Of a stretch of DNA of 64,000 nucleotides, positions 1 through 64,000 are shown one piece after another; positions within the stretch are counted from its first letter, which is position 1; every line of letters begins with the position of its first letter. The stretch is from positions 1-64,000 of the forward strand of contig SEFT01000014.1 in assembly GCA_004144175.1 (NCBI GenBank), written 5' to 3'. Source of the stretch: Sphingobacteriales bacterium (GTDB lineage: Bacteria; Bacteroidota; Bacteroidia; Chitinophagales; Chitinophagaceae). The translations under genes and the position numbers were made by a program. Under the pieces are notes generated by a model, which was given only the letters and a program-made list of their open reading frames with translations, was not told the origin of the DNA and did no database searches.

Positions 1-77
1 CCATTCCGAACAGAGAAGTTAAGCCCCTCATGGCCGATGGTACTGGTATCTTTCCGGGAGAGTAGGTAGCTGCCATA
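1..77 (+). rRNA. rrf: 5S ribosomal RNA, 3' part (partial)
   Basis: The window opens inside a 5S rRNA gene. The conserved helix around CCGAACAGAGAAGUUAAGCCC and the closing GAGAGUAGGUAGCUGCC element are both readable, which covers roughly the last two thirds of the molecule. The 5' end lies outside the window. A hairpin terminator follows within 10 bases, so this is the distal end of an rRNA operon. The exact mature 3' end is uncertain by a few bases. Confidence 0.93.
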
Positions 78-86
78 TTCTTTTCT

Positions 87-120
87 AAACCTCTACAGTT
101 AACCCTGTAGAGGTTTTTTT
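87..120 (+). terminator. rRNA operon terminator
   Basis: A 12-bp stem (bases 87-98 with 104-115) with a 5-base loop runs into a run of T, directly behind the 5S gene. This is a classic intrinsic terminator for the rrn transcript. Confidence 0.9.
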
Positions 121-167
121 ATGCTCGTAAGTCTTGCTAACTTATAGTCCTATAAATAGTTAATCAC

Positions 168-917
168 GTGCGCCATCTTATTATATTAGCTATAGCGATT
201 GTAACAATGCTGACAGGATGCCTATCGGATAATGGTGACCAGAAAACTCGCATTCATTCTGCACTCCAGCTGACTCTACTTATCCATCTAAATTGATACG
301 GGTAACAGAACCTCAAGGAGATGATTCTTTATATGATTTTACAGCCAGCATTGTTAATATCGATTCTATAAAGTATGTTAAGACACTAGGCAGTTTTATT
401 ATTGGTTAGCAGCTGATGACGACTTTAGCATTGACGACAAGATAATTCCTAGAGAGAAAGCAATCGTTTATGATACGCTCTTTAAAGATAATGCGCTTAC
501 GAATGCCTATGATCTTGATACTGGTTTCGTGCTAAAGTTTAAGGACGTAGATATGCGTATATTAACGCCAGCTTTCACGGGTGCAACGGATCAGGATGCT
601 TGGAAGATTATCACTTCATCTATGACTATCAAAATGATAGACTCAATATCTTCAGGACATTTCGGGGGCCTGACTATGTCAAATTCGGAGATATAGATGG
701 CGATTCTTATCCAGACTTTCTTTCTTCTAAATTTTCAGGGTATGTGTACAACGATACTGGACAAGAAGTGTGCTTTAGACCATATAGAATGACTGCTACT
801 GGCACTTTTCAGCCTTTAAAGAGAGACGGGAAAGATTGTTATATGCTGGGCCAGTTTGATGGCGGTAGGTATGCAGCCCGTAATTTTGTAATTAAGGAAA
901 AATATTGGATCGAGTAG
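168..917 (+). pseudogene. Lipoprotein gene broken by three frameshifts
   Basis: A GTG at 168 opens a clear lipoprotein signal: a basic start, a run of Ile/Leu/Ala/Val, then the lipobox LTGC. That frame stops near 290, but a good continuation is found in the next frame (about 240-404). A third frame continues it from about 391, and a fourth from about 600 to the stop at 917. Each step equals the loss of one base. Joined, they give about 250 residues with an Asp/Gly-rich stretch (FGDIDGDSYPDF) like FG-GAP/VCBS calcium-binding loops. No single frame codes for the whole protein, so this is a decayed gene, or a stretch with several single-base errors in the read. Function unknown. Confidence 0.65.
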
Positions 918-926
918 CAGCTTGTA

Positions 927-1568
927 TTACTTCCGCCGTCTGTAATCCCCTCTCTTCCAAGCCTCATAAAACTCTGCCCATGATGTAGGGCTGAAGATAT
1001 TCATAGGAGCGGCTTGGCCATAGTATACTGCTTTCTGTGCCTGCATGCTTTGATAAACCGCCTGGTTTTCACGTCCATCTCTTGGCATCGTGTAGGCAAG
1101 GGCTCTTAGCGTCATTGCATTCGTATTTTTACGCGCTATCTCCAGTTTATCATCTGCAATATGCCAATGACGAAACGCGTATTCAAACTGTTGTTTAGAC
1201 GGCATCGGGCGTATGATGGTCTCTGGCAGGTAGAAAGTATCCTGCGTCATCAGCTGGATCATCGTAAAATAATGACCCTTCACTGTTTTGGGGATGATGT
1301 ATTCTTTACTGCGATATCCTACACCCGAAAACTGTAATGTGTCGCCTTTATAAGCTACAATGCTAAACACACCCGAAAAACTCGATTCAACGCCGCGATA
1401 TTTGTTCTTCAACATAACAGTAACACCCGGCACCGCACGCAAGCTGTCTGCAGTCATGGTAACACCGTTGATCTGCACTACGTTTTCGTAAGGGTCTTGT
1501 GCATACGAAGCACTGCTATATATGATGCAGCAAGCGATCAAAAAATATATTCTGCGTAATAACGACAT
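927..1568 (-). CDS. Secreted protein with carboxypeptidase-regulatory-like (beta-sandwich) domain
   Basis: 213 residues. An N-terminal signal peptide ends near SASYAQ. Residues about 30-105 look like a CarboxypepD_reg-like fold: GVTV followed by SSFSGVFSIVAYKGDTLQFS and then GY, the pattern used in Bacteroidetes envelope proteins to mark a beta-sandwich extension. The C-terminal half is charged and helical with no family I recognise. The ATG at 1568 is preferred over the TTG one codon earlier. A TAACTTTG box (-7 type) lies immediately upstream on the minus strand, so the leader is very short or absent. It is transcribed divergently from mrp. Likely periplasmic or outer-membrane associated; precise role unknown. 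Confidence 0.7.
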   Translation of the reverse strand: MSLLRRIYFLIACCIIYSSASYAQDPYENVVQINGVTMTADSLRAVPGVTVMLKNKYRGVESSFSGVFSIVAYKGDTLQFSGVGYRSKEYIIPKTVKGHYFTMIQLMTQDTFYLPETIIRPMPSKQQFEYAFRHWHIADDKLEIARKNTNAMTLRALAYTMPRDGRENQAVYQSMQAQKAVYYGQAAPMNIFSPTSWAEFYEAWKRGDYRRRK

Positions 1569-1689
1569 CAATCCAAAGTTACAAGTTTAGTGCCTGCAAA
1601 GAAAATGCCCGCTCACCGTTATCAATATTACCAATTAAACTATTGGAAATCAGGCGTCCTCTGCCTATACAAAGAAAGCTACTATGGCG

Positions 1690-1697
1690 TATTTTTG
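1690..1697 (+). promoter_or_regulatory. Probable -7 promoter element of mrp
   Basis: TATTTTTG matches the Bacteroidetes TAnnTTTG -7 box and lies about 33 bases before the mrp start codon. No good TTTG is seen at -33, so this is a partial match only. Confidence 0.4.
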
Positions 1698-1730
1698 CGT
1701 CCGTCTGATTTCACTTTAACAAAGGTTTAC

Positions 1731-2831
1731 ATGATAACAAAAGAGGCAGTACTAAAGGCATTGAGTAATGTGCAGGAACCCGATCTTGGAAAGGATCTGG
1801 TGACGCTGAACATGGTGCGTGATATAGAGATAGATGGCAAGAATGTGTCTTTCACCGTGGTACTTACTACGCCTGCATGTCCGTTAAAGGAAATGATCGA
1901 GAAGGCTTGTATCAACGCCATTCACATATTAGTAGATAAGGAAGCCACTGTTAAGGTACATCTGACCGCTAATGTGAATAGCAACCGTACCGATAATAAG
2001 AATGTACTGCCCGGCATCAAGAATATCATCATGGTAGCATCGGGTAAAGGCGGCGTAGGTAAGTCTACTGTGTCAGTAAATCTGGCGCTGGGCCTCGCGC
2101 AAGAGGGTGCTTCCGTAGGTCTGCTCGATGCGGACATATACGGTCCATCTATGCCTATTATGATGGGACTGCGTGATGAGCGCCCTATGATGACCGAAGT
2201 GAATGGCAAAGGTATGATCGTGCCGATAGAGAAGTATGGTATCAAGGTGATGTCGATAGGATTGCTGGTAGACGAAAAACAAGCGATCGTGTGGCGCGGA
2301 CCAATGGCCAGTTCTGCCCTAAAGCAATTTATAACCGATGTACACTGGCAAGAGCTGGACTATCTTATAATTGATCTTCCGCCGGGAACAGGTGATGTAC
2401 ACCTTACCTTGGTGCAGGCCGTACCGGTAACAGGCGCCGTTGTGGTTTCCACACCGCAAGCAGTTGCTGCTGCTGATGCGCGTAAGGCAATCATGATGTT
2501 TAAGCAGCCGCAGATCAATATACCTATTGTTGGGGTGGTAGAGAATATGGCATATTTCACTCCTGCAGAACTACCGGAGAATAAATACTACATATTTGGT
2601 AAAGGCGGTGCAAAACAAATGGCTGATCAATTTGAGCTGCCATTCCTAGGTGAGATACCCATAGTGCAAAGCATACGTGAAGGTGGCGACAAGGGCGTGC
2701 CGGCTATTATGGGTGATGAGCCTGTAACGCAAAAAGCATTTAAGGACCTGGCACAAAGCGTAGCACGGAACATAGCCATCCGCAATGCAAACCTGGAGCC
2801 TACCAAGGTGGTACAAATAGCCGGTTATTAA
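1731..2831 (+). CDS. mrp: Mrp/NBP35-family Fe-S cluster carrier ATPase
   Basis: 366 residues. Residues 1-80 form a DUF59/MIP18 domain with the conserved PACP (Cys50). From about residue 97 a ParA/MinD-like P-loop ATPase follows, with the deviant Walker A GKGGVGKST at 105-113, then DADIYGPS and IIDLPPGTGD. Mrp/ApbC proteins bind and hand over iron-sulfur clusters in the cytosol. The usual C-terminal CxxC that bridges a cluster between two subunits is absent: where it is expected the sequence reads AYFTPAELPENKYY, a replacement I recall from other Bacteroidetes Mrp proteins. The ATG at 1731 is chosen because the longer reading frame adds 47 residues with no domain and would contain the -7 box. 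Confidence 0.93.
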   Translation: MITKEAVLKALSNVQEPDLGKDLVTLNMVRDIEIDGKNVSFTVVLTTPACPLKEMIEKACINAIHILVDKEATVKVHLTANVNSNRTDNKNVLPGIKNIIMVASGKGGVGKSTVSVNLALGLAQEGASVGLLDADIYGPSMPIMMGLRDERPMMTEVNGKGMIVPIEKYGIKVMSIGLLVDEKQAIVWRGPMASSALKQFITDVHWQELDYLIIDLPPGTGDVHLTLVQAVPVTGAVVVSTPQAVAAADARKAIMMFKQPQINIPIVGVVENMAYFTPAELPENKYYIFGKGGAKQMADQFELPFLGEIPIVQSIREGGDKGVPAIMGDEPVTQKAFKDLAQSVARNIAIRNANLEPTKVVQIAGY

Positions 2832-2862
2832 TTGCAAAATTGCAAACTTAGTTTTATAGGGG

Positions 2863-2893
2863 TAATGCGCGTCTTACGATGCGCATTATTATT
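2863..2893 (+). terminator. Hairpin terminator after mrp
   Basis: An 8-bp stem (2863-2870 with 2881-2888) with a 10-base loop, followed by a T/A-rich tail. Moderate strength. Confidence 0.5.
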
Positions 2894-2961
2894 AATGAAA
2901 GAATTTGCTTAGCCAAACAATTTTAAAGTAATAGATTAGTAAGATAATATAGTTACAAAGT

Positions 2962-3351
2962 ATGAAGATCGTTATTGTTAGTTTGAAAGGTGTACTTGTA
3001 TTCCCTTATGTAGGTAAAGACTACGACCTGTCGTATGATCTGCAGGCAATGCCTGAGCAGGAGAAGAAGTTATTTCTGGACTTTAATGTGAATCAACTGG
3101 CCAGGCTACTGATAGAAACAGTACAGTCGGATAAAAATGATCTGAATACTACTGCAGTCGTTGCAAATCGTTACGCACAGCTTAGCCAGTCACCGCAAGA
3201 GTATGAGGCAGAGAGCGAGTATTTGGTGCTGGAAGTAAACCTAGAGCCGGATGTTTGTAAATGGAGCATGGTGATACCGCATAATACTGTAAGTTCTGAT
3301 GAGGAAGCAATAACCTTTATCAGGTCGCAATATAATGCGCGGTTCAATTAA
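2962..3351 (+). CDS. Conserved hypothetical protein, 129 aa
   Basis: 129 residues, no signal peptide and no membrane segment, so probably cytosolic. It begins with a beta-strand-like MKIVIVSLKGVLVFPYV, has an acidic helical middle and ends with a short helix. I recognise no family. The start is the first ATG of the frame. It stands alone between two terminators, about 130 bases after mrp and convergent with the next gene. Confidence 0.6.
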   Translation: MKIVIVSLKGVLVFPYVGKDYDLSYDLQAMPEQEKKLFLDFNVNQLARLLIETVQSDKNDLNTTAVVANRYAQLSQSPQEYEAESEYLVLEVNLEPDVCKWSMVIPHNTVSSDEEAITFIRSQYNARFN

Positions 3352-3369
3352 TAATTTATCCAACAATAA

Positions 3370-3403
3370 AAAGAGCTGAATCCCCAAGGTTCAGCTCTCT
3401 GTT
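3370..3403. terminator. Bidirectional terminator between convergent genes
   Basis: A 9-bp stem (3372-3380 with 3390-3398) with a 9-base loop, flanked by A-rich sequence on the left and T-rich on the right. It serves the gene ending at 3351 and the minus-strand gene ending at 3423. Confidence 0.75.
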
Positions 3404-3422
3404 ATTACGCATGTTGTAAGCG

Positions 3423-4913
3423 CTACTTCTGGCTCATCGCCTTTACACTCTCTTCCAAATCGCCAAAAGGAAAAATTGTTTTGTATCCATAGCTCTTTAT
3501 TGGCCACCCCTGTACAATGATATCTACTGTAAGACCGTATTTTTTGATAGCATCGTACAAACCTTTTTGCCTGCCTGACGCAGGTTGTATAGGTTTGTCT
3601 TTATAAATGCCTCCAAGGTCATCCTGAAATAGCAGACGGTATTCCGGGAAATAATAGACGAGATAGTCATCCGTATGTTGCGACATATCTCCTATATGGA
3701 TGATGCGCATAGTTTTGGTGCCATCTGTTATGGTTCTTTCTGCATCCAATACTTCCATCTTCAATGCACGCGGTTCCAGCGCCAGTATATCGGGTGTTAT
3801 AGTATGCGGGAACGAAGCCAGTTGCCTGATATAAGAAGTGTCCTCAGGGCGCGACAATATTGTGGTACCGTTGTGAATGAACGCGCGTATACCACCCAAA
3901 TAATGTGGGTGATGATGGCCAAACATAAAGTAGCGTACCGGCTTACCGGGGAATAGTTCTCCAGCTTTCTTGATAATAAGCTCACCATTGGCTGTATTCA
4001 GTGGTGCTTCTGCTACCACCAGGAAGTCTTTGAAGTCAACGACTAATAAGCGCTCATCGGTATGAGGCAGCTCGAAAAAATGAACATGATCATTATATTT
4101 TGTATGAATTATTTCAGGAGTGGATTTAGCTTCAACTGCCTGTAATGCATAGTTGGCAGGAAGGGTACCAATAATATATTCGGCACTTAAAATTGCTTGC
4201 GATTCCCGGATGTGTATATCCGATGTAACAGTATCGTGTTCTATGGCTTGTATAGCGGTTGGATACACCGCTGACATTCCAGATGTATAGCCTTTATAAG
4301 TAAAGAGCTTTAAATTGTCGCCATACAGTTCATGTGCATGAAGTATGGCGACAGCCAAAACTTCTTTATTCTTTTTGTTTATCAGTATACTAACCTGTTC
4401 TGTTGATGACCGATTGTAGATAATAGTATCAATGTCATTTCCCCTTGCCAGCCTTTTGAACTGTGCAGGCCCTTGCTGTAAAAAATCATTTAATGCATAT
4501 AGGGGAGAATAAAGAAGTGAAGTCTGAAAGAATTCCTTGTGGTTTGCAGTAGTGGCTTTATCCCAGTCTTTACTACCGTAATCTTTGCGGGCAATAATTG
4601 TGTTAGTATAATAGGTAGCACCAGGATAGTTCCTGCTTCGTCCGATAATGCTGTCGCTTATACATAAGGTTGAAGCACCCGGAAGTAAACTAAAAGCACC
4701 AACAATCTTTGAATCGTATGTTTGCCATGGCCTCGACATGTGTGCAAACCTCTTCAGCTTTTGATGAAAGTTATAAGTGGTTGCTTTTGGTGGATCCAGA
4801 TGCTTTTTAACTATTGATACAGTATGCACAGCCTTTTTGTACATACGGCTGTGAGGTTTTGCCATTACAATACAATAGCAACCGAGCAGGATGATTGTAA
4901 ACGTGTAGCGCAT
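3423..4913 (-). CDS. Secreted metallo-beta-lactamase-fold hydrolase-like protein
   Basis: 496 residues with a hydrophobic signal peptide. The C-terminal half (about 265-490) reads as a metallo-beta-lactamase fold: VVDFKDFLVVAEAP, then the metal-loop strand RYFMFGHHHPHYLGG, then HIGDMSQHTDDYLVYYFP and LLFQDDLGG. The hallmark HxHxDH appears as HHHPHY at residues 333-338, so the Asp and last His of the loop are His and Tyr. The N-terminal half resembles no domain I know. Most members are Zn-dependent hydrolases; whether this one keeps two metals is unclear. Likely periplasmic. The ATG at 4913 starts directly before the signal sequence. Confidence 0.72.
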   Translation of the reverse strand: MRYTFTIILLGCYCIVMAKPHSRMYKKAVHTVSIVKKHLDPPKATTYNFHQKLKRFAHMSRPWQTYDSKIVGAFSLLPGASTLCISDSIIGRSRNYPGATYYTNTIIARKDYGSKDWDKATTANHKEFFQTSLLYSPLYALNDFLQQGPAQFKRLARGNDIDTIIYNRSSTEQVSILINKKNKEVLAVAILHAHELYGDNLKLFTYKGYTSGMSAVYPTAIQAIEHDTVTSDIHIRESQAILSAEYIIGTLPANYALQAVEAKSTPEIIHTKYNDHVHFFELPHTDERLLVVDFKDFLVVAEAPLNTANGELIIKKAGELFPGKPVRYFMFGHHHPHYLGGIRAFIHNGTTILSRPEDTSYIRQLASFPHTITPDILALEPRALKMEVLDAERTITDGTKTMRIIHIGDMSQHTDDYLVYYFPEYRLLFQDDLGGIYKDKPIQPASGRQKGLYDAIKKYGLTVDIIVQGWPIKSYGYKTIFPFGDLEESVKAMSQK

Positions 4914-5028
4914 GTGTGTGATTTAGTGATGAAAGACCAGCGTTTATAAACCATCAGTTTGAAATAGACTGTTAAAATAAAATTCAGGCATAATTGTTAG
5001 CACCGTATGTTAGTAGAAGACGAACGTT

Positions 5029-5466
5029 ATGAAGACACTTTCGCTGCTGCAACCATGGGCTACATTGGTAGTAATAGGTGCAAAGAAGATAGAGACAAGA
5101 AAATGGGCTACCGGTTACCGGGGTACTATACTGATACATGCCAGCATGGGCAGGGCTGGTAAGGTACTGGCAGGCCAAGCACCGTTTACCAAATATATTG
5201 ACAACTATGAGGAACTGCCGTTTGGTGCAATCATAGGCGAGGCAACACTTGTAGATATAGTAAAAACGGAAGAACTGGACATTGCGACAGACAGGGTGAA
5301 TAAGCTGACGCTGGAGGAAAGAGCGTTCGGTGATTATACAGGTCGATATGCCTGGCTACTGGAAGACGCAGTACTTTATAGCGCGTTTTTACCTGCAAAA
5401 GGGCAGCTAGGTTTGTGGGAATACCCGGATGATTTGTATGAGCAGGAACGTAACAGGTTGATTTAG
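5029..5466 (+). CDS. ASCH-domain protein
   Basis: 145 residues. It starts with the ASCH hallmark KTLSLLQPWATLVVIGAKK followed by IETRKW and GTILIHAS, then GAIIGEATLVDIV and RYAWLLED. ASCH domains have a PUA-like beta-barrel and are thought to bind RNA; a few members act on modified nucleosides. It is a cytosolic stand-alone domain of typical length, with the start at the first ATG. It is divergent from the secreted MBL-fold gene. Exact substrate unknown. Confidence 0.87.
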   Translation: MKTLSLLQPWATLVVIGAKKIETRKWATGYRGTILIHASMGRAGKVLAGQAPFTKYIDNYEELPFGAIIGEATLVDIVKTEELDIATDRVNKLTLEERAFGDYTGRYAWLLEDAVLYSAFLPAKGQLGLWEYPDDLYEQERNRLI

Positions 5467-5507
5467 AATAAGGGTTGTTAAAAAATGTAAAAAAGTCGTT
5501 AATGACA

Positions 5508-5539
5508 TTTGTTTATTCCAAAACCGCGTTATACATTTG
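5508..5539 (+). promoter_or_regulatory. Bacteroidetes-type promoter, TTTG-N20-TACATTTG
   Basis: TTTG at 5508-5511 and TACATTTG at 5532-5539 are separated by 20 bases, a full match to the -33/-7 consensus. The predicted transcription start (about 5546) lies only about 15 bases before a hairpin terminator, so the default product could be a tiny RNA unless the terminator is read through. Confidence 0.7.
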
Positions 5540-5560
5540 TATCGATAGGGTTTATAGGGG

Positions 5561-5588
5561 CTGGCCTGATCTCAGGTCGGCTTTTTTA
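5561..5588 (+). terminator. Hairpin terminator just behind a promoter
   Basis: An 8-9 bp stem built on GGCCTG/CAGGTC (with G-T pairs) is followed by TTTTTTATTT. It lies between the 5508-5539 promoter and the TPR kinase gene, and 95 bases after the ASCH stop. It could end ASCH transcription or act as an attenuator for the kinase. Confidence 0.7.
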
Positions 5589-5681
5589 TTTATATCAATT
5601 CCCGCATTCTAATTTCTACACTACGTAGTTCTACTCTTGCAACCTTTTTATTGAATTTTTACCTTCAGGCAGGATATTCAT

Positions 5682-7850
5682 ATGCGGATACTTATGCTTG
5701 CCAGGGTACTATTGCTGTTATTATTAGCTTGCTTTACCAGCCAATCTTTCGGGCAGAGGAATAAGCCATTAATAGATAGCCTTGAGCGGTTGACTCTGAA
5801 GCAGAGTGATAGTGCGCTGGCTACTACCTACAGTGAGCTCGCATGGCAATACCGCAGCCTGGACCGCACTAAAGCTATCTCCTACGGGCGAAAAGCCATT
5901 GCTCAAAGTAAAAAGACAGGATTTAAAAGAGGGTTGGCGCAGGCATATAATGATCTGGGCATCCTGTATTTTGATAAGGAATTGTACGACTCGTCGGTGA
6001 TATTATACAAGGAAGCGCTCAAGATCCGCGAACAACTAAAGGACGAACATGGGCAGGCAAAAATCTACAATAAACTAGGTATTGTATACCAAAAACAGGG
6101 TGAGTTTGCTACCGCGCTTGAATATCAGCTAAAGGCCTTGCCCGGCTTTGAAAATGCAGGGGACAATATTGGCACATCTTATACCCTCAACAACATCGGC
6201 ATACTCAATCAAAACATGAGCAGGTATGATGAGGCGCTGAAATACCATAAGCGCTCGGTAGACATAAAGCAAAGAATAAATGATCGCGCAGGCCTGGCGC
6301 AGTCATACGTTAATGTGGGCAATATCTATAAAATACTGGGTGATAATGCTAACGCCGAAACCTATTATGAAGATGCACTGGTGCTTGCAAATGCGATAGG
6401 CAACAAAGAGTATATATCGAACATTCAGAACAATCTTGGTGAGCTTTATATCCGTAAGAAAGATTATGATAAGGCGATCAGTATCGTTAGCGCATCGTAT
6501 AAGATAAGAGAGGAGATTGGTGATACAAAAGGAGTTGTCAGCTGTCTGAATAATCTTGCCATGCTGTATATAGATATGAGCAGGTACGATACGGCACGCG
6601 CTGTATTGAAAACAGCGGAACAGATAGCGGAGCGAGGTGTAAATACGAGGCCTGAGCTTATGTTCATATATCAGACTTATGCAAGGCTATATGAGGCAAC
6701 AGGCAATGCTACCCATGCGCTCGATTTCTACAAGCGGCATATATCGGTAAAGGATACGCTGTATACTGACGAAGTAGGCAGCAAGTTTGCCGAACTGGAA
6801 ACACGATATAAAACCTTACAGAAGGACCAGCAGATACAGCGGCAGTATTTAGCGCTGGAACAAAACAGGTTTGCCATTTCGCAACAGAAACTGCAGCTGT
6901 CAGAAGCCGGCCTCGAAATAGCAGAAAATGAATTGGAAATAAAGAAACAGAAAGAAACAATACTGCAGCAGCAGCTAGACTCAGCACGTAAAGAGATGGC
7001 TATACAAGCCTTGCACAAGCAGAACCAGGTGAAGGAACTGGAGTTGCGTAATCAAAAGCTGGCCATCAATAGACGGAACATTTTATTAATGGCTATCGTT
7101 GCAGTAAGCGGCTTGGGTGCATTACTTACGCGCTCGTACTATCGCAGATATAGGTTGATGCAGAATGCGCGGTTGCAAGCCGTCGTGATGCAACAACAGG
7201 AGCTGGCTACAAGGGCTGTATTAGATGCAGAAGAAAATGAACGGAAACGTATAGCCGGCGACCTGCACGATACGGTAGGGCAGATGATGAGCGCTGCAAA
7301 GATCAACCTGAGTATGCTGGAATCTGACCTTGTGTTTGATAAGGAGGAACAACGCGTAGCATATCATAAAGTGCTCGCGTTGGTTGATGAAAGCTGTCGG
7401 GAGGTACGCACCGTGTCGCACAACATTATGCCCAATGCATTGCTTAAATCCGGGCTTGCAAATGGCGTTCGTGATTTTATCAATCGTATCGACGATCGGT
7501 TCATTAAGATAGACCTGTTTATTGATGGATTGCATGAGCGGATCGACCCTAATGTAGAAGCAGTATTATATCGCGTGGTACAAGAGTGTGTGAACAACGT
7601 AATAAAACACTCCGGCGCCAATAAGCTCGATATCTCTATTATAAAGGATGAGGAAAGCATATCGGCAACACTTGAAGATAATGGTAAAGGTTTTGATACT
7701 ACAGACACAACAAAATTTGAGGGTATTGGCCTCAAGAATATCATTACGCGGATCAAGTTTTTGAAGGGTAGTGTAGAATGGAATTCCGCACCGGGTAGAG
7801 GGACATTAGTAGCAATATATGTGCCGTATGATTCAAACAGAGTGCAATAG
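5682..7850 (+). CDS. TPR-repeat sensor histidine kinase (HisKA_3 type)
   Basis: 722 residues. A signal peptide (about 1-24) is followed by 7-8 tetratricopeptide repeats (about 40-365, recurring A..Y.N.GN.Y units). A Gln/Glu-rich coiled coil (about 370-460) and one transmembrane helix (about 465-485) follow. The phosphoacceptor box is DLHDTVGQMMSA with His529 and the following Asp, typical of NarL/DesK-type kinases. The HATPase_c domain has its N box near VVQECVNNVIKHSG, DNGKGFD and a GIGLKNI lid. The TPRs lie in the periplasm and probably sense a protein or peptide. The expected LuxR-type response regulator is not adjacent, so the kinase is an orphan here. Confidence 0.93.
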   Translation: MRILMLARVLLLLLLACFTSQSFGQRNKPLIDSLERLTLKQSDSALATTYSELAWQYRSLDRTKAISYGRKAIAQSKKTGFKRGLAQAYNDLGILYFDKELYDSSVILYKEALKIREQLKDEHGQAKIYNKLGIVYQKQGEFATALEYQLKALPGFENAGDNIGTSYTLNNIGILNQNMSRYDEALKYHKRSVDIKQRINDRAGLAQSYVNVGNIYKILGDNANAETYYEDALVLANAIGNKEYISNIQNNLGELYIRKKDYDKAISIVSASYKIREEIGDTKGVVSCLNNLAMLYIDMSRYDTARAVLKTAEQIAERGVNTRPELMFIYQTYARLYEATGNATHALDFYKRHISVKDTLYTDEVGSKFAELETRYKTLQKDQQIQRQYLALEQNRFAISQQKLQLSEAGLEIAENELEIKKQKETILQQQLDSARKEMAIQALHKQNQVKELELRNQKLAINRRNILLMAIVAVSGLGALLTRSYYRRYRLMQNARLQAVVMQQQELATRAVLDAEENERKRIAGDLHDTVGQMMSAAKINLSMLESDLVFDKEEQRVAYHKVLALVDESCREVRTVSHNIMPNALLKSGLANGVRDFINRIDDRFIKIDLFIDGLHERIDPNVEAVLYRVVQECVNNVIKHSGANKLDISIIKDEESISATLEDNGKGFDTTDTTKFEGIGLKNIITRIKFLKGSVEWNSAPGRGTLVAIYVPYDSNRVQ

Positions 7851-8070
7851 GTACAATATCTGGCATATTAATTGCTGATAAAATTGCGATATTCAACCAT
7901 TATTAAACACAAGGCGATGCGTAAGCAAACTACATATCATCCCCAAATGCGCTCTATTCAGCTAGAGCGGCATGCCTTGTTGTTTTGCAGCTAGTGTAGC
8001 ATGCCCCGCGGCCGTACAGGCCATTCTTTCCTGATTTACTAAATTTTCAAATTTCAAATTAAGTACAGCT

Positions 8071-8589
8071 ATGAACGCTGCTGATAAATATTTTTTAAAG
8101 GCGAAGGATAACTATCCTCATGACCTGGATAAAGCGCTGGAAGCTCTGGAGTACGGACTTTCCTGTGATAATGAACATGCAGGGTTATTGACGCTGCAAG
8201 GCACTATATATCACAACGATCTGAAACAGTTCGACGCAGCTGAAGAGTGTTTCGAACTTGCATTATTCTATAACAAAAACTACGTAGATACGTGGTACAG
8301 CTACATCACGTTTGCAATAGAAATGAACGATCTGACCAAAGCTGATAAATTGATACAATCGGCCATGAAGGTAAGAGGCACTGAGATAGCCAGAATCTAT
8401 TACCGTGCTGCACTGCTCGCCGACCGTAAAGGTGCGTATGCTGAGGCGGTCGACACCATCCAGAAAGCCAGGCTAAACTGCTGTTGTAAAGAGTGCTACG
8501 ATTTCTTAAAAGATGAAACAGATAGATTGCAGATGAAGCTGAAAGTTCATACAGAGCAGAATAGTATGATTAATATAATCTTGACCTAG
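8071..8589 (+). CDS. Small TPR-repeat protein
   Basis: 172 residues made of about four tetratricopeptide repeats (for example LTLQGTIYHNDLKQFDAAEE and IYYRAALLADRKGAYAEAVD). There is no signal peptide, so it is probably cytosolic. A Cys cluster CCCKECYD lies near residue 132. TPR proteins of this kind are protein-protein adaptors; the partner is unknown. It stops one base before the acetyltransferase gene begins, so the two are probably co-transcribed and may be translationally coupled. Confidence 0.8.
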   Translation: MNAADKYFLKAKDNYPHDLDKALEALEYGLSCDNEHAGLLTLQGTIYHNDLKQFDAAEECFELALFYNKNYVDTWYSYITFAIEMNDLTKADKLIQSAMKVRGTEIARIYYRAALLADRKGAYAEAVDTIQKARLNCCCKECYDFLKDETDRLQMKLKVHTEQNSMINIILT

Positions 8590-8590
8590 T

Positions 8591-9121
8591 ATGGCTAGCA
8601 ATATGAGTAATGAACAAACACTGCATGATGTAATACTACGGGATGCTACAATTGATGACTTGCCCTGGCTATTGCTGTGGGATGAGCAGGAACACGTAAT
8701 AGCATCAGACCCGAATGATGACTGGGATTGGGAGGAAGAACTAAAAAAGTTTCCTGTATGGAGACGGCAGTTGATGGCAGAAGTATCTGGCAGGCCAATC
8801 GGGTTTGTTCAGATAATCGATCCATACTATGAAGAAACTCATTACTGGGGAACTGTACATGAAAACTTGAGAGCTATAGATATTTGGATAGGAGATGCTA
8901 CGGACTTGGGTAACGGTTATGGCACTCAAATGATGCATCAAGCTATTGACATCTGTTTTGAAGATCCATTAGTGACTTCCATTCTTATTGATCCCTTGCA
9001 TAGCAATACCAATGCAATAAGATTCTACGAACGGTTTGGATTTTCATTTATTGAGCGTCGAAAATTCGGTGAAGATGACTGTTGCGTATATGAGTTGCAA
9101 CGGGAATATTGGGGAAAATAA
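8591..9121 (+). CDS. GNAT N-acetyltransferase resembling AAC(6')-Ib
   Basis: 176 residues. This is a GNAT fold with an acetyl-CoA P-loop DLGNGYGTQ (105-113). It resembles aminoglycoside 6'-N-acetyltransferases of the AAC(6')-Ib branch in order and wording: RAIDIWIGDATDLG (Asp97 at the position of the substrate-binding Asp in RGIDQLLA), then FEDPLVTSILIDP, SNTNAIRFYERFGF. The branch also contains siderophore-type N-hydroxylysine acetylases, so drug acetylation is only a possibility. It lies one base after the TPR gene. The start is the ATG at 8591; an ATG four codons later is an alternative. Confidence 0.85.
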   Translation: MASNMSNEQTLHDVILRDATIDDLPWLLLWDEQEHVIASDPNDDWDWEEELKKFPVWRRQLMAEVSGRPIGFVQIIDPYYEETHYWGTVHENLRAIDIWIGDATDLGNGYGTQMMHQAIDICFEDPLVTSILIDPLHSNTNAIRFYERFGFSFIERRKFGEDDCCVYELQREYWGK

Positions 9122-9347
9122 AGTACTATTTACCAATGTGTTATTGTTATGGAAGAGTGCGCTTTAAGGCCTTGTTAGGTATATCTGGCAAGGTTTTAGA
9201 ATTACGCTATGCTGTAAAGGTTGCTGGGGGTAAAGAAGAAAAAAATTAAAGTAGATTAAACCAAAGCAATACTGAGCAGTCAAAGAAATGTAAGAAAAAT
9301 GAGAGAGGCGCTATCGGGCCTATTAGTAACAACAAAAAAGAGACGTT

Positions 9348-9929
9348 ATGAACATGAAACAGATTTTCGCAGGACTAGCATTGATAGGTGTAGCAGCAAC
9401 CTCATGTAATACTGCTGCGGATAAGCAAAAAGAAGCTGCATTAAGAGCGCAACAGAATACCATCGATTCGATGAAGCTTGAAATGGTAAAAAAGCAAGTG
9501 GCCGACTCTATGAATGAGGTAGCCAAACTCAACTATATGTTGCCTGCTACAATGGCCCCGGCTGTACAGGAGCAAAACGCTCCCGTACGTAGCACAACAA
9601 GACGTAGCACGACTCGCAGGAGCAGTGCAAGTAGTACAAGGTCTAGCAACTCGGGCGGTTATGCAAGCAGCAGCAATACAAATACAGGTACACAGCCTGT
9701 AGTGTATCAACCGGCTCCTGTTTACGAACCAGCACCGGCTCCGGCACCTGAAAAGAAGGGTTGGAGTGCGAAAGCTAAAGGTGCTGTGATAGGTGGTGCT
9801 ACCGGAGCAGCCGCAGGTGCTATCATACATAAAAGACAACGTGCCGTTGGTGCAGTAGTGGGTGGTGTATTGGGTGCCGGTGCCGGTACAGGTATAGGTG
9901 CTATCATCGACAAGAAGAACGGACGATAA
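9348..9929 (+). CDS. Glycine-zipper lipoprotein
   Basis: 193 residues. The lipoprotein signal ends in lipobox ATSC. A charged helical stretch follows, then a Ser/Thr/Arg-rich and Pro/Ala-rich linker (STTRRSTTRRSSAS, PAPAPAPEKK). The C-terminal YMGG-type glycine zipper is AVIGGATGAAAGAII and AVGAVVGGVLGAGAG. Such zippers insert in or pack against membranes, so this is probably an outer-membrane stress lipoprotein. Two in-frame ATGs (9348 and 9354) precede the signal. A strong terminator follows. The 9122-9347 stretch upstream holds no gene that I can see. Confidence 0.82.
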   Translation: MNMKQIFAGLALIGVAATSCNTAADKQKEAALRAQQNTIDSMKLEMVKKQVADSMNEVAKLNYMLPATMAPAVQEQNAPVRSTTRRSTTRRSSASSTRSSNSGGYASSSNTNTGTQPVVYQPAPVYEPAPAPAPEKKGWSAKAKGAVIGGATGAAAGAIIHKRQRAVGAVVGGVLGAGAGTGIGAIIDKKNGR

Positions 9930-9966
9930 TAGATAATAATTGTTAGTGTTTGATTTGGTATATGGG

Positions 9967-9998
9967 AAACGCCTGCATTCGATGCAGGCGTTTTTTTA
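9967..9998 (+). terminator. Strong hairpin terminator
   Basis: A 9-12 bp GC-rich stem (9967-9978 with 9982-9993) with a 3-base loop and T7 tail, directly after the glycine-zipper gene. Confidence 0.92.
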
Positions 9999-10062
9999 TC
10001 TCTTTACCCAAGGTAACCTGAAAAGCCTTCGTCTATACAGACAAATACCTAAAACTATTTTT

Positions 10063-10365
10063 ATGCAAATGAGATTTGTTATGGCCCTTGTGATTGCAAT
10101 TTTTATGCTTCCGATGGTGGCCTGCAAGAAAGTAAAACATCAGGAATCTACCATTGTAAAAGACTGCACAGGTACTTATTTAAGACTTAATGGAAAGGAC
10201 TACCACGTGTGTAATAAGGACATGATTGCCCAATACCCTGATGGTACAAAGATCACGGCGACTTTTAAAACGATCAATACCTGCAAGGCTTCTGAAAATG
10301 AAACAATATGCATGATGTACCACGAAAATGAGGGCTGGGTAGAGGTGATACGAGCGGTTAAATAA
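10063..10365 (+). CDS. Small lipoprotein, 100 aa
   Basis: 100 residues with a lipoprotein signal ending PMVAC. The mature part is short and has four Cys after the lipid-anchored one (DCTGTYLRLNGKDYHVCN, NTCKAS, ETICMM), which may form disulfides. It reads like a small periplasmic beta domain. I recognise no family. The start is set at ATG 10063 because the longer frame would begin inside the preceding terminator; the second ATG at 10069 is equally possible. Confidence 0.65.
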   Translation: MQMRFVMALVIAIFMLPMVACKKVKHQESTIVKDCTGTYLRLNGKDYHVCNKDMIAQYPDGTKITATFKTINTCKASENETICMMYHENEGWVEVIRAVK

Positions 10366-10587
10366 GCCATCAATCTCTTGTTTGATCGCATCGGATTAGT
10401 TCTTCTTTAGAAACCTGTTGTCACTGGCTGAGAGAAGGTCGGCCGGGTTCAAAGAAAACGTGGCTTTCATACGCAACTACTCACAAGGCCGGGTAGAATA
10501 GATATATATGCTATGATTTCTAATGATTATTTTGCACACTTAAACACAGCAAAATACATTATTAGCTGACTCAAATCTTAGCTTACG

Positions 10588-12165
10588 ATGTTAGATCATT
10601 TTCCGTTTTACCTCGCCCTCGTGGTGCTCATCGTACTGCTCATTATGGTGAGCAATAAGATAAAGGTAGCATACCCTGTACTATTAGTCTTGGCAGGACT
10701 TGTGATCGGGTTTATACCCGGCCTTCCTGCACTTAAGATAAACCCGGAACTAATTTTTGTCATTTTCCTTCCGCCTTTGCTATATGAGGCCGCCTGGACC
10801 AGTTCATGGAAAGAGCTATGGCACTGGCGGCGCATCATTGGCAGCTTTGCTTTTGTCGTCGTCTTTTTCACGGCGGTGACGGTTGCGATTGTTGCCAATG
10901 CTTTTATCCCGGGCTTTTCGTTGGCGCTAGGCTTTCTATTGGGTGGTATTGTTTCTCCGCCCGATGCGGTGAGTGCGAGCGCTATACTGAAGTTTGTGAA
11001 GGTTCCAAAGCGCATGTCGACCATCCTGGAAGGCGAGAGCTTGCTGAACGATGCATCTTCGCTCATTATCTTCCGCTTTGCGATGATCGCTATTGCTACC
11101 GGGCAGTTTGTATGGCACGAGGCAGCGCTCAGTTTTGTATGGATGGTGGCAGGCGGCGTAGGTATCGGTTTGTTGATAGGTCTTGTTTTCCTGAAGGCGC
11201 ATAAGTGGCTGCCGACGGATGCTAATATGGATATTGTGCTTACGCTCGTCACTCCTTTTGCTATGTACATTGGGGCGGAGTCTCTGCATGCTTCTGGTGT
11301 GCTTTCCGTGGTGTCTGGCGGGCTTTTTCTTTCTTACCACAGGCATAGTTTCCTGGGCAGCACATCGCGCCTACGGAGCGAGAATGTTTGGCAAAGCTTT
11401 GTGTTCCTGCTGAATGGCCTTGTGTTTATGATGATCGGCCTTGGCCTGCCCGATATTATGGCCGGCCTCAAAAAGGAAGGTATCGGATTTTATGAAGCCA
11501 CTAGTTATGGACTCATTATTACACTAGTGCTGGTACTGGGCCGCATGGTAGCAGGGTACGGTGCCGTTGTTGTGACAAGAATAGCCAGCCATTTTATAAC
11601 CGTGGCAGACAATAACCCCGGCATGAAGGCACCCTTAATATTGGGATGGACGGGGATGCGAGGTGTGGTGTCATTAGCGGCGGCATTGTCAATTCCGCTT
11701 ACACTTGATGATGGGTCGGACTTTCCTCATCGTTATCTGGTGCTGTACATCACATTCGTGGTGATACTTCTAACACTGGTATTGCAAGGCCTTACATTGC
11801 CAGCTATTATCAGAAGGATGAATATACGCGAGTTCAATGACCACTATACGGAGGAAGAGACAGAGACAATGATACGTGAGGCTTTGGCAAAAGAATCATT
11901 AAATCATTTAAGAACCGAACATAGTAACAAACTTGCTGATAGTTACTTTCTGCAAAAAATGGAAATGCAATGGCAGAACCATGTGAGCCATACAAAGCCT
12001 GCCGTGATACCTGAGGAAGATAAATTGGTTTATAAAAACATTCTGGAGCACCAGCGCACAATGCTGCTGAAGAAGAATAAGGAGCATGAGCGTATAGATG
12101 AAGAGATCATTCGGAAGTTCATCAGGCTGATAGATATAGAAGAAGAAAAAATGAAGCTGGGATAA
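10588..12165 (+). CDS. CPA1-family Na+/H+ antiporter
   Basis: 525 residues with about 12 membrane helices up to residue about 415, then a charged cytosolic tail of about 110 residues rich in Glu/Lys. CPA1 markers are present: LPPLLYEAAW, GGIVSPPDAVSASAIL with the ion-binding Asp after PP, ILEGESLLNDASSLIIF with the Asn-Asp pair, and GWTGMRGVVSLAAALSIP. These proteins exchange Na+ (or K+) for H+ at the inner membrane for pH and salt balance. The best promoter candidate is TTTG at 10531 with TACATTAT at 10555. Nothing else is seen in 10366-10587. Confidence 0.93.
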   Translation: MLDHFPFYLALVVLIVLLIMVSNKIKVAYPVLLVLAGLVIGFIPGLPALKINPELIFVIFLPPLLYEAAWTSSWKELWHWRRIIGSFAFVVVFFTAVTVAIVANAFIPGFSLALGFLLGGIVSPPDAVSASAILKFVKVPKRMSTILEGESLLNDASSLIIFRFAMIAIATGQFVWHEAALSFVWMVAGGVGIGLLIGLVFLKAHKWLPTDANMDIVLTLVTPFAMYIGAESLHASGVLSVVSGGLFLSYHRHSFLGSTSRLRSENVWQSFVFLLNGLVFMMIGLGLPDIMAGLKKEGIGFYEATSYGLIITLVLVLGRMVAGYGAVVVTRIASHFITVADNNPGMKAPLILGWTGMRGVVSLAAALSIPLTLDDGSDFPHRYLVLYITFVVILLTLVLQGLTLPAIIRRMNIREFNDHYTEEETETMIREALAKESLNHLRTEHSNKLADSYFLQKMEMQWQNHVSHTKPAVIPEEDKLVYKNILEHQRTMLLKKNKEHERIDEEIIRKFIRLIDIEEEKMKLG

Positions 12166-12170
12166 AAAAG

Positions 12171-12210
12171 AATAGCGCCGGTTGATGTATGAACCGGCGC
12201 TACATTTTTT
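12171..12210. terminator. Bidirectional terminator
   Basis: An 11-bp GC-rich stem (12173-12183 with 12192-12202), loop of 8, A-run on the left and T7 on the right. It separates the antiporter gene from the convergent DinB gene. Confidence 0.93.
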
Positions 12211-12212
12211 TA

Positions 12213-12731
12213 TTAGTTGTTTTGTTTACTTGCCTGGCTGTCTTCGTATGTGGGGCCATACATGCCCGGTACTTTATTTCCGGTAGCACGGAGGTGTACC
12301 ACCAGCTCGCCGCGGTGATGATAAATATGGTTGAACAAAAAACCGCGTGCTACTATACCTCTTGGCATCGGTCCAAGTACAGCGCGGCCGCCTTGCATCA
12401 TCGTCCATGGCTGTTGCATATCTTCTTCGGTAATGCTCTTCAACGCTTCGCGTGCTTTTTCTACATTTTGCTCGAACAGCCTAAGCGTGGCAGCAATATC
12501 ATTCCAGTCGCCCCTTATAAGGTTAGTATCCGCGTCAATATCGTATACATCTTGTGTAAGCGTGCCTACATACCAGTAGTAGATAGTAGCTATGTGCTGC
12601 GCCAGCTGGCCCATCGTCCACGATATGGGGGAGGGTTTGTACGTCAAGTCTTTTTGAGGCACTGCCTGTAATAGCTTACGCGTGCTTTCCACTTCGTGCT
12701 CAAATTCTCCGATCAATGCTTTCAGTATCAT
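12213..12731 (-). CDS. DinB-family protein
   Basis: 172 residues of a four-helix DinB/YfiT-like bundle: LIGEFEHEVESTRKLL, SISWTMGQLAQHIATI-like second helix with His, and FNHIYHHRGELVVHLR with the metal-binding His pair. DinB-like proteins often are thiol-dependent transferases that use bacillithiol or glutathione equivalents; this one's substrate is unknown. It is cytosolic. It is the last of three same-strand genes after an SDR enzyme and an AraC regulator. Confidence 0.88.
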   Translation of the reverse strand: MILKALIGEFEHEVESTRKLLQAVPQKDLTYKPSPISWTMGQLAQHIATIYYWYVGTLTQDVYDIDADTNLIRGDWNDIAATLRLFEQNVEKAREALKSITEEDMQQPWTMMQGGRAVLGPMPRGIVARGFLFNHIYHHRGELVVHLRATGNKVPGMYGPTYEDSQASKQNN

Positions 12732-12789
12732 AATAGTAGTTTTTCAAGGATTTTAATTTTCTGGATGGATGATACAGGAAAGTTACGCG

Positions 12790-13713
12790 TTAATTGAACT
12801 GCTGCCTGAATTCGAGCGGAGAAAAACTGGTCTTGCTCTTAAAAAGCTTGCTGAAAGACTGGGCATACTCAAATCCGAGGGCATACGCAATTTCGCCTAC
12901 TGATAGCGTAGTGGTCGATAGTATCTCTTTTGCTTTATCTATAAGCCGGTCGTGTATATGTTGTTGTGCGCTTTGTCCTGTCAGCGAGCGTAGCATATCA
13001 CTCAGGTAGCTGGGTGAAAGATTGAGTTGCGCTGCCAGATAAGCTACAGTTGGTACTCCTTTTCGTAGCAGGACTTCATCATTAAAATAGTTGTCCAGCA
13101 GCTCTTCCATTTTCTGGAGCAGATCATTGCTGATCGCTTTGCGGGTAATGAACTGCCGCTTATAGAACCGGTTGGAAAAGGTAAGCAGTAGTTCTATTTG
13201 CGAGATGACTACATCGTGGCTAAAGTCGTCTATACGGCTGTTCAGCTCCGTTTCCATCATCCTGAAGATCGAAATAATGGTCTCCCGTTCCTCATCCGAC
13301 AGATGAAGTCCTTCATTGGCTGAGTATGAAAAGAATCCATATTCTTTGATCTTTTTAGCCAGGGGATAGCCGAGGAAGAAGTCGGGGTGTATCAGCAATG
13401 TGTACTGGGAGCAAAAGCCAAATTTTGTCTCTTCGTCTACAGCATGTCCCAGAACCTGATTAGGCGCCACAAACAAAAGACCGCCGCCTTCAAAATCGTA
13501 ATAATGCTGTCCGTATTTCAGTTTGCCGCTCATCTGCGGCTTGTACGATATCTTATAAAAGCCAAGTATATGCGATCCCGGTGCTCCTATTGCATTCGGA
13601 TCGACATTGCTTACCAGGCTTATCAGCGGGTGTTTGGGATTAGGTAGGCCAAATGCACGATGACCGTCGGCTATGGAATTGAATCTATAATTGTTGGACT
13701 CCTCTTTTTTCAT
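12790..13713 (-). CDS. AraC-family transcriptional regulator
   Basis: 307 residues. The N-terminal about 190 residues form a cupin-like sensor region with no motif I can name. The C-terminal about 100 residues are an AraC/XylS double helix-turn-helix (VAYLAAQLNLSPSYLSDMLR and LSVGEIAYALGFEYAQSFSK, ending in FKSKTSFSPLEFRQ). It probably controls the upstream SDR gene or itself. A 14-bp inverted repeat lies in the 78 bases between it and the SDR gene. Confidence 0.9.
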   Translation of the reverse strand: MKKEESNNYRFNSIADGHRAFGLPNPKHPLISLVSNVDPNAIGAPGSHILGFYKISYKPQMSGKLKYGQHYYDFEGGGLLFVAPNQVLGHAVDEETKFGFCSQYTLLIHPDFFLGYPLAKKIKEYGFFSYSANEGLHLSDEERETIISIFRMMETELNSRIDDFSHDVVISQIELLLTFSNRFYKRQFITRKAISNDLLQKMEELLDNYFNDEVLLRKGVPTVAYLAAQLNLSPSYLSDMLRSLTGQSAQQHIHDRLIDKAKEILSTTTLSVGEIAYALGFEYAQSFSKLFKSKTSFSPLEFRQQFN

Positions 13714-13726
13714 TATTGAAAAATCT

Positions 13727-13772
13727 AATAAATGATAGCCAATATATAATTAAATATCGGCTATCATTTATT
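13727..13772. repeat. 14-bp perfect inverted repeat between SDR and AraC genes
   Basis: Bases 13727-13740 are the exact reverse complement of 13759-13772, separated by 18 A/T-rich bases. It ends 14 bases before the AraC start codon and begins 20 bases after the SDR stop. It may be a terminator-like hairpin for the SDR gene or an operator for the AraC regulator. No clear T-run follows on the transcribed strand. Confidence 0.7.
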
Positions 13773-13791
13773 CATTGTTAAAAGATTATTG

Positions 13792-14643
13792 TTATATAGC
13801 AATAGACTCTCCCTTTCCTTGTGCGCTATTCGATACGTCTGCCCATTCTTCCCATACGGCTAGGCGCTCGGCATAGGCTGTGCGTACCCATGGCAGGTTG
13901 TGGCTACCCAGCATAAAGCGTAGTGGTGGATTGTCCGTGTCTACAATTTTGAATAAAGCTTCCGGTGTAGCATTCGGATCGCCCCTTTCGTACGACGCCA
14001 GACCTTCAAAGAATTTGGCTTTGTAATCAGTATATAAATCCATTCCTTCTGCAAACTTCAACGAATCCTGGCTGCCGAATTCTGTCGCGTAGGCACCCGG
14101 TTCAATGATGGTCACTTTGATATTGAATTGCTTCACCTCTTCGGCGAGGCTTTCGTGGATGGCCTCAAATGCCCATTTAGACGAGCAGTAGTAGCCGATC
14201 ACAGGTAGTGTTACATGCCCCAGGTTGCTGGATGTACCCATTATATGACCGTATCCCTGTTGGCGCAGCAGCGGCAAAGCAGCCTTTATAACGGTAAGTG
14301 GCCCGAAAACGTTCGTTTCATACATCGCCTTTACCTCCTCTGCTTTAGCTTCCTCTATGGTGCTTACCAGTGAATATCCTGCGTTATTCAAAATAATATC
14401 CAGCCGGCCGAAATGATTGAATGCCTGCTCAACGGTTGTCTTCACCTGCTCGGGTTTTGTTACGTCCAGTTCCAGTGTAAGTACATTATCTCCGTATTTT
14501 TCTTTAAAGTCAGCAATGCTTGCCAGGTTGCGTGCAGTGGCAGCAACCTTGTCGCCGCGCTTCAGGGCAGCCTCTGTCCATACGCGTCCAAAACCGCGCG
14601 ATGAACCCGTGATAAACCAAACTTTTTCTTTTCGTTGTTCCAT
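13792..14643 (-). CDS. Short-chain dehydrogenase/reductase (SDR)
   Basis: 283 residues, classical SDR. The NAD(P)-binding motif is TGSSRGFG near the N-terminus, followed by ELDVTKPEQV and NNAGYS. Catalytic Ser is in GTSSNLG, with Tyr-x-x-x-Lys as YCSSK. It is a cytosolic NADP-type oxidoreductase; the Arg/Lys pattern after the first strand favours NADP. Substrate unknown. The ATG at 14643 is used because ten extra upstream residues do not belong to the fold. The AraC regulator gene follows on the same strand. Confidence 0.92.
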   Translation of the reverse strand: MEQRKEKVWFITGSSRGFGRVWTEAALKRGDKVAATARNLASIADFKEKYGDNVLTLELDVTKPEQVKTTVEQAFNHFGRLDIILNNAGYSLVSTIEEAKAEEVKAMYETNVFGPLTVIKAALPLLRQQGYGHIMGTSSNLGHVTLPVIGYYCSSKWAFEAIHESLAEEVKQFNIKVTIIEPGAYATEFGSQDSLKFAEGMDLYTDYKAKFFEGLASYERGDPNATPEALFKIVDTDNPPLRFMLGSHNLPWVRTAYAERLAVWEEWADVSNSAQGKGESIAI

Positions 14644-14814
14644 GTTTTTGTAGTTGAATGATTGATGGAACAAAGGTCAGGAGTAGCTTGTATCGGCATG
14701 TGTGCTAACTGCGGGAGTTTGTGTTCAAAATGAGGATTCGTTATCATGCGGGTTATATTTAGGTATTCTACGGAGGTGATAAATATTTGAGGTAGGTTTG
14801 CTCCAAACACTTTT

Positions 14815-15594
14815 ATGTTCGAGTTTATAAGGGAGATGAAAGCAAGGAATGAAACCCTGTTTTATTTCGGCCTTTTTTGCCTTGTGCTTGCCGTTGCATT
14901 TATCATTGCCAGTCGTTTTAGTACCATCAGGGTAAGCAATGTAAACGCCTGGTACAAGCCCTTTAAGTTTGCGCTATCTATCACCGCATATTCATGGACA
15001 ATGGCATGGTACTGTCACTACCTTAAGGACTTCAATATTGTGCTGTTTAACTGGACAATCATCATCCTGCTTGGTTTCGAAATCATATATATCGGTTTAC
15101 AGGCTGCAAGAGGGCAGATGTCGCACTTTAACGTCACGACACCCTATTATGCTGTGTTGTATTCGTTGATGGCGGTAGCAGCAACCGGGGTGGCTGTATA
15201 TACTGGCTACGTCGGGATACTGTTCTTAAAGAGCGATTTCCCTGACCTGCCTTCATATTATGTGACAGCTATAAGAGCTGCGCTTTTCATCTTCGTGCTT
15301 TTTTCTTTCCAGGGCTTCCTGATGGGCGCAAAGATGTCGCACACCGTAGGCGGTGCAGATGGTGATGCAGGCATACCACTACTGAACTGGAGCAGAAAAT
15401 ACGGCGACCTGCGTATAGCCCATTTCATAGGCATGCACGCATTGCAGGTGCTGCCATTTCTGGCCTTCTACGTATTACGAAGCACTAAAGCCGTCGTTGT
15501 TGTTTCAGTAGTGTATCTTGTTATCACCGGGGTTAGCTTATGGTTGGCGCTTCGGGGTGTACCTATGATTCCTCAGCGGTCGCCGGAAGTGTAG
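14815..15594 (+). CDS. Conserved seven-helix membrane protein
   Basis: 259 residues with about seven transmembrane helices. Conserved-looking polar spots inside the membrane are WYKPFKFALS, WTMAWYCHYL, FQGFLMGAKMSHTVGG and HFIGMHALQVLPF, with His residues that could bind a metal or cofactor. I recall similar uncharacterised proteins in Bacteroidetes but know no function. An AATATTTG box lies 25-30 bases upstream. The gene stands alone, divergent from the SDR gene. Confidence 0.72.
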   Translation: MFEFIREMKARNETLFYFGLFCLVLAVAFIIASRFSTIRVSNVNAWYKPFKFALSITAYSWTMAWYCHYLKDFNIVLFNWTIIILLGFEIIYIGLQAARGQMSHFNVTTPYYAVLYSLMAVAATGVAVYTGYVGILFLKSDFPDLPSYYVTAIRAALFIFVLFSFQGFLMGAKMSHTVGGADGDAGIPLLNWSRKYGDLRIAHFIGMHALQVLPFLAFYVLRSTKAVVVVSVVYLVITGVSLWLALRGVPMIPQRSPEV

Positions 15595-15636
15595 TAACAG
15601 ACAAAAATATTAGATTGCTATTCCTACTAACAGCAT

Positions 15637-16299
15637 ATGACCTTTGAAGATTTTAAAAAGCATTTTGAACAGTTTGCAAAGCTCGATACGCCTGAAAAGC
15701 TTGCATTTTGTAAACGTAAGTACAAGACCTACTTACAACAGCAAGAAGATGCTGATTTTTTTGAGCCGCTCGAAGGAAGGAAGAATGCTGATTCGGTCTA
15801 CGAGAACAACTTGTACGATTACCTTGGTTTTGATAAGATAACTAAAGATCAAATTTTATTTTTAGCTCAGCCATCTTTTAGCCCGGAATATATCTTAGTT
15901 ATTGAGAAATCAGAAAACCGCTATCTGTTAACTCATAGAATGATGGAAGAAAGTTATTGGCGAATATATTTTGACAAGACTGATAAAATTGCCGAAGTAA
16001 TCACCTCCATGGGGTATTTATCTAAAACACTAGGCGAACAGATATTTTTCATAATAGAAACATCGATAATTACGGCTAGGAAGCATGATCCTGGCTATAT
16101 TGTATTAGATGGCACCCAATTCATGCTTTCAAAGGTAGTCGATGGAGCAAGGCAAGACGTGTTCAAGCACGGGCTGCTCGAAGGCTCTAAAACTGACAGG
16201 GTAACCCAAATGCTACTAGCGGTGATCAAACTAACAACTGAGGATAACTTACCTGAAGTAGAAAAGGAAATTGAGCGACTGATAACATTAGCCGAATAA
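15637..16299 (+). CDS. Hypothetical cytosolic protein, 220 aa
   Basis: 220 residues without a signal or membrane segment. It is mixed alpha/beta, with a helical N-terminus (FEDFKKHFEQFAKL), a beta-rich middle (ENRYLLTHRMMEESYWRIYF) and a C-terminal helix. I recognise no family. The sequence is more A/T-rich than its neighbours. It starts 42 bases after the membrane protein gene and could share its transcript. A terminator follows immediately. Confidence 0.6.
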   Translation: MTFEDFKKHFEQFAKLDTPEKLAFCKRKYKTYLQQQEDADFFEPLEGRKNADSVYENNLYDYLGFDKITKDQILFLAQPSFSPEYILVIEKSENRYLLTHRMMEESYWRIYFDKTDKIAEVITSMGYLSKTLGEQIFFIIETSIITARKHDPGYIVLDGTQFMLSKVVDGARQDVFKHGLLEGSKTDRVTQMLLAVIKLTTEDNLPEVEKEIERLITLAE

Positions 16300-16300
16300 C

Positions 16301-16330
16301 AAAGCCCTCGCAAACTGCAAGGGCTTTAAA
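16301..16330. terminator. Bidirectional terminator
   Basis: An 8-bp stem (16301-16308 with 16320-16327) with an 11-base loop, between two convergent genes. A-rich and T-rich flanks are modest. Confidence 0.7.
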
Positions 16331-16348
16331 GTATGATTTGAGTTATGA

Positions 16349-17284
16349 TTACGCCAACATTTTAGACGCTTCCCAGGCTCTGCGCCCTTCTCCTTTTATT
16401 ACATGGCGTTCGCTGTGGTAAGAGGAGCGTACGAGCGGTCCGCTTTCTACATAGTCGAAGCCCATTTCGTAACCTTTTTCTTTATAGAAGGCAAATTCGT
16501 CAGGGTGTACAAAGCGTATCACCGGCAGGTGTCTTTGTGTAGGTTGCAAGTACTGGCCCAGTGTCAGTACATCGCAGCCATTATCTACCAGGTCCTGCAT
16601 CGATTGCAATACTTCATCCTGCGCTTCGCCCAGCCCCAGCATAATGCCGCTCTTGGTGCGCATACCACCGTCTTTCAGGCGGCGTATCACCTCCATGCTG
16701 CGGTGGTATTTAGCCTGTATGCGCACTTTGCGTGTCATACGCTCCACCGTCTCCATATTGTGAGAAACCACCTCGGGAGCAGCTTCTATAATGCGCTCCA
16801 GGTTTTCCCATTGGCCTTTGAAATCGGGTATCAGCGTTTCCAGCGTAGTATCGGGGTTTAGCGAGCGTACGGCTTTAATGGTATTGTACCATATGATAGA
16901 GCCGCCATCTTTCAACTCATCCCTGTCCACCGATGTTATAACCGCATGCTTCACACTCATCAGGTGTATGGCCTCGGCCACACGCTGCGGCTCATCCCAA
17001 TCCACGGGGTCGGGGCGGCCGGTGGCTACTGCGCAAAATCCACAGGAGCGGGTACATACATTACCTAGTATCATAAAGGTAGCTGTGCCTTCGCCCCAGC
17101 ACTCGCCCATGTTCGGGCAGTTACCGCTTTCGCATATAGTGTGCAGCTTGTGTGTATCAACCAAGCCGCGTACGTGGCGGTATCCTTCGCCGGTGGGCAG
17201 CTTCACACGCAGCCAGTTCGGCTTCTTCACACGTGTTTCTCTATTACTGTTCTCTATCGAACTGATTACGGGCAATTCTTGCAT
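16349..17284 (-). CDS. lipA: Lipoyl synthase
   Basis: 311 residues. This radical-SAM enzyme inserts two sulfurs into octanoyl groups on lipoyl domains. Both cluster motifs are intact: [12 protein letters not shown] (auxiliary 4Fe-4S, CX4CX5C) and CTRSCGFC (radical-SAM CX3CX2C), and the C-terminal RSSYHSER that ligates the auxiliary cluster is present. The start at 17284 (MQELPV) is chosen because an upstream extension would overlap the preceding gene, which stops at 17307. It works in the cytosol in lipoate synthesis. Confidence 0.97.
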
Positions 17285-17306
17285 AAGGACTTCAAAATTA
17301 CAACCA

Positions 17307-18230
17307 TCACTTGCGTTTGCCAAATTGTACTGAGGCATACACATTCATAAAGATCGGGCGGGCCTTTTGGTTGGCCATTATGGCTATGCTGCGCATGTAA
17401 AATTCTGCATTTACACCCATCTCAATAGCCATCTTGGTATGCCGGCCGCTGGCAAAGTCGAAATGCAGGCCGGTTTTAGCATGTATGCCCGGCACCACCT
17501 TGATCTCGCCAAGCCCCTGCGAAAAGCCGGAGCCGCCGATCACCCTGAAGTTATTCAGGAAGTAGCCCTGCGTAGAGTCTGTATACTTTATATCTTTTTC
17601 TACTTCGGCGCCTTTTTCTACCACATATGCCTTTACATAATAAGGTTTTTCCAAACCTGCAACCAAACCGCCTAAGTAAACCCAGTGTATAGATATAGTC
17701 CCGGGGTCAGGCTTGCCGGCAATCATTTTACGCTTACCGTAGCCAAATTTTAGTCCGTAGAAGTTGTTGACCTTACCATATACAAATGGCTTGGCCTTAT
17801 CGCCACCAAATGTAGGGCCGCCGGGCGTGCCATTGCTGCGTTTGAGTTCTTTTGGGTGTTTCTTTTCTGTAAACTCCAGCTGCATCAGCTTAATGTCGTA
17901 AAACAAGTCGCTGAACTTCTCTTCGCTTTGTACCGTTCCTTTGTCTATGAAAACACTCCAGCCATCAGAGTTGAGCCTGAAACCACCGCTGAATTCCTTT
18001 GAAATAGGCTTGGGCTTTTTAGGCCTTACAGGCGGTTTGGGTCGTGCTTTTATAATTTTTGAGCTGTCTACTGCTGTAGTATCGGGTACTATTGCAGTCG
18101 TGTCCTGAGCAGCTGCGGTGAAGCCGCTGCTATCCGCTCCTTTTATTGTTACATCTGTTTGTGCAAAACTATTGCTACCGCAAAGGCAGGCGACAAACAG
18201 CAGTGTATAGATCCTCATTAATTGCTTCAT
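17307..18230 (-). CDS. Secreted protein of unknown function, probably outer-membrane associated
   Basis: 307 residues. The signal peptide ends NSFAQ. A Thr/Asp/Pro/Lys-rich linker (residues about 25-80, with [18 protein letters not shown]) leads to a beta-rich domain: [64 protein letters not shown], and a last strand ending FGKRK. This looks like a small beta-barrel or envelope beta domain. The start at 18230 gives a good signal peptide; the longer frame would overlap the OsmC gene region. lipA follows 22 bases later on the same strand. Confidence 0.68.
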
Positions 18231-18356
18231 ATCACTTCGCTTTCTGCGACCTTTAGAGACCGTAAAAGCTATTCCTTTTTGTATTAATATATTAAGGTAG
18301 ACAATATTTAGAATTCTACCATCATTCCTTTGTAAATTTAGTGCAAAAATTGGTAC

Positions 18357-18779
18357 ATGACCTCCACTGTAGTATATAAGGGCGACCTCAGAACGGAAGC
18401 AACGCATTTATTGTCTAATACGCTCATAGAAACGGATGCTCCGCTGGATAACAATGGCAAGGGCGAAAGATTCTCGCCAACCGACCTGGTGGCAACGGCG
18501 CTGGCTTCGTGCATGTGTACGTTGATGGGTATCGCAGCCCGCACGCACGACATCAATATTGATGGTACGCATTGTGAGGTTGAAAAGATAATGGTACCTA
18601 ATCCGCGCCGGATAGGGGAGATAAAAGTAAACCTGCACTTCCCGAAAACACAAAGCTACAGCGAGAAGGAAATACAGATACTGGAGAAAGCCGCACTTAC
18701 CTGCCCGGTATTCGAAAGCCTGCATCCCGATTTGAAGAAGTCCGTATCATTCTTTTGGCCGACCCTTCAGGATGCTTAG
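18357..18779 (+). CDS. OsmC/Ohr-family protein
   Basis: 140 residues with the OsmC fold: SPTDLVATALASCMCTLMGIAA contains the first redox Cys, and AALTCPVFESLHP the second. OsmC/Ohr enzymes reduce organic peroxides through this Cys pair; the spacing fits the general OsmC (YhfA-like) branch better than Ohr. Cytosolic. It is divergent from the 18230 gene, and its last 33 bases overlap the 3' end of the convergent DUF2851 gene. Confidence 0.9.
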   Translation: MTSTVVYKGDLRTEATHLLSNTLIETDAPLDNNGKGERFSPTDLVATALASCMCTLMGIAARTHDINIDGTHCEVEKIMVPNPRRIGEIKVNLHFPKTQSYSEKEIQILEKAALTCPVFESLHPDLKKSVSFFWPTLQDA

Positions 18780-20024
18780 TCCGATAGCACATTCAAGGCA
18801 GCGTTTTTTGCTGCAATAATTATTGAACAACTGTAATAATGCCTGCGAGTGCCCTGCACTTGCAGGCTTCCAACCATGCTCCTGCCACATGGCGAGGATG
18901 TTATTCTTTTCAGCGGGCACAGCCTCTAATAATTGCAAAGCCTTTTCTTCCAGCCGCGATTCACCTTGCCGGGTTGCGTATAGGAACTGGATAGGTGCTA
19001 TGGTATTGATGATAATGTTGTGAAGGGAGTCTCTGCCCAGCTTCTTTTCCGATGGCACCTCTTGTACTTCATCGAAACGGAAGTGCGTAGTCCAGTATTC
19101 GCTGGCGGTTACTTCCAGCAATGGCAATATCTCTTTAAGCGTATGCTGCTCGATTATTTGTGAGAAGAGGTGAAATGATTTGTGCACCAGCGCTGCAAAT
19201 TGCGCCATGCGTACGGTAGGAAAGTTAGCGGGACGCATCCGCAGAAACTTCCATAGATGACCGGGTATTGGCTCCAGCTTGTATTTCTGCTGCAGGTAGG
19301 CATATTCCTTCTTTAAGGCGTTAGGGTATTCTTCTTCAAAATCCTTCTCCAGCATACCCGCTTGTCCAAAGAGCAACGCTTCTATTTGCATCAAATTACC
19401 ATGGTGTTTCGCTAATATGTTCACCGGCAGCGACTGTGCCGTAGCCATAAAAGGATCCGCATTTATTTTGAAGCCAAAGTTGGCAGCCAGGCGCCAGTAC
19501 AGCAGATTGCGCCAATCACCTGCCGACTTATCCAGCTGCTCTTTCCAAGATGTCAGCTTTTCTTCCCAGCGCTCGGCCAACATTCGGTTTAACCAGCTTT
19601 CTTTGGTAATGTCTCTGATCGAATCCAGCCTTCCTGCACATGGTAGCTGGAAAGTGGTATTGACCAGCGCGGCGTATTGCTCTATTACCGAAGCAGGGAT
19701 ATGGCTGGACAGCTCTATTACCGGTATGCTCGGTAGCTCGTCTGCGTTGTCCTTATTGTATACCACATGCAATATTACGTTCTGGTAGGCAGCGTCGTGC
19801 TGATGCCCGTGCTTATTCCAGTCACTATTGTTTATATGCAGCTCAATATGGCCCACCAGCACCGTATTGCCAACGCGGATTTTCGCCTCCAGAAAGTCTG
19901 GGCCTGCATTGGTATTCAGCCTGCCGGGGTAGGTAATGGTTACGGGTTCTCCGGTAGCAGTAGTTAACGCGCCCGGGTTATACAGACTATGCTGCCAGAT
20001 GAATTGCAATAGTTTTTCCTGCAT
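18747..20024 (-). CDS. DUF2851 family protein
   Basis: 425 residues matching the DUF2851 family known from Bacteroidetes. The N-terminal region has TYPGRLNTNAGPDFLEAKI and GHIELHINNSDWNKHGHQHD, and the C-terminus has a Cys cluster (YCSKKRCLECAIG). Function not known. The Asp/His-rich start hints at a metal-binding or nuclease-like site, but that is inference. It is the last gene of a three-gene run behind pyrF (33-base gap). Its 3' end overlaps the OsmC gene by 33 bases, tail to tail. Confidence 0.85.
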   Translation of the reverse strand: MQEKLLQFIWQHSLYNPGALTTATGEPVTITYPGRLNTNAGPDFLEAKIRVGNTVLVGHIELHINNSDWNKHGHQHDAAYQNVILHVVYNKDNADELPSIPVIELSSHIPASVIEQYAALVNTTFQLPCAGRLDSIRDITKESWLNRMLAERWEEKLTSWKEQLDKSAGDWRNLLYWRLAANFGFKINADPFMATAQSLPVNILAKHHGNLMQIEALLFGQAGMLEKDFEEEYPNALKKEYAYLQQKYKLEPIPGHLWKFLRMRPANFPTVRMAQFAALVHKSFHLFSQIIEQHTLKEILPLLEVTASEYWTTHFRFDEVQEVPSEKKLGRDSLHNIIINTIAPIQFLYATRQGESRLEEKALQLLEAVPAEKNNILAMWQEHGWKPASAGHSQALLQLFNNYCSKKRCLECAIGLSILKGRPKE

Positions 20025-20057
20025 GTAGGGGTGTAGGCTTTGGTTTGTAAAAACAAA

Positions 20058-20858
20058 TTACAAATAAGCCGCCATTTGCTGCTGGTATTCTTTCGCAGCA
20101 GCTTCCGCCTGTTTCTGGAAGTCGGGCCCTTTGCCTGCATAGATGACAGCACGCGACACATTTATCAGGATGCCGCCGTCTTTGTTCAGTGCGTTTTCGC
20201 AAACGGTAGGCACATCGCCACCTTGTGCACCAACTCCGGGTATCAGGAAGAAATGCTCAGGTAGCATTTGGCGTACGTGCTGCAATTGCTCTTTGCGTGT
20301 GGCACCTATTACGAACATCGTATTTTCAGGTGTACCCCAACTGGCAACGGTCTTCAGTACCCGCTCGTACATCATTTCGTTGCCGCTTTGCTGTAGTTGG
20401 AAGTCAGCACTGCCCGCATTAGAAGTAAGTCCCAGTACAATAGCCCAGTGACCGGGAAACTGCATAAAAGGCTTCACGCTGTCTTCACCCATATATGGCG
20501 CTACTGTAACGCTGTCGAAAGGGTAGGTCTGGAAGAATGTTTTAGCGTATTGCTCGGCGGTATTGCCAATATCGCCACGCTTAGCATCCGCTATGGTAAA
20601 GATGTCTTTAGGGATATACTCCAGCGTTTTGCCCAGGCTTATCCAGCCCTTTACACCCTGCGATTCGTAGAAGGCTGTATTGATCTTATATGCTACAGTG
20701 TAGTCTTTAGTAGCATCAATAATGGCCTTGTTGAAAGCAAATACAGGATCTTCTTCTGAAAACAGATGAGAAGGTATCTTATCCAGGTCGGTATCCAGTC
20801 CTACACATAGTACTGATTTCTTTCTCTTTATTTCCTGTATCAGTTGCGAACGATTCAT
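20058..20858 (-). CDS. pyrF: Orotidine 5'-phosphate decarboxylase (subfamily 2)
   Basis: 266 residues. It makes UMP from OMP, the last step of pyrimidine synthesis. The catalytic motif DAKRGDIGNTAEQYA (Asp-Lys-Asp) is intact. The N-terminal VLCVGLDTDLDKIP and the C-terminal FLIPGVGAQGGD phosphate loop are also present. Length fits the longer subfamily-2 enzymes. It sits 31 bases after the thiamine-binding protein gene and 33 before DUF2851, all on the minus strand. Confidence 0.96.
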   Translation of the reverse strand: MNRSQLIQEIKRKKSVLCVGLDTDLDKIPSHLFSEEDPVFAFNKAIIDATKDYTVAYKINTAFYESQGVKGWISLGKTLEYIPKDIFTIADAKRGDIGNTAEQYAKTFFQTYPFDSVTVAPYMGEDSVKPFMQFPGHWAIVLGLTSNAGSADFQLQQSGNEMMYERVLKTVASWGTPENTMFVIGATRKEQLQHVRQMLPEHFFLIPGVGAQGGDVPTVCENALNKDGGILINVSRAVIYAGKGPDFQKQAEAAAKEYQQQMAAYL

Positions 20859-20889
20859 ATAGAATAGTATTGGGCTGTAAAATTAGCTG

Positions 20890-21189
20890 CTATTGTTTGT
20901 ACTTGCCTGTTTTGTCTTCTATAGCCATGTCTTTGCTTTTGCTGCGGTGCAGCTTCATGTTGATGAGTATTGATTCTGCTCCAGCAGCATAGCACTCATC
21001 CTGCATCTTGTTCAGCAGCTGCATTACTACATCGTACGGCCCTTCTATTACCGTTTCAAAAGGGCATACTTCATATTTCAGTCCGCTCTTTTGTATGCAT
21101 GCTATAGCTACATCTATTATCCTGTAAGCGTCTTCCTGGCTGGTGTGCAGTGGCAGCATTTGTACTGCCAGATTTACGTTGTGTTCCAT
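20890..21189 (-). CDS. MTH1187/YkoF-type thiamine-binding protein
   Basis: 99 residues, the size and pattern of the MTH1187/UPF0045 family: VNLAVQMLPL, YRIIDVAIACIQKSGLKYEVCPFETVIEG and ESILINMKLH. These small ferredoxin-like proteins bind thiamine-type pyrimidines or divalent ions and assemble as tetramers. Cytosolic. First gene of the run with pyrF and DUF2851. Confidence 0.87.
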   Translation of the reverse strand: MEHNVNLAVQMLPLHTSQEDAYRIIDVAIACIQKSGLKYEVCPFETVIEGPYDVVMQLLNKMQDECYAAGAESILINMKLHRSKSKDMAIEDKTGKYKQ

Positions 21190-21292
21190 TATTATATATC
21201 AGGGCGCTAATTTAGTAAAGAATATCGCTTTGGTGTTCTGTCTGTGTAATGGGCTGATAATTAGCAATTAATGTACCCATAGATAATATCTG

Positions 21293-21323
21293 TTTGCAAC
21301 TTATGTCAACACTTGTATTTTTG
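21293..21323 (+). promoter_or_regulatory. Full-consensus Bacteroidetes promoter
   Basis: TTTG at 21293-21296, a 19-base spacer, then TATTTTTG at 21316-21323, with the start codon of the DUF2911 gene 25 bases later. This is the cleanest housekeeping promoter in the window. Confidence 0.82.
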
Positions 21324-21348
21324 GAGCCTCATATAAAATCACATATTA

Positions 21349-22197
21349 ATGAAACGTCTTTCTTTCGCTCTGCTATTTATGCTGTCGGCAAGTGCCGCTT
21401 CTTTCGCTCAGGACCTGAAACTCCCTGCGCTTAGCCCGACTTCAAAGATCACGCAGGAGTTTTCTACATCCAGCATCGAGATATCATACAGCCGCCCTTC
21501 TATGCGCGGACGTAAGATATTTGGCGAGCTGGTTGCATTTGGCAATGTATGGCGTACCGGCGCTAACTCTGCTACTAAAGTAAAGTTTGGCGAGGACGTA
21601 GTGATAGAAGGAAACAACATTAAAGCAGGTGAGTATGCACTGTATACTATACCCGGTGAAAAAGAGTGGGAGATCATCCTGAACAAAGGTGTAGGCAACT
21701 GGGGCAATGCGGGCTATGCTACTACCGATGATGTAGCACGCTTCAAGGTGGCTCCGAGAATGATGGACAAGAATGTGAACACATTCACCATGCAGATCGG
21801 CAACATCACTTACAATACCTGCAACATCGAAATGATGTGGGAAAAGACTAAAGTGATCATCCCTGTAAAAGTAAATAACGAAGAGCGCCTGAGCGCAGCT
21901 ATTGACAAAGCAATAAACAATCCTACTGTGCCTTACTTCCAGGCGGCTAACTACTATTATGAGTCGGGCCAGGACCTGAACAAGGCAAACCAGTATGTAG
22001 ACAAAGCGCTGGAGCAAAATCCTAAAGCTTTCTACATGTGGGCGCTTAAAGCACGTATTGCTCAGAAAATGGGTAAAAAAGAAGACGCGATAGCTGCCGC
22101 CAACAAATCGATGGAAACAGCAAAAGGTTCTGCTTTCGAAGCTGAGTACATGCGCAACAACCAAAAGATCATTGACTCTTACAAGACCAAAAAGTAA
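21349..22197 (+). CDS. Secreted DUF2911 protein with C-terminal TPR
   Basis: 282 residues. The signal peptide ends SFAQ. The DUF2911 domain spans about 25-180 (SSIEISYSRPSMRGRKIFG, VWRTGANSATKVKF, GEYALYTIPGEKEWEIILN). A TPR-like helical tail (about 190-280, FYMWALKARIAQKMGKKEDA) follows. Function of DUF2911 is not known; the protein is probably periplasmic. It has its own strong promoter and terminator, so it is monocistronic despite lying close to the PIG-L operon. Confidence 0.88.
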   Translation: MKRLSFALLFMLSASAASFAQDLKLPALSPTSKITQEFSTSSIEISYSRPSMRGRKIFGELVAFGNVWRTGANSATKVKFGEDVVIEGNNIKAGEYALYTIPGEKEWEIILNKGVGNWGNAGYATTDDVARFKVAPRMMDKNVNTFTMQIGNITYNTCNIEMMWEKTKVIIPVKVNNEERLSAAIDKAINNPTVPYFQAANYYYESGQDLNKANQYVDKALEQNPKAFYMWALKARIAQKMGKKEDAIAAANKSMETAKGSAFEAEYMRNNQKIIDSYKTKK

Positions 22198-22221
22198 GAA
22201 AGGCAAAACACGATATATTTA

Positions 22222-22257
22222 CACCCACAGCAGCTAATGCTGTGGGTTATTTTTTCC
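22222..22257 (+). terminator. Strong hairpin terminator
   Basis: A 9-bp stem (22224-22232 with 22238-22246) with a 5-base loop, followed by TTATTTTTT. It closes the DUF2911 gene just before the PIG-L gene. Confidence 0.88.
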
Positions 22258-22267
22258 AACAATTGTT

Positions 22268-24739
22268 ATGAAGAAAATATTTGCATTGCTGGCAGGTATT
22301 AGCGCTACTGTTGCGTTACAAGCGCAGCAGGTGCGCCCCGCAACATCGGGCCAGATATATAATGAGATAGCCAGGCTTAAGAACCTTACCAATGTGCTGT
22401 ATCTCGCCGCACATCCTGATGATGAGAATACCAGGCTATTGGCGTATCTCGCTAACGGGCAGCATATCAATACGGCTTATCTATCGCTTACCAGAGGCGA
22501 TGGTGGCCAGAACATATTAGGTACGGAACAAGGCGCTGCACTGGGCCTCATACGCACGCATGAGCTACTGGAAGCACGTAAGCTGGATGGTGCAGGGCAG
22601 TACTTTACCCGTGCTGTAGATTTCGGATTTTCTAAGAACTATAAAGAAACCTTCCGGCACTGGAATGAAACCCAGCTTGCCGGCGATGTGGTATGGGTAA
22701 TACGCAAATTCAGGCCGGATGTGATCATTACGCGCTTTCCGCCGAACGAACAAGCCGGGCATGGACAACATGCTGCATCGGCTATACTTGCCGAAGACGG
22801 CTTCCGAATGGCAGGCGATAAAACGAAGTATCCCGAGCAATTGGAGCATTATAGTGCGTGGCAGCCAAAGCGGCTGCTGTTTAACTCGTTCCGCTTTGGT
22901 GATCGTAATACAACTTCGGAAGATCAGTTCAAGCTGGATGTGGGGCAGTATAGCCCTGTAATAGGCATGGGTTATGGCGAGCTGGCAGGCATTAGCCGCA
23001 GTATACATCGCAGCCAGGGGGCAGGTACGCCAAGCACACCGGGCGTACAGAAGGAATATTTTAAGCTGGTGGCTGGCGAAGGGGTAACTAACTCTTTATT
23101 TGATGGCATCGACATAACCTGGGGCAGGGTGGGTCGTGCAGATATTGGTACGTTCATCGAGAACATCTTAAAGCAATATGACTTTAACCATCCGGAGAAG
23201 AGTCTTGAGGACCTTCTTATCCTGCGCAAAGAAATAAGGGATGTGCAGGATGAATACTGGCGTGAGCAAAAGCTGGAAGAACTGGATGGGATCATTATGC
23301 ATACCAGTGGCTTTATGGCCGAACTGTACACAAAGCAACCCGAGACGATTGCCGGTGCAAATCTGCCTTTTACCATGCGAATGCTGGCACGTGCAGGCAT
23401 GCCGGTAAGGGTAAAATATATTAACTGGACTACCGGCGATAGTACGATGAATATCCGTTTGAAGAGCGATTCTCTTTACACATTTGAACGTACGATACAT
23501 ATACCGGATAATACACCTGTAACAGAGCCTTATTGGTTGCAATACCCGGCTACTGACGGCGGGCACTATGTATTATCCGACAACATGCTGCTGGGCTATC
23601 CGCAAACACCCAACGACCTTACTGCCACTGTTGGTTTAGAGATAGGAGGAGAAAAGTTTACTGTAAAAGTTCCACTATCGTATAAAAAACTGGACCCTGT
23701 ACGCGGGGATATCATCGAACAACTGCGGATAGTACCCCGAGCTTCTGTGGCGTTTACTTCGGGGATGTTCATTGCAGATGCCGATGGATCGGTTACTACT
23801 TCTGTACGCGTGCATCCTAATAAGGATATGCAGAATATGCATGTGGTAGTATTTAATGATAAGATGTCTGCCAGCTACTATCCGCTTAACTTGAAGAAAG
23901 GAATTGATACCACTATCGAGCTGAAATTTACTGCCGCTGTATTAAAAGATATTAAAGATGACTTTTACCTCTCTGCGGGCATTACAGAGAAAGAAGTACA
24001 GCTAAAGCATAGCGACCTGAAACGTACACAGCATATGATACAATATGATCACCTACCGACGCTTCAGTATTTTACCAACTCATCGGCTAAGGTGCTGCAC
24101 CGCAACTGGAAGGTGACGGCCAAGCGTATCGCTTATGTAGAAGGCGCTGGCGACTTGACGGATGACATACTAGATGCAAGTGGATTGCCTGTCGATGTAT
24201 TGAAAACTGCAGATATTACAGCCGCCAAACTGAAACAATACGATGCAGTCATAACAGGTATAAGGATCGTGAATACCGACAAACATTTCCCAAATCTAAT
24301 GCCTGCTCTGATGGACTATACCCGTAACGGTGGTACGCTTATTATGCAGTACAATACACTGCAGGACATGTCGACTACTAACTTCAGTCCATATCCTATC
24401 ACTTTATCGTCACAAAGGGTAACGGAGGAAGATGCAAAGATTGAATTCCTGCAACCGCAGCACCGCCTGTTGAACTATCCTAACAAAATAACACAGGAAG
24501 ATTTTGCTGGCTGGGTGCAGGAGCGCGGATTGTATTTTCCTACTAAGTGGGATGATAAGTACCAACCACTGTTCCGTATGAACGATGGCGATGAAAAACC
24601 ATTGGATGGCGCAACGCTATACGCTCCTTATGGCAAAGGTCATTATGTCTATACGTCGCTTGCATTCTTCCGCCAGCTGCCTGCGGGCAATAAGGGCGCT
24701 ATCCGCTTGCTGATGAATATGGTATCGGTAGGTAAATAA
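22268..24739 (+). CDS. Large secreted PIG-L family deacetylase
   Basis: 823 residues. The signal peptide ends LQAQ. The PIG-L/LmbE zinc deacetylase domain (about 38-290) has metal ligands AHPDDE (48-53) and HGQH (165-168). The rest is beta-rich (Ig-like) with a C-terminal glutamine-amidotransferase-like region (about 640-720: YDAVITGIRIVN, NGGTLIMQYNT). PIG-L enzymes remove N-acetyl groups from GlcNAc-type sugars. Given its neighbours, a small membrane peptide and a solute symporter, the likely job is periplasmic deacetylation of an amino sugar or conjugate followed by uptake. That pairing is inference. Confidence 0.88.
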   Translation: MKKIFALLAGISATVALQAQQVRPATSGQIYNEIARLKNLTNVLYLAAHPDDENTRLLAYLANGQHINTAYLSLTRGDGGQNILGTEQGAALGLIRTHELLEARKLDGAGQYFTRAVDFGFSKNYKETFRHWNETQLAGDVVWVIRKFRPDVIITRFPPNEQAGHGQHAASAILAEDGFRMAGDKTKYPEQLEHYSAWQPKRLLFNSFRFGDRNTTSEDQFKLDVGQYSPVIGMGYGELAGISRSIHRSQGAGTPSTPGVQKEYFKLVAGEGVTNSLFDGIDITWGRVGRADIGTFIENILKQYDFNHPEKSLEDLLILRKEIRDVQDEYWREQKLEELDGIIMHTSGFMAELYTKQPETIAGANLPFTMRMLARAGMPVRVKYINWTTGDSTMNIRLKSDSLYTFERTIHIPDNTPVTEPYWLQYPATDGGHYVLSDNMLLGYPQTPNDLTATVGLEIGGEKFTVKVPLSYKKLDPVRGDIIEQLRIVPRASVAFTSGMFIADADGSVTTSVRVHPNKDMQNMHVVVFNDKMSASYYPLNLKKGIDTTIELKFTAAVLKDIKDDFYLSAGITEKEVQLKHSDLKRTQHMIQYDHLPTLQYFTNSSAKVLHRNWKVTAKRIAYVEGAGDLTDDILDASGLPVDVLKTADITAAKLKQYDAVITGIRIVNTDKHFPNLMPALMDYTRNGGTLIMQYNTLQDMSTTNFSPYPITLSSQRVTEEDAKIEFLQPQHRLLNYPNKITQEDFAGWVQERGLYFPTKWDDKYQPLFRMNDGDEKPLDGATLYAPYGKGHYVYTSLAFFRQLPAGNKGAIRLLMNMVSVGK

Positions 24740-24746
24740 CCGAAGC

Positions 24747-24854
24747 ATGGACGGACAGAAACAACATAACTGGAGTATTTGGTATGTAGCAGTGCTTGTA
24801 GCGCTGCTACTACAGATACTGCTTTATTATTGGTTTACGCAGCATTGGTCATGA
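24747..24854 (+). CDS. 35-aa single-span membrane peptide between PIG-L and symporter genes
   Basis: An ATG at 24747 opens 35 codons ending in TGA at 24852-24854. The protein is a polar start (MDGQKQHNW), one hydrophobic helix (VAVLVALLLQILLYYW) and a short polar tail. It begins 7 bases after the PIG-L stop, and its stop overlaps the symporter start in the classic ATGA arrangement, so it is very probably translated and coupled to the symporter. Small helper subunits are known for other SSS transporters, but this one is shorter than those I know. Confidence 0.72.
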   Translation: MDGQKQHNWSIWYVAVLVALLLQILLYYWFTQHWS

Positions 24855-26539
24855 GTATTATCGACTGGGTCATCTTATTCGCAACCTTAGCAGGTATCAT
24901 TATATACGGTGTGTATAAAAGCCGTGGTATGCACGGATCGCAAACCTACCTGCTGGCCGATAAGAATATGCCTTGGTATGTGGTATTGCTGGGCATCATG
25001 GCTACGCAAGCCAGTGCTATTACCTTCCTTTCAGCGCCGGGGCAGGCTTATACTGATGGGATGCGTTTCGTGCAATACTATTTTGGCCTGCCGATAGCTA
25101 TGGTGGTCATTTGTATCACCTTCATCCCTATCTTCCAGAAACTGAATGTATATACCGCCTATGAGTACCTGGAGCGAAGGTTCGATAGGAAGACGAGAGT
25201 GCTTACATCCGTATTATTCCTGATTTCACGCGGGCTATCTACCGGTATCAGCATCTATGCGCCATCTATCATCCTGTCTTCCATCATGGGGTGGAATATC
25301 TATCTCACCAATGTCATTACTGGTGGCTTATTGGTTATCTATACCTATAGTGGTGGAGCCAAAGCAGTAGCACATACGCAGAAGTTACAATTCCTGATTA
25401 TACTATCCGCTATGGCCATAGCAGGCTACCTTGTGGTGAAGGAATTGCCGGAAGGTGTAACGATGAGCGATGCACTTTATGTAGCAGGGAAGTCGGGTAA
25501 ACTGAATGTTATTACTACCGGTTTTGACTGGAAGGATCGGTATAATATATGGAGCGGTGTGATCGGCGGGTTCTTTCTGGCGCTGTCTTATTTCGGTACG
25601 GACCAGAGCCAGGTAGGGCGTTATATTTCGGGTAAGGATACGACGGAGAGCAGACTTGGATTATTAATGAACGGCCTGGTGAAGATACCCATGCAGTTTG
25701 CTATACTATTAATAGGTGCGTTACTGTTTGCATTCTATAGCTTTCGCCCAGCACCAGTTTATTTCAATGACAGTGCATATCAAGCAATGAAAACAGGGAT
25801 GCCTTCGCAGGTGCAGGATGTTGAAGCTAAGTATCAGCAGTTGCATCAGCAATATCAGCAACAGACGGCACAGCTCGTGGATGACCGCAGGCAAACCGGC
25901 GGCATTTCTGACGACAAAGTAGTTGCCCTGAAACAAACGCAGGCAGAGATACAAGTGCTGCGTGATACTGTTCGCACTAGAATTGTGCGTAACGCTTACA
26001 GTTCTGACACCAACGATACAAACTATATCTTCCTGTACTTCGCAAAACATACATTGCCTAAAGGGCTGGTCGGGTTGTTGTTTGCAGTTATCTTCCTTGC
26101 TTCGTGGGGGTCTATATCAGCAGCGCTAAACTCACTTGCATCGTCCTCGTTGATGGATATACACTTGCTGGATAATAAGGATACACTGCCTGAGCAAAAG
26201 CAATTGTTATTAGGCAGGCTTCATACACTTGGGTGGGGTATATTCTGTATTGTGGTGGCGATGTTTGCTACCCGTATGGGGTCTTTGATAGAGGCAGTAA
26301 ATATACTCGGGTCGTTATTCTATGGGACCATACTCGGGATATTCCTGGTGGCATTTTATATGAAGCGTGCCGGTGGAAATATCGTTTTTGTGTCGGCACT
26401 CATTGCTGAAGCCTGCGTTGTGTTTATTTATTACCTCGATATTGTTTCTTTCCTGTGGCTGAATGTAATTGGCGCATTGCTGGTGGCACTACTCAGTTTA
26501 ATAGGTTCTTTGAACAGCAAAAAAGAGCAGCATTATTAA
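24851..26539 (+). CDS. Sodium:solute symporter (SSS family)
   Basis: 562 residues, about 13 membrane helices of the LeuT-like SSS fold: SQTYLLADKNMPWYVVLLGIMA, SAITFLSAPGQAY, TAYEYLERRF, and SYFGTDQSQVGRYI with the sodium-site region. An unusual insert of about 90 residues (about 300-395) rich in Gln/Asp and predicted coiled coil (YQQLHQQYQQQ) lies between helices. It imports a substrate with Na+ across the inner membrane; the substrate could be the product of the PIG-L deacetylase. The ATG at 24851 is chosen because it overlaps the stop of the 35-aa gene. The stop codon lies in the loop of its own terminator. Confidence 0.9.
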   Translation: MSIIDWVILFATLAGIIIYGVYKSRGMHGSQTYLLADKNMPWYVVLLGIMATQASAITFLSAPGQAYTDGMRFVQYYFGLPIAMVVICITFIPIFQKLNVYTAYEYLERRFDRKTRVLTSVLFLISRGLSTGISIYAPSIILSSIMGWNIYLTNVITGGLLVIYTYSGGAKAVAHTQKLQFLIILSAMAIAGYLVVKELPEGVTMSDALYVAGKSGKLNVITTGFDWKDRYNIWSGVIGGFFLALSYFGTDQSQVGRYISGKDTTESRLGLLMNGLVKIPMQFAILLIGALLFAFYSFRPAPVYFNDSAYQAMKTGMPSQVQDVEAKYQQLHQQYQQQTAQLVDDRRQTGGISDDKVVALKQTQAEIQVLRDTVRTRIVRNAYSSDTNDTNYIFLYFAKHTLPKGLVGLLFAVIFLASWGSISAALNSLASSSLMDIHLLDNKDTLPEQKQLLLGRLHTLGWGIFCIVVAMFATRMGSLIEAVNILGSLFYGTILGIFLVAFYMKRAGGNIVFVSALIAEACVVFIYYLDIVSFLWLNVIGALLVALLSLIGSLNSKKEQHY

Positions 26540-26553
26540 ATGCTGCTCTTTTC
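26521..26553. terminator. Bidirectional terminator overlapping the symporter stop codon
   Basis: A 9-13 bp stem (26521-26533 with 26540-26552); the TAA stop of the symporter (26537-26539) lies in the loop. T-rich on the right and A-rich on the left, so it also serves the convergent VOC gene. Confidence 0.9.
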
Positions 26554-26568
26554 TTGTATGCCTTTCTG

Positions 26569-26937
26569 TTACTGTTTAAAGTGTGGATTGTAGATTATGC
26601 CAAATACATTGCCCCATGGGTCTTTTACAGAGGCGACCTTGATATCTCCTCCCACATCCATAGGCTCGGCATGCACTGTAGCTCCAAGCTCCAATAGTCT
26701 TTTGTAGCTCGCATCAACATCGTCTACGCCCCAGTATGTAACAACGCTGTCTCCTTTGGCTACTGTGCCCTCTTCTGGTTGCAAGCCAAGCTCATAGCCC
26801 GCTACATTAAAGCCTACATAAAAAGGCTCGTCGAAGTACGGTTGTACTCCGAGTATATTGCTATACCATTCTTTAGCTTTTGTAAGGTCGCTTACCGTAT
26901 AGCCTACTGTTCTAAGCCCTAAGAAATTATTGCTCAT
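26569..26937 (-). CDS. VOC/glyoxalase-family protein
   Basis: 122 residues with the VOC betaalphabeta-beta-beta repeat: LRTVGYTVSDLTKAKEWYSNIL, YELGLQPEEG, and DVDASYKRLLELGATV with KDPWGNVFGIIYNP at the end. The usual metal ligands (His/Glu) are mostly replaced here, as in many VOC binding proteins. Enzyme activity is therefore uncertain. Cytosolic. Divergent from csaA. Confidence 0.88.
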   Translation of the reverse strand: MSNNFLGLRTVGYTVSDLTKAKEWYSNILGVQPYFDEPFYVGFNVAGYELGLQPEEGTVAKGDSVVTYWGVDDVDASYKRLLELGATVHAEPMDVGGDIKVASVKDPWGNVFGIIYNPHFKQ

Positions 26938-27014
26938 ATAGATATCCTGTTTTGTAATTCTGGTTAAGAAGTGTGAATTGTTACGCGTGTTAACTTTACC
27001 TGCAAAATAACGAT

Positions 27015-27350
27015 ATGGAACAAATTAGCTGGAAGGATTTCGAGAAGGTGGAATTAAGGGTCGGTACCGTGATAGAAGTAGAAGAATTTCCTAAAGCAAA
27101 GAAGCCCGCATATAAGCTAAAGATCGACTTTGGTGAATATGGTTCCCGCTGGAGCAGTGCGCAGATAACCAGGCATTATACGCCTGAACAGCTTATTGGC
27201 AGGCAGGTAGTCTGTGTTATTAATTTCCCCGAAAAGCAAATAGCAAACTTAAAGTCACAATGTCTGGTTACAGGCTTTACAGATGCCAATGGGGATATTG
27301 TACTCACGTCGGTAGAAAGGCAAGTGCCGAATGGTAGCAGGCTAATATAA
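27015..27350 (+). CDS. csaA: tRNA-binding protein, CsaA type
   Basis: 111 residues forming one OB-fold tRNA-binding domain, as in CsaA and the C-terminus of methionyl-tRNA synthetase: FEKVELRVGTVIEVEEFPKAKKPAY, SSAQITRHY, and VVCVINFPEKQIANLKSQ. CsaA is a cytosolic dimer that acts as a secretion-related chaperone or tRNA binder. Length is standard. A weak hairpin (27351-27376) follows, between it and the convergent T9SS gene. Confidence 0.92.
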   Translation: MEQISWKDFEKVELRVGTVIEVEEFPKAKKPAYKLKIDFGEYGSRWSSAQITRHYTPEQLIGRQVVCVINFPEKQIANLKSQCLVTGFTDANGDIVLTSVERQVPNGSRLI

Positions 27351-27393
27351 AAAGCCCACAGTACATATGGGCCTTTCTACGCGACGTAAAGTC

Positions 27394-29067
27394 TTACTCT
27401 TTTATAAAACGACTGTTATGTTGAATTTCACCATCCCTGCATTGTATGTAGTACATGCCTGGTGCCAGCCTGCTGATGTCGATCTGCAGCCTTCCATCTT
27501 TATAGATATTTTCAGTTGCAATTAATCTGCCGATATTATCATAAACCCTCACTGCATTATTAGCTACAGCTGAATTCAAGCCTTCTATATAGAGCATGCT
27601 ACTTGCCGGGTTAGGGTAAGCATTGATTTGAGAAGATGCAGTGTGGATACGTCCTACTGATACCGACTGGAGACTCTTGTGTATTTGCTGTGCACTGTCC
27701 GCTACCTTTTTTATTTCGTTGAATCCATCGTTGCAACTGTAGGCAGGAATTGGGTCGGTAACAACAAGCGCAAACACTAATTTTTCTGTAGCGCCCGCAT
27801 TAAAGTTAAAATCATTGGAAGTAATAAGGAAACGCCTGTCATATGGCTGATTATTGCTGGCACATTCCGACCATTGCTTGTTGTCTGAAGGGTCTCCGGG
27901 GAAAACATATTTCGTAGCCGGTCCGGTACCAAACCCTCTGGACACTACGCCTTTTCCTACAAAATCATTTCTAAACGGGTCGCCGTTCTTTAGCAAGGCG
28001 CGCATATAGTTATCGTAGTCAGAGTCCGTTGCAGGATCGCCTAATACTCCATTTCCGTTGTTGTGGTATACGAAGCTGCCGGCAGGTACTTTTGAGTTTT
28101 GGTTGTCTCCTGGCATACTTAGTAAAGTAACAGCTGCTGTTGGCACCTGGGATCCATAGCTTTCCGGCTCGCCATTACCATCTTCTGGGCGCCCATTGTA
28201 GACAATCCCCATTCTGCGACTGGAGTCGAAACCTATAAAATCGTCAAAAGCATATCCGAGATCAGGGTCTATCCAAAGACCCATTCTGAAATCAGTATAA
28301 TTTGTTGTTGATCTATTGGCCACTTGGTACTCGTAGAATATGATATTGTCGGCAGATGTACTCTTCTTAAAAGCATATGCGCAAGCTTTTATCTCTGCCT
28401 TGAAAGGAACACCACCATTGGTACTAAAATTGTGGGTAATGCCGTTGTCGTTGAATATCCACCAAAGCATTTGGTCTCCCTTCATCTCAGGGTAATCTCC
28501 ATCAAGCGCATTATACTTTCCGTCTTTATTTGCGTCTACATACGGGGCCATATCCCTATCAACAACAATAGAAGCACCACCATTTCCCTTGGCGTGTAGA
28601 TTCCCTTTTGCAGGCCATTCTAATATCACCCGTGGTGTGTTTATGGAGTCACGGTTCGTTAGTGAAAGGAATTTGCTGATATCCGATTGGTTGATCTTCC
28701 AAATTTTAGCCCATTGGTTAATGATAGGGGCAGTAGTTGAACCGGTATTGTCGAGTGGGCCAGGCCAGTAGTCATTTCCCGTACCTCTATACATTTGCGC
28801 AGATACGTGGAGTTTTCCGTTATCGCCGTAACCGGCCATCCAAAGGGCGCCACCCATCATAGTGTGCCGGCCGGACCCCTTCGGGAATTCGCAGGCTGGA
28901 TTGGGGCCATTGAGCGGTTGGCTCCAAAGGTCTCCATGTAAGAGCACCGATGCGCGTAAGTTGTTAATGTCGACATACTCGATGGTCGAGAATGGCATGA
29001 GCTGTGCATCTGTCTCGGCGTAATGAAGTAGTAGAATGACAGCAGACAGGAAGATTTGCTTTTTCAT
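27394..29067 (-). CDS. Large secreted T9SS-cargo protein
   Basis: 557 residues. The signal peptide ends ETDAQ. The body is beta-rich with no catalytic family I can name; it has Asp-rich calcium-like loops (DANKDGKYNALDGDYPEM). The last about 85 residues form a type A T9SS sorting domain: INAYPNPASSMLYIEGL, VRVYDNIGRLIA and LAPGMYYIQ. Such proteins cross the outer membrane by T9SS and end up on the surface or outside. The cargo function is unknown; the domain order resembles other uncharacterised Bacteroidetes exported proteins. Confidence 0.85.
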   Translation of the reverse strand: MKKQIFLSAVILLLHYAETDAQLMPFSTIEYVDINNLRASVLLHGDLWSQPLNGPNPACEFPKGSGRHTMMGGALWMAGYGDNGKLHVSAQMYRGTGNDYWPGPLDNTGSTTAPIINQWAKIWKINQSDISKFLSLTNRDSINTPRVILEWPAKGNLHAKGNGGASIVVDRDMAPYVDANKDGKYNALDGDYPEMKGDQMLWWIFNDNGITHNFSTNGGVPFKAEIKACAYAFKKSTSADNIIFYEYQVANRSTTNYTDFRMGLWIDPDLGYAFDDFIGFDSSRRMGIVYNGRPEDGNGEPESYGSQVPTAAVTLLSMPGDNQNSKVPAGSFVYHNNGNGVLGDPATDSDYDNYMRALLKNGDPFRNDFVGKGVVSRGFGTGPATKYVFPGDPSDNKQWSECASNNQPYDRRFLITSNDFNFNAGATEKLVFALVVTDPIPAYSCNDGFNEIKKVADSAQQIHKSLQSVSVGRIHTASSQINAYPNPASSMLYIEGLNSAVANNAVRVYDNIGRLIATENIYKDGRLQIDISRLAPGMYYIQCRDGEIQHNSRFIKE

Positions 29068-29203
29068 AGATTCAGATGTTTATTGTACTATAAACTTATA
29101 GCAGCTTTTGCATCTGAGGTATGCTTTGTTTGTAATATGACAAAAAAATGTTTTTTGACAAACAGGCCTGTGACAATGACATAGACATTAAACTGCACTA
29201 GCG

Positions 29204-30130
29204 TTATTGCATGTCCACCCTTTTGGGGCTAATTGTCTCAAACATCAGGTAGGTCCTTCCGTCAAATGATATAAGCAATGGCTCTTCGCTGTACCATGGC
29301 AGGCCGGTGTGTGTATTCTTATGTGCCTGTATGTGCAGGTGCGGCTCCAGTGTAAAGCCTGAATTGCCCGCCAATGCCAGTGGCTGCCCTTGTTTTACTT
29401 TATCGCCCGCCTGCACCATTACACTGCCTTGCTTAAAATGCGCCATGAATACATAGTATCCATCTGTTTCCAGCGTTACCATATTCGTATTGGTAGGGCC
29501 GCGCTTGCGGCTGGGCGGTATATTGTCAGGATTATCATTTTCGGCTCTTACAACTATACCATCACAAGGGGCAAAGACAGTATCGTTGAATATGCCATAG
29601 TCCTCCAGTTTTTTCGAGAATATGGTTGATGCTCTGTTGCCTGTTTTGTTCAGTTTCACAATATCGATGGCATAGATAGCGCCGCGGTAGCTGTAGTGAA
29701 ATAAGTTGGTCGGCAAGCCTTTACCCCCTTGTAGTATAAAGTACTTTCCTGTCTTTAATGGGAAGGCCAGTTCTGCTTTATCAGCTTTGCCGGTGGTGCC
29801 TGTAAAGTACAAGATGGCTAATGCACTGAAAACTAACGTGCCGATGACATTGATGAATGCACGTACAGGATGACTTTTATTGCTGCTGAGACGCTTCCTG
29901 CGCGCTAAACCTATAGCCAGCAACACCAGCAAGGCAATTCCGAATACGTATTTGAGGTATACGGTTAGAAATACCCAGGTGCCATATAGATATACTACCG
30001 CGCCAAGTGATAAAGCAACAAGTAGCCGATGCCAGCCTGCATTGAGTGATAGGCGACCTCCTTTCCACAGGCCGTAAAGAGAATAAAACGCCGAAAATAA
30101 TGTTATGGCTAGTAAGGTGTAAACAATCAT
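29204..30130 (-). CDS. Membrane-anchored M23 (LytM) peptidase
   Basis: 308 residues. Four hydrophobic helices (about 1-20, 35-58, 62-77, 92-110) precede an M23/LytM fold from about 140 on. The second metal motif HLH is intact (EPHLHIQ, 264-266), and His231 fits the catalytic His. The first motif, usually HxxxD, reads AIYAID with Ile152 where His is expected and Asp156 kept; His145 further upstream may substitute. M23 enzymes cut peptide cross-links of peptidoglycan. The catalytic domain should face the periplasm. Divergent from the 93-aa protein gene. Confidence 0.85.
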   Translation of the reverse strand: MIVYTLLAITLFSAFYSLYGLWKGGRLSLNAGWHRLLVALSLGAVVYLYGTWVFLTVYLKYVFGIALLVLLAIGLARRKRLSSNKSHPVRAFINVIGTLVFSALAILYFTGTTGKADKAELAFPLKTGKYFILQGGKGLPTNLFHYSYRGAIYAIDIVKLNKTGNRASTIFSKKLEDYGIFNDTVFAPCDGIVVRAENDNPDNIPPSRKRGPTNTNMVTLETDGYYVFMAHFKQGSVMVQAGDKVKQGQPLALAGNSGFTLEPHLHIQAHKNTHTGLPWYSEEPLLISFDGRTYLMFETISPKRVDMQ

Positions 30131-30319
30131 CTGAGTTGAAACTACTATTGTCTATATCCTTCTACAAAAAATATGCAACGAGCCCTACTGAAAAACATAT
30201 AAAGTGGATCAGTATGATTATGAACCGGATAGATCTAATAGCGCTTGAAGAAGGCAAATTTAGCGTGCTGAGGCATGGTTTTGTATGATCCTGTATTGTA
30301 AACTGAACAATCAATTATT

Positions 30320-30601
30320 ATGAAACCAAAGACAATACTTGCGCTAGTAGCTGCCGGAGCAGCAGTTGCATTGCTGATGAATACAAAGAAAGGAAGACAA
30401 GTAACCAATGATCTTCTGGACTGTGCAGGAGATATGGGTGGCAATCTGAATAAATTCAGCGCTAAAGCAGGCGACCAGCTTTCTGACCTCGGCGATTACA
30501 TCAGCCGCGAAGCGGTAAGCTTTGGTGACGACGCGCGCCGCAGGATATTGAATATCCTGAGCGATACTATGGATAGAGTTAAGAATACGAAGCTTTCATA
30601 A
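30320..30601 (+). CDS. YtxH-like small membrane-anchored protein
   Basis: 93 residues. A short N-terminal hydrophobic anchor (TILALVAAGAAVALLM) is followed by TKKGRQVTNDL and an amphipathic helix with AGDQLSDLGDYI, the pattern of YtxH-type proteins often seen in general stress regulons. It fits with the CsbD protein 1.6 kb away. Weakly defined family; function unknown. Confidence 0.72.
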   Translation: MKPKTILALVAAGAAVALLMNTKKGRQVTNDLLDCAGDMGGNLNKFSAKAGDQLSDLGDYISREAVSFGDDARRRILNILSDTMDRVKNTKLS

Positions 30602-30612
30602 GGTGGATTTAG

Positions 30613-30652
30613 AAAAAGCGAAGGGCAATCATTTGATTGCCCTTCGCTTTTT
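30613..30652. terminator. Very strong bidirectional terminator
   Basis: A 14-bp GC-rich stem plus five A-T pairs (30613-30631 with 30634-30652) and a 2-base loop, with A5 and T5 flanks. It separates the YtxH-like gene from the convergent lipoprotein gene. Confidence 0.95.
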
Positions 30653-30668
30653 ATGCTCCCTGTATTTG

Positions 30669-31313
30669 TTACCACTTAACCGTAAGATAGTCCGCAAAAC
30701 CTCTCGTATTTGCCAGGACTATAAAGCCCACCTTCGATCCGCTCAAGTACTTCTGTTTCAGCTCGAACAGTTTAGTGCCATTTGCATAGCCTATCCAGTA
30801 GCCATCTACCTGTTCCAGTTCTATCTCGTTCCAACCCTCCTGTATCGCGCTGCTTTCCTGCCAGTCAATAAGCGCTTTCGCTGCCACGCCGGAGCTGCCT
30901 TCATCATATAAAGCAAAGTATCCCTGGTCATCTATCATCAGCGAAAAACCATAGTCATTATCCGATACTCCGAATGCAAGCCCCATAGCATTATTGGAGC
31001 TGATCTTCGTTTGTATCAGGAAGTCGCGGTTCAGGTTTGCTCCTGTTTGTATGGCAACTGTATTGGTGCCGTCATTTTTAGGTTCGTATATATACTGTAG
31101 TGACCCTCCTCCAACCGTTACCTTAGCTGCATTGCCGATGTCTGAAAAAGACCAATTATGTACGTCTCTGTTGAAGTCATCATCGAAAGTGTATTGATAG
31201 CCTACCGGCTGTTGCGGAATAGGCTGTGGATTATAATATTCGTCTTTGACACATCCGGTGAAGCCTAGTGCCCCAGCTATAAGTATAATGGATGTTAGTT
31301 TATTGAAAATCAT
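30669..31313 (-). CDS. Lipoprotein with a jelly-roll-like (lectin/LamG-type) domain
   Basis: 214 residues. The lipobox is FTGC. After a Pro/Gln linker the sequence reads as a concanavalin-like sandwich: YTFDDDFNRDVHNWSFSD, FLIQTKISSNNAMGLAFGV, GYFALYDE, GWNEIELEQVDGYWIGYANG, and KVGFIVLANTRGFADYLTVKW. This pattern occurs in surface proteins that bind or process glycans, but no catalytic residues are evident. Anchored in a membrane facing the periplasm or outside. Single gene with a strong terminator. Confidence 0.75.
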   Translation of the reverse strand: MIFNKLTSIILIAGALGFTGCVKDEYYNPQPIPQQPVGYQYTFDDDFNRDVHNWSFSDIGNAAKVTVGGGSLQYIYEPKNDGTNTVAIQTGANLNRDFLIQTKISSNNAMGLAFGVSDNDYGFSLMIDDQGYFALYDEGSSGVAAKALIDWQESSAIQEGWNEIELEQVDGYWIGYANGTKLFELKQKYLSGSKVGFIVLANTRGFADYLTVKW

Positions 31314-31486
31314 CGCGTGTGTTGTTACATAGCCTATTCCAACAAATATGCCATTTCGATTACCGATAATGCACTACAATCTGTTTTTGCGAATTCTTAA
31401 CGTTTGGCAACTCTGCTATTTAACTTTTGCCGAAGCTGTATGGTCTGGTTTTTTATGAATATACACTGAATTATAAACGATGAGCT

Positions 31487-32059
31487 ATGAAACAATTCAT
31501 TTTCAAATCATTTGCAGCACTGGCCATATTTGGCTTTGCAGCTTGTAATAATGAAACAAAGACAGAAACCAGTGTATCAGACATAAAGGGTGAAAATACC
31601 AATGAGAAGCTGGAAACAGGTATGGAAGTAAGCAGCGACTTCGATCCCAGCGTAACTTATACAGATTTGACAACAGGTCAAGGCATTCATCTAAAACGTG
31701 ACGACAATGGCGCAATCGTAAATCTAGAGACGGGAGCGCCTGTTGAGTTCTATGTTGACATGAGCACGCAGGATACCTTTTATGGTAAAACCGGTGCAGA
31801 AGTGAATAATGCTCTGCTTTATACCAATGGAGTATATACAATTGACGAGGCACGCATGAACGGCGATTACAAAGAGACAATGGAAGGCGATGAATATAAA
31901 TTCAAGTCAGGCGATACGAAAATAAAGTCGACGGATGATGAGTATAAGTATAAAAGCGGTGACACGAAGATAAAGATCAACGAAGACGAGACTAAAATAA
32001 AGACCGGCAACATGAAGATAAAGCAGGAGAACGGTAAGACGGAAATAAAAGCGGACTAA
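31487..32059 (+). CDS. Lipoprotein with charged Lys-Ile-Lys repeat tail
   Basis: 190 residues. Lipobox FAAC with acidic linker after it. Residues about 55-130 are a compact domain. The last about 60 residues are near-identical units of about 14-16 residues with the core DEYKxKSGDTKIK, repeated about three and a half times and drifting at the end (DETKIKTGNMKIK). The tail alternates Lys, Asp/Glu and Ile, like a long beta ladder. I know no family for it. An ordered surface repeat or ion-binding role is possible. Confidence 0.7.
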   Translation: MKQFIFKSFAALAIFGFAACNNETKTETSVSDIKGENTNEKLETGMEVSSDFDPSVTYTDLTTGQGIHLKRDDNGAIVNLETGAPVEFYVDMSTQDTFYGKTGAEVNNALLYTNGVYTIDEARMNGDYKETMEGDEYKFKSGDTKIKSTDDEYKYKSGDTKIKINEDETKIKTGNMKIKQENGKTEIKAD

Positions 32060-32077
32060 CCTTCCTGTTAAACGACA

Positions 32078-32116
32078 ATATAAAAGCGGGTGCTGTTGCA
32101 TCCGCTTTTATATTTC
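32078..32116 (+). terminator. Long hairpin terminator
   Basis: A 12-bp A/T- and GC-mixed stem (32078-32089 with 32102-32113) extended inward by a GT and three more pairs, with TATTT behind it. Closes the charged-repeat lipoprotein gene. Confidence 0.88.
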
Positions 32117-32197
32117 CATCGTTTTAAGTTATTCTAAACAGTCTAGGGATGCACCCTGGCATAGTTGTTTAAACTTGCTTACGAAACAATAGTAGCT

Positions 32198-32383
32198 ATG
32201 GACAAGCTAGAACTAAAAGGTAAATGGAATGAGCTGAAAGGTAAAGCCAAACAAGCGCATGGCGACCTTACTGATGATGACCTGAAGTACGAAGAGGGCA
32301 AGGACGATGAACTATACGGACGCCTGCAGCAAAAGCTGGGTAAAACACGCGATGAGGTAGTAAGTTGGCTTCGTTCGCTGTAA
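32198..32383 (+). CDS. CsbD-like stress protein
   Basis: 61 residues matching the CsbD family: [22 protein letters not shown], then [22 protein letters not shown]. CsbD proteins are small, highly charged, and belong to general stress regulons. Function not known. The start is at 32198 since the longer frame adds 11 residues unlike the family. Confidence 0.92.
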
Positions 32384-32406
32384 GGCACGACACAATACTT
32401 GAAACA

Positions 32407-32452
32407 AAAATGGTAGCGACAGGCATCTGATACATGCTGCTACCATTTTCTA
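32407..32452. terminator. Bidirectional terminator
   Basis: An 11-bp stem (32407-32417 with 32439-32449) with a 21-base inner part that can pair weakly. A-rich left and T-rich right. It lies between the CsbD gene and the minus-strand gene ending at 32480. Confidence 0.82.
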
Positions 32453-32479
32453 CTTGGGCTATACTGTGCGGTATAGCCC

Positions 32480-33025
32480 TTATTCTTTTCCGCCCATGCC
32501 GCGAAACTGGTGATGTGTTTCCCTAAACAATACATTGAATGTAGTAAGCGAACCGTAGATAGCAGTAACGTATTGTTGCATGTCTACTTTCTCCTCATCG
32601 GTAAGCCCTTTATGTGCATTTATCTTCTGCTCGATTAGCCTTAGCCTGTCGCGCACCATTACTATCTTATGGAAGAAGGTTTCTATCGGCAGGTCTTTGG
32701 GTTGCAGTGAGCTATCGCCGGGCTTTAATATCAGGGTGCCATTGTTCCATTTATTGGCCATCGGCACTATCTGCATTTCATGCAGCCTCCGCTCCAGTAT
32801 ATTGTCCAGTGCCTGCTCGATATCGGCAAGCGAGATGTTGCCGCCTATGCTTTCAGTTGAGTTTTGGCTAGCTGAAATTACTGTTAGCCCAAACTCTTTA
32901 CCTATGGTTTTTGCTGAGTTCTGCGATTTGAACCAGATGGTATATGTCTCGCTGCCTGCGTCTACAATAGTGCCTCTGCCAAAATGAGGATGCTCTACTC
33001 TTGAGCCTATTCCTAGTGTTTCCAT
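32480..33025 (-). CDS. Conserved hypothetical protein with Tudor/KOW-like N-terminus
   Basis: 181 residues. The N-terminal LGIGSRVEHPHFGRGTIVDA reads like a small SH3/Tudor-type barrel as found at the end of UvrD-type helicases. A helical, partly coiled-coil region follows (DIEQALDNILERRLHEM and then MVRDRLRLIEQKINAHKGL). No signal peptide; cytosolic. I recall similar proteins in Bacteroidetes without a known role. ATG at 33025 is preferred over the five-residue longer frame. Confidence 0.65.
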   Translation of the reverse strand: METLGIGSRVEHPHFGRGTIVDAGSETYTIWFKSQNSAKTIGKEFGLTVISASQNSTESIGGNISLADIEQALDNILERRLHEMQIVPMANKWNNGTLILKPGDSSLQPKDLPIETFFHKIVMVRDRLRLIEQKINAHKGLTDEEKVDMQQYVTAIYGSLTTFNVLFRETHHQFRGMGGKE

Positions 33026-33083
33026 AGCCCGAATATACAAACGCTGTTCAATTTTCTATTTAACAGGCAGTAAATGCAGATAG

Positions 33084-34130
33084 CTACCCGGCACCGCGGA
33101 CAGGCGAGCGCTTTACTGGCTCTGTCCTGATAGGCACAGGCTTGGGTTTAGGCCGCTTTATCGGCTCGGCTACGTCAGCGTTGTAAATGTAAGCCAGCGA
33201 CTCATTGATGTATATATTTACAGGGTACTTACCTGCTTTCTCGAAAGGTATATCTACGTACAAGTAGTTGTCTTCAATTGTAAACGGTACGGGTGCAATT
33301 TCCCTGTACTTATAGCTTACCGATACACTACGTACCAACAATGGATTATCCACCTCAAACGCTACTTTTTTAGAAGTGTCGGCACGGCCTCTTATTTTCC
33401 CCCGCATCACTACAGGATATACTTCATTAGCAATAGCTGCCGGACCAATAATAGGGGATATACTGAAAGCAGCTTTGTTGAAAGGAGTATCCAGCATTTG
33501 CCATTTTTTATTGATGGGGTAGTGGCTCAGGGCAAAAAGCTCTTTGTCAGCCAGGAACCATGCTCCGTTATAGGTTTTGGTAAATGACTTCACTTTGCTG
33601 TCCGTTTGGCCCGCACCCCATGTAGCATCTACAGGATACCATGTGTCGTCTATAAGTATAGCGTTCCAGGCATGCATGTTCTTTTCATTTACCAGCCCTA
33701 TATTTTCAGGAGTGTATTTGGCAAAACCTGTGATCACTTCACATTTTATCTGCGCCAGTTCACACATGGTTTTGTAAAGGTTGGCGTATCCTTCATAAGT
33801 GGTTTTGCGGTTGATGAGCGCGTGAGATGCGCTGTTGTTCCGCTGCTTGGGATGATGGTGTGCACGGCAATCATAATCGATATAAAACGCTACCCAGGCA
33901 TATATAGCACGAGCGCGGTCGGCCTGTTTTGATTTTCCGGCTGTTACCGCATCTACTATCTGCTTCAGCATATAGTTATTCATCGGGCCAATGCGCATCA
34001 CCGAACTATCCACTTTGCCAAAGTTGCTTTTATCTACATTACGGGCGCTACTCCCAATTGCTGCAAACAAAAGGATCAGCAGTGCTGCTAAAGGTTTTAT
34101 ATGTGATCTGCAAGACGGCAACAACGACAC
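33084..34130 (-). CDS. Transglutaminase-fold protein lacking the catalytic Cys
   Basis: 348 residues. A signal peptide (about 1-29) precedes a transglutaminase-like domain (about 65-190). The motif TYEGYANLYKTM holds Tyr112 where active enzymes carry the nucleophilic Cys in (C)xGYA. The catalytic His (HAWNAI, His153) and Asp (YPVDATWG, Asp168) are kept. The C-terminal half is beta-rich with a Pro-Lys tail (KRPKPKPVPIR). It is probably a non-enzymatic binding or scaffold protein in the periplasm. The start is GTG at 34130; no ATG fits the signal sequence and an in-frame stop lies just upstream. Confidence 0.8.
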   Translation of the reverse strand: MSLLPSCRSHIKPLAALLILLFAAIGSSARNVDKSNFGKVDSSVMRIGPMNNYMLKQIVDAVTAGKSKQADRARAIYAWVAFYIDYDCRAHHHPKQRNNSASHALINRKTTYEGYANLYKTMCELAQIKCEVITGFAKYTPENIGLVNEKNMHAWNAILIDDTWYPVDATWGAGQTDSKVKSFTKTYNGAWFLADKELFALSHYPINKKWQMLDTPFNKAAFSISPIIGPAAIANEVYPVVMRGKIRGRADTSKKVAFEVDNPLLVRSVSVSYKYREIAPVPFTIEDNYLYVDIPFEKAGKYPVNIYINESLAYIYNADVAEPIKRPKPKPVPIRTEPVKRSPVRGAG

Positions 34131-34246
34131 TGTTGATTATGATACAACAAGGTAGGCAAATATAATTTCGATATATCACCACAATGTAAAAACGTGGTAT
34201 AGTTACGGCTTATTGCCGTTAAGGTTTGTTAAAACTGATGGAAACA

Positions 34247-34282
34247 AAAATCCCGGTTGCCAGAAAATGGCACCGGGATTCG
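34247..34282 (-). terminator. Hairpin terminator of the 34302-34682 gene
   Basis: Read on the minus strand it is an 8-bp GC-rich stem extended by five more pairs (TGCCA/TGGCA) with a small loop and a T5 tail, 20 bases after the stop of the minus-strand gene. Confidence 0.85.
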
Positions 34283-34301
34283 TTTCATGTGTGTGAGTGC
34301 A

Positions 34302-34682
34302 TCAATGTCCATGCGATGCTATAGGTGTTACAGGGGCCGGGTTCATAAGCCTGATGCGATAAAAGTTGCCGTCTTGCATTAGCTGCACTTCATATCCCTT
34401 CAGCCGTAGTTCGGTAGCTTTGCATACTGCATTTAGCTGGTTGGTATGTACTTCAGGGAGACCGTCATTATCTACCAGGTACAGGTCGTTATGTACAACA
34501 GAGAACCGGGGCTTGCTTTTGATGCCAGCAACCTGCCAGTCTATTTCCTGTTGTAGCTTTTGCTTGATAAACGAAGGCTGGTAGCTATTGCTGACAAACC
34601 TGCGAAGCCATTCCAGTGCATCTGCATTGCGATAGCTTTTTATCCAGCTGCTGACGTGTGTGTAGTAGTTGTTGGTCTCCAT
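34302..34682 (-). CDS. Hypothetical protein under an S24-repressor-controlled promoter
   Basis: 126 residues, no signal or membrane segment. A helical N-terminus (SSWIKSYRNADALEWLRRFV) and a mixed C-terminal part with a beta-hairpin (FSVVHNDLYLVDNDGLPEV) and YEVQLMQDGNFYRIRLM. I recognise no family. Start set at ATG 34682 (an ATG three codons earlier is possible). Its promoter (TTTG at 34821-34818, TACATTTG at 34798-34791, minus strand) overlaps palindromes in front of the S24 repressor gene, so this is a likely target gene. Confidence 0.62.
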   Translation of the reverse strand: METNNYYTHVSSWIKSYRNADALEWLRRFVSNSYQPSFIKQKLQQEIDWQVAGIKSKPRFSVVHNDLYLVDNDGLPEVHTNQLNAVCKATELRLKGYEVQLMQDGNFYRIRLMNPAPVTPIASHGH

Positions 34683-34723
34683 ATAATGCATTTTAAAGGT
34701 TTAGAATCTCTACTGATTTTTAA

Positions 34724-34755
34724 ATTGGTCATTCAAGACTAAAACTCTACATTTG
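34724..34755 (+). promoter_or_regulatory. Promoter of the S24 repressor gene
   Basis: ATTG (34724-34727) and TACATTTG (34748-34755), 20 bases apart, reading toward the repressor. Start of transcription near 34762, which puts the palindromic sites at 34786-34812 inside the leader. Confidence 0.6.
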
Positions 34756-34785
34756 TGCAGAGGTGTAGTATGAATGTCTTGTTTG

Positions 34786-34812
34786 TTGTACAAATGTACA
34801 AATATTGTACAA
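34786..34812. promoter_or_regulatory. Array of TTGTACAA palindromes, probable operator
   Basis: TTGTACAA at 34786-34793, TGTACA at 34795-34800 and TTGTACAA at 34805-34812. All are self-complementary, spaced 8 and 11 bases between centres. They lie between the S24 repressor and a divergent gene and cover the minus-strand promoter from its -7 box into the spacer. Confidence 0.72.
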
Positions 34813-34821
34813 AAGTCCAAA
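34791..34821 (-). promoter_or_regulatory. Divergent promoter covered by operator palindromes
   Basis: On the minus strand, TTTG at 34821-34818, a 19-base spacer and TACATTTG at 34798-34791. This is a full consensus match, reading toward the 126-aa gene. Confidence 0.68.
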
Positions 34822-34846
34822 TCTGACATTAAAAATTTTATTCACA

Positions 34847-35578
34847 ATGGATACGCAAATACACGAAGGCGAAGCGCTGCAAAATGCAGCTAAGATGAGC
34901 AAGATAGGGGTACATGGGTTGGCAGAGAATCTGGGTGTACCCAGATCGACGCTATACTATAACTTTAGAAAGGATAAGCTGGACGATCAGTTCAAAAGCC
35001 GTGCAGCAGAGGCGCTGGGGCTCACGCTTGATCAGGTCTTTACAGGATTTTTCAATAACCCTGCTGGCAATATCACCGGGCGTATGACGGGTGAAGATAT
35101 GCGCCGCCGAAAGGCCTTTGGCGATGAGCAGGAAGAAGGGCTGACCTTTGTCCCTGTCATGGCACAGGCAGGGTATAGCCGGCACTATCTGGACCCGACC
35201 TATGTGCGCGACATGGAGCAGGTGAAGATACCTAATATGCCTTTCAGGGGCGAACGATATAGGGTTTTTGAGGTAAGTGGCGATAGTATGGAGCCTACCT
35301 TGAAAGAGCATTTTTATGTAGTAGGCGAGCGGGTAGACACAGACTACTGGAACAGCACTGCGCAATTCTACATATACGTTGTAGTGACCGAAGACCGCAT
35401 GATGGTAAAACGCCTCTATCGGCTCGATAATGAGTGGTATGTATGCATCAGCGATAATGAAGAGTTCTATCCTCAGTTCCGCCTGCATAAGAAGGATATA
35501 AAAGAACTATGGCTGGTAAAACGTAAGATTGATTGGGAGATGCCTCCTCCTAAACGTTTTGAAATTAAAATTCATTAA
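34847..35578 (+). CDS. LexA/S24-type transcriptional repressor
   Basis: 243 residues. The N-terminal helix-turn-helix spans about 15-62 (GVHGLAENLGVPRSTLYYNF). The C-terminal S24 domain has the Ser of GDSMEPTL (Ser147) and Lys in MMVKRL (Lys188). A possible self-cleavage site AQAG (Ala108-Gly109) lies between the domains. Such repressors are inactivated by cleavage in response to DNA damage or act as plain phage-type regulators. The ATG at 34847 is chosen because the longer frame would include the operator array. Its own leader carries palindromes. Terminated at 35599-35626. Confidence 0.88.
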   Translation: MDTQIHEGEALQNAAKMSKIGVHGLAENLGVPRSTLYYNFRKDKLDDQFKSRAAEALGLTLDQVFTGFFNNPAGNITGRMTGEDMRRRKAFGDEQEEGLTFVPVMAQAGYSRHYLDPTYVRDMEQVKIPNMPFRGERYRVFEVSGDSMEPTLKEHFYVVGERVDTDYWNSTAQFYIYVVVTEDRMMVKRLYRLDNEWYVCISDNEEFYPQFRLHKKDIKELWLVKRKIDWEMPPPKRFEIKIH

Positions 35579-35598
35579 ATAGGCTTCACTTAATAAAT

Positions 35599-35627
35599 AA
35601 AACGCCACCGCCAGGTGGCGTTTTTAT
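35599..35627 (+). terminator. Strong hairpin terminator
   Basis: A 7-bp GC-rich core plus four A-T pairs, GCCA loop and T5, just behind the S24 gene. Confidence 0.92.
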
Positions 35628-35728
35628 GTTTTAAATAAAAACGTGATAAAAATTTTTACTAATGGGAATTATGACAGTTGCATAAGAAATTGGTTATATT
35701 ATCTTTACCTGTATAAGTTTACCCATTT

Positions 35729-36169
35729 ATGCCCCCTAAAGCGAATCATGTCCGGAATATAAAGCCGGTACAATTAAAGCAGGCTGTAGCCATCTTAATG
35801 AAACGACGTAATGTAGCCACCAAGGGCGAGGTTGCAGAGAAGATGAAAATAACGCCTTACTACTTCTCCAAAGTGATAAACGGAGATACGCCGCTGACCA
35901 GCGCCTTCCTCGAAAAATTTCTGAAGTATGCCCGGGCCGGCAGTGTGCAGGATATACTGGACTCTAAAAAGCCGCCCAAGAATACCTACGAAGAGATAGC
36001 TGAAGGTCTGCAGCACTATATGGAGAAAAAAGGTGTAACCCAGGCCGACCTGGCCGGCTATCTAAAAACAGATCAACAAATACTCAGCCGCATATTGCAT
36101 TGTAAAAAGAAGTTGTTTACGCCCGATATGCTGCTGCAGATATTCCGCCTTATTAAATTCAAGGTTTAG
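35729..36169 (+). CDS. Protein with two helix-turn-helix regions
   Basis: 146 residues. The first about 70 have an XRE-like helix-turn-helix (VATKGEVAEKMKITPYYFSKV). A second follows around 95-130 (VTQADLAGYLKTDQQILSRI). No other domain. DNA-binding regulator, probably a companion of the S24 repressor just upstream. A TATCTTTA box near 35700 may be its promoter. Its last 4 bases overlap the end of the convergent outer-membrane protein gene. Confidence 0.75.
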   Translation: MPPKANHVRNIKPVQLKQAVAILMKRRNVATKGEVAEKMKITPYYFSKVINGDTPLTSAFLEKFLKYARAGSVQDILDSKKPPKNTYEEIAEGLQHYMEKKGVTQADLAGYLKTDQQILSRILHCKKKLFTPDMLLQIFRLIKFKV

Positions 36170-36882
36170 TAGTAGCCATCATTCCGGTTTCCGAATTTGT
36201 AGTAAATATTCAGGAACAGTATTGGGTTTATCATGTGCCCGTACAACCTTGGCTGTAGTGCATAATACGAGCCATTCATGTCTATAATTCCCATCTTATA
36301 CTCCCGTCCCCTGTTATAAAAGTAGCTGTATTGTAGTTGCCCGCCTATGCCTGCATAAAGTGGTACCTGCGATGAGATGGGGAAGATATATTCTGCATTG
36401 ATGTTGATCGCAGGCAGCACCATCGTGATGAACTCCGAGGAGTCGGCAACAAAATCCCTGAACTGAAAGCTGCTACTGTTTCTGCCGCTGGCACCCACAC
36501 CTGTTCCGTTCAGGTAAGTAACACCCACGCCCAGCCCATACAGCAGCTCTTTTTTATCGAATTGCTTTCGCAGCCTACCGTTAAGCGTTACCGTATATGC
36601 CGCAAATGTCATGAACAGGAAGTTGTCTGAGCTTAATCGCTCAATTGGCAGGTGTATGGATGATAGCGAAAATGTAGCTGACGGCACAAAAGTAGCTTCC
36701 TGTGGCGTGTAGCTTACCGTAGCCCGTAGTCCCGGGCTGGCGAGCGAGTGGTGATAGTCTCCAACGGTACGGTTGAACATCAACGGAAAACCAATTTCGC
36801 CACCAATGCCAAGATTGACTTGGGCGTATGCGCACAATGACGCGAGGAAAGATATTGTGAAAGTGTATAGATAGCGAAGCAT
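36166..36882 (-). CDS. Outer-membrane beta-barrel protein
   Basis: 238 residues. The signal peptide ends AYAQ. The rest alternates amphipathic strands: VNLGIGGEIGFPLMF, SLASPGLRATVSYTP, YTVTLNGRLRKQF, LYGLGVGVTYL, QVPLYAGIGGQLQYSYFYNRG and a final aromatic strand ILFLNIYYKFGN. An 8-10-stranded outer-membrane barrel is likely. Function unknown. Confidence 0.78.
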   Translation of the reverse strand: MLRYLYTFTISFLASLCAYAQVNLGIGGEIGFPLMFNRTVGDYHHSLASPGLRATVSYTPQEATFVPSATFSLSSIHLPIERLSSDNFLFMTFAAYTVTLNGRLRKQFDKKELLYGLGVGVTYLNGTGVGASGRNSSSFQFRDFVADSSEFITMVLPAININAEYIFPISSQVPLYAGIGGQLQYSYFYNRGREYKMGIIDMNGSYYALQPRLYGHMINPILFLNIYYKFGNRNDGYY

Positions 36883-37041
36883 AATACGAAAATAACTTAA
36901 ATGCTTTGTTTTCAGCGCGCTAGTATGCGTCGTTGTCGTAGCATGTACGAATTCAGCTCTTTTTTTGAAATAAGATAAAAGATATATGGCATGTTTTTAT
37001 AAGTGGGTGAGTAAGATTTAATTCAATAAAAATAGATAGAT

Positions 37042-37857
37042 ATGAAAAAGCTTTCTCTCCTTTTGGGTTTAACGCTGAGCTTTACTGTCGGTTATGCACA
37101 AAGCTCCGGCCAAAACCACCGGATATATAATACGCCGGAAAGCAAAACGCCAGTCGTGCTAACGAAGCTGGGCACCGACCCACAGTTCCTGACGCTGCGT
37201 AACCTGAAGACTTCGGACGAGGTATATGATAAAATAAAGGCAATGTCTAGCAATGCTAAATATCGTAATGAGATGAATGGCCTGCTAACATCATTAGGAT
37301 ATTCGGGTATTAATGATCCTTCCTTCGACCGTAGTGATATAAAGGCAGCCGATGTGCCTTTCGGTGCTATGGGCATGCTGGGCAGCGGCGGACATACATA
37401 CAAATACAGCATGATAGCTGTGCCAAACCAGCCTGCCATGAAAGCCTGGTATATAGCTCCGGCCAACGGCGATGAAGGCTTGTACTTTATGTCGGCATGT
37501 GGTAATGCATTTCACTATGCTAATGCTGCACGAGTAGTAGAGCGCGAGCGTGTAGTGAAAGAGTATGTACAGGCCGAACCGGCTAAGCTAAAAGTAAACG
37601 TATATGCACGCTATAAAGGCGATGATTGCATCTCTTGGTGTGACGATTGTGATGTGCCTGGTTTTGCTGACGCGCCTAAAGAGCAAAAAGTGTTGCTGGC
37701 TGAAGAGAAGATTGTAGAAATACCTACAGGTGGATCTTCTTATCCCGTAAAGAATGTATATATCGATGTAGATAAAAAAACGTTTAAACGCATCCGCTAT
37801 GCACCTGATAACAATACAGGATGGATACCTGATGATGCGTATGCAGGAACAAAATAG
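37042..37857 (+). CDS. Secreted protein of unknown function
   Basis: 271 residues. The signal peptide ends VGYAQ. Motifs include FLTLRNLKTSDEVYDKI, AADVPFGAMGMLGSGGHTYKYSMIAV and a Cys-rich stretch DCISWCDDCDVPGF (around 193-206) that could form disulfides or bind a metal. I recognise no family. Probably periplasmic. Followed by an unusually perfect terminator. Confidence 0.65.
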   Translation: MKKLSLLLGLTLSFTVGYAQSSGQNHRIYNTPESKTPVVLTKLGTDPQFLTLRNLKTSDEVYDKIKAMSSNAKYRNEMNGLLTSLGYSGINDPSFDRSDIKAADVPFGAMGMLGSGGHTYKYSMIAVPNQPAMKAWYIAPANGDEGLYFMSACGNAFHYANAARVVERERVVKEYVQAEPAKLKVNVYARYKGDDCISWCDDCDVPGFADAPKEQKVLLAEEKIVEIPTGGSSYPVKNVYIDVDKKTFKRIRYAPDNNTGWIPDDAYAGTK

Positions 37858-37870
37858 GGTGCTTAAATAC

Positions 37871-37909
37871 ATAAAGAAACGGGGAGCTCACAGCTCCCCG
37901 TTTCTTTAT
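37871..37909. terminator. Perfect 18-bp hairpin, bidirectional terminator
   Basis: Bases 37871-37888 pair exactly with 37892-37909 around a 3-base loop. A-rich and T-rich ends fit termination from both sides between convergent genes. Confidence 0.95.
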
Positions 37910-37925
37910 GCTTACATTTTAATGG

Positions 37926-38417
37926 CTAGCGTTCTATGTAAACCGTATTGCCGTCAACTGCATGATCGTTCACTTTAAAGTAGGTCAGTTCGTTTGTGCA
38001 TCTTGTATTGCCGTCATCACACTTTACTAACTCGAATCTTCGTCCTTCTTCCCCTATGCCGGTGATCGTGTACCGGCGAGGATTGGCACTGATGAACCTG
38101 ATCTGCCAATCATTTCCCCAGGTTATCCGGTTGTCTCCCGAAGCATTAGCTGTATAATCGCTCAGCCAAAGGGTATCTTTTTTATTGACAACCACAGGAG
38201 CATTGCCAGCATAACTAAGTGTAACGGAATCCAACGCTATCGAATCATTCCCTATTTTGAATCGCTTCAGCATGATAAGCCGAACGTCGCTTCTTGGGAA
38301 GCCTGCGAACGCAACCTTTAACGACCCGGAATCGCAATAATTGCGTTTTTTACAGCAAGCAGTTGCCAATAACGAAAAAGCAAACAGAACCAGCAAGTAT
38401 CGATTACCCTCAAGCAT
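37926..38417 (-). CDS. Lipoprotein of unknown function
   Basis: 163 residues with the start at 38417 giving lipobox ATAC followed by CKKRNYC. The mature part is a beta-rich domain with a conserved-looking ending (RRYTITGIGEEGRRFELV). I recognise no family. The longer frame adds nine residues without function. It lies behind the T9SS repeat protein on the same strand with a gap of 39 bases, so co-transcription is likely. Confidence 0.68.
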   Translation of the reverse strand: MLEGNRYLLVLFAFSLLATACCKKRNYCDSGSLKVAFAGFPRSDVRLIMLKRFKIGNDSIALDSVTLSYAGNAPVVVNKKDTLWLSDYTANASGDNRITWGNDWQIRFISANPRRYTITGIGEEGRRFELVKCDDGNTRCTNELTYFKVNDHAVDGNTVYIER

Positions 38418-38456
38418 AAATTCTTCAAAATGAAATGGCAGCAAATTTACCGCTTA

Positions 38457-39866
38457 TCATCTTTGGATACTTAACGTCTTTGTCAATTCTTTATTGCCGG
38501 TTTTAACCTGAAGTATATAAACGCCATTTGGCAGCTCAGATACCGGAACAGTGCGCTGATAGTTTCCTTGTGTGTTTTCTGTCCAGTACTTTACCATTCG
38601 GCCCTGCATGTCGTACAGGGTAGCTCTGATCTCTGCCGGACTATCCATATTAATGCCGACTACCAAAAAGTTTTGGGCAGGTACAGGGAAGACATTTACG
38701 TTCAGGCTAGACGACAGGTGCCTTACGCCTACATTAAAAAGCGTATAGTAATAGTTACTTAGCACCGAAGAAGCATTCATAGGCACCCACATCTTTGTCA
38801 CAAAATCCCACTCCGAAGCTATAAATCTAGTCGGTTGGTTGTAACTATTATATGTCCATTCCTGTGAGCGGTAGTAAAGAAAAGAGTCTGGTCCGGGTGA
38901 GCGCGTCAACGATGTCAGCAGGTTCTTGTTGTTGTCGTAGGTGTATGTATACAACCAATTTTGTGTCCACATTGACGTTCCGTCGTCCCATGACGAAAAT
39001 GTGTCGGCCTTTACATTGCCACTTGTGTATTCATAGTCATTTTTGAAGATGAACAGCCACGAGCTTGTTGTTGGTATCCAGCGGCTGAGGATTTTTGAAG
39101 TATTCTCACCGGCACCATTATAAGTGTATTCTGTCTTGTTCATCTTCATCCATGCTGATATGCTTTTGTCCCAGACTTCCAAAAGCTCATTGGTCAGGTT
39201 GTTAGACGAATATGTATAGGTGATTTGTTGTGTATTGTTCCAGGCTGATGTTGTATTGTTCCACTCTTTTATGAGTCTCGATGTTATCTTGCCGCCAATA
39301 TATGTTTGCGTAGTAACCCGGTCATTATCCCACGTCTGGTTGAGATTATTGAATCTTTGGAAAAGTTCTTCTGTAACGTCTTTGTTGGCATTGTAAGTAA
39401 TAGAAGTGCGGGTAAGTCTATACCAGTCATTCGAAAGATTATTCCAAACTTCTACTGTTATAGTATCCTTCTTTTCATTGTTTGTAGTGCCAAATGCTGC
39501 GGGGTAGTGATAGGTGGTGCGTTGGCTGTTTTTCCAGGCACCATTCACATATTCTTGTTTTATCTCGGTGGCCACTCGTACAGAGGTAGGGTCATCGTAT
39601 GTGCGGAGATAACGCTCGCTCAATGCGAGTCCGCTGCCCTGGTTCGCATGGCGTATGGATGTGTCAAAAAGATAAAGGTTTGTTTTCATGTCACTTCCTC
39701 GTGAATAGGAATAATTGAAAACAGAAGAGTCTTTGGGAATGTATCCCGTACCGCCAGTTGAGTCATAACCGAAATTTGCCTGTGCGGTAAGCCGTGATAT
39801 AACTTGCGCGTGAACGGACACGGATAAGCAGCACAATAGGATTGTCAGTGTAGAATTTATCTTCAT
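38457..39866 (-). CDS. T9SS-cargo protein made of repeats of about 40 residues
   Basis: 469 residues. The signal peptide ends SVHAQ. Residues about 105-370 hold six to seven repeats with the pattern W(x)xSxxWxxxxxxxYTYxxxGNxTxxL (for example EWNNTTSAWNNTQQITYTYS, EVWDKSISAWMKMNKTEYTY), like DUF3836/YD-type beta repeats. The last about 80 residues are a T9SS type A sorting domain (NVFPVPAQNFLVVGI, LYDMQGRMVKYW, LPNGVYILQVKTG). A surface-exposed beta-repeat fibre or adhesin is a fair guess. Confidence 0.83.
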   Translation of the reverse strand: MKINSTLTILLCCLSVSVHAQVISRLTAQANFGYDSTGGTGYIPKDSSVFNYSYSRGSDMKTNLYLFDTSIRHANQGSGLALSERYLRTYDDPTSVRVATEIKQEYVNGAWKNSQRTTYHYPAAFGTTNNEKKDTITVEVWNNLSNDWYRLTRTSITYNANKDVTEELFQRFNNLNQTWDNDRVTTQTYIGGKITSRLIKEWNNTTSAWNNTQQITYTYSSNNLTNELLEVWDKSISAWMKMNKTEYTYNGAGENTSKILSRWIPTTSSWLFIFKNDYEYTSGNVKADTFSSWDDGTSMWTQNWLYTYTYDNNKNLLTSLTRSPGPDSFLYYRSQEWTYNSYNQPTRFIASEWDFVTKMWVPMNASSVLSNYYYTLFNVGVRHLSSSLNVNVFPVPAQNFLVVGINMDSPAEIRATLYDMQGRMVKYWTENTQGNYQRTVPVSELPNGVYILQVKTGNKELTKTLSIQR

Positions 39867-39989
39867 AAGTTCTGTTTGATATTTAAAAAAGATGTCAATG
39901 TCCGTAAATTTCGGAAAAAACAGGCAGTAACCATAAAAAAAACTGGACAGCTATTTTGTAGAATCTAAACTAATTATATCTTTAAACTC

Positions 39990-40445
39990 ATGCGTACGAT
40001 ACATGTCATTACAGGTCTGCTGCTGGCAGGCGCTATTGCTACGGGCTGTACTAAAGAAACGGAGATTATTCCTCCGGCTCCTTACCCTAAAGGCGGAAAA
40101 GGCGGAAAAGCCAGGTTGCGTATTACGCCAAGGCATCACCTTAAGAATACAGATACGTGCTGGATCTATATAAAATACGATTCTAAAATGGCGGCTGCCA
40201 AATATGATGACTCTATGGAAGTGATCATGCAGGATGGCCGGCCAATGGCAATATTCGATTCGTTGAGAAGAGGAGATTATTTCCTTTATGCAAAGGGCTG
40301 GCAGTACGAGATAGTGGACTCGAACAAAATAGTGGAAGGCGGTGCCGCTTTCACAATACCTGATGAACTTTTCATTAATGGTAAAGATACTTCGAAGCGT
40401 ACTTACGACACGTACCTTGACGTGTTGGATGCAAATGGAAAATAG
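39990..40445 (+). CDS. Lipoprotein, paralog A of the GGKGGK-ITPRHH pair
   Basis: 151 residues. Lipobox ATGC, then PYPKGGKGGKARLRITPRHH, then WIYIKYDSK and RGDYFLYAKGW. The same order (GGKGGKG, ITPRHH, VYIKYN, RGKYYLYGKGW) is found in the gene at 43157, so the two are paralogs. The His-His and Gly/Lys cluster may bind metal. The TATCTTTA box at 39977-39984 would place the transcript start almost at the ATG. They flank the putative metal cassette. Confidence 0.75.
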   Translation: MRTIHVITGLLLAGAIATGCTKETEIIPPAPYPKGGKGGKARLRITPRHHLKNTDTCWIYIKYDSKMAAAKYDDSMEVIMQDGRPMAIFDSLRRGDYFLYAKGWQYEIVDSNKIVEGGAAFTIPDELFINGKDTSKRTYDTYLDVLDANGK

Positions 40446-40467
40446 ATCATTGTAACAAACAGTTTAT

Positions 40468-40510
40468 AAAAGAGTAGCGGCTGCATGGTTTATGCAGCCG
40501 CTACTCTTTT
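40468..40510 (+). terminator. Very strong hairpin terminator
   Basis: A 19-bp perfect stem (40468-40486 with 40492-40510) and a 5-base loop, with T4 at the end. It separates paralog A from the cassette that begins at 40526. Confidence 0.95.
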
Positions 40511-40525
40511 GAGCTTGTAGTTGTA

Positions 40526-40939
40526 ATGGTTTATACCATACCTTTGTTTTGCTTGAGCCGGATAATTGCCATATTATTACTTGTATGCCTTAGCTGTCAG
40601 TATGTGGGTCACCTTGGAATTATCCGTTGGTACGAGGCAAATAAAGCGTATGCTGCCAGGGTGCTTTGTGAGAACAAAGACAAGCCGCAAATGAAATGCT
40701 GTGGAAAGTGCTTCGTAAGAAAGCAAATAGCAAAAACAGTAGATACCCCATCAGAAAAAGACGCGCCGGTAAAGCAAATAAAAACAGGCAGCTTATTCAT
40801 CATACCCGAGCCGGTATCGTTTCGGGTTTCCGATATAGAAATACAGTTGAGGCATTATGCTTCGTACCAGCTGAAAGCATATACTGTTTTCACGAAAGAC
40901 ATTTTCCACCCACCTGGCTCAGATTCTTTTTACGCTTAA
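40526..40939 (+). CDS. Membrane protein with CCxxC cysteine cluster (possible metal-handling)
   Basis: 137 residues. An N-terminal hydrophobic segment (LSRIIAILLLVCLSC) anchors it. The soluble part has VLCENKDKPQMKCCGKCFVRKQ, with Cys48, Cys58, Cys59 and Cys62. I recall similar small CCGKC proteins in Chitinophagaceae close to copper or TonB genes. Thiol-rich clusters like this usually bind soft metals. It begins a run of four genes toward an MbnP protein, so a copper-related role is likely by context, not proven. Confidence 0.7.
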   Translation: MVYTIPLFCLSRIIAILLLVCLSCQYVGHLGIIRWYEANKAYAARVLCENKDKPQMKCCGKCFVRKQIAKTVDTPSEKDAPVKQIKTGSLFIIPEPVSFRVSDIEIQLRHYASYQLKAYTVFTKDIFHPPGSDSFYA

Positions 40940-40997
40940 GATATGTGTTGTCGCTATGCAATAGCGTCAACTTTTAATTGCGTCTTAACTGAAAAAG

Positions 40998-41909
40998 ATG
41001 AAAAATTTATTGACAGGACTGCTGTTGGCAGTTTCTGCGCCATCGTGGGCATGCGATGCCTGTGCGGGTGTGTCCGGCAATCAGAGCTTGGGCATATTGC
41101 CTCAATACTCCAATCATTTTGTAGGCTTGCAGGGGCAGATACGCAGGTTTTCAAGTGTGCATCCTGCGCTTACCGATGCAAAGCCGGATACACGTACGGA
41201 AGAAACCTATCGTACGCTACAGCTTTGGGGTAAATACAATGTGACCGACAAACTAAAGCTGTTCGGCTTTGTGCCCTATAATGCCAACATGCAGCAGCAG
41301 CAAGGCAGTGCCCAAACAACAAATGCAGGCTTGGGCGATATTTCGCTAATTGCCAACTGGGTTGTTCTTAAGTCAGCTGATACTTCGTCTTATCCAAGAC
41401 ATAGGTTGCAGGCAGGGGGCGGTGTCAAACTCCCGACTGGGAAGTTTGTGAAAAGCACAGGTAGTACAGATTTACCTATGATGCAACTAGGCACAGCGTC
41501 GTGGGACGCATTGCTGAACGCAAACTATACCGTACGTGGCGAAAGAACTGGCCTGTTATGGGATGCCACCTACACACTCACTACCCCCAATAGCTTGAGC
41601 TATAAATACGGCAACCGGCTGCTCACAAATATGCTCGGCTTTCGCACCTGGCAGGTTGGCCAGGCTACAATGATTTTGCAGGCTGGTGGTCAGTACGAAC
41701 TTGCCTTACACGACTATGATAATTTCTCTGAAAAATGGCTAAATGAACAAACGGGCGGAAGCATGTTGTTCGGCACTGCCGGTCTGCAGGCCATATATGG
41801 CCGGTTAGGGCTGCAATGCTCTTATCAAAGCCCGCTTTGGCAGAAATACGCAAATGGTCATGTAAAAGTAAAATATAAGGCGGATGCGGGGCTCTTTTTT
41901 ATGATGTAA
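40998..41909 (+). CDS. Outer-membrane transporter-like protein with N-terminal CxxC
   Basis: 303 residues. The signal peptide is cut before CDACAG, leaving a CxxC at the mature N-terminus (Cys19, Cys22). The rest reads as a beta-barrel of the phenol-MetA type: LQLWGKYNVTDKLKLFGFVPY, NAGLGDISLIANWVVL, RHRLQAGGGVKLPTGKF, LQAGGQYELALHDYDNF, and a final strand DAGLFFM. The CxxC may bind a metal or form a disulfide. Part of the cassette with the CCxxC and MbnP genes, 58 bases after the first. Confidence 0.78.
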   Translation: MKNLLTGLLLAVSAPSWACDACAGVSGNQSLGILPQYSNHFVGLQGQIRRFSSVHPALTDAKPDTRTEETYRTLQLWGKYNVTDKLKLFGFVPYNANMQQQQGSAQTTNAGLGDISLIANWVVLKSADTSSYPRHRLQAGGGVKLPTGKFVKSTGSTDLPMMQLGTASWDALLNANYTVRGERTGLLWDATYTLTTPNSLSYKYGNRLLTNMLGFRTWQVGQATMILQAGGQYELALHDYDNFSEKWLNEQTGGSMLFGTAGLQAIYGRLGLQCSYQSPLWQKYANGHVKVKYKADAGLFFMM

Positions 41910-41919
41910 AACACCGAAA

Positions 41920-42312
41920 ATGCGTTTTTGCTTAAATTTATTGTTGATAATGATGTTGCTAGGCGCTTGCCAGAAGAACAATAACATACCTGCACAGCCA
42001 GATAAGGTGACTGTAGATGTTATCGCACCTTCGGAGGGGCAGCAATATAAAAAAGGTGACACGGTCCGGATAAAAGCCAATGTTTCCTACATCAGCCAAC
42101 TGCACGGCTACCAGGTAAAAATAATAGATGCTGAGAGCGGAATTGCAGTTTATGATATAGATGGCCATGTACACGGTACCAATGTTAGTATAGAAGAATA
42201 TTGGGTGGACACACTCAGTATTGTTAAAGCACTTAAAGTCCAGATTTTGGCTGTTATTGATCATGACAAAAGCACTTCCTTAAAGGAAATAGTAGTGCAT
42301 AGCCAACCCTGA
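41920..42312 (+). CDS. Lipoprotein with Ig-like domain
   Basis: 130 residues. Lipobox LGAC; the mature part has VTVDVIAPSEGQQYKKGDTVRIKANV and a His-rich stretch DIDGHVHGTNVSIEEYW, as in DUF4625-like Ig domains. Anchored in a membrane facing the periplasm. Starts 10 bases after the outer-membrane gene, so co-transcribed. His and Asp could bind metal. Confidence 0.75.
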   Translation: MRFCLNLLLIMMLLGACQKNNNIPAQPDKVTVDVIAPSEGQQYKKGDTVRIKANVSYISQLHGYQVKIIDAESGIAVYDIDGHVHGTNVSIEEYWVDTLSIVKALKVQILAVIDHDKSTSLKEIVVHSQP

Positions 42313-42354
42313 TTTTCAAAACAATTGTCTAACTATTAGTAAAACAAAATACTT

Positions 42355-43134
42355 ATGCTACAAAATATTAAAGGAGCTTTATTAATGCTCATCTTACCCT
42401 TGGCAGTGGTTTCGTGCGAAAAGAAAGAAGACCCGAAGCTGCCCGCCGAAAAGCTACCTGTAGAAGTGCATTTAAACTTTAAAAATTATGTAGGTGCAGA
42501 AGCCATGAAGCTTAAGACAGTTACGTACAAAACACCGCAAGGCGAAGACATAACCATCTCTCGTTTCAACTATTACATCAGTAACATAAAGCTTACAAAG
42601 GCAGACGGCACTACGTATGCGGAGCCGGAAAGCTACCACCTGTTGCAGCAGGAGAAAACAAGTTCGCTCCATTTCCATATGGCAGATGTGCCTGCGGGTA
42701 CTTATACCGGTATGTCGTTCCTGATAGGTGTAGACGAAGCACGTAATACATCTGGCGCTCAAACAGATGCATTAGACCCGGTAAATGGTATGTTTTGGAC
42801 CTGGCAGACCGGCTACATTATGGCTAAGCTGGAAGGCACCTCGCCACAATCAAAAGACACAACCAAAAAATATGTGCTTCACATAGGCGGTTACAAAGGC
42901 GAAAATAGCGGTATCCGATCTGTCTCCATTAACTTCCCTTCGCCAATAGCTATTGAAGGTGCTACAAATGGAGATGTGGTTATTAAGGCCGATGCGCTAA
43001 AGTGGTTCGAGCCTAATGCAATAAAGATTGCTGAAACCAGCGAGATAATGATGCCGAGTGCAAAGAGCAAAACTATTGCGGATAACTACGTTAATATGTT
43101 TACCTTAGAAAGTGCGGCGACAACAACAGAATAA
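42355..43134 (+). CDS. MbnP-family (copper-associated) lipoprotein
   Basis: 259 residues. Lipobox VVSC. The MbnP pattern is clear: VEVHLNFKNYVG, ISRFNYYISNIKLTKADGTTY, GTYTGMSFLIGVDEARNTSG, ALDPVNGMFWTWQTGYIMAKLEG. MbnP proteins bind Cu(I), in studied cases with help of a Trp-derived kynurenine made by the MbnH partner; no MbnH-like gene is seen here. Last core gene of the 40526-43134 cassette. Anchored in the envelope. Confidence 0.87.
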   Translation: MLQNIKGALLMLILPLAVVSCEKKEDPKLPAEKLPVEVHLNFKNYVGAEAMKLKTVTYKTPQGEDITISRFNYYISNIKLTKADGTTYAEPESYHLLQQEKTSSLHFHMADVPAGTYTGMSFLIGVDEARNTSGAQTDALDPVNGMFWTWQTGYIMAKLEGTSPQSKDTTKKYVLHIGGYKGENSGIRSVSINFPSPIAIEGATNGDVVIKADALKWFEPNAIKIAETSEIMMPSAKSKTIADNYVNMFTLESAATTTE

Positions 43135-43156
43135 TTGTAACCAAAAGGAAGATGTC

Positions 43157-43552
43157 ATGAAATACAGTATCGGATTTGCAATCGCAACCATTTCTATCGT
43201 AACACTTTTGTCATCTTGCGACAGGGACAAGAGTATCAGCATTGGCGGCAAAGGCGGCAAAGGGACGCTTAATATCACGCCGCGCCACCACTCAAGAAAT
43301 ATAGACAGTTGCAAGGTGTACATTAAGTACAATGAATCGGATAAGCCGCTTATTTATGACGATTCTGTTTGGTGTAAGAATGTGGGAGGAAATCCTGTAG
43401 GAACATTTACAGGATTGAAACGCGGTAAGTATTATCTATATGGCAAAGGTTGGGATGCTGACGGCCAATACGATGTCGACGGAGGAGCTCCTTATGAAAT
43501 AAAGGAAGAGACCACGTTGAGCTATACCTTAGCAGTGACAGAAGACCACTAA
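43157..43552 (+). CDS. Lipoprotein, paralog B of the GGKGGK-ITPRHH pair
   Basis: 131 residues with lipobox LSSC and the order GGKGGKGTLNITPRHH, SCKVYIKYNE, RGKYYLYGKGWDADG. Paralog of the 39990 gene, sharing all these blocks. Start at 43157 gives a good signal peptide. It lies 22 bases after the MbnP gene, so it is probably the last gene of that operon. A function in the same metal system is an inference. Confidence 0.78.
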   Translation: MKYSIGFAIATISIVTLLSSCDRDKSISIGGKGGKGTLNITPRHHSRNIDSCKVYIKYNESDKPLIYDDSVWCKNVGGNPVGTFTGLKRGKYYLYGKGWDADGQYDVDGGAPYEIKEETTLSYTLAVTEDH

Positions 43553-43560
43553 AAGTATTT

Positions 43561-43597
43561 AGCGAGGCAGCCACGCAATGGCTGCCTCGCTTTTTTA
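43561..43597 (+). terminator. Strong hairpin terminator
   Basis: A 13-bp GC-rich stem (43561-43573 with 43579-43591) and T6. Ends the MbnP operon. Confidence 0.95.
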
Positions 43598-43648
43598 TAT
43601 GGCATAAAGTTTATGGCTCATAAGGTTGTAAAAAACCAATAGCCATCG

Positions 43649-45247
43649 ATGACACATACACCCGGTAGCCCAGCAGAAGAACAGTTTAGCGGAGAGTTAA
43701 CTTCAGGAGAACATCTTTCGTACTGGCTGGCTTCTGCGATGCCCGTCGCGTACAAGACATTGGATAGTGATTTGCAAACAGATGTGCTGGTAATAGGCGG
43801 GGGCATCGCCGGCCTTACTACCGCATACAGATTGGCTTCGCAAGGGCGTAGTGTGGTGCTGGTAGAGGATGGAATGATAGGCAGCGGAGAAAGCGGCCGC
43901 ACCACCGGGCATATTACACACGCACTCGATGATAGATATTATCATATAAAGAAATTGCTGGGTGAAGAAAATGCGCGGCTGGCAGCGGCAAGCCATACGC
44001 TGGCTATCGACTGGATAGAAAAGATTGTGGATGAGGAGGATATAGATTGCGAGTTCAAGCGGGTAGACGGCTACCTATTCCTGCATCCATCTGATAAAGC
44101 AGAGTCGTTACAAGACGAATATCAATTGACGCACGATATAGGGCTCAACACTAAATGGCTTTCATCTGTACCTGATATATTGGATGATGCAAATGCCTGC
44201 ATACACTTCCCCAACCAGGCACAATTCCACATCATGAAATATTTGCGGGGGCTTGCAGCATCATTCATAAAAAAGGGAGGGCAGATATATACACGCAGCA
44301 AAGCGGAAGATATAGATAAGAATGGAGCTAAGGTAAACGGGTATACTGTGAAGGCGAACCATATAGTAGTGGCTACCAATAGCCCGGTTAATAACCGGGT
44401 GACCATACACACCAAGCAGCACGCCTACCGTACCTACGTGATAGCAGCTGCGGTGCCAAAGGGTTCGGTTCCTTTCAGCCTTTGGTGGGATACAGGTAAT
44501 GTAAAGTCGGAGTGGACGGCCGAACCATACCACTATGTGAGGATGACCTCATACAATGAAGACTACGATCTGCTAATTGCAGGAGGGGAAGATCATAAAA
44601 CCGGGCAGGCAGATAAAGAGCATATATCGGAGGAAGAACGCTATTTCAGGCTAATAGCCTGGACGTCAAAGCGCTTTCCGCAAATGAAGCATGTTGTCTA
44701 TAGGTGGTCAGGACAGGTGCTGGAGCCCGTAGATGCCATGGCCTTTATTGGTAAAAATCCCGGTGATGACAATGTCTACATTATCACAGGTGATTCCGGC
44801 AATGGTATGACCCATGGCACACTTGGAGGGCTTGTAGTCTCTGATATCATCACCGGTGAGCCTAATCCTTATATCGACTTGTACGATCCCGCAAGAAAAA
44901 CGGTTAAAGCAGCTTCCGACTTTATTAGTGAGGCAAAAAATATGACTGCTCAATATACCGACTGGCTAAAGTCACGGCACGTTGATGCCGCCAAAGATCT
45001 GGCGAACGGACAGGGTGGGGTTGTGGGAACCGGCACTAAAAAGCTGGCCGTGTACCGCGACGAGAGCGGGCAACTTCATACATGTTCGGCCGTGTGTACC
45101 CATCTGGGATGTATTGTACATTGGAATGCTGACGAGAAAACATTTGATTGCCCTTGTCATGGCTCCAGGTTTACTAAGTACGGGGATGTTATTAATGGTC
45201 CGGCTCTCGAGCCGTTAAAAAAACTAGACGAACCGAAAGATGATTAA
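43649..45247 (+). CDS. FAD-dependent oxidoreductase with C-terminal Rieske domain
   Basis: 532 residues. The N-terminal DadA-type domain (about 40-430) has the dinucleotide motif VIGGGIAGLTTAYR and a GDSGNGMTHGTLGG ending. The Rieske [2Fe-2S] domain (about 440-525) has CTHLGC (Cys483, His485) and CPCHGS (Cys501, His504), a full ligand set. Such proteins (YhfW-like) pass electrons between flavin and cluster; the substrate is unknown. Cytosolic, single gene. Start at ATG 43649. Confidence 0.92.
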   Translation: MTHTPGSPAEEQFSGELTSGEHLSYWLASAMPVAYKTLDSDLQTDVLVIGGGIAGLTTAYRLASQGRSVVLVEDGMIGSGESGRTTGHITHALDDRYYHIKKLLGEENARLAAASHTLAIDWIEKIVDEEDIDCEFKRVDGYLFLHPSDKAESLQDEYQLTHDIGLNTKWLSSVPDILDDANACIHFPNQAQFHIMKYLRGLAASFIKKGGQIYTRSKAEDIDKNGAKVNGYTVKANHIVVATNSPVNNRVTIHTKQHAYRTYVIAAAVPKGSVPFSLWWDTGNVKSEWTAEPYHYVRMTSYNEDYDLLIAGGEDHKTGQADKEHISEEERYFRLIAWTSKRFPQMKHVVYRWSGQVLEPVDAMAFIGKNPGDDNVYIITGDSGNGMTHGTLGGLVVSDIITGEPNPYIDLYDPARKTVKAASDFISEAKNMTAQYTDWLKSRHVDAAKDLANGQGGVVGTGTKKLAVYRDESGQLHTCSAVCTHLGCIVHWNADEKTFDCPCHGSRFTKYGDVINGPALEPLKKLDEPKDD

Positions 45248-45378
45248 GTATTGATCTGATTTCCCTGCTCTTTATACAACATTGCTTTTCAGTTAAAAAA
45301 AACTGCTGAGATTGTTGGTTTATTTGACAGTTGTTTTTTATTTTTATACGAAATTCAGTCAATATAAGGGAGGGAGAC

Positions 45379-45654
45379 ATGAATAATACAGAATATGTTA
45401 TGGCCGTACTATGCGCGCCACTAACTGGAAATGATCTTTTACACACCGAGAAAACAAACAATGTAACGATCATGCGCATGCTGGAGTATGACAATACCGC
45501 GAGCTATTTTTCTGCTGATAGGTTTTTGGCGAACTTGGTAGAAGCTCCGTGGCGTATGATGTTCATCTTTGGCCAGCAGGATTTTATCATTGTAAGAACA
45601 GCTGAAGACAAACAAGAAGTATGTCGGCGCCTCGATGGGCGATTTAGTGCTTAA
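45379..45654 (+). CDS. Hypothetical protein, 91 aa
   Basis: 91 residues without a signal peptide, a compact alpha/beta protein (MAVLCAPLTGNDLLHTEK, WRMMFIFGQQDFIIVRTAED). I recognise no family. A GGGAGGGAGA purine run directly upstream looks like a Shine-Dalgarno site, which is unusual for this phylum. The start at 45379 follows from this site; the longer frame would precede it. Stands alone. Confidence 0.6.
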   Translation: MNNTEYVMAVLCAPLTGNDLLHTEKTNNVTIMRMLEYDNTASYFSADRFLANLVEAPWRMMFIFGQQDFIIVRTAEDKQEVCRRLDGRFSA

Positions 45655-45744
45655 TTATCAATATATGCAAATTTTGTAGGGTGCGGCAGCTTCGTTTTGT
45701 TGCAGTCGTGCAGATTGTCTATTTTAGTGACAGAACATACTGTC

Positions 45745-46545
45745 ATGCTGAGAATCAAGAATCTAATTAATGCTCCATTGCTTTTGTGTATGCTGCTATT
45801 GTCAGCATGCGGTAAGGATGGTGCAGACGATACAGAAGTAACCTTTGTAAACCGTATAGGCGAGCCCGTAACATTGAATGTCTACGGCTCGATAGACGAT
45901 TATAAGAATAACTCGAACGTTTACCTGACACAAACAATAGCTGCAAGTGACAAGATTATAGTTGGCGAAGGAAAACTTAAACCCGGGCAAACCTATTTTA
46001 TGGATTGGTATACGGAGAACTATACCATCAATAACTGGTTCAATGAACGGTTTAACGATGCCAATGCGGAACGTGATTATGCGCAGATAAAACCTACGCC
46101 TGGTAACAGTACATACTTTACCGACCCGTTGTACAAAGGGCTCGCAAGGGGAGTATACCTCGAAAATACCAAAAGCCAGACGGAATGGAATGCAGTAGAT
46201 TACTATGCCGAGAGCGCAGCCCTGGGGTTCGAATCTAAATGGAGTACATTACCAGAGTATAAAAAGTATAAGAAAATCATCGTAAGGAAAGATTTTATTG
46301 CTGAGTACGAGTATAAAGATAGTCTTGGTAGTATTCAGAAAGCCTTGCTGCCATTTAAAGTGCACCATGCAGATGACGCGTATATCGAGTTTTTTGATGA
46401 TATAACAGGCAGGTCACTTGGCCAGATGACCAGCGGAAGGCTGCCCTCAGGTACGAGGCCCGACTATAGAAGTTTGTCCAGAGATTCTGTATTGGCCCTA
46501 CTGCCGGATCTGGATTTCAAATTCCTGATGGTAAAGCAGAAATAG
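45745..46545 (+). CDS. Lipoprotein of unknown function
   Basis: 266 residues. Lipobox LSAC; the start at 45745 gives MLRIKNLINAPLLLCMLLLSAC. The mature part begins with an Ig-like VTFVNRIGEPVTLNVYGSID and has a helical middle (YYAESAALGFESKW). I recognise no family. Probably anchored in the envelope. A short weak hairpin (46551-46574) follows. Confidence 0.65.
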   Translation: MLRIKNLINAPLLLCMLLLSACGKDGADDTEVTFVNRIGEPVTLNVYGSIDDYKNNSNVYLTQTIAASDKIIVGEGKLKPGQTYFMDWYTENYTINNWFNERFNDANAERDYAQIKPTPGNSTYFTDPLYKGLARGVYLENTKSQTEWNAVDYYAESAALGFESKWSTLPEYKKYKKIIVRKDFIAEYEYKDSLGSIQKALLPFKVHHADDAYIEFFDDITGRSLGQMTSGRLPSGTRPDYRSLSRDSVLALLPDLDFKFLMVKQK

Positions 46546-46687
46546 ATGTGTTCAGGCTTAATCCATAGCCTGAATATGCTATAAAAATTCCCTCTTGCTG
46601 CTATATCACAACTAAGTAAATTATCTCCATGGAATTTTTATTGTTATAATGATTGTAGTATTTTGTGGCATAATTAATACGAGCATA

Positions 46688-46933
46688 ATGAAACGTTTAC
46701 TTTTTATTGCGGTTGCGGGTATGTTGTTCACTTCTTGTTCAAAGAGCTATAAATGCAGCTGTGCATTCGTGACTCGTGGCACAAGTCAGACTACAACTAA
46801 GGAGTTTGATATGGCTGTAAGCAAAAAAAATACTGCAAATACAAAGTGTTTGCAGTATCAGACTCAATATAATGAGCAGTTCGGTGTAGGAAGTGCAGGC
46901 GTAGCACAAGATGTTACCTGTACTGTAAAGTAA
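46688..46933 (+). CDS. Small lipoprotein, 81 aa
   Basis: 81 residues. Lipobox FTSC, followed by a Cys-containing start (YKCSCAFV) and a final VTCTVK, so a disulfide is possible. Start at 46688 (ATG). No family recognised. Followed by a strong terminator. Confidence 0.68.
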   Translation: MKRLLFIAVAGMLFTSCSKSYKCSCAFVTRGTSQTTTKEFDMAVSKKNTANTKCLQYQTQYNEQFGVGSAGVAQDVTCTVK

Positions 46934-46958
46934 TTTACGTCTTTTAGTCATTCTGTAT

Positions 46959-47000
46959 GCACTTGTCTTGCCTTTTATGAGCAAGGCAAGTGCTTTTTTA
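46959..47000 (+). terminator. Hairpin terminator
   Basis: A 13-bp stem with one wobble (46959-46971 with 46981-46993), 9-base loop, then T7. Confidence 0.9.
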
Positions 47001-47072
47001 TAGGGCTTATGACCCTGAGCTCAGTGGTACGATTTTAACTCATTTTCCCTAATTTGCTTAAAACCACCAACC

Positions 47073-47315
47073 ATGATACAGTATAAGGAGTTTGAAGAGA
47101 CCGTACAAAAGAATTCGTCAACTTTTGAGGCGTGGAAGCATCTGCTGCCTGCCGTCCCACTTGCACATCGCAGCCGGTTCATCACAGCGTTAAAAACGGG
47201 CGCCGATATACCTACCGCTTTCGACTACATAATGACCAGCCTTACTTTGCGAGAAGACAAATTCCTCAATTTTCTTGAAGAAGCTACTCAAAAAAGGATA
47301 AGTATGTACGCTTAA
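47073..47315 (+). CDS. Hypothetical protein, 80 aa
   Basis: 80 residues, small, all helical, charged (FEETVQKNSSTFEAWKHL, FDYIMTSLTLREDKFLNFL). No family recognised and no signal. The start at 47073 is the first ATG. Single gene. The region 47316-47546 behind it holds only a possible TATTTTTTTG promoter for the response regulator. Confidence 0.55.
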   Translation: MIQYKEFEETVQKNSSTFEAWKHLLPAVPLAHRSRFITALKTGADIPTAFDYIMTSLTLREDKFLNFLEEATQKRISMYA

Positions 47316-47546
47316 CTTCACTATTTTATATGTACCGTGCTGTGTTACAATGGTAGTGTCGGCTATATGTTTATGGCATGAGTTTTAGGTTTCTGTAGTA
47401 ATACAGACCAATTATTGTTGTATCTGAATTTTGCCAATGCATATTTTTTTGATAAGCAAACTCAGCCGCAGAAACTATTCTTTATCATCATCTTAGCATT
47501 GCTGATGACAATAAATTGACCAAAAACCATGACCTTTGCATTGCAT

Positions 47547-47996
47547 ATGAGTAAGGTGAAAATTCTACTGGCAGATGACGACAAGGAAGATCAGCTTATC
47601 CTTACCGATTCTTTTAGCGAGATTGGAAGGGCTGATTCGATACAATTTGTAGACGATGGTGAGCTGTTGCTGGAGTATTTGCATTCCATACCTCAGAAAG
47701 AGGATCTTCCATCGCTAATCGTGCTCGATCTGAATATGCCACGCATGAGCGGTACCGAAACCTTAACAGCGCTAAAGGCATCCGAAGAGTATAAACATAT
47801 ACCGGTCATCATTTATTCTACTTCGGTAAATGATGTAGAAATGAACAAGTGCCTGGAAACGGGCGCCGAGGCATATATAACAAAACCGGTGAAATACGAA
47901 GACAGTATAAAAACCGCCCAGTACTTTTATGATTTTTCGCTGGGCAATCACAATGGTGTTCCTTCAGTTGGCGGCCCAGCCACGGCAAATACGTAA
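47547..47996 (+). CDS. Single-domain response regulator
   Basis: 149 residues of a REC domain of the Rcp1/CheY-like group: ILLADDDKEDQLIL (acidic pocket), the phosphoacceptor Asp in VLDLNMPRMSG, then IIYSTSVND and TKPVKYED (Thr/Ser and Lys). No output domain, so it acts by protein contact. Start taken at ATG 47547 (MSKVKI); six residues of an earlier ATG do not fit the fold. No kinase is adjacent; the J-domain gene follows 49 bases later. Confidence 0.9.
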   Translation: MSKVKILLADDDKEDQLILTDSFSEIGRADSIQFVDDGELLLEYLHSIPQKEDLPSLIVLDLNMPRMSGTETLTALKASEEYKHIPVIIYSTSVNDVEMNKCLETGAEAYITKPVKYEDSIKTAQYFYDFSLGNHNGVPSVGGPATANT

Positions 47997-48045
47997 AACA
48001 AGGCTCTTATTAATGTCGTCTATTTAGCTGGAATATAGTATTGCT

Positions 48046-48705
48046 ATGCGTGGTCAGGTTAAAGACTATTACGCTCTTCTGGAAGTATCTCCCGTGGCAT
48101 CTGCTGTTGAGATAAAAAAGTCGTATCGGAAACTGGCTTTTAAGTATCATCCTGATACAAATCCCGACAATGCTTTTTCTGCAACAATGTTTTGCGAGAT
48201 ACAGGAGGCATATACTATTCTCTCTAATACCATTAGCCGTAGCAAGTATGACGAAGAGCGATGGTTAGCAGGTATGAGTGCCCGCGCTCAGGACCAGGTT
48301 ATCACTACGCCCCATTGGATTCATATGGAGTGCAGAAAACTTCATGCGCATATGATGTCCGTTGACACCTACCGCATGGATCACCGTGCATTGTATGACT
48401 ACATCATGTTATTGATTTCTGAAGAACATATGGCTATCCTGATGCAGGATCCAGATGCCGGTATTAATAAGAATATTGCTCATCTGCTTATACTGTCGGC
48501 GCGCAACATACGCCACCCATATATGGAACAGCTTGCCGACCGAATCCGGCTGCTTGCATCGGAAGATGAGATATTGATGCAGAAGCTTGATGTCCAGATT
48601 AGGGATAGTCAGTCGACAGCACAAAGGATAAAATATCTTCCCTATATCATACTAATAGTCACGTCCGCAATTTGCGCTATTATGTATTTCTGGGTGAATC
48701 GGTAG
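48046..48705 (+). CDS. J-domain protein with C-terminal membrane anchor
   Basis: 219 residues. The J domain (about 5-70) has [25 protein letters not shown] in KYHPDTNP, and the fourth-helix [13 protein letters not shown]. The middle is helical without Gly/Phe or Zn-finger parts of DnaJ. One transmembrane helix ends the protein ([17 protein letters not shown]). A tail-anchored DnaK co-chaperone at the inner membrane is likely. Follows the response regulator by 49 bases. Confidence 0.88.
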
Positions 48706-48708
48706 CAT

Positions 48709-49446
48709 TTATTTTACAGTGATTATTTTTTCCGACAGTTCGGAGCACAAGTAGGTTTTGCCTGTCCTTCGTTGAACACTTTTATTATTATACAGGAAAA
48801 TAAATTTATACTTCCAGCCCTTTCTCAGGTCGTACTCAAAGAATGGGTCATCACCAAACCTAAAATCAAATGTAGCGCCTGGCTTAAGCGGTACATATTC
48901 TGGATACTGATATCTTTTTACGTACTGTAGCTTGCGCAATACTTTTACTGGAGTTCCGTTAGGATTCAGTATTAGATAGGTAAAGTAGCCGGAGTTGACC
49001 CAGACAGTTTCTTTGCAGTTATTTTTGAAAGAGAACGAATAGTTGATATAGCTTTCAAAACCCAATGTGTCAGAAGTATTTGTCTTCATAGTCACACACT
49101 GGCACTCTGGATTTACCATCTCGATCTTTACATTTTTTTTAGACGTATCTACAGTTGCACCTCTTTTTTTTCCAAGTATAATCACTGTATCCTTCATCAC
49201 AGGACGTACACGCTTTGGGCCTGCAATCTGGGTTTCCTTTCCTCTACTATCTACCAGTATAACAATAGTATCCCTTTTTTTTAATGGCCACTTGTCTTGT
49301 GGCCTTACTGATGTATCTGCACCTTTCTTTATCACTGCGTCTTTATTGGTTTTAGACTTTCGTTTGGTTTGAGAGAAACAATCAGTGCTCCCCATCAGAT
49401 GGCAGCATAGTAAAAAGGCAAAAACAAACAAAGCAGATATTCTCAA
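48709..49446 (-). CDS. Secreted protein of unknown function
   Basis: 245 residues with a signal peptide ending TDCFSQ. A basic, Lys/Thr-rich linker (about 27-90) leads to a beta-rich domain with Cys pairs (ECQCVTM, NNCKE). No family recognised. The start is TTG at 49446, since no ATG fits the signal peptide and an in-frame stop lies just upstream. It converges on the J-domain gene with only 3 bases between. Confidence 0.6.
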   Translation of the reverse strand: MRISALFVFAFLLCCHLMGSTDCFSQTKRKSKTNKDAVIKKGADTSVRPQDKWPLKKRDTIVILVDSRGKETQIAGPKRVRPVMKDTVIILGKKRGATVDTSKKNVKIEMVNPECQCVTMKTNTSDTLGFESYINYSFSFKNNCKETVWVNSGYFTYLILNPNGTPVKVLRKLQYVKRYQYPEYVPLKPGATFDFRFGDDPFFEYDLRKGWKYKFIFLYNNKSVQRRTGKTYLCSELSEKIITVK

Positions 49447-49530
49447 AGGCCGGTGCTATTTAACTTGAAACAGGCATCTGGCGTAAATATAGCAAAGAGA
49501 CCGGGTAGAATGGCCGGTAATCTTTCTTTT

Positions 49531-49773
49531 CTAGATCTTCACAAATACCGATCTGCCGGTTTTATTATTACTAAATGCGACTTCAACAATGTAAGTAGCC
49601 GAAGGTAAATTAGATATATTAATCGTTTTCCTCTGGTCAGAAGCGGATGGCAGGCGCACAATAGTTTCCCCCGACATGTTCATGATCCTGATCTCACTCA
49701 TAGTGTCGGATGTAAACACATTTAGTTCGTCGCCACTAGGGATTGGGTAAACCGCAAGACTTTTTTCCAACAT
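49531..49773 (-). CDS. Orphan T9SS C-terminal sorting domain
   Basis: 80 residues that are nothing but a T9SS type A sorting domain: LAVYPIPSGDELNVFTSD, EIRIMNMSGETIVRL, ISNLPSATYIVEVAF, and FVKI. There is no signal peptide and no cargo, and an in-frame stop lies two codons upstream, so the domain stands alone. Most likely the remnant of a larger gene, or a fragment created by recombination. Translation is not certain. Alternatively an assembly or frameshift artefact. Confidence 0.6.
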   Translation of the reverse strand: MLEKSLAVYPIPSGDELNVFTSDTMSEIRIMNMSGETIVRLPSASDQRKTINISNLPSATYIVEVAFSNNKTGRSVFVKI

Positions 49774-50013
49774 ACTAAACTATCTAGTAAAGTTCCCCAT
49801 TGGGCAGGAATGGGGAAATACCTTGGGAAAGGTATTTACCATCCGGGCTACTGGGTAGTTGATAGATAAACGTATGAATGATGTAAAACCCTTGGTTTGA
49901 ACGGTGGATTTTTTTACCGGAAGTTAAAATGGTTGGTTGTCAGCTGTTTATCAGTTTCGTTTTAAATAGAAAACCATTATTTTTGCGGCGATAATTCTAA
50001 AAAGTAGTAAACA

Positions 50014-50100
50014 GTGCAACGAACCCTTGAATCGATCGTCATAGCTGTATTATCAGCTATTGCAATTATATTTCTAAGCTACCAAATATTGGCCGGTTGA
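50014..50100 (+). CDS. 28-aa single-span membrane peptide (candidate)
   Basis: A GTG at 50014 opens 28 codons to TGA at 50098-50100. The product begins with a charged QRTLES and has one hydrophobic helix (IVIAVLSAIAIIFL) and a short tail. A TATTTTTG promoter box lies about 30 bases upstream (49976-49983), with a weak -33. The 49774-50013 stretch around it otherwise holds only a 9-bp hairpin (49816-49837). Could be a membrane micropeptide or toxin-like peptide; a chance ORF is possible. Confidence 0.4.
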   Translation: MQRTLESIVIAVLSAIAIIFLSYQILAG

Positions 50101-50154
50101 TAAATAGGCAGAATGCAGGGGTTGTGGACATGCGAGTATCGGCGATATGTTTAA

Positions 50155-51000
50155 TTAATTGTCCAGTTTTATCTCAAAAAGCTTCGGCCAGTACTTACCT
50201 GTAATGAAAATGCGATTGCCCGCAGCATCATAAGCGATGCCATTCATCACCTCAGGGCCATCTTCGCCGCCTGCTCCAAGTGCGGGTATGCCCGTACGCT
50301 CCCTTAGGTTGCGGAGGTCGGCCTTGCCCACTACTTTACCACTGGCAGGGTCTATCTTATAAATAAAGTCTGTCTGCCATTGGTTGGCATATATATATCC
50401 CTTGATGTATTCTAACTCGTTTATGTAGGTTACAGATCCATAGGAGTCGTTCACATCAATGCGTTTTACTTCCTTTAAAGTCGCCGGATCCAGGAAATAG
50501 AGTTTGCTGGTACCATCGCTATATATGATATTGGCTCCATCGTTGGTCATTCCCCAGCCCTCGCCCGTATCAAAAGTGAACGTTTGTAGTTGCTTAAGTG
50601 TAGCCTGATTGTACACAAATCCTGTTTTCTCTTTGTAAGTGAGCTGGTATATTTTACCATTCAGCACCGTAAGGCCTTCTCCAAAGTACTTATCGTCCAG
50701 TTTTTGCGATTGCAGCACCTTTCCCGTTTTCAACTCTGTTTTACGAATGTCGGAGCTGCCATATTCACCGGTACTTTCATATAGGCTGCCATCTACATAT
50801 TGTAGTCCTTCGGTAAAGGCTGCCTTATCATGCGGAAATTCGTTTACTATTTGATAAGGTATGGCAGGTGTCATCTCTACAGCCGTGATCGTAGTTTCCT
50901 TTTCTACTTTCTCATCGGTCCTTTTCTCCTCATTGCAGGCCTGAAACGAAAGGCCTGCGATAAAAACTGCAATGGCTAGTTGACGCTTATTAAATGACAT
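50155..51000 (-). CDS. Glutaminyl-peptide cyclotransferase (glutamine cyclase) lipoprotein
   Basis: 281 residues. Lipobox FQAC. The mature protein is a beta-propeller of the plant-type glutaminyl cyclase family: FPHDKAAFTEGLQY, LYESTGEYGSSDIRK, LDDKYFGEGLTVLNGKIYQLTY, GEGWGMTNDGANIIYSDG, EVMNGIAYD and FITGKYWPKLFEI. It makes pyroglutamate from N-terminal Gln in the periplasm, a common step for secreted Bacteroidetes proteins. Single gene. Confidence 0.93.
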   Translation of the reverse strand: MSFNKRQLAIAVFIAGLSFQACNEEKRTDEKVEKETTITAVEMTPAIPYQIVNEFPHDKAAFTEGLQYVDGSLYESTGEYGSSDIRKTELKTGKVLQSQKLDDKYFGEGLTVLNGKIYQLTYKEKTGFVYNQATLKQLQTFTFDTGEGWGMTNDGANIIYSDGTSKLYFLDPATLKEVKRIDVNDSYGSVTYINELEYIKGYIYANQWQTDFIYKIDPASGKVVGKADLRNLRERTGIPALGAGGEDGPEVMNGIAYDAAGNRIFITGKYWPKLFEIKLDN

Positions 51001-51123
51001 TTATCGGTATTGATATTGCAGAGCGAATATAAGCAGATTTAAAGATCGCCATCCGGTTGTAAATATTTTTATATAACGCCGGCATCTGCAATGCTAACAA
51101 CTATTTAGCTAGTTTTGCATTAT

Positions 51124-52137
51124 ATGAAAAGCTTGAGGATTAGGACTTTAGTTGTATTTCTTTTTGCACTGACGTTAGTTGCTTGTAAGGATGAACAAAA
51201 GACAGAACAAAAGGATTCTGCTGCTTTCAGAAATGCAGCTATCTTAGACCTTACCGAGCGTATTGAGAAAAACCCGCAGAATCATAAGCTTTATTATGAG
51301 CGCGGCCAGCTCTTTAACCGTATGCATGAAGATTCCCTTGCACTGGAAGATTTTAAAAAAGCCGCTACACTCGACTCGTCGAAAGCAGAATACTTCAGCG
51401 CCATCGGCGACCTGATGTTTGAGCATAAGGATATCTCCGGCTCTATCAGATACATTCAAAAAGCACTTAGCCTCAATCCCGACGACCCTGCTGCACATCT
51501 CAAGATGGCCAAGATGTTTGTGTACCTGAAAGATTACCCAAAGGCATTCTCAGAAATAAATGTGGTGCTTCGCCAGGATGTGTATAATGCGGAAGGCTAT
51601 TTCCTGAAGGGCATGATCTATAAAGACCTGAAGGATACAACAAAAGCGCTTTCTAGCTTCCTAACTGCTACCGAAGTGGATCCCGAATACCGCGAGGCAA
51701 TATTGCAACTGGCATTGCTACACGGTTACAAAAACGACCCTATCGCATTTCAGTATTACGACAAGGCATTTAAGATGGATACGACCGATGTGTTTCCTAT
51801 ATATGCGAAAGGCGTATACATGCAAGACCGCAAGCAGTACGAGAAAGCCAAAGAATTTTATAAAGAAGCCATTCTCCGCGACCAGCAGTACGCCAACGCC
51901 TATTTTAATATGGGCTACATCCTAATGCAGCAAGACTCATTCGAAAAAGCCCGCAGGCAATATGATCTGCTCACCAAAATCGAGATAGGCGATTTTGAGG
52001 CCTACTACAACCGTGGCCTTTGCAGCGAAATGATGGGTAAGAAAGAAGATGCAATGGCCGACTACCGCCAGGCCCTTGTATTCAATCCCGATTATGAGAC
52101 TGCTAAAGAAGGGCTGAAGAGACTGGGTGTTCAATAA
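51124..52137 (+). CDS. TPR-repeat lipoprotein
   Basis: 337 residues. Lipobox LVAC; the start at 51124 (MKSLRI) gives the signal peptide. Eight tetratricopeptide repeats fill the rest (for example HKLYYERGQLFNRMHEDSLA, ANAYFNMGYILMQQDSFEKA). Envelope-anchored scaffold protein. Similar to the TPR part of histidine kinases in this genome, but no kinase is attached. Confidence 0.87.
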   Translation: MKSLRIRTLVVFLFALTLVACKDEQKTEQKDSAAFRNAAILDLTERIEKNPQNHKLYYERGQLFNRMHEDSLALEDFKKAATLDSSKAEYFSAIGDLMFEHKDISGSIRYIQKALSLNPDDPAAHLKMAKMFVYLKDYPKAFSEINVVLRQDVYNAEGYFLKGMIYKDLKDTTKALSSFLTATEVDPEYREAILQLALLHGYKNDPIAFQYYDKAFKMDTTDVFPIYAKGVYMQDRKQYEKAKEFYKEAILRDQQYANAYFNMGYILMQQDSFEKARRQYDLLTKIEIGDFEAYYNRGLCSEMMGKKEDAMADYRQALVFNPDYETAKEGLKRLGVQ

Positions 52138-52257
52138 TTGTGGCTATCAGGTTGAATTACGATGTGTATTGACTCTGTGGTTAATGGGTAGCGCATTTAC
52201 CTGTTCTATCTTTGCCTAAGTATCCATCCATCAGTTATTTAATCTAATCGCCATTAA

Positions 52258-53460
52258 ATGAGGGTAGCGCCAATTCTGCAAAATGAACAGGCCCGCTTGC
52301 GGGACTTATATTCTTACGATATACTCGATACATTGCCGGAAAGTGATTTCGACCACTTGACGAAAATAGCGTCTGAAATATGCCAGACGCCTATTTCAAT
52401 GATCAGCATTATCGATGCCGACCGTCAATGGTTCAAATCGAAACAGGGCCTTGCAGTACAGGAGACACCACGCGAAGTTTCGTTTTGCGCACACGCCATA
52501 GTTAATCCCAATGATGTGTTCCTGGTGCCAAACTCGATGGATGATGAGCGCTTTGCCGACAATCCGCTCGTGACAGGCGAACCGCGTGTGATGTTTTACG
52601 CCGGTGTACCGCTGGTAACCGATGCTGGCTATCCCCTAGGTACGCTTTGCGTGATAGATAATACCCCTAAAAATCTTACAGACAGCCAAAAGGAAACGCT
52701 CAAGGCCCTTGCCCGGCAGGTAGTTTGCCTGTTGCAATTGCGTAAACGGAATTTGCAACTGGATGAGAGTAAAAAGCAGCTGGAAGAAGTAAATTCGGAG
52801 CTGGAGAAATTTGCCTACCTGGTGGCCCACGACATGACCTCTCCCTGTAATAATATGATCATGCTCTCCGAATTATTGGAGGAAGGTCATGCTGATAAGC
52901 TGGATGAAGAAGGGATGGAGATGTTGGGATACCTCAAGAGCGTATCGGGGTCGCTCCGCGATCTTATAAAAGGTATATTAGATTATTCGCAGGTAATGCA
53001 TCAGTGGCAAGCCGAGCGTCTGTCATTTTCGTTTGAGGAGCTGGTAGGGGAGTTGAGGCTGTTGATACACCTTCCCGAGCGCTTCTCTTTTGAGTATGCC
53101 GGGCCGGATGCCAGCATCTTTTCTTCAAAATCGGCCTTGTTGCAGATATTGCTGAATCTCGTTCAAAATGCCATAAAGTATAATGATAAAGAGCAGGGCC
53201 GCATAGCGATTCGTTTTTCAGAAGACGATAATTTCTACAACTTTTCAGTAGAGGACAATGGCCAGGGTATATCGGCCGAACACTACGAGCGGGCGTTTCA
53301 GCTTTTTGAAACCTTTAGCCTTAAAGACAGGCTGGAACAAAAGGGTTATGGTATTGGTCTATTTACCGTTAAGAAGTTGATCCGCAAGTTCGGGGGAGAT
53401 ATCCATATTACCTCAGAAATAGGCAAGGGTACCAGCTTCACGTTCACTATTAAGAAGTAG
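52258..53460 (+). CDS. GAF-domain sensor histidine kinase
   Basis: 400 residues. GAF domain (about 20-165: [63 protein letters not shown]). HisKA box [14 protein letters not shown] with His191. HATPase_c with [16 protein letters not shown] and KGYGIGLF. No membrane helix, so a cytosolic sensor. The expected response regulator is not next to it, but a stand-alone one lies at 47547. A TATCTTTG box lies 44 bases upstream. Confidence 0.93.
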
Positions 53461-53589
53461 GTAAGGCATAAGTGGTTTGCGCAACTATCACCGTATAGTT
53501 GTTCATTATATGTTAAGAGTTAGTTGTGTGTTCAGTTGTCAATATATAGGTGTACCTTTGCGCCTTATTTATATAAAAGTTCTTAATTG

Positions 53590-55356
53590 ATGACTTCATT
53601 TTCAAGCTTCTCGTTAAGGGAAGAATTAACTCGTGCCGTAGCGGACCTGGGTTTCGAGACTCCTACACCTATCCAACAAAAAGTAATACCACAGCTCTTA
53701 TCCAATCCAACAGACATAATAGGACTTGCCCAAACCGGTACCGGTAAAACTGCCGCTTTTGGTTTGCCACTCCTTCATCACACTGATGTTGCTCAAAAAC
53801 AAGTGCAGGCGCTAGTACTAAGTCCTACGCGTGAGCTCTGTATGCAGATACAGGAAGAATTTAAAAAGTATGGTAAGCATATGCGTGGCCTGCGTACTAC
53901 TGCTGTATATGGCGGTGTGCCGATCAGTGGCCAGATACGCGAGGTAAAAAGCAATCCGCAGGTAATTGTGGCTACACCCGGCCGCCTGATAGACCTGCTG
54001 GAGCGCAAGGCGCTTTCTTTGGACGACGTAAAATATCTTGTGCTTGATGAGGCCGACGAAATGCTCAACATGGGCTTCCGTGAGGATATCGAGTTCATCC
54101 TGAAGAATACGCCTAATCGTACCTATACCTGGCTGTTCTCTGCTACTATGTCGAACGAAGTGCGCGGCATTGCCAAACGCTTTATGAACAAGTGGGAGGA
54201 ATACTCCGTAGCAGCAGCGAACACTACCAACGAAAATATTGACCACCAATACTACGTTACCAATCACCATAACCGTTTTGAGGCGCTACGCCGTCTGCTC
54301 GACTTTACGCCGGGCATATATGGTATCATCTTTACCCGTACCAAACAAGATGCACAGGAAACATCTGAAAAGCTGATGAAGATGGGCTACCATGTGAGTC
54401 CGCTGCATGGTGATATGGACCAGAAGATGCGTAGTAAGGTAATGGAGCGTTTTAAAAGTAAATCCTTGCAAGCCATTGTTGCTACAGACGTAGCAGCACG
54501 CGGTATTGATGTGAACGACATAACGCACGTAATAAACTACGAACTACCTGACGATCCTGAGGTGTACACACACCGTAGTGGCCGTACCGCCCGTGCCGGT
54601 AAGTCGGGTATCTGTATGTCTATCGTTACACCGAAAGAGATATCAAGCATCCGCCAGATAGAGCGCATCGTAAAATCTCGTTTCCATCGTAGCGATATAC
54701 CTGATGGGGCTGAGGTGATCCGTAAGCGTTTGTTCTACCAGATAGAGCAGATAGAAACAGCCGCTCCGAAAGACGACTTTGCTGCGGTTTATCAGGCGTC
54801 TATACACGAGCGCTTTGAGGATATGGATAAGGATGAGCTAATACGCCGCCTTATTTGGTTGCAGCTTCGCGAAACGATAGATGCTTACCAGGATGCCGAA
54901 GACCTGAATGCAGGTTACGAGAACAAAGAAGGTAAGCGTAGTAGCAGCAATGGTAAGTCAGTACGTCTGTTCATCAACGTAGGTACTAAAGATGGTATCT
55001 CGTCTAACGAAAGATTATTGCAGTTCATTACAGAGTCTACAGACATTGAGCCGGGCCAAATAGATCGCATTACGGTGCGTGAAATGAGCAGCTTCTTCAA
55101 TGTAACGGCAAGCGCTGCAGAATATATCACGCAAGTCCTTTCCCAGAAGAAACACAAAGGCCGTAAGGTACGTATAGAGGAAGCTGAGCAGAGAAGTGGT
55201 GGCGGCGGCGATCGCGGTGGGTATGGTTCTAAATCAGGCTCAGAACGTAGTGGTTATGGGTCAAAGCCTTCGTATTCAAAGCGTTCGGGGGAATCTAAGT
55301 CCCAGGGTGGGTACTTTGGTTCACAGAAGTTTAACAAGAGAAATAAGGATAATTAA
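53590..55356 (+). CDS. DEAD-box RNA helicase (CsdA/DbpA-like)
   Basis: 588 residues. All DEAD-box motifs are present: Q-motif (FETPTPIQQ), AQTGTGKT, PTREL, TPGR, DEAD, SAT, and HRSGRTARAG. The C-terminal RNA-binding part has a DbpA/CsdA domain (about 455-535: KSVRLFINVGTKDGI, IDRITVREMSSFFNV). A Gly/Ser/Arg-rich tail follows. It unwinds ribosomal or cold-stress RNA duplexes in the cytosol. ATG at 53590; the TTG directly before is not needed. A TACCTTTG box is at 53553-53560. Confidence 0.95.
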   Translation: MTSFSSFSLREELTRAVADLGFETPTPIQQKVIPQLLSNPTDIIGLAQTGTGKTAAFGLPLLHHTDVAQKQVQALVLSPTRELCMQIQEEFKKYGKHMRGLRTTAVYGGVPISGQIREVKSNPQVIVATPGRLIDLLERKALSLDDVKYLVLDEADEMLNMGFREDIEFILKNTPNRTYTWLFSATMSNEVRGIAKRFMNKWEEYSVAAANTTNENIDHQYYVTNHHNRFEALRRLLDFTPGIYGIIFTRTKQDAQETSEKLMKMGYHVSPLHGDMDQKMRSKVMERFKSKSLQAIVATDVAARGIDVNDITHVINYELPDDPEVYTHRSGRTARAGKSGICMSIVTPKEISSIRQIERIVKSRFHRSDIPDGAEVIRKRLFYQIEQIETAAPKDDFAAVYQASIHERFEDMDKDELIRRLIWLQLRETIDAYQDAEDLNAGYENKEGKRSSSNGKSVRLFINVGTKDGISSNERLLQFITESTDIEPGQIDRITVREMSSFFNVTASAAEYITQVLSQKKHKGRKVRIEEAEQRSGGGGDRGGYGSKSGSERSGYGSKPSYSKRSGESKSQGGYFGSQKFNKRNKDN

Positions 55357-55366
55357 TAATACATCC

Positions 55367-55397
55367 TTGGTCGTCTGGGTTTTTAACCCTATATTTG
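55367..55397 (+). promoter_or_regulatory. Promoter of the RlpA-like gene
   Basis: TTG at 55367-55369, 20-base spacer, then TATATTTG at 55390-55397, with the ATG 16 bases later, so the leader is very short. Close match to the consensus. Confidence 0.72.
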
Positions 55398-55412
55398 TGT
55401 AACAAAATCTTA

Positions 55413-55859
55413 ATGCGTATGAGGCTGCTAGTAGTAACCGCTACTCTGATTATGGGTAGCTTGGGCTTAAATGCTCAGCAAGTGCAAAAGCAAAAAGGTA
55501 CTGATGGAAAGGGTATCGCCAGCTTTTATCATGATAAATTTGAAGGACGCCAGACGGCTACCGGTGAGATTTTCGATAATGATAAGTTCACTGCTGCGAG
55601 CAACAAGCTGAAGCTAGGATCTTATGCAAAGGTTACAAACCTTACCAATGGTGAAGTAGTTTATGTAAAGATCAACGATCGCATGAATGCTTCTAACGAG
55701 CGCCTGATAGATCTGGCAAGTGTAGCAGCTAAGAAGCTGAACTTCCAGGGTAATGGTGTTACGAAAGTAAAGGTAGAGGCTGTATCTGCACAGGAAGGCC
55801 GCATGGCGATCTCGTTTCAGAACAGAGCAAAAGCAGGAAGTACCACGAACAGATTATAA
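55413..55859 (+). CDS. RlpA-family septal ring lytic transglycosylase
   Basis: 148 residues. The signal peptide ends LNAQ. The double-psi beta-barrel of RlpA: GIASFYHDKFEGRQTATGE, NDKFTAASNKLKLGSYAKVTNL, VYVKINDRM and RLIDLASVAAKKL. RlpA cuts naked glycan strands of peptidoglycan at division sites. Catalytic Asp of the DL-S motif is seen (IDLAS). No SPOR domain, so a short form. Periplasmic. Confidence 0.9.
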   Translation: MRMRLLVVTATLIMGSLGLNAQQVQKQKGTDGKGIASFYHDKFEGRQTATGEIFDNDKFTAASNKLKLGSYAKVTNLTNGEVVYVKINDRMNASNERLIDLASVAAKKLNFQGNGVTKVKVEAVSAQEGRMAISFQNRAKAGSTTNRL

Positions 55860-55884
55860 TAACAAAAGACAAAAGTTTTTAGAT

Positions 55885-55916
55885 AAGAACGGCTCCTGTT
55901 TAGGAGCCGTTCTGTT
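55885..55916. terminator. Bidirectional terminator
   Basis: A 12-bp GC-rich stem (55886-55897 with 55902-55913) with a 4-base loop. T-run weak (TGTTTAAT). Between the RlpA gene and the convergent envelope protein gene. Confidence 0.85.
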
Positions 55917-55920
55917 TAAT

Positions 55921-56778
55921 TTACCATCTGTTTTTTTCCCACTGATAGGAGAATGGCATTATCAGCAAAGAAAGATTGAGTTCCGGTTTTCCCTTCATTT
56001 CAACCCGCAGATTGCTAACGCCTTGTACCGGTGGCCGTTCACTCATATATGTAAGCCCGCTTATAACCGTCGCTCTTACTTTAAACGCTATTCCCAGTAC
56101 ATATCCTAATTCTATTTTAGCAAAAGGTGCGGCCTTCGCTGTTACGTCTTCAAATGTTCCCCACGCTGAAAGCATAACGTATGGGTAGAGTCCGGCACCT
56201 GCTGTGAAGCACATACCTCTTCCCCTGTCAAGAATGGCGTCGGCACCTACTTTATAGTCTAGGCTCAAAGGCACACCTACATGCATGCTTACTGCACTTC
56301 GTCCCAGGGTTTTTTCACCCGTTGGTGCCGTGAACAGTACAGCATTAGGGAGAACGTCTGCGCCTTCCAGCGGGCCTACTTCCCAGGATATAAAATTAAA
56401 CATACCACCATATCCGAATGCTAAAATCTTGTCTTCGCCCATCTCCATTAGCTTGGCTGACGATGTTCCAATAACACCCCAGGTATTCAATCCGCCTTTC
56501 AGTTTACTCTTTATTGGTGTTTCTAGTTTTCCGTCCTCTATTTCGCCATTCTTTTTTTGCAGCGTATACGTGAGTTGTAGGTTTGCATTGGCAAAAACCA
56601 TAGATGGCCCCATTTCATATCGCTGATAATATTGGCGACTGTAGTCCGTATTCGGGTTGTCCCAGTTATGCCGCATCCACATATTGCTAAAATGATCGTG
56701 AGCAAACTGGGCATAGGAGTGCATTGAAGTAATGCAAAAACAGGTCGCTAATAAGGCAAGTCTTAAGGGTTTATACAT
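55921..56778 (-). CDS. Outer-membrane/envelope beta-rich protein
   Basis: 285 residues. The signal peptide ends SYAQ. Long amphipathic strands (NANLQLTYTLQKKN, SMHVGVPLSLDYKV, GMCFTAGAGLYPYVML, AFKVRATVISGLTYM, and PELNLSLLIMPFSYQWEKN) suggest a beta-barrel. No named family. Single gene. Confidence 0.7.
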   Translation of the reverse strand: MYKPLRLALLATCFCITSMHSYAQFAHDHFSNMWMRHNWDNPNTDYSRQYYQRYEMGPSMVFANANLQLTYTLQKKNGEIEDGKLETPIKSKLKGGLNTWGVIGTSSAKLMEMGEDKILAFGYGGMFNFISWEVGPLEGADVLPNAVLFTAPTGEKTLGRSAVSMHVGVPLSLDYKVGADAILDRGRGMCFTAGAGLYPYVMLSAWGTFEDVTAKAAPFAKIELGYVLGIAFKVRATVISGLTYMSERPPVQGVSNLRVEMKGKPELNLSLLIMPFSYQWEKNRW

Positions 56779-56856
56779 GCTTATATTCGTCTTTGTGCGA
56801 AGTAAATTAATATTGCTAAGTTTTTATAGCATTGTGTAGTTTATTAATTGCATAAA

Positions 56857-57246
56857 ATGAGAAATCCGGATCTATACATCGATATAACTGCCAATAGGGG
56901 AAGAGGCGTTTTTTGTATTAAAAATTTGCCTGCCAATACTGTTATTGAAGTAGCTCCGGTTATCGTGATGACGGATGCAGATCGCAGGCATCTGGATGAG
57001 ACACTGCTACACGACTATATATTTGAGTGGACACCCGATACTGAGAAAAAATGCTGCATGGCGTTGGGATATGTGCCCATGTATAATCACTCCTATGCAT
57101 CCAATTGCGAGTACTTTATGGATTACGATACCGACACCATCATGATAAAAACAGTAAGGGATATAAAAGCCGATGAAGAAGTAACTATAAACTACAATGG
57201 CGACTGGAACGACAGCCGCCCTGTATGGTTCGATGTATCGGAATAA
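56857..57246 (+). CDS. SET-domain protein (protein-lysine methyltransferase type)
   Basis: 129 residues. SET motifs in order: NRGRGVF, the pseudoknot motif YNHSYASNCEY (where RFxNH is usual), DEEVTINY. The SAM site and the catalytic Tyr of NY are present. It is only the core SET fold, without post-SET Cys. Bacterial SET proteins methylate ribosomal or other proteins. It lies 21 bases before the pterin dehydratase gene. ATG at 56857 preferred over the earlier TTG. Confidence 0.88.
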   Translation: MRNPDLYIDITANRGRGVFCIKNLPANTVIEVAPVIVMTDADRRHLDETLLHDYIFEWTPDTEKKCCMALGYVPMYNHSYASNCEYFMDYDTDTIMIKTVRDIKADEEVTINYNGDWNDSRPVWFDVSE

Positions 57247-57267
57247 CCTTTTTGAAAATCATTAATT

Positions 57268-57504
57268 ATGATCTGGACAGAAAAAGACAATTCACTTTAT
57301 CGCCGCGTAACGTTCAAAGACTTTTCGGAAGCCTTTGCTTTTATGACCCGGGTTGCCCTGTTGGCCGAGCAGCAAAACCATCATCCCCGCTGGACCAATG
57401 TATGGAACACCGTAGAAATATGGCTGAATACCCACGACGCAGGTGACACAGTAACTGATAAAGACCATAAGCTTGCCGCGGCAATAGACAAACTCCTGCC
57501 CTGA
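57268..57504 (+). CDS. 4a-hydroxytetrahydrobiopterin dehydratase (pterin-4a-carbinolamine dehydratase)
   Basis: 78 residues with the family motif [20 protein letters not shown] and NTHDAG. It recycles the tetrahydropterin cofactor of aromatic amino-acid hydroxylases, or serves molybdopterin metabolism in other bacteria. Length is a little short but complete. Co-transcribed with the SET protein, and ends 3 bases before the convergent M14 peptidase gene. Confidence 0.93.
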
Positions 57505-57507
57505 TGC

Positions 57508-59244
57508 TTATTGCTGCCACTCTAATTTATATACTGGGTAGCGCATGTGCACCGGCTCATAATAGGGCGAGTGCTGATATACAAATTCCAGCTGGGCCTC
57601 GCCGTCTTTTGCAAACGCTGTATCGGCCTGTTGCTTTTCCTTTAGCATGCGACGTAATTCGGGAGTGCTCTTTAGCAATTCCGCTGCTTCGTCTTCAAAT
57701 ACGTAGTCGCTGAAACCTTCTTTCTGCTGCAAAATAGCATCGAAGAACCCCCAGGCAAAAAAGGCGTCGGGCGCTGTAGGCTCCAGTGTTTCTACAATGT
57801 ACCGCTCTGCTTTCTGATTAGTTGGTATCAGGTAATCGCCCTTTAAGAGTTTTATTTGCCGGGCTACCGTATGTGCTTTTACCTTGCTGTGTAGGTAATG
57901 CCCTTCGTAGGGTTTAGCCGTTTCATAGTTGTCGATGTAGGTAACCGATAGGTTGATAGTTGTATCACGTTCCAATGCCTGCATCTTCACGCCATTCCAT
58001 TTTAGTCTGCGTATCACCTTCGGCCATCCTTGCTGTATCACATAGGCTTTGGGTACATCTGCCTGCAGTACCGGTTTGTAATAGTTATGGAATGTTACTT
58101 GAGTAGTGTAAGGCTGTTGGCGATCATAGTATAGCCTTGGCTTACCTGATACTTCGCTTGGCTTGTAGCCGGACTTATACCCCCTGAATTCTATTTTATC
58201 GGGCTTGGTTGTGTCCACCTTCCATTCGATGGGTAGAGTCATCAAATCCGCGGTTGCAGCCCTTTCTGCCTTGCGGGTTCTGCGTATGTCTGCCGCGTTT
58301 TTTGATGCCAGAGAAATGAATGAAGTCATTAAGGTATAGGTTGCTTCAACCCTTTGCTTAAATGGCTTCAGCATATGCGTTTCCGGTACAAATGAATAAG
58401 TCTGAAAGAGGGTAGCAAATCCGCTGGCAAAACGCGGCCCTTCGTGGAATGCAATCCAGCCGCGCTCAGGTGTATGTCCCCAGTGGTTTACATAAGGCAC
58501 TAGGTCGTAGCCCTTCTGCTTCATATCTGCGTATATAGCAGGCTCAAAGATATTATGCAGATATTGACCCATAGTTCCGCCCAGCTTGTTATGTTGTGTA
58601 GAAAGTAGGGTCATGATATGTTGATAATCCGCACCATTACTTACATGGTTGTCTATGAAAATATCCGGGTCCAGGCGGTGAAAAAGCCTAATCAGCGACT
58701 GCGTTTCTTTAGCATCGAGCTTGATAAAGTCCCTGTTCAAATCCAAATTCTGCGCACTGCCACGGAATCCATATTCTTCCGGCCCATTCTGATTTGCCCG
58801 GCTGTGGCTGCCGCGGTCTAGCGCCCCGCCTATATTGAACACGGGAATAACGGCCAACACAATATTCTCCGGCATATTGATCTTGCCGGTTGCGGCATTT
58901 CGAAGCAGCATCATACTGGCATCTATACCGTCAGGCTCGCCGGGGTGTATGGCATTGTTTATCAATAAGATAACTTTATTATCAGCTTTCCAAGTCTCTA
59001 TATCAAATTGCTTATCCTGGCTATAATATACTACATGTAATGGGTGCCTGGTATCAGTACCGCCTGCTTCTACAATTTTGACCGTACCATGCTGTTTATC
59101 TAACTGATGATAAAAATCAATCACTTCGGTATAAGGTGAAGACTGTGTTCCGCCACTTTTTTCAAAACGCGTAGCCATCTCTTGTGCACTGGCAATGAAA
59201 GGTATAGACAAACCGCATATACAAAGCATTAACTTTTTAAGCAT
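57508..59244 (-). CDS. Secreted M14-family metallopeptidase (zinc carboxypeptidase type)
   Basis: 578 residues. The signal peptide ends ASAQ. Peptidase M14 motifs: HPGEPDGIDASM (first two zinc ligands, His and Glu), FIDNHVSNGADYQH (third His). A C-terminal beta domain follows (about 360-560). Bacteroidetes members of this large group act on peptides or peptidoglycan stems in the periplasm. ATG at 59244. Confidence 0.9.
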   Translation of the reverse strand: MLKKLMLCICGLSIPFIASAQEMATRFEKSGGTQSSPYTEVIDFYHQLDKQHGTVKIVEAGGTDTRHPLHVVYYSQDKQFDIETWKADNKVILLINNAIHPGEPDGIDASMMLLRNAATGKINMPENIVLAVIPVFNIGGALDRGSHSRANQNGPEEYGFRGSAQNLDLNRDFIKLDAKETQSLIRLFHRLDPDIFIDNHVSNGADYQHIMTLLSTQHNKLGGTMGQYLHNIFEPAIYADMKQKGYDLVPYVNHWGHTPERGWIAFHEGPRFASGFATLFQTYSFVPETHMLKPFKQRVEATYTLMTSFISLASKNAADIRRTRKAERAATADLMTLPIEWKVDTTKPDKIEFRGYKSGYKPSEVSGKPRLYYDRQQPYTTQVTFHNYYKPVLQADVPKAYVIQQGWPKVIRRLKWNGVKMQALERDTTINLSVTYIDNYETAKPYEGHYLHSKVKAHTVARQIKLLKGDYLIPTNQKAERYIVETLEPTAPDAFFAWGFFDAILQQKEGFSDYVFEDEAAELLKSTPELRRMLKEKQQADTAFAKDGEAQLEFVYQHSPYYEPVHMRYPVYKLEWQQ

Positions 59245-59311
59245 GGGCTAATATACGATGTGGCATGGATATTTATTTACCGTAAAAGCAGACAAGAAAC
59301 GGAGGTGTAAT

Positions 59312-59500
59312 ATGAAAGAGGAAATGTTGAAGCAGCTGGTCGAAAGGACTTTTAATAAGATAGCTTGTCCATTAGAGGGCAATGGTGTATATGCTGAATT
59401 GCAGGAGGCTATAAGGATGGCCTATGATCTTGGCAAGGGGCAGGAAGAGAACAATGGGGCAGTATTTCTGCCGATCATCAATAATAGTAAAGTAGCTTAA
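59312..59500 (+). CDS. Hypothetical protein, 62 aa
   Basis: 62 residues, helical and charged (EEMLKQLVERTFNKIACPLE, AIRMAYDLGKGQEE). A GGAGGTG directly before the ATG at 59312 looks like a Shine-Dalgarno site, rare in this window. No family recognised, no signal peptide. Followed by a strong terminator. Confidence 0.62.
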   Translation: MKEEMLKQLVERTFNKIACPLEGNGVYAELQEAIRMAYDLGKGQEENNGAVFLPIINNSKVA

Positions 59501-59578
59501 AATAACATAGCGTAGTATTGGTTAAGGCTTATTACTGCACTATTCTATATAAATAACCACTTACACAGTAAGTATAGC

Positions 59579-59612
59579 AATAAACCGGATGCCGTAACAT
59601 CCGGTTTATTAC
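59579..59612. terminator. Strong bidirectional terminator
   Basis: A 13-bp stem (59579-59591 with 59598-59610) with a 6-base loop, with A- and T-rich ends, between convergent small genes. Confidence 0.92.
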
Positions 59613-59627
59613 ATTATCCAATCTTCT

Positions 59628-59801
59628 TTAGCCTATTTTTTCAATAACAGGAGTTGCAGGTGTTGGCTGCGGTGCATTTACAAATTTCCTTGGAGGACGA
59701 GGGTGTACCGGTGGACGAGAAACTTTGTTATTAGATGCACACGATTCTGTAAGTACACTAAGCACCAGCAATGCTCCTGATATGGTAAGTAATCTTTTCA
59801 T
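59628..59801 (-). CDS. Small Pro-rich lipoprotein
   Basis: 57 residues, ATG at 59801. Lipobox ESC; the mature part is only about 35 residues, rich in Pro and Arg (SRPPVHPRPPRKFV). A peptidoglycan-spanning or tether-type small lipoprotein is possible. No family recognised. Single gene. Confidence 0.65.
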   Translation of the reverse strand: MKRLLTISGALLVLSVLTESCASNNKVSRPPVHPRPPRKFVNAPQPTPATPVIEKIG

Positions 59802-59931
59802 CTGAAATATTGAATTCATTCAAAAATATACAGTTACAACCAATATAGCAATAGCGCAAAAGGAAAAATTGTGCTGTATATTATATGCTTCGACATGAGT
59901 ACACAGGCATGGACTTTTTCTAAATTCTTTC

Positions 59932-60372
59932 ATGCGCAGATTAGTAGGCACAGACGCATGGGGGTATTTGCACCGTAAGCTGAAGCGAAAAGTATATATC
60001 TATCTGGCTATATTTATCATTATGACGGGTATATCCGCCTACGATATACTGTCTGGCCACATAAACATATTGCTTGCTGCCGGTGCATGGGGGCTTGGCT
60101 TTTTGCTCGGATACTTATCCGGTAGGGCAAAAAAAATACTCTGGCATCAGGAAGAAGAGCTGGTTGTCGGTAAACGCGATAAGAAAGGGATTGTGGTCCT
60201 TATCATCTACATTGTCTTTGCCCTTACGCGCCGTGAGATATTTGGGTACTGGCTACATGGTATAATGCTTACCGCTTTTTGCTTCTGTCTTATAGCAGGT
60301 ACGCGTCTTGGTCGTATCATCCGCCTAAGGCGCAAGATCAGAAAAGTGCTTTTGGAACAAGGGCTTATATAG
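59932..60372 (+). CDS. Four-helix membrane protein
   Basis: 146 residues with a basic N-terminus and four membrane helices (YIYLAIFIIMTGISAYDI, ILLAAGAWGLGFLLGYL, GIVVLIIYIVFALTR, and GIMLTAFCFCLIAGTRLG) and a basic tail. No family recognised. It lies 141 bases before the ethylene-receptor-like sensor and could be co-transcribed. Confidence 0.65.
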   Translation: MRRLVGTDAWGYLHRKLKRKVYIYLAIFIIMTGISAYDILSGHINILLAAGAWGLGFLLGYLSGRAKKILWHQEEELVVGKRDKKGIVVLIIYIVFALTRREIFGYWLHGIMLTAFCFCLIAGTRLGRIIRLRRKIRKVLLEQGLI

Positions 60373-60513
60373 TTATAATTAAGATGATATTGCGCCATAT
60401 CGCCAAACCCTTGATAGTAGGGCATTCAATAACATGTTGTTAGTAAAACTTTCAAATAAGCCAGCCTAAATTTACCGCAATCCTAGCACCCTGAAATGGT
60501 AACAGTCCATTAG

Positions 60514-61575
60514 ATGAATCAGGTAACCGAGTTTTTTAAAAAGTTATTCGACACTTCAGATTTTCCGGCCCGCTGGCATTGCGGCAATTGGTCTGACTTT
60601 CACGGTTGGTTGTACATAACCAGCGAATTGCTGATTTGGTCAGCCTACTTTGCCATACCGCTTATCATTATCCGGTATGTCACCCGCAAACAAAAGGCAG
60701 TCAACTTTCATCCGCTTTATTTTCTTTTTGCATCATTCATCCTACTGTGCGGAACTGCGCACTTTATAGATGCTATGATCTTTTGGACGCCTGTTTACAG
60801 GATCAGCGCCATACTTAAACTGATTACCGGTATTGTCAGCTGGACTGCTGCTATATACCTGATACGCCTGCTGCCCGTAGCATTCAGCTACCGGACGCCA
60901 AAGGAAATGGAGGAGGAGATAGAACTTCGCAGGCGCGCCCAGGAAGAACTTACATATAAGAACCACCAGCTGCAAGATGCAGAGCAAATGGCTAAGATAT
61001 GCTTTTGGCAGTGGGACATTAAAAATGATACGATAGAGTGGTCCGACTCCACTTATGAAATATATGACCTACCTCAGGGGCACCACCTGAACCTGGAAAT
61101 GTTTATACAGGCAGTGCATTTTGAGGAGCAGGAATTTGTACGTGGTGTGATCAAAAGTGTGCTGAAAAACAGGCAATTCCCGGAGTTTTTTTGCCGCATC
61201 ATCACGCCACGGAAAGTTATAAAACACGTTTTTGTAAAGGGCTCGTTGTCGTTTGAGGAAGAAAAGCTGGTGAGGCTCAATGGCACCATGCAGGACGTGA
61301 CCGAGCAGCGGGAGCACCTTCAGCAAATACAACTGCAAAATGAACGCCTTACCGAGATCGCCTGGATACAGTCACATAAAGTGCGTGGCCCGGTAGCGTC
61401 TATTCTAGGCCTTGCCCAGCTGTTCAACGAAGATGACCCTTCGGACCCCGTAAATAAGGAAATAGTCGACAAGCTGAAGACTGCAACTGCCAATCTAGAT
61501 AATATCATTAGAGAGATAAACGGCAAGACGGCTGGCCTGCATGTAGCACGGACGAAAGAAAAAGTAATGCCCTGA
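60514..61575 (+). CDS. Sensor with ethylene-receptor-like membrane domain, PAS and HisKA, lacking the ATPase domain
   Basis: 353 residues. Residues about 35-115 carry three membrane helices with the pattern of the plant ethylene receptor ETR1: SELLIWSAYFAIPL (ETR1 SDFFIAIAYFSIPL), then FILLCGTAHFID (ETR1 FIVLCGATHLIN). Cys79 and His83 match the copper-binding Cys/His; Glu38 replaces ETR1 Asp25; Tyr45 is kept. A PAS domain (about 155-262) and a HisKA helix with His288 (WIQSHKVRGPVASILG) follow. The protein stops about 65 residues after that His, so no HATPase_c. It may be a phosphotransfer or receptor subunit for another kinase. The stop lies 1 base from the BLUF gene's stop. Confidence 0.87.
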   Translation: MNQVTEFFKKLFDTSDFPARWHCGNWSDFHGWLYITSELLIWSAYFAIPLIIIRYVTRKQKAVNFHPLYFLFASFILLCGTAHFIDAMIFWTPVYRISAILKLITGIVSWTAAIYLIRLLPVAFSYRTPKEMEEEIELRRRAQEELTYKNHQLQDAEQMAKICFWQWDIKNDTIEWSDSTYEIYDLPQGHHLNLEMFIQAVHFEEQEFVRGVIKSVLKNRQFPEFFCRIITPRKVIKHVFVKGSLSFEEEKLVRLNGTMQDVTEQREHLQQIQLQNERLTEIAWIQSHKVRGPVASILGLAQLFNEDDPSDPVNKEIVDKLKTATANLDNIIREINGKTAGLHVARTKEKVMP

Positions 61576-61576
61576 T

Positions 61577-61990
61577 CTAAGACAAGAATTTTCGGAGCAA
61601 TATCAATACAGGGCTACCGGAGTTGGCTGCTGTTTCCTGGCTTAACCCATCTGTTGGCAGGTCCAGATATCCCTCTGCTTCTTCATACTCTTTTGCTGAA
61701 ACAGACTTGAAGCCCATGGACCATTCTGCAAAGGTCCGTTCTGGCTCATAACCCTCTATTTTCTTTAGTACAAGGCTATGTCGACCGTCAAGCGCTATCT
61801 TTTGATAGATAGATAGGACTTTTTCTTTCTCCCCTTCCAGCACCTGGATGAAGTGATTGTTGTGATACAGCAATATACCGGTAATGCCTGCCTTCGTGTT
61901 GTTCTCTCTGCTTACCGCCAGTATGTTCTTTAGCGTTTGTTCCGTAAGTAAGGGTGCTGCCTTACTGTTATATACAAGGTAATAGATCAT
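61577..61990 (-). CDS. BLUF-domain blue-light receptor
   Basis: 137 residues. One BLUF domain with all key residues: Tyr7 (LVYNS), Asn31 (NNTKAG), Gln49 (FIQVLEG), Trp90 and Met92 (EWSMGF). Binds FAD and responds to blue light by a hydrogen-bond switch. A short C-terminal part has no output domain. Start at ATG 61990 gives the correct N-terminus (the longer frame is not BLUF). Ends tail to tail with the sensor gene. Divergent from uvrA, sharing the 143-base region 61991-62133. Confidence 0.93.
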   Translation of the reverse strand: MIYYLVYNSKAAPLLTEQTLKNILAVSRENNTKAGITGILLYHNNHFIQVLEGEKEKVLSIYQKIALDGRHSLVLKKIEGYEPERTFAEWSMGFKSVSAKEYEEAEGYLDLPTDGLSQETAANSGSPVLILLRKFLS

Positions 61991-62133
61991 GGATGTAGGC
62001 TGTAAAAATAATAAAGGTTGGCGTAGCACTCAATAGTTATCATCGATTTGCTCCATATCAATCCTTATGGATTTTAGGGTATATGGCCGGTCATTCCCAC
62101 CTGTAAATTCGTTAATTTCGCTTAGCAAATTTT

Positions 62134-64000
62134 ATGGCAGAAAAGAAAGCGAAAACAGCGGCGGGCGTTAAGAAAACGAAGCAGGAGAAGACAGCGGTTG
62201 AAGGGATATCGGAGCCGCAGGTAGACCATGGCGAAGCCAACTATGGCGCCAGCGATGAGGTAATATTCATCAAAGGCGCGCGTATGCACAACCTGAAGAA
62301 TGTGGATGTTGCGATCCCGCGCAATAAGCTGGTAGTGGTAACGGGCGTATCCGGCTCGGGCAAGTCGAGCCTTACCATGGATACCTTATTTGCAGAAGGG
62401 CAGCGCAGATATGCAGAGAGCCTGAGCGCCTATGCGCGCCAGTTCCTGATGCGGATGGATAAGCCGGATGTAGACTATATACGTGGCATATGCCCCGCAA
62501 TAGCCATTGAACAAAAAGTGACTACACGTACGCCCCGTAGTACCGTGGGCAGTATGACGGAGATATATGACTTCCTGCGCCTGATGTTTGCACGGATAGG
62601 CAAAACATACTCGCCTGTTAGCGGGCAAGAGGTGAAGAAGGACAGCGTGAGTGATGTGGTAGACTTCATCGGCAGTTTGCCGCTGGGTGTCAAAGTACAG
62701 ATCATTGTACCGCTGGTAACGCACTACGGCCGTACCGTAGTAGAAGAGCTGAACATACTGATGCAAAAAGGCTTCAGCCGTGTGTATGCTAAAGGTGATG
62801 AGCGCCCGATACGTATAGAAGATGTACTGGCTGATACAGACCCTAAGGTTACAAAAAAAGTAACATCGGGCAAGGATATATACCTGCTCATCGACCGTAT
62901 TGTTACTAAAGAATTTGAGGAAGACGATCTGCATAGGCTAGCCGATAGTATACAGACCGCTTTCTACGAAAGCGAAGGTGACTGCCTGCTGGAGCTGGAC
63001 GGTAAGAAGCTGCACAACTTCAACAACCGCTTTGAGGCTGACGGGATGACCTTTGAGGAACCTACGCCAAACCTATTCTCTTTTAATAATCCCTACGGTG
63101 CTTGCCCTACCTGCGAAGGTTTTGGACAGATACTCGGCATTGACCCAGATCTAGTGATACCTGACAAAAGGCTAAGTGTGCACGAAGGTGCAGTAGCCTG
63201 CTGGCGCGGCGAGAAAATGAGCGAATGGCAACATTCGTTTATACGCACGGCTGCTAAGTATGACTTCCCGGTACACACACCGATAGCCGACCTGACGGAG
63301 AGCGAATATGACCTGCTGTGGGCTGGCAACAGCCGCGTGAAGGGCATTACCGATTTCTTTGAGATGGTAGAGCAGAACCAGTATAAGATACAGTACCGCA
63401 TTATGAAGGCCCGCTATCGCGGGCGTGCGCTCTGCACTACCTGCAAGGGCTCAAGGTTGAGGCCCGAGGCGATGTATGTAAAGATAGCAGGCACTACCAT
63501 TGCCAACCTGATGTTCATGCCGGCAAGCGACCTGTACGAGTGGTTCAATAACCTGGAGCTGAGTGAACACGACCAGATGATTGGTAAACGCATCCTCATA
63601 GAGATAAACCAGCGGATGAAGACGCTGCTGGATGTTGGCCTCAGCTACCTTACGCTCAACCGACTGGCAAATACGCTATCGGGTGGTGAAAGTCAACGTA
63701 TACAGCTTACTAAGTTTTTGGGTAGTAACCTTACTGATTCGCTGTACATACTCGATGAGCCGAGCATTGGCCTGCATTCTCGCGATACGGAAAGATTAAT
63801 TAGCGTATTGAAATCATTACGCGACCTTGGTAATACAGTAGTGGTGGTAGAGCATGATGAGATGATGATGCGCGAAGCGGACTATATTATAGATATGGGG
63901 CCGCTGGCCAGTCACCTGGGTGGTGAAGTAATAGCCGCAGGGCCGTATAATGAACTGATAAAAAATAAGCTGAGCCTAACAGGCCAATACCTGAGTGGCA
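62134..64000 (+). CDS. uvrA: UvrABC excinuclease subunit A (partial, 3' end missing)
   Basis: The first 622 residues of UvrA; the reading frame runs out of the window. The Lys/Ala-rich N-terminus of about 35 residues precedes the first ABC domain (GVSGSGKSS, Walker A). Zinc-finger Cys are in ACPTCEGFG and CTTCKGSRL. The signature [16 protein letters not shown] with [10 protein letters not shown] follows. UvrA finds DNA damage and loads UvrB for nucleotide-excision repair. ATG at 62134. The gene begins 143 bases from the BLUF gene, divergently. Confidence 0.97.

Follow-up and report, generated by a model that had tools for sequence, protein, structure and literature searches.

What does an ethylene-receptor-type protein do when its kinase half is missing? 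The question is raised by a gene in the window, a 64,000-nucleotide stretch of contig SEFT01000014.1 of a Sphingobacteriales bacterium (contig C39 of G000 in our set), whose genome measures 4.34 Mb, is 97.6% complete, and holds a single ETR1_N domain. The original prediction, made from the sequence of the window, described a sensor with the membrane domain of ethylene receptors in a phylum where none was expected, lacking the ATPase half of a histidine kinase and perhaps borrowing another kinase. In the available text of PMC7700396 and PMC11819568, bacterial ethylene-binding domains (EBDs) are described for cyanobacteria, proteobacteria, and other, unnamed phyla, and the bacterial ethylene receptors that have been tested signal as kinases.

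The reading frame starts with ATG and contains no internal stop (Table 1). A Pfam scan of the 353-residue protein returned ETR1_N (PF25487; E = 4e-28; 98 bits against a cut-off of 27; residues 30 to 124, covering profile positions 2 to 95 of 97) and HisKA (PF00512; E = 1.3e-6; residues 287 to 335), placed a PAS_3 match just under its cut-off (E = 3.9e-5; 24.3 bits versus 25.6), and found no HATPase_c. An AlphaFold2 model built on 53 aligned sequences (mean pLDDT, 86.4; pTM, 0.61) predicts three long helices for the membrane domain, with C79 and H83 together on the second, spaced i/i+4. A linker helix (residues 129 to 160) and the PAS fold follow, and then a DHp hairpin with arms at residues 263 to 303 and 312 to 351, after which only two residues remain. 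A Foldseek search against the PDB gave mostly PAS-containing structures among the best 50 of 1138 matches, the first being a LOV-PAS-kinase; for the membrane domain, the only solved structure matched by sequence was a synthetic protein (E = 0.099). The profile match and the alignment with ETR1 described below thus bear out the ethylene-receptor type of the membrane domain, and Pfam and the model both agree with the original prediction that the protein ends after PAS and HisKA (His288) with the ATPase half missing. A convergent BLUF-domain gene (61577 to 62029, minus strand) ends 2 bp beyond the stop codon at 61575, with uvrA next at 62134, and the nearest HATPase_c matches on the contig lie at 53131 and 78203. 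A frameshift joining a downstream HATPase part, the outcome that the original prediction had named as contrary to its own claim, was thereby ruled out. The BLUF gene is a blue-light sensor gene in its own right (Pfam, E = 6e-28).

Table 1. Coordinates of the gene, its domains, and its key residues in the window, and of similar DHp-only genes elsewhere in the same genome
Feature	Position	Strand	Basis
Kinase-less ethylene-receptor-type sensor, 353 aa, EBD-PAS-DHp	60514..61575	+	ORF, Pfam, AlphaFold2
ETR1_N membrane domain of the ethylene-binding type; predicted helices 29-58, 67-88, 95-125	60601..60885	+	Pfam, AlphaFold2
Glu38 (codon GAA), ETR1 Asp25 position; only Glu in 117 tabulated rows	60625..60627	+	Alignment
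Cys79, ETR1 Cys65 position (Cu ligand)	60748..60750	+	Alignment, codon
His83, ETR1 His69 position; Tyr, Gln, or Phe in kinase-less sisters	60760..60762	+	Alignment
Lys102, ETR1 Lys91 position; Arg in Tyr and Phe groups, Lys in Gln pair	60817..60819	+	Alignment
PAS fold, residues 162-261	60997..61296	+	PAS_3 just below cut-off; AlphaFold2 model; Foldseek against the PDB
HisKA-type DHp hairpin, residues 263-351, near C-terminal end	61300..61566	+	Pfam, DHp profile, model
His288 of SHKVRGP, phospho-acceptor position; Lys at H+1	61375..61377	+	Alignments, H-box motif
Five other DHp-only proteins in the window genome (L161-L164, L166)	C88:195022, C88:199953, C8:81644, C8:89130, C47:46464		DHp profile

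The idea that such a membrane domain is unexpected in this phylum failed. In an even sample of 395 Bacteroidota genomes, 21 carried ETR1_N (the window genome counted), against none of 14 control genomes, and when genome contigs were scanned with an EBD alignment, 288 stretches matched and 234 of them encode relatives. The 80 best of these 234, many of them from named Chitinophagaceae genera, made up an 80-locus set in which 61 proteins scored for HATPase with an in-house profile and 15 were complete and kinase-less; as for the rest, L100 ends in what looks by eye like a different type of ATPase, L111 and L139 appear to carry frameshifts, and L115 runs off its contig end. ETR1_N domains recur in Bacteroidota, above all in Chitinophagaceae, and they usually belong to full kinases that retain the copper Cys and His. 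An oddity within the phylum or a recent arrival from cyanobacteria is unsupported, because both of the trees described below, which contain no cyanobacterial row, place the domain within the kinases of Chitinophagaceae. A plasmid origin was also rejected, since all 116 matching plasmid records fell below 60% identity. A combined-term literature search found nothing linking EBD histidine kinases to Bacteroidetes, and an ethylene review mentions Bacteroidetes solely for ACC deaminase.

Homologues without HATPase_c, a search for which the original prediction had proposed as a check, occur throughout the genus: exactly one ETR1_N was found in each of 15 genus genomes, and in the other 14 the open frames (347 to 388 residues) stop just a few residues beyond the DHp. 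A search of 394 genomes of the family, with up to five candidates scored per genome, added, among the matches listed, at least four kinase-less members in genus g242 (G486, G569, G630, and G677) and at least five in genus g21 (G034, G550, G618, G665, and G704), along with more degenerate kinase-less relatives in G735, G760, and G577. At the level of the order, a search of 396 genomes at E ≤ 1e-70 matched eight, all of the same family. Three distant kinase-less relatives (L247, L248, and L249) have lost much of the ethylene-binding signature and kept the PAS and DHp. Kinase-less loci in MAG records titled Azovibrio restrictus and uncultured Bacteroides (L147 and L150) group with the genus, and those titles look mislabelled.

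In a first tree of the membrane domain, the kinase-less rows (19 of 105) formed one group with support of 97/75 and a single origin in 98% of 200 bootstraps; in a second tree, built after dropping 35 rows (ETR1, L045, and others that were long or distant were among those dropped), 26 of 101 rows did so with support of 91/77 and a single origin in 92%. Neither support pair reaches the tree tool's strict mark of 95 and 80, the second figure being under 80 in both, and we regard the placement of the kinase-less proteins in one clade as moderately supported by these sequences. The window row groups with two rows of the Gln type (named for the copper His position discussed below; 99/77 and 93/57) on a fairly long branch (0.45 and 0.37 in the two trees), and its DHp is only 46 to 57% identical to those of four sisters. 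Nei-Gojobori counts for eight kinase-less sister pairs, with L132 used three times, gave whole-gene dN/dS values of 0.021 to 0.054 in the five pairs with finite dS and membrane-domain values of 0.009 to 0.078 in six pairs, all of the Tyr or Phe type; with dS near or above 1, these ratios are rough. For the pair that includes the window gene dS was saturated, and the dN/dS estimates apply to its sisters. One explanation of the missing half is a decaying kinase remnant or an assembly artefact, in which a former EBD kinase would be drifting after the loss of its ATPase half. In favour of this, the copper site is altered in several branches, and the frameshifted appearance of L111 and L139 indicates that such breakage does occur in the relative set. 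Yet the same end point is reached in 15 genus genomes and two further genera, the phospho-acceptor His288 is invariant in both alignments examined, and dN/dS in the sister pairs is 0.02 to 0.05, so decay or artefact appears very improbable. The conserved kinase-less architecture looks like that of a real signalling protein in the genus. Our preferred reading, to which we assign a probability of about one half, is a kinase-dead receptor that would act in trans via its HisKA-type DHp, which follows a PAS domain and a membrane domain of the ethylene-receptor type with three helices.

Whether the signal could be ethylene depends on the copper site. In an alignment with ETR1, positions Y32, I35, P36, I62, C65, G66, H69, and K91 are conserved in the window protein and D25 is replaced by Glu, as had been claimed for this gene. 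C79 is encoded by TGC and H83 by CAC, and K102 and C23 were confirmed as read. Over 117 tabulated rows, which include second copies from some genomes and omit L062, L064, and L079, the Asp25 position holds Asp in 111, Asn in 4, a gap in 1, and Glu in the window protein alone. In the 80-locus set, Cys and His are intact in all 61 proteins that score for HATPase, and 60 of these have Asp at the Asp25 position (Asn in L158); Asp, Cys, and His are all retained in 11 of 11 further full kinases. None of the 23 other kinase-less genomes tabulated keeps the copper His: the residue is Tyr in 12 genus genomes, Gln in two (L042 and L043), Phe in the four of g242, and Tyr or Phe in the five g21 copies, in which Ser or Thr also takes the place of Cys. 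Of the complete kinase-less proteins read, the window protein alone has both Cys and His. The best reading of these substitutions is that the kinase-less lineage is moving away from the Cu(I)/ethylene site. Since the membrane domain of the sister pairs examined is under purifying selection without the copper His, its role there would be independent of that His.

The window protein itself retains Cys79, His83, Tyr45, Ile48, Pro49, Ile76, and Lys102, and these residues would suit a functional copper/ethylene receptor served by a kinase on another protein, with C79 and H83 binding Cu(I), Glu38 taking the place of Asp25, and the borrowed kinase phosphorylating His288. AzoEtr1, a tested ethylene receptor of Azospirillum, would be in line with such a receptor in its EBD-PAS-HisKA order (PMC11819568). 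The Glu, unique in 117 rows, and the loss of the copper His in the kinase-less sisters argue the other way: according to the available text of PMC11819568, ETR1 loses ethylene binding when C65 or D25 is mutated, and D25 positions H69 in modelling, and that of PMC12643061 names Asp25, Cys65, and His69 as the essential copper site. A receptor of this kind therefore seems unlikely to us, and binding of Cu(I) and ethylene by the window protein, with C79 and H83 kept and Asp25 changed to Glu, is possible but rather doubtful. Of the residues tied to the ligand originally proposed, the window protein has the Cys and His but not the Asp, and ethylene is weakened as a candidate because the copper His is replaced in the 23 other kinase-less genomes. 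The clade belongs to a phylum other than those named in the sources cited at the outset and keeps the membrane domain with the kinase absent and the copper His mostly absent; its natural variants at the Asp25 and His69 positions offer a probe of copper-site requirements.

Known systems share parts of this arrangement. AzoEtr1 (Azospirillum brasilense, 525 aa) resembles the window protein in domain order and in an EBD with Cys and His (PMC11819568), but it has Asp35 and an ATPase half, whereas the window protein has Glu38 and no ATPase half; it also has an adjoining response regulator gene, as described in the available text of the same source, whereas no regulator is linked to the window protein. 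A 525-aa copy with D35, C75, H79, and K98 was the first-listed plasmid match (26% identity over residues 9 to 294). Arabidopsis ETR1 and Synechocystis SynEtr1 share with the window protein the ETR1_N domain and the equivalents of Cys65, His69, Lys91, Tyr32, and Pro36; the window protein differs from both in the change of Asp25 to Glu and in having no ATPase or receiver domain. ETR1 carries a GAF domain where the window protein has PAS. The nearest homologues outside the clade are full-length EBD kinases of Chitinophagaceae (for example L086, L104, L113, and L202 to L212), and the EBD of kinase homologues is up to 63% identical; these kinases carry HATPase and, nearly always, as detailed below, an acid at H+1, their Cys and His are intact, and feoB was not seen nearby. 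Split kinases, in which phospho-acceptor and ATPase reside on separate proteins, are known from CheA3/CheA4 and Hik36/Hik43 (PMC3591291, PMC7656254) and lend some plausibility to a borrowed kinase, but in the available text of those sources they are CheA-type proteins with P1/HPt domains and known partners, whereas the window protein has a HisKA-type DHp on a membrane sensor.

The output half is altered as well. The H-box SHKVR[SA]P occurs in 15 of the 15 kinase-less proteins of the 80-locus set, with Lys after the His in all 15. At the other 65 loci, 54 H-boxes were found by motif and 11 were not, and the H+1 residue was Asp or Glu in 53 and Asn in one. Elsewhere in the kinase-less relatives, H+1 is Asn in the Gln pair, Arg in some g21 copies, and Asp in the distant L249. 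In the window protein, Lys289 replaces the usual acidic residue beside His288. An acid at H+1 usually supports phosphotransfer, and Thr or Asn at H+4 supports phosphatase action; both are missing in the window protein, and therefore its DHp could be only a dimerisation stalk.

On the preferred reading of a kinase-dead receptor, the protein would most likely be a homodimer whose membrane domain shifts conformation upon a signal. The change would be relayed through the PAS to the DHp, which would dock the receiver of an unlinked response regulator in trans and would either take or give phosphate through His288, like an HPt domain, or lower the phosphorylation of the receiver. The window genome offers parallels. 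It has 67 HATPase_c matches and 19 matches to a DHp profile, and six of the best seven of the latter, this protein included, have no nearby HATPase_c. The N-termini of the five others are of multi-PAS, MASE11-PAS, and other kinds. The DHp-only gene at C8:81644 is followed 26 bp downstream by a gene for a 121-aa Response_reg protein (E = 1.5e-18), and the one at C8:89130 has a divergent 127-aa receiver-only neighbour (Response_reg, E = 2e-13). Action on receivers is proposed mainly because these two DHp-only genes adjoin receiver-only genes.

Around the EBD genes of 17 kinase-less relatives, no receiver or HATPase gene was found in a search that covered mostly 5 to 6 kb on each side (less for L133 and L180), ORFs of at least 90 aa, and a single receiver query; the neighbourhood thus names no partner for the preferred reading, and the lack of a linked kinase gene also weighs against a receptor with a borrowed kinase. 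The GAF kinase at 52258, which the original prediction had suggested as the kinase to be borrowed, lies 7 kb from the EBD gene with at least six ORFs on both strands between them, and no homologue of it was found near the 17 relatives; on these grounds it was rejected as a linked partner, and the suggestion is unsupported. The BLUF neighbour was likewise rejected as a linked partner because no homologue was found around the same 17 relatives. The clade provides a test case for signalling by kinase-free receptors, a question that also arises for the ethylene receptors of plants.

The gene neighbourhood of the relatives raises another possibility. A feoB gene lies upstream on the same strand at 15 of the 15 kinase-less loci of the 80-locus set versus 0 of the 65 other loci, 62 of which include at least 1 kb of upstream sequence; a representative feoB scores FeoB_N at 5e-56 (Pfam). 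Counted by genome, feoB is upstream in 20 of 26 readable kinase-less contexts, comprising 13 of the other 14 genomes of the genus (in G001 a contig end interrupts the locus), 4 of 4 in g242, and 3 of 5 in g21. At 10 of the 14 genus loci compared, the first gene downstream of the EBD gene is convergent and of the IscA type (Fe-S_biosyn, Pfam), and in L129 IscU- and IscS-type genes come after it (Pfam). In 24 genomes of the family in which no kinase-less copy was found, the gene after feoB mostly varies. All of this would be consistent with a membrane domain that the clade has refitted to ferrous-iron physiology, sensing iron, another metal, or redox state or modulating FeoB, with the copper site dropped or changed. 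On the other hand, the upstream neighbour of feoB is mostly conserved too in the kinase-less loci, and four of the 24 comparison genomes share a similar gene after feoB (by eye); judged from this gene order, the linkage is strong but partly a matter of shared descent. The gap between feoB and the EBD gene, in which promoter-like motifs were seen by eye, is 103 to 162 bp at 14 of 15 loci and 487 bp at the remaining one; with a gap of about 0.7 kb in G704 as well, these distances argue against a clear single operon. In the window genome, feoB is on a different contig from the EBD gene, with its upstream neighbour kept and a carbon-nitrogen hydrolase gene after it. In G550 and G665 it is on the same contig as the EBD gene, about 19 kb away, and in G577, G735, and G760 it was not found within about 2 kb. 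We consider a refitting to iron improbable. A wider proposal is that Chitinophagaceae converted the membrane domain of an ethylene receptor into a class of kinase-free receptors: in the lineage without the kinase half and with its gene behind feoB, the copper site changed (Tyr, Phe, or Gln for His; Glu for Asp in the window protein), and the domain would now read iron, another metal, or redox state and signal by DHp docking alone. This proposal is speculative and probably incorrect as a whole; if true, it would give an ethylene-binding-type domain a non-ethylene job.

A different combination of copper handling and ethylene-receptor domains also came to light. In G461, a single 1532-aa frame (L243:2189-6787) joins HMA, E1-E2 P-type ATPase, ETR1_N, PAS, HisKA, and HATPase_c domains (Pfam), with a CPC motif and a receiver-like gene next to it (both by eye), which would make it a copper-type pump fused to an ethylene-receptor-type kinase. 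None of the literature matches listed described a bacterial fusion of a copper ATPase and an ethylene receptor in the title or the start of the abstract. L242 (G276) has the same layout by length and sequence, and the pump-receptor fusion of L243 recalls the RAN1-ETR1 copper supply of plants.
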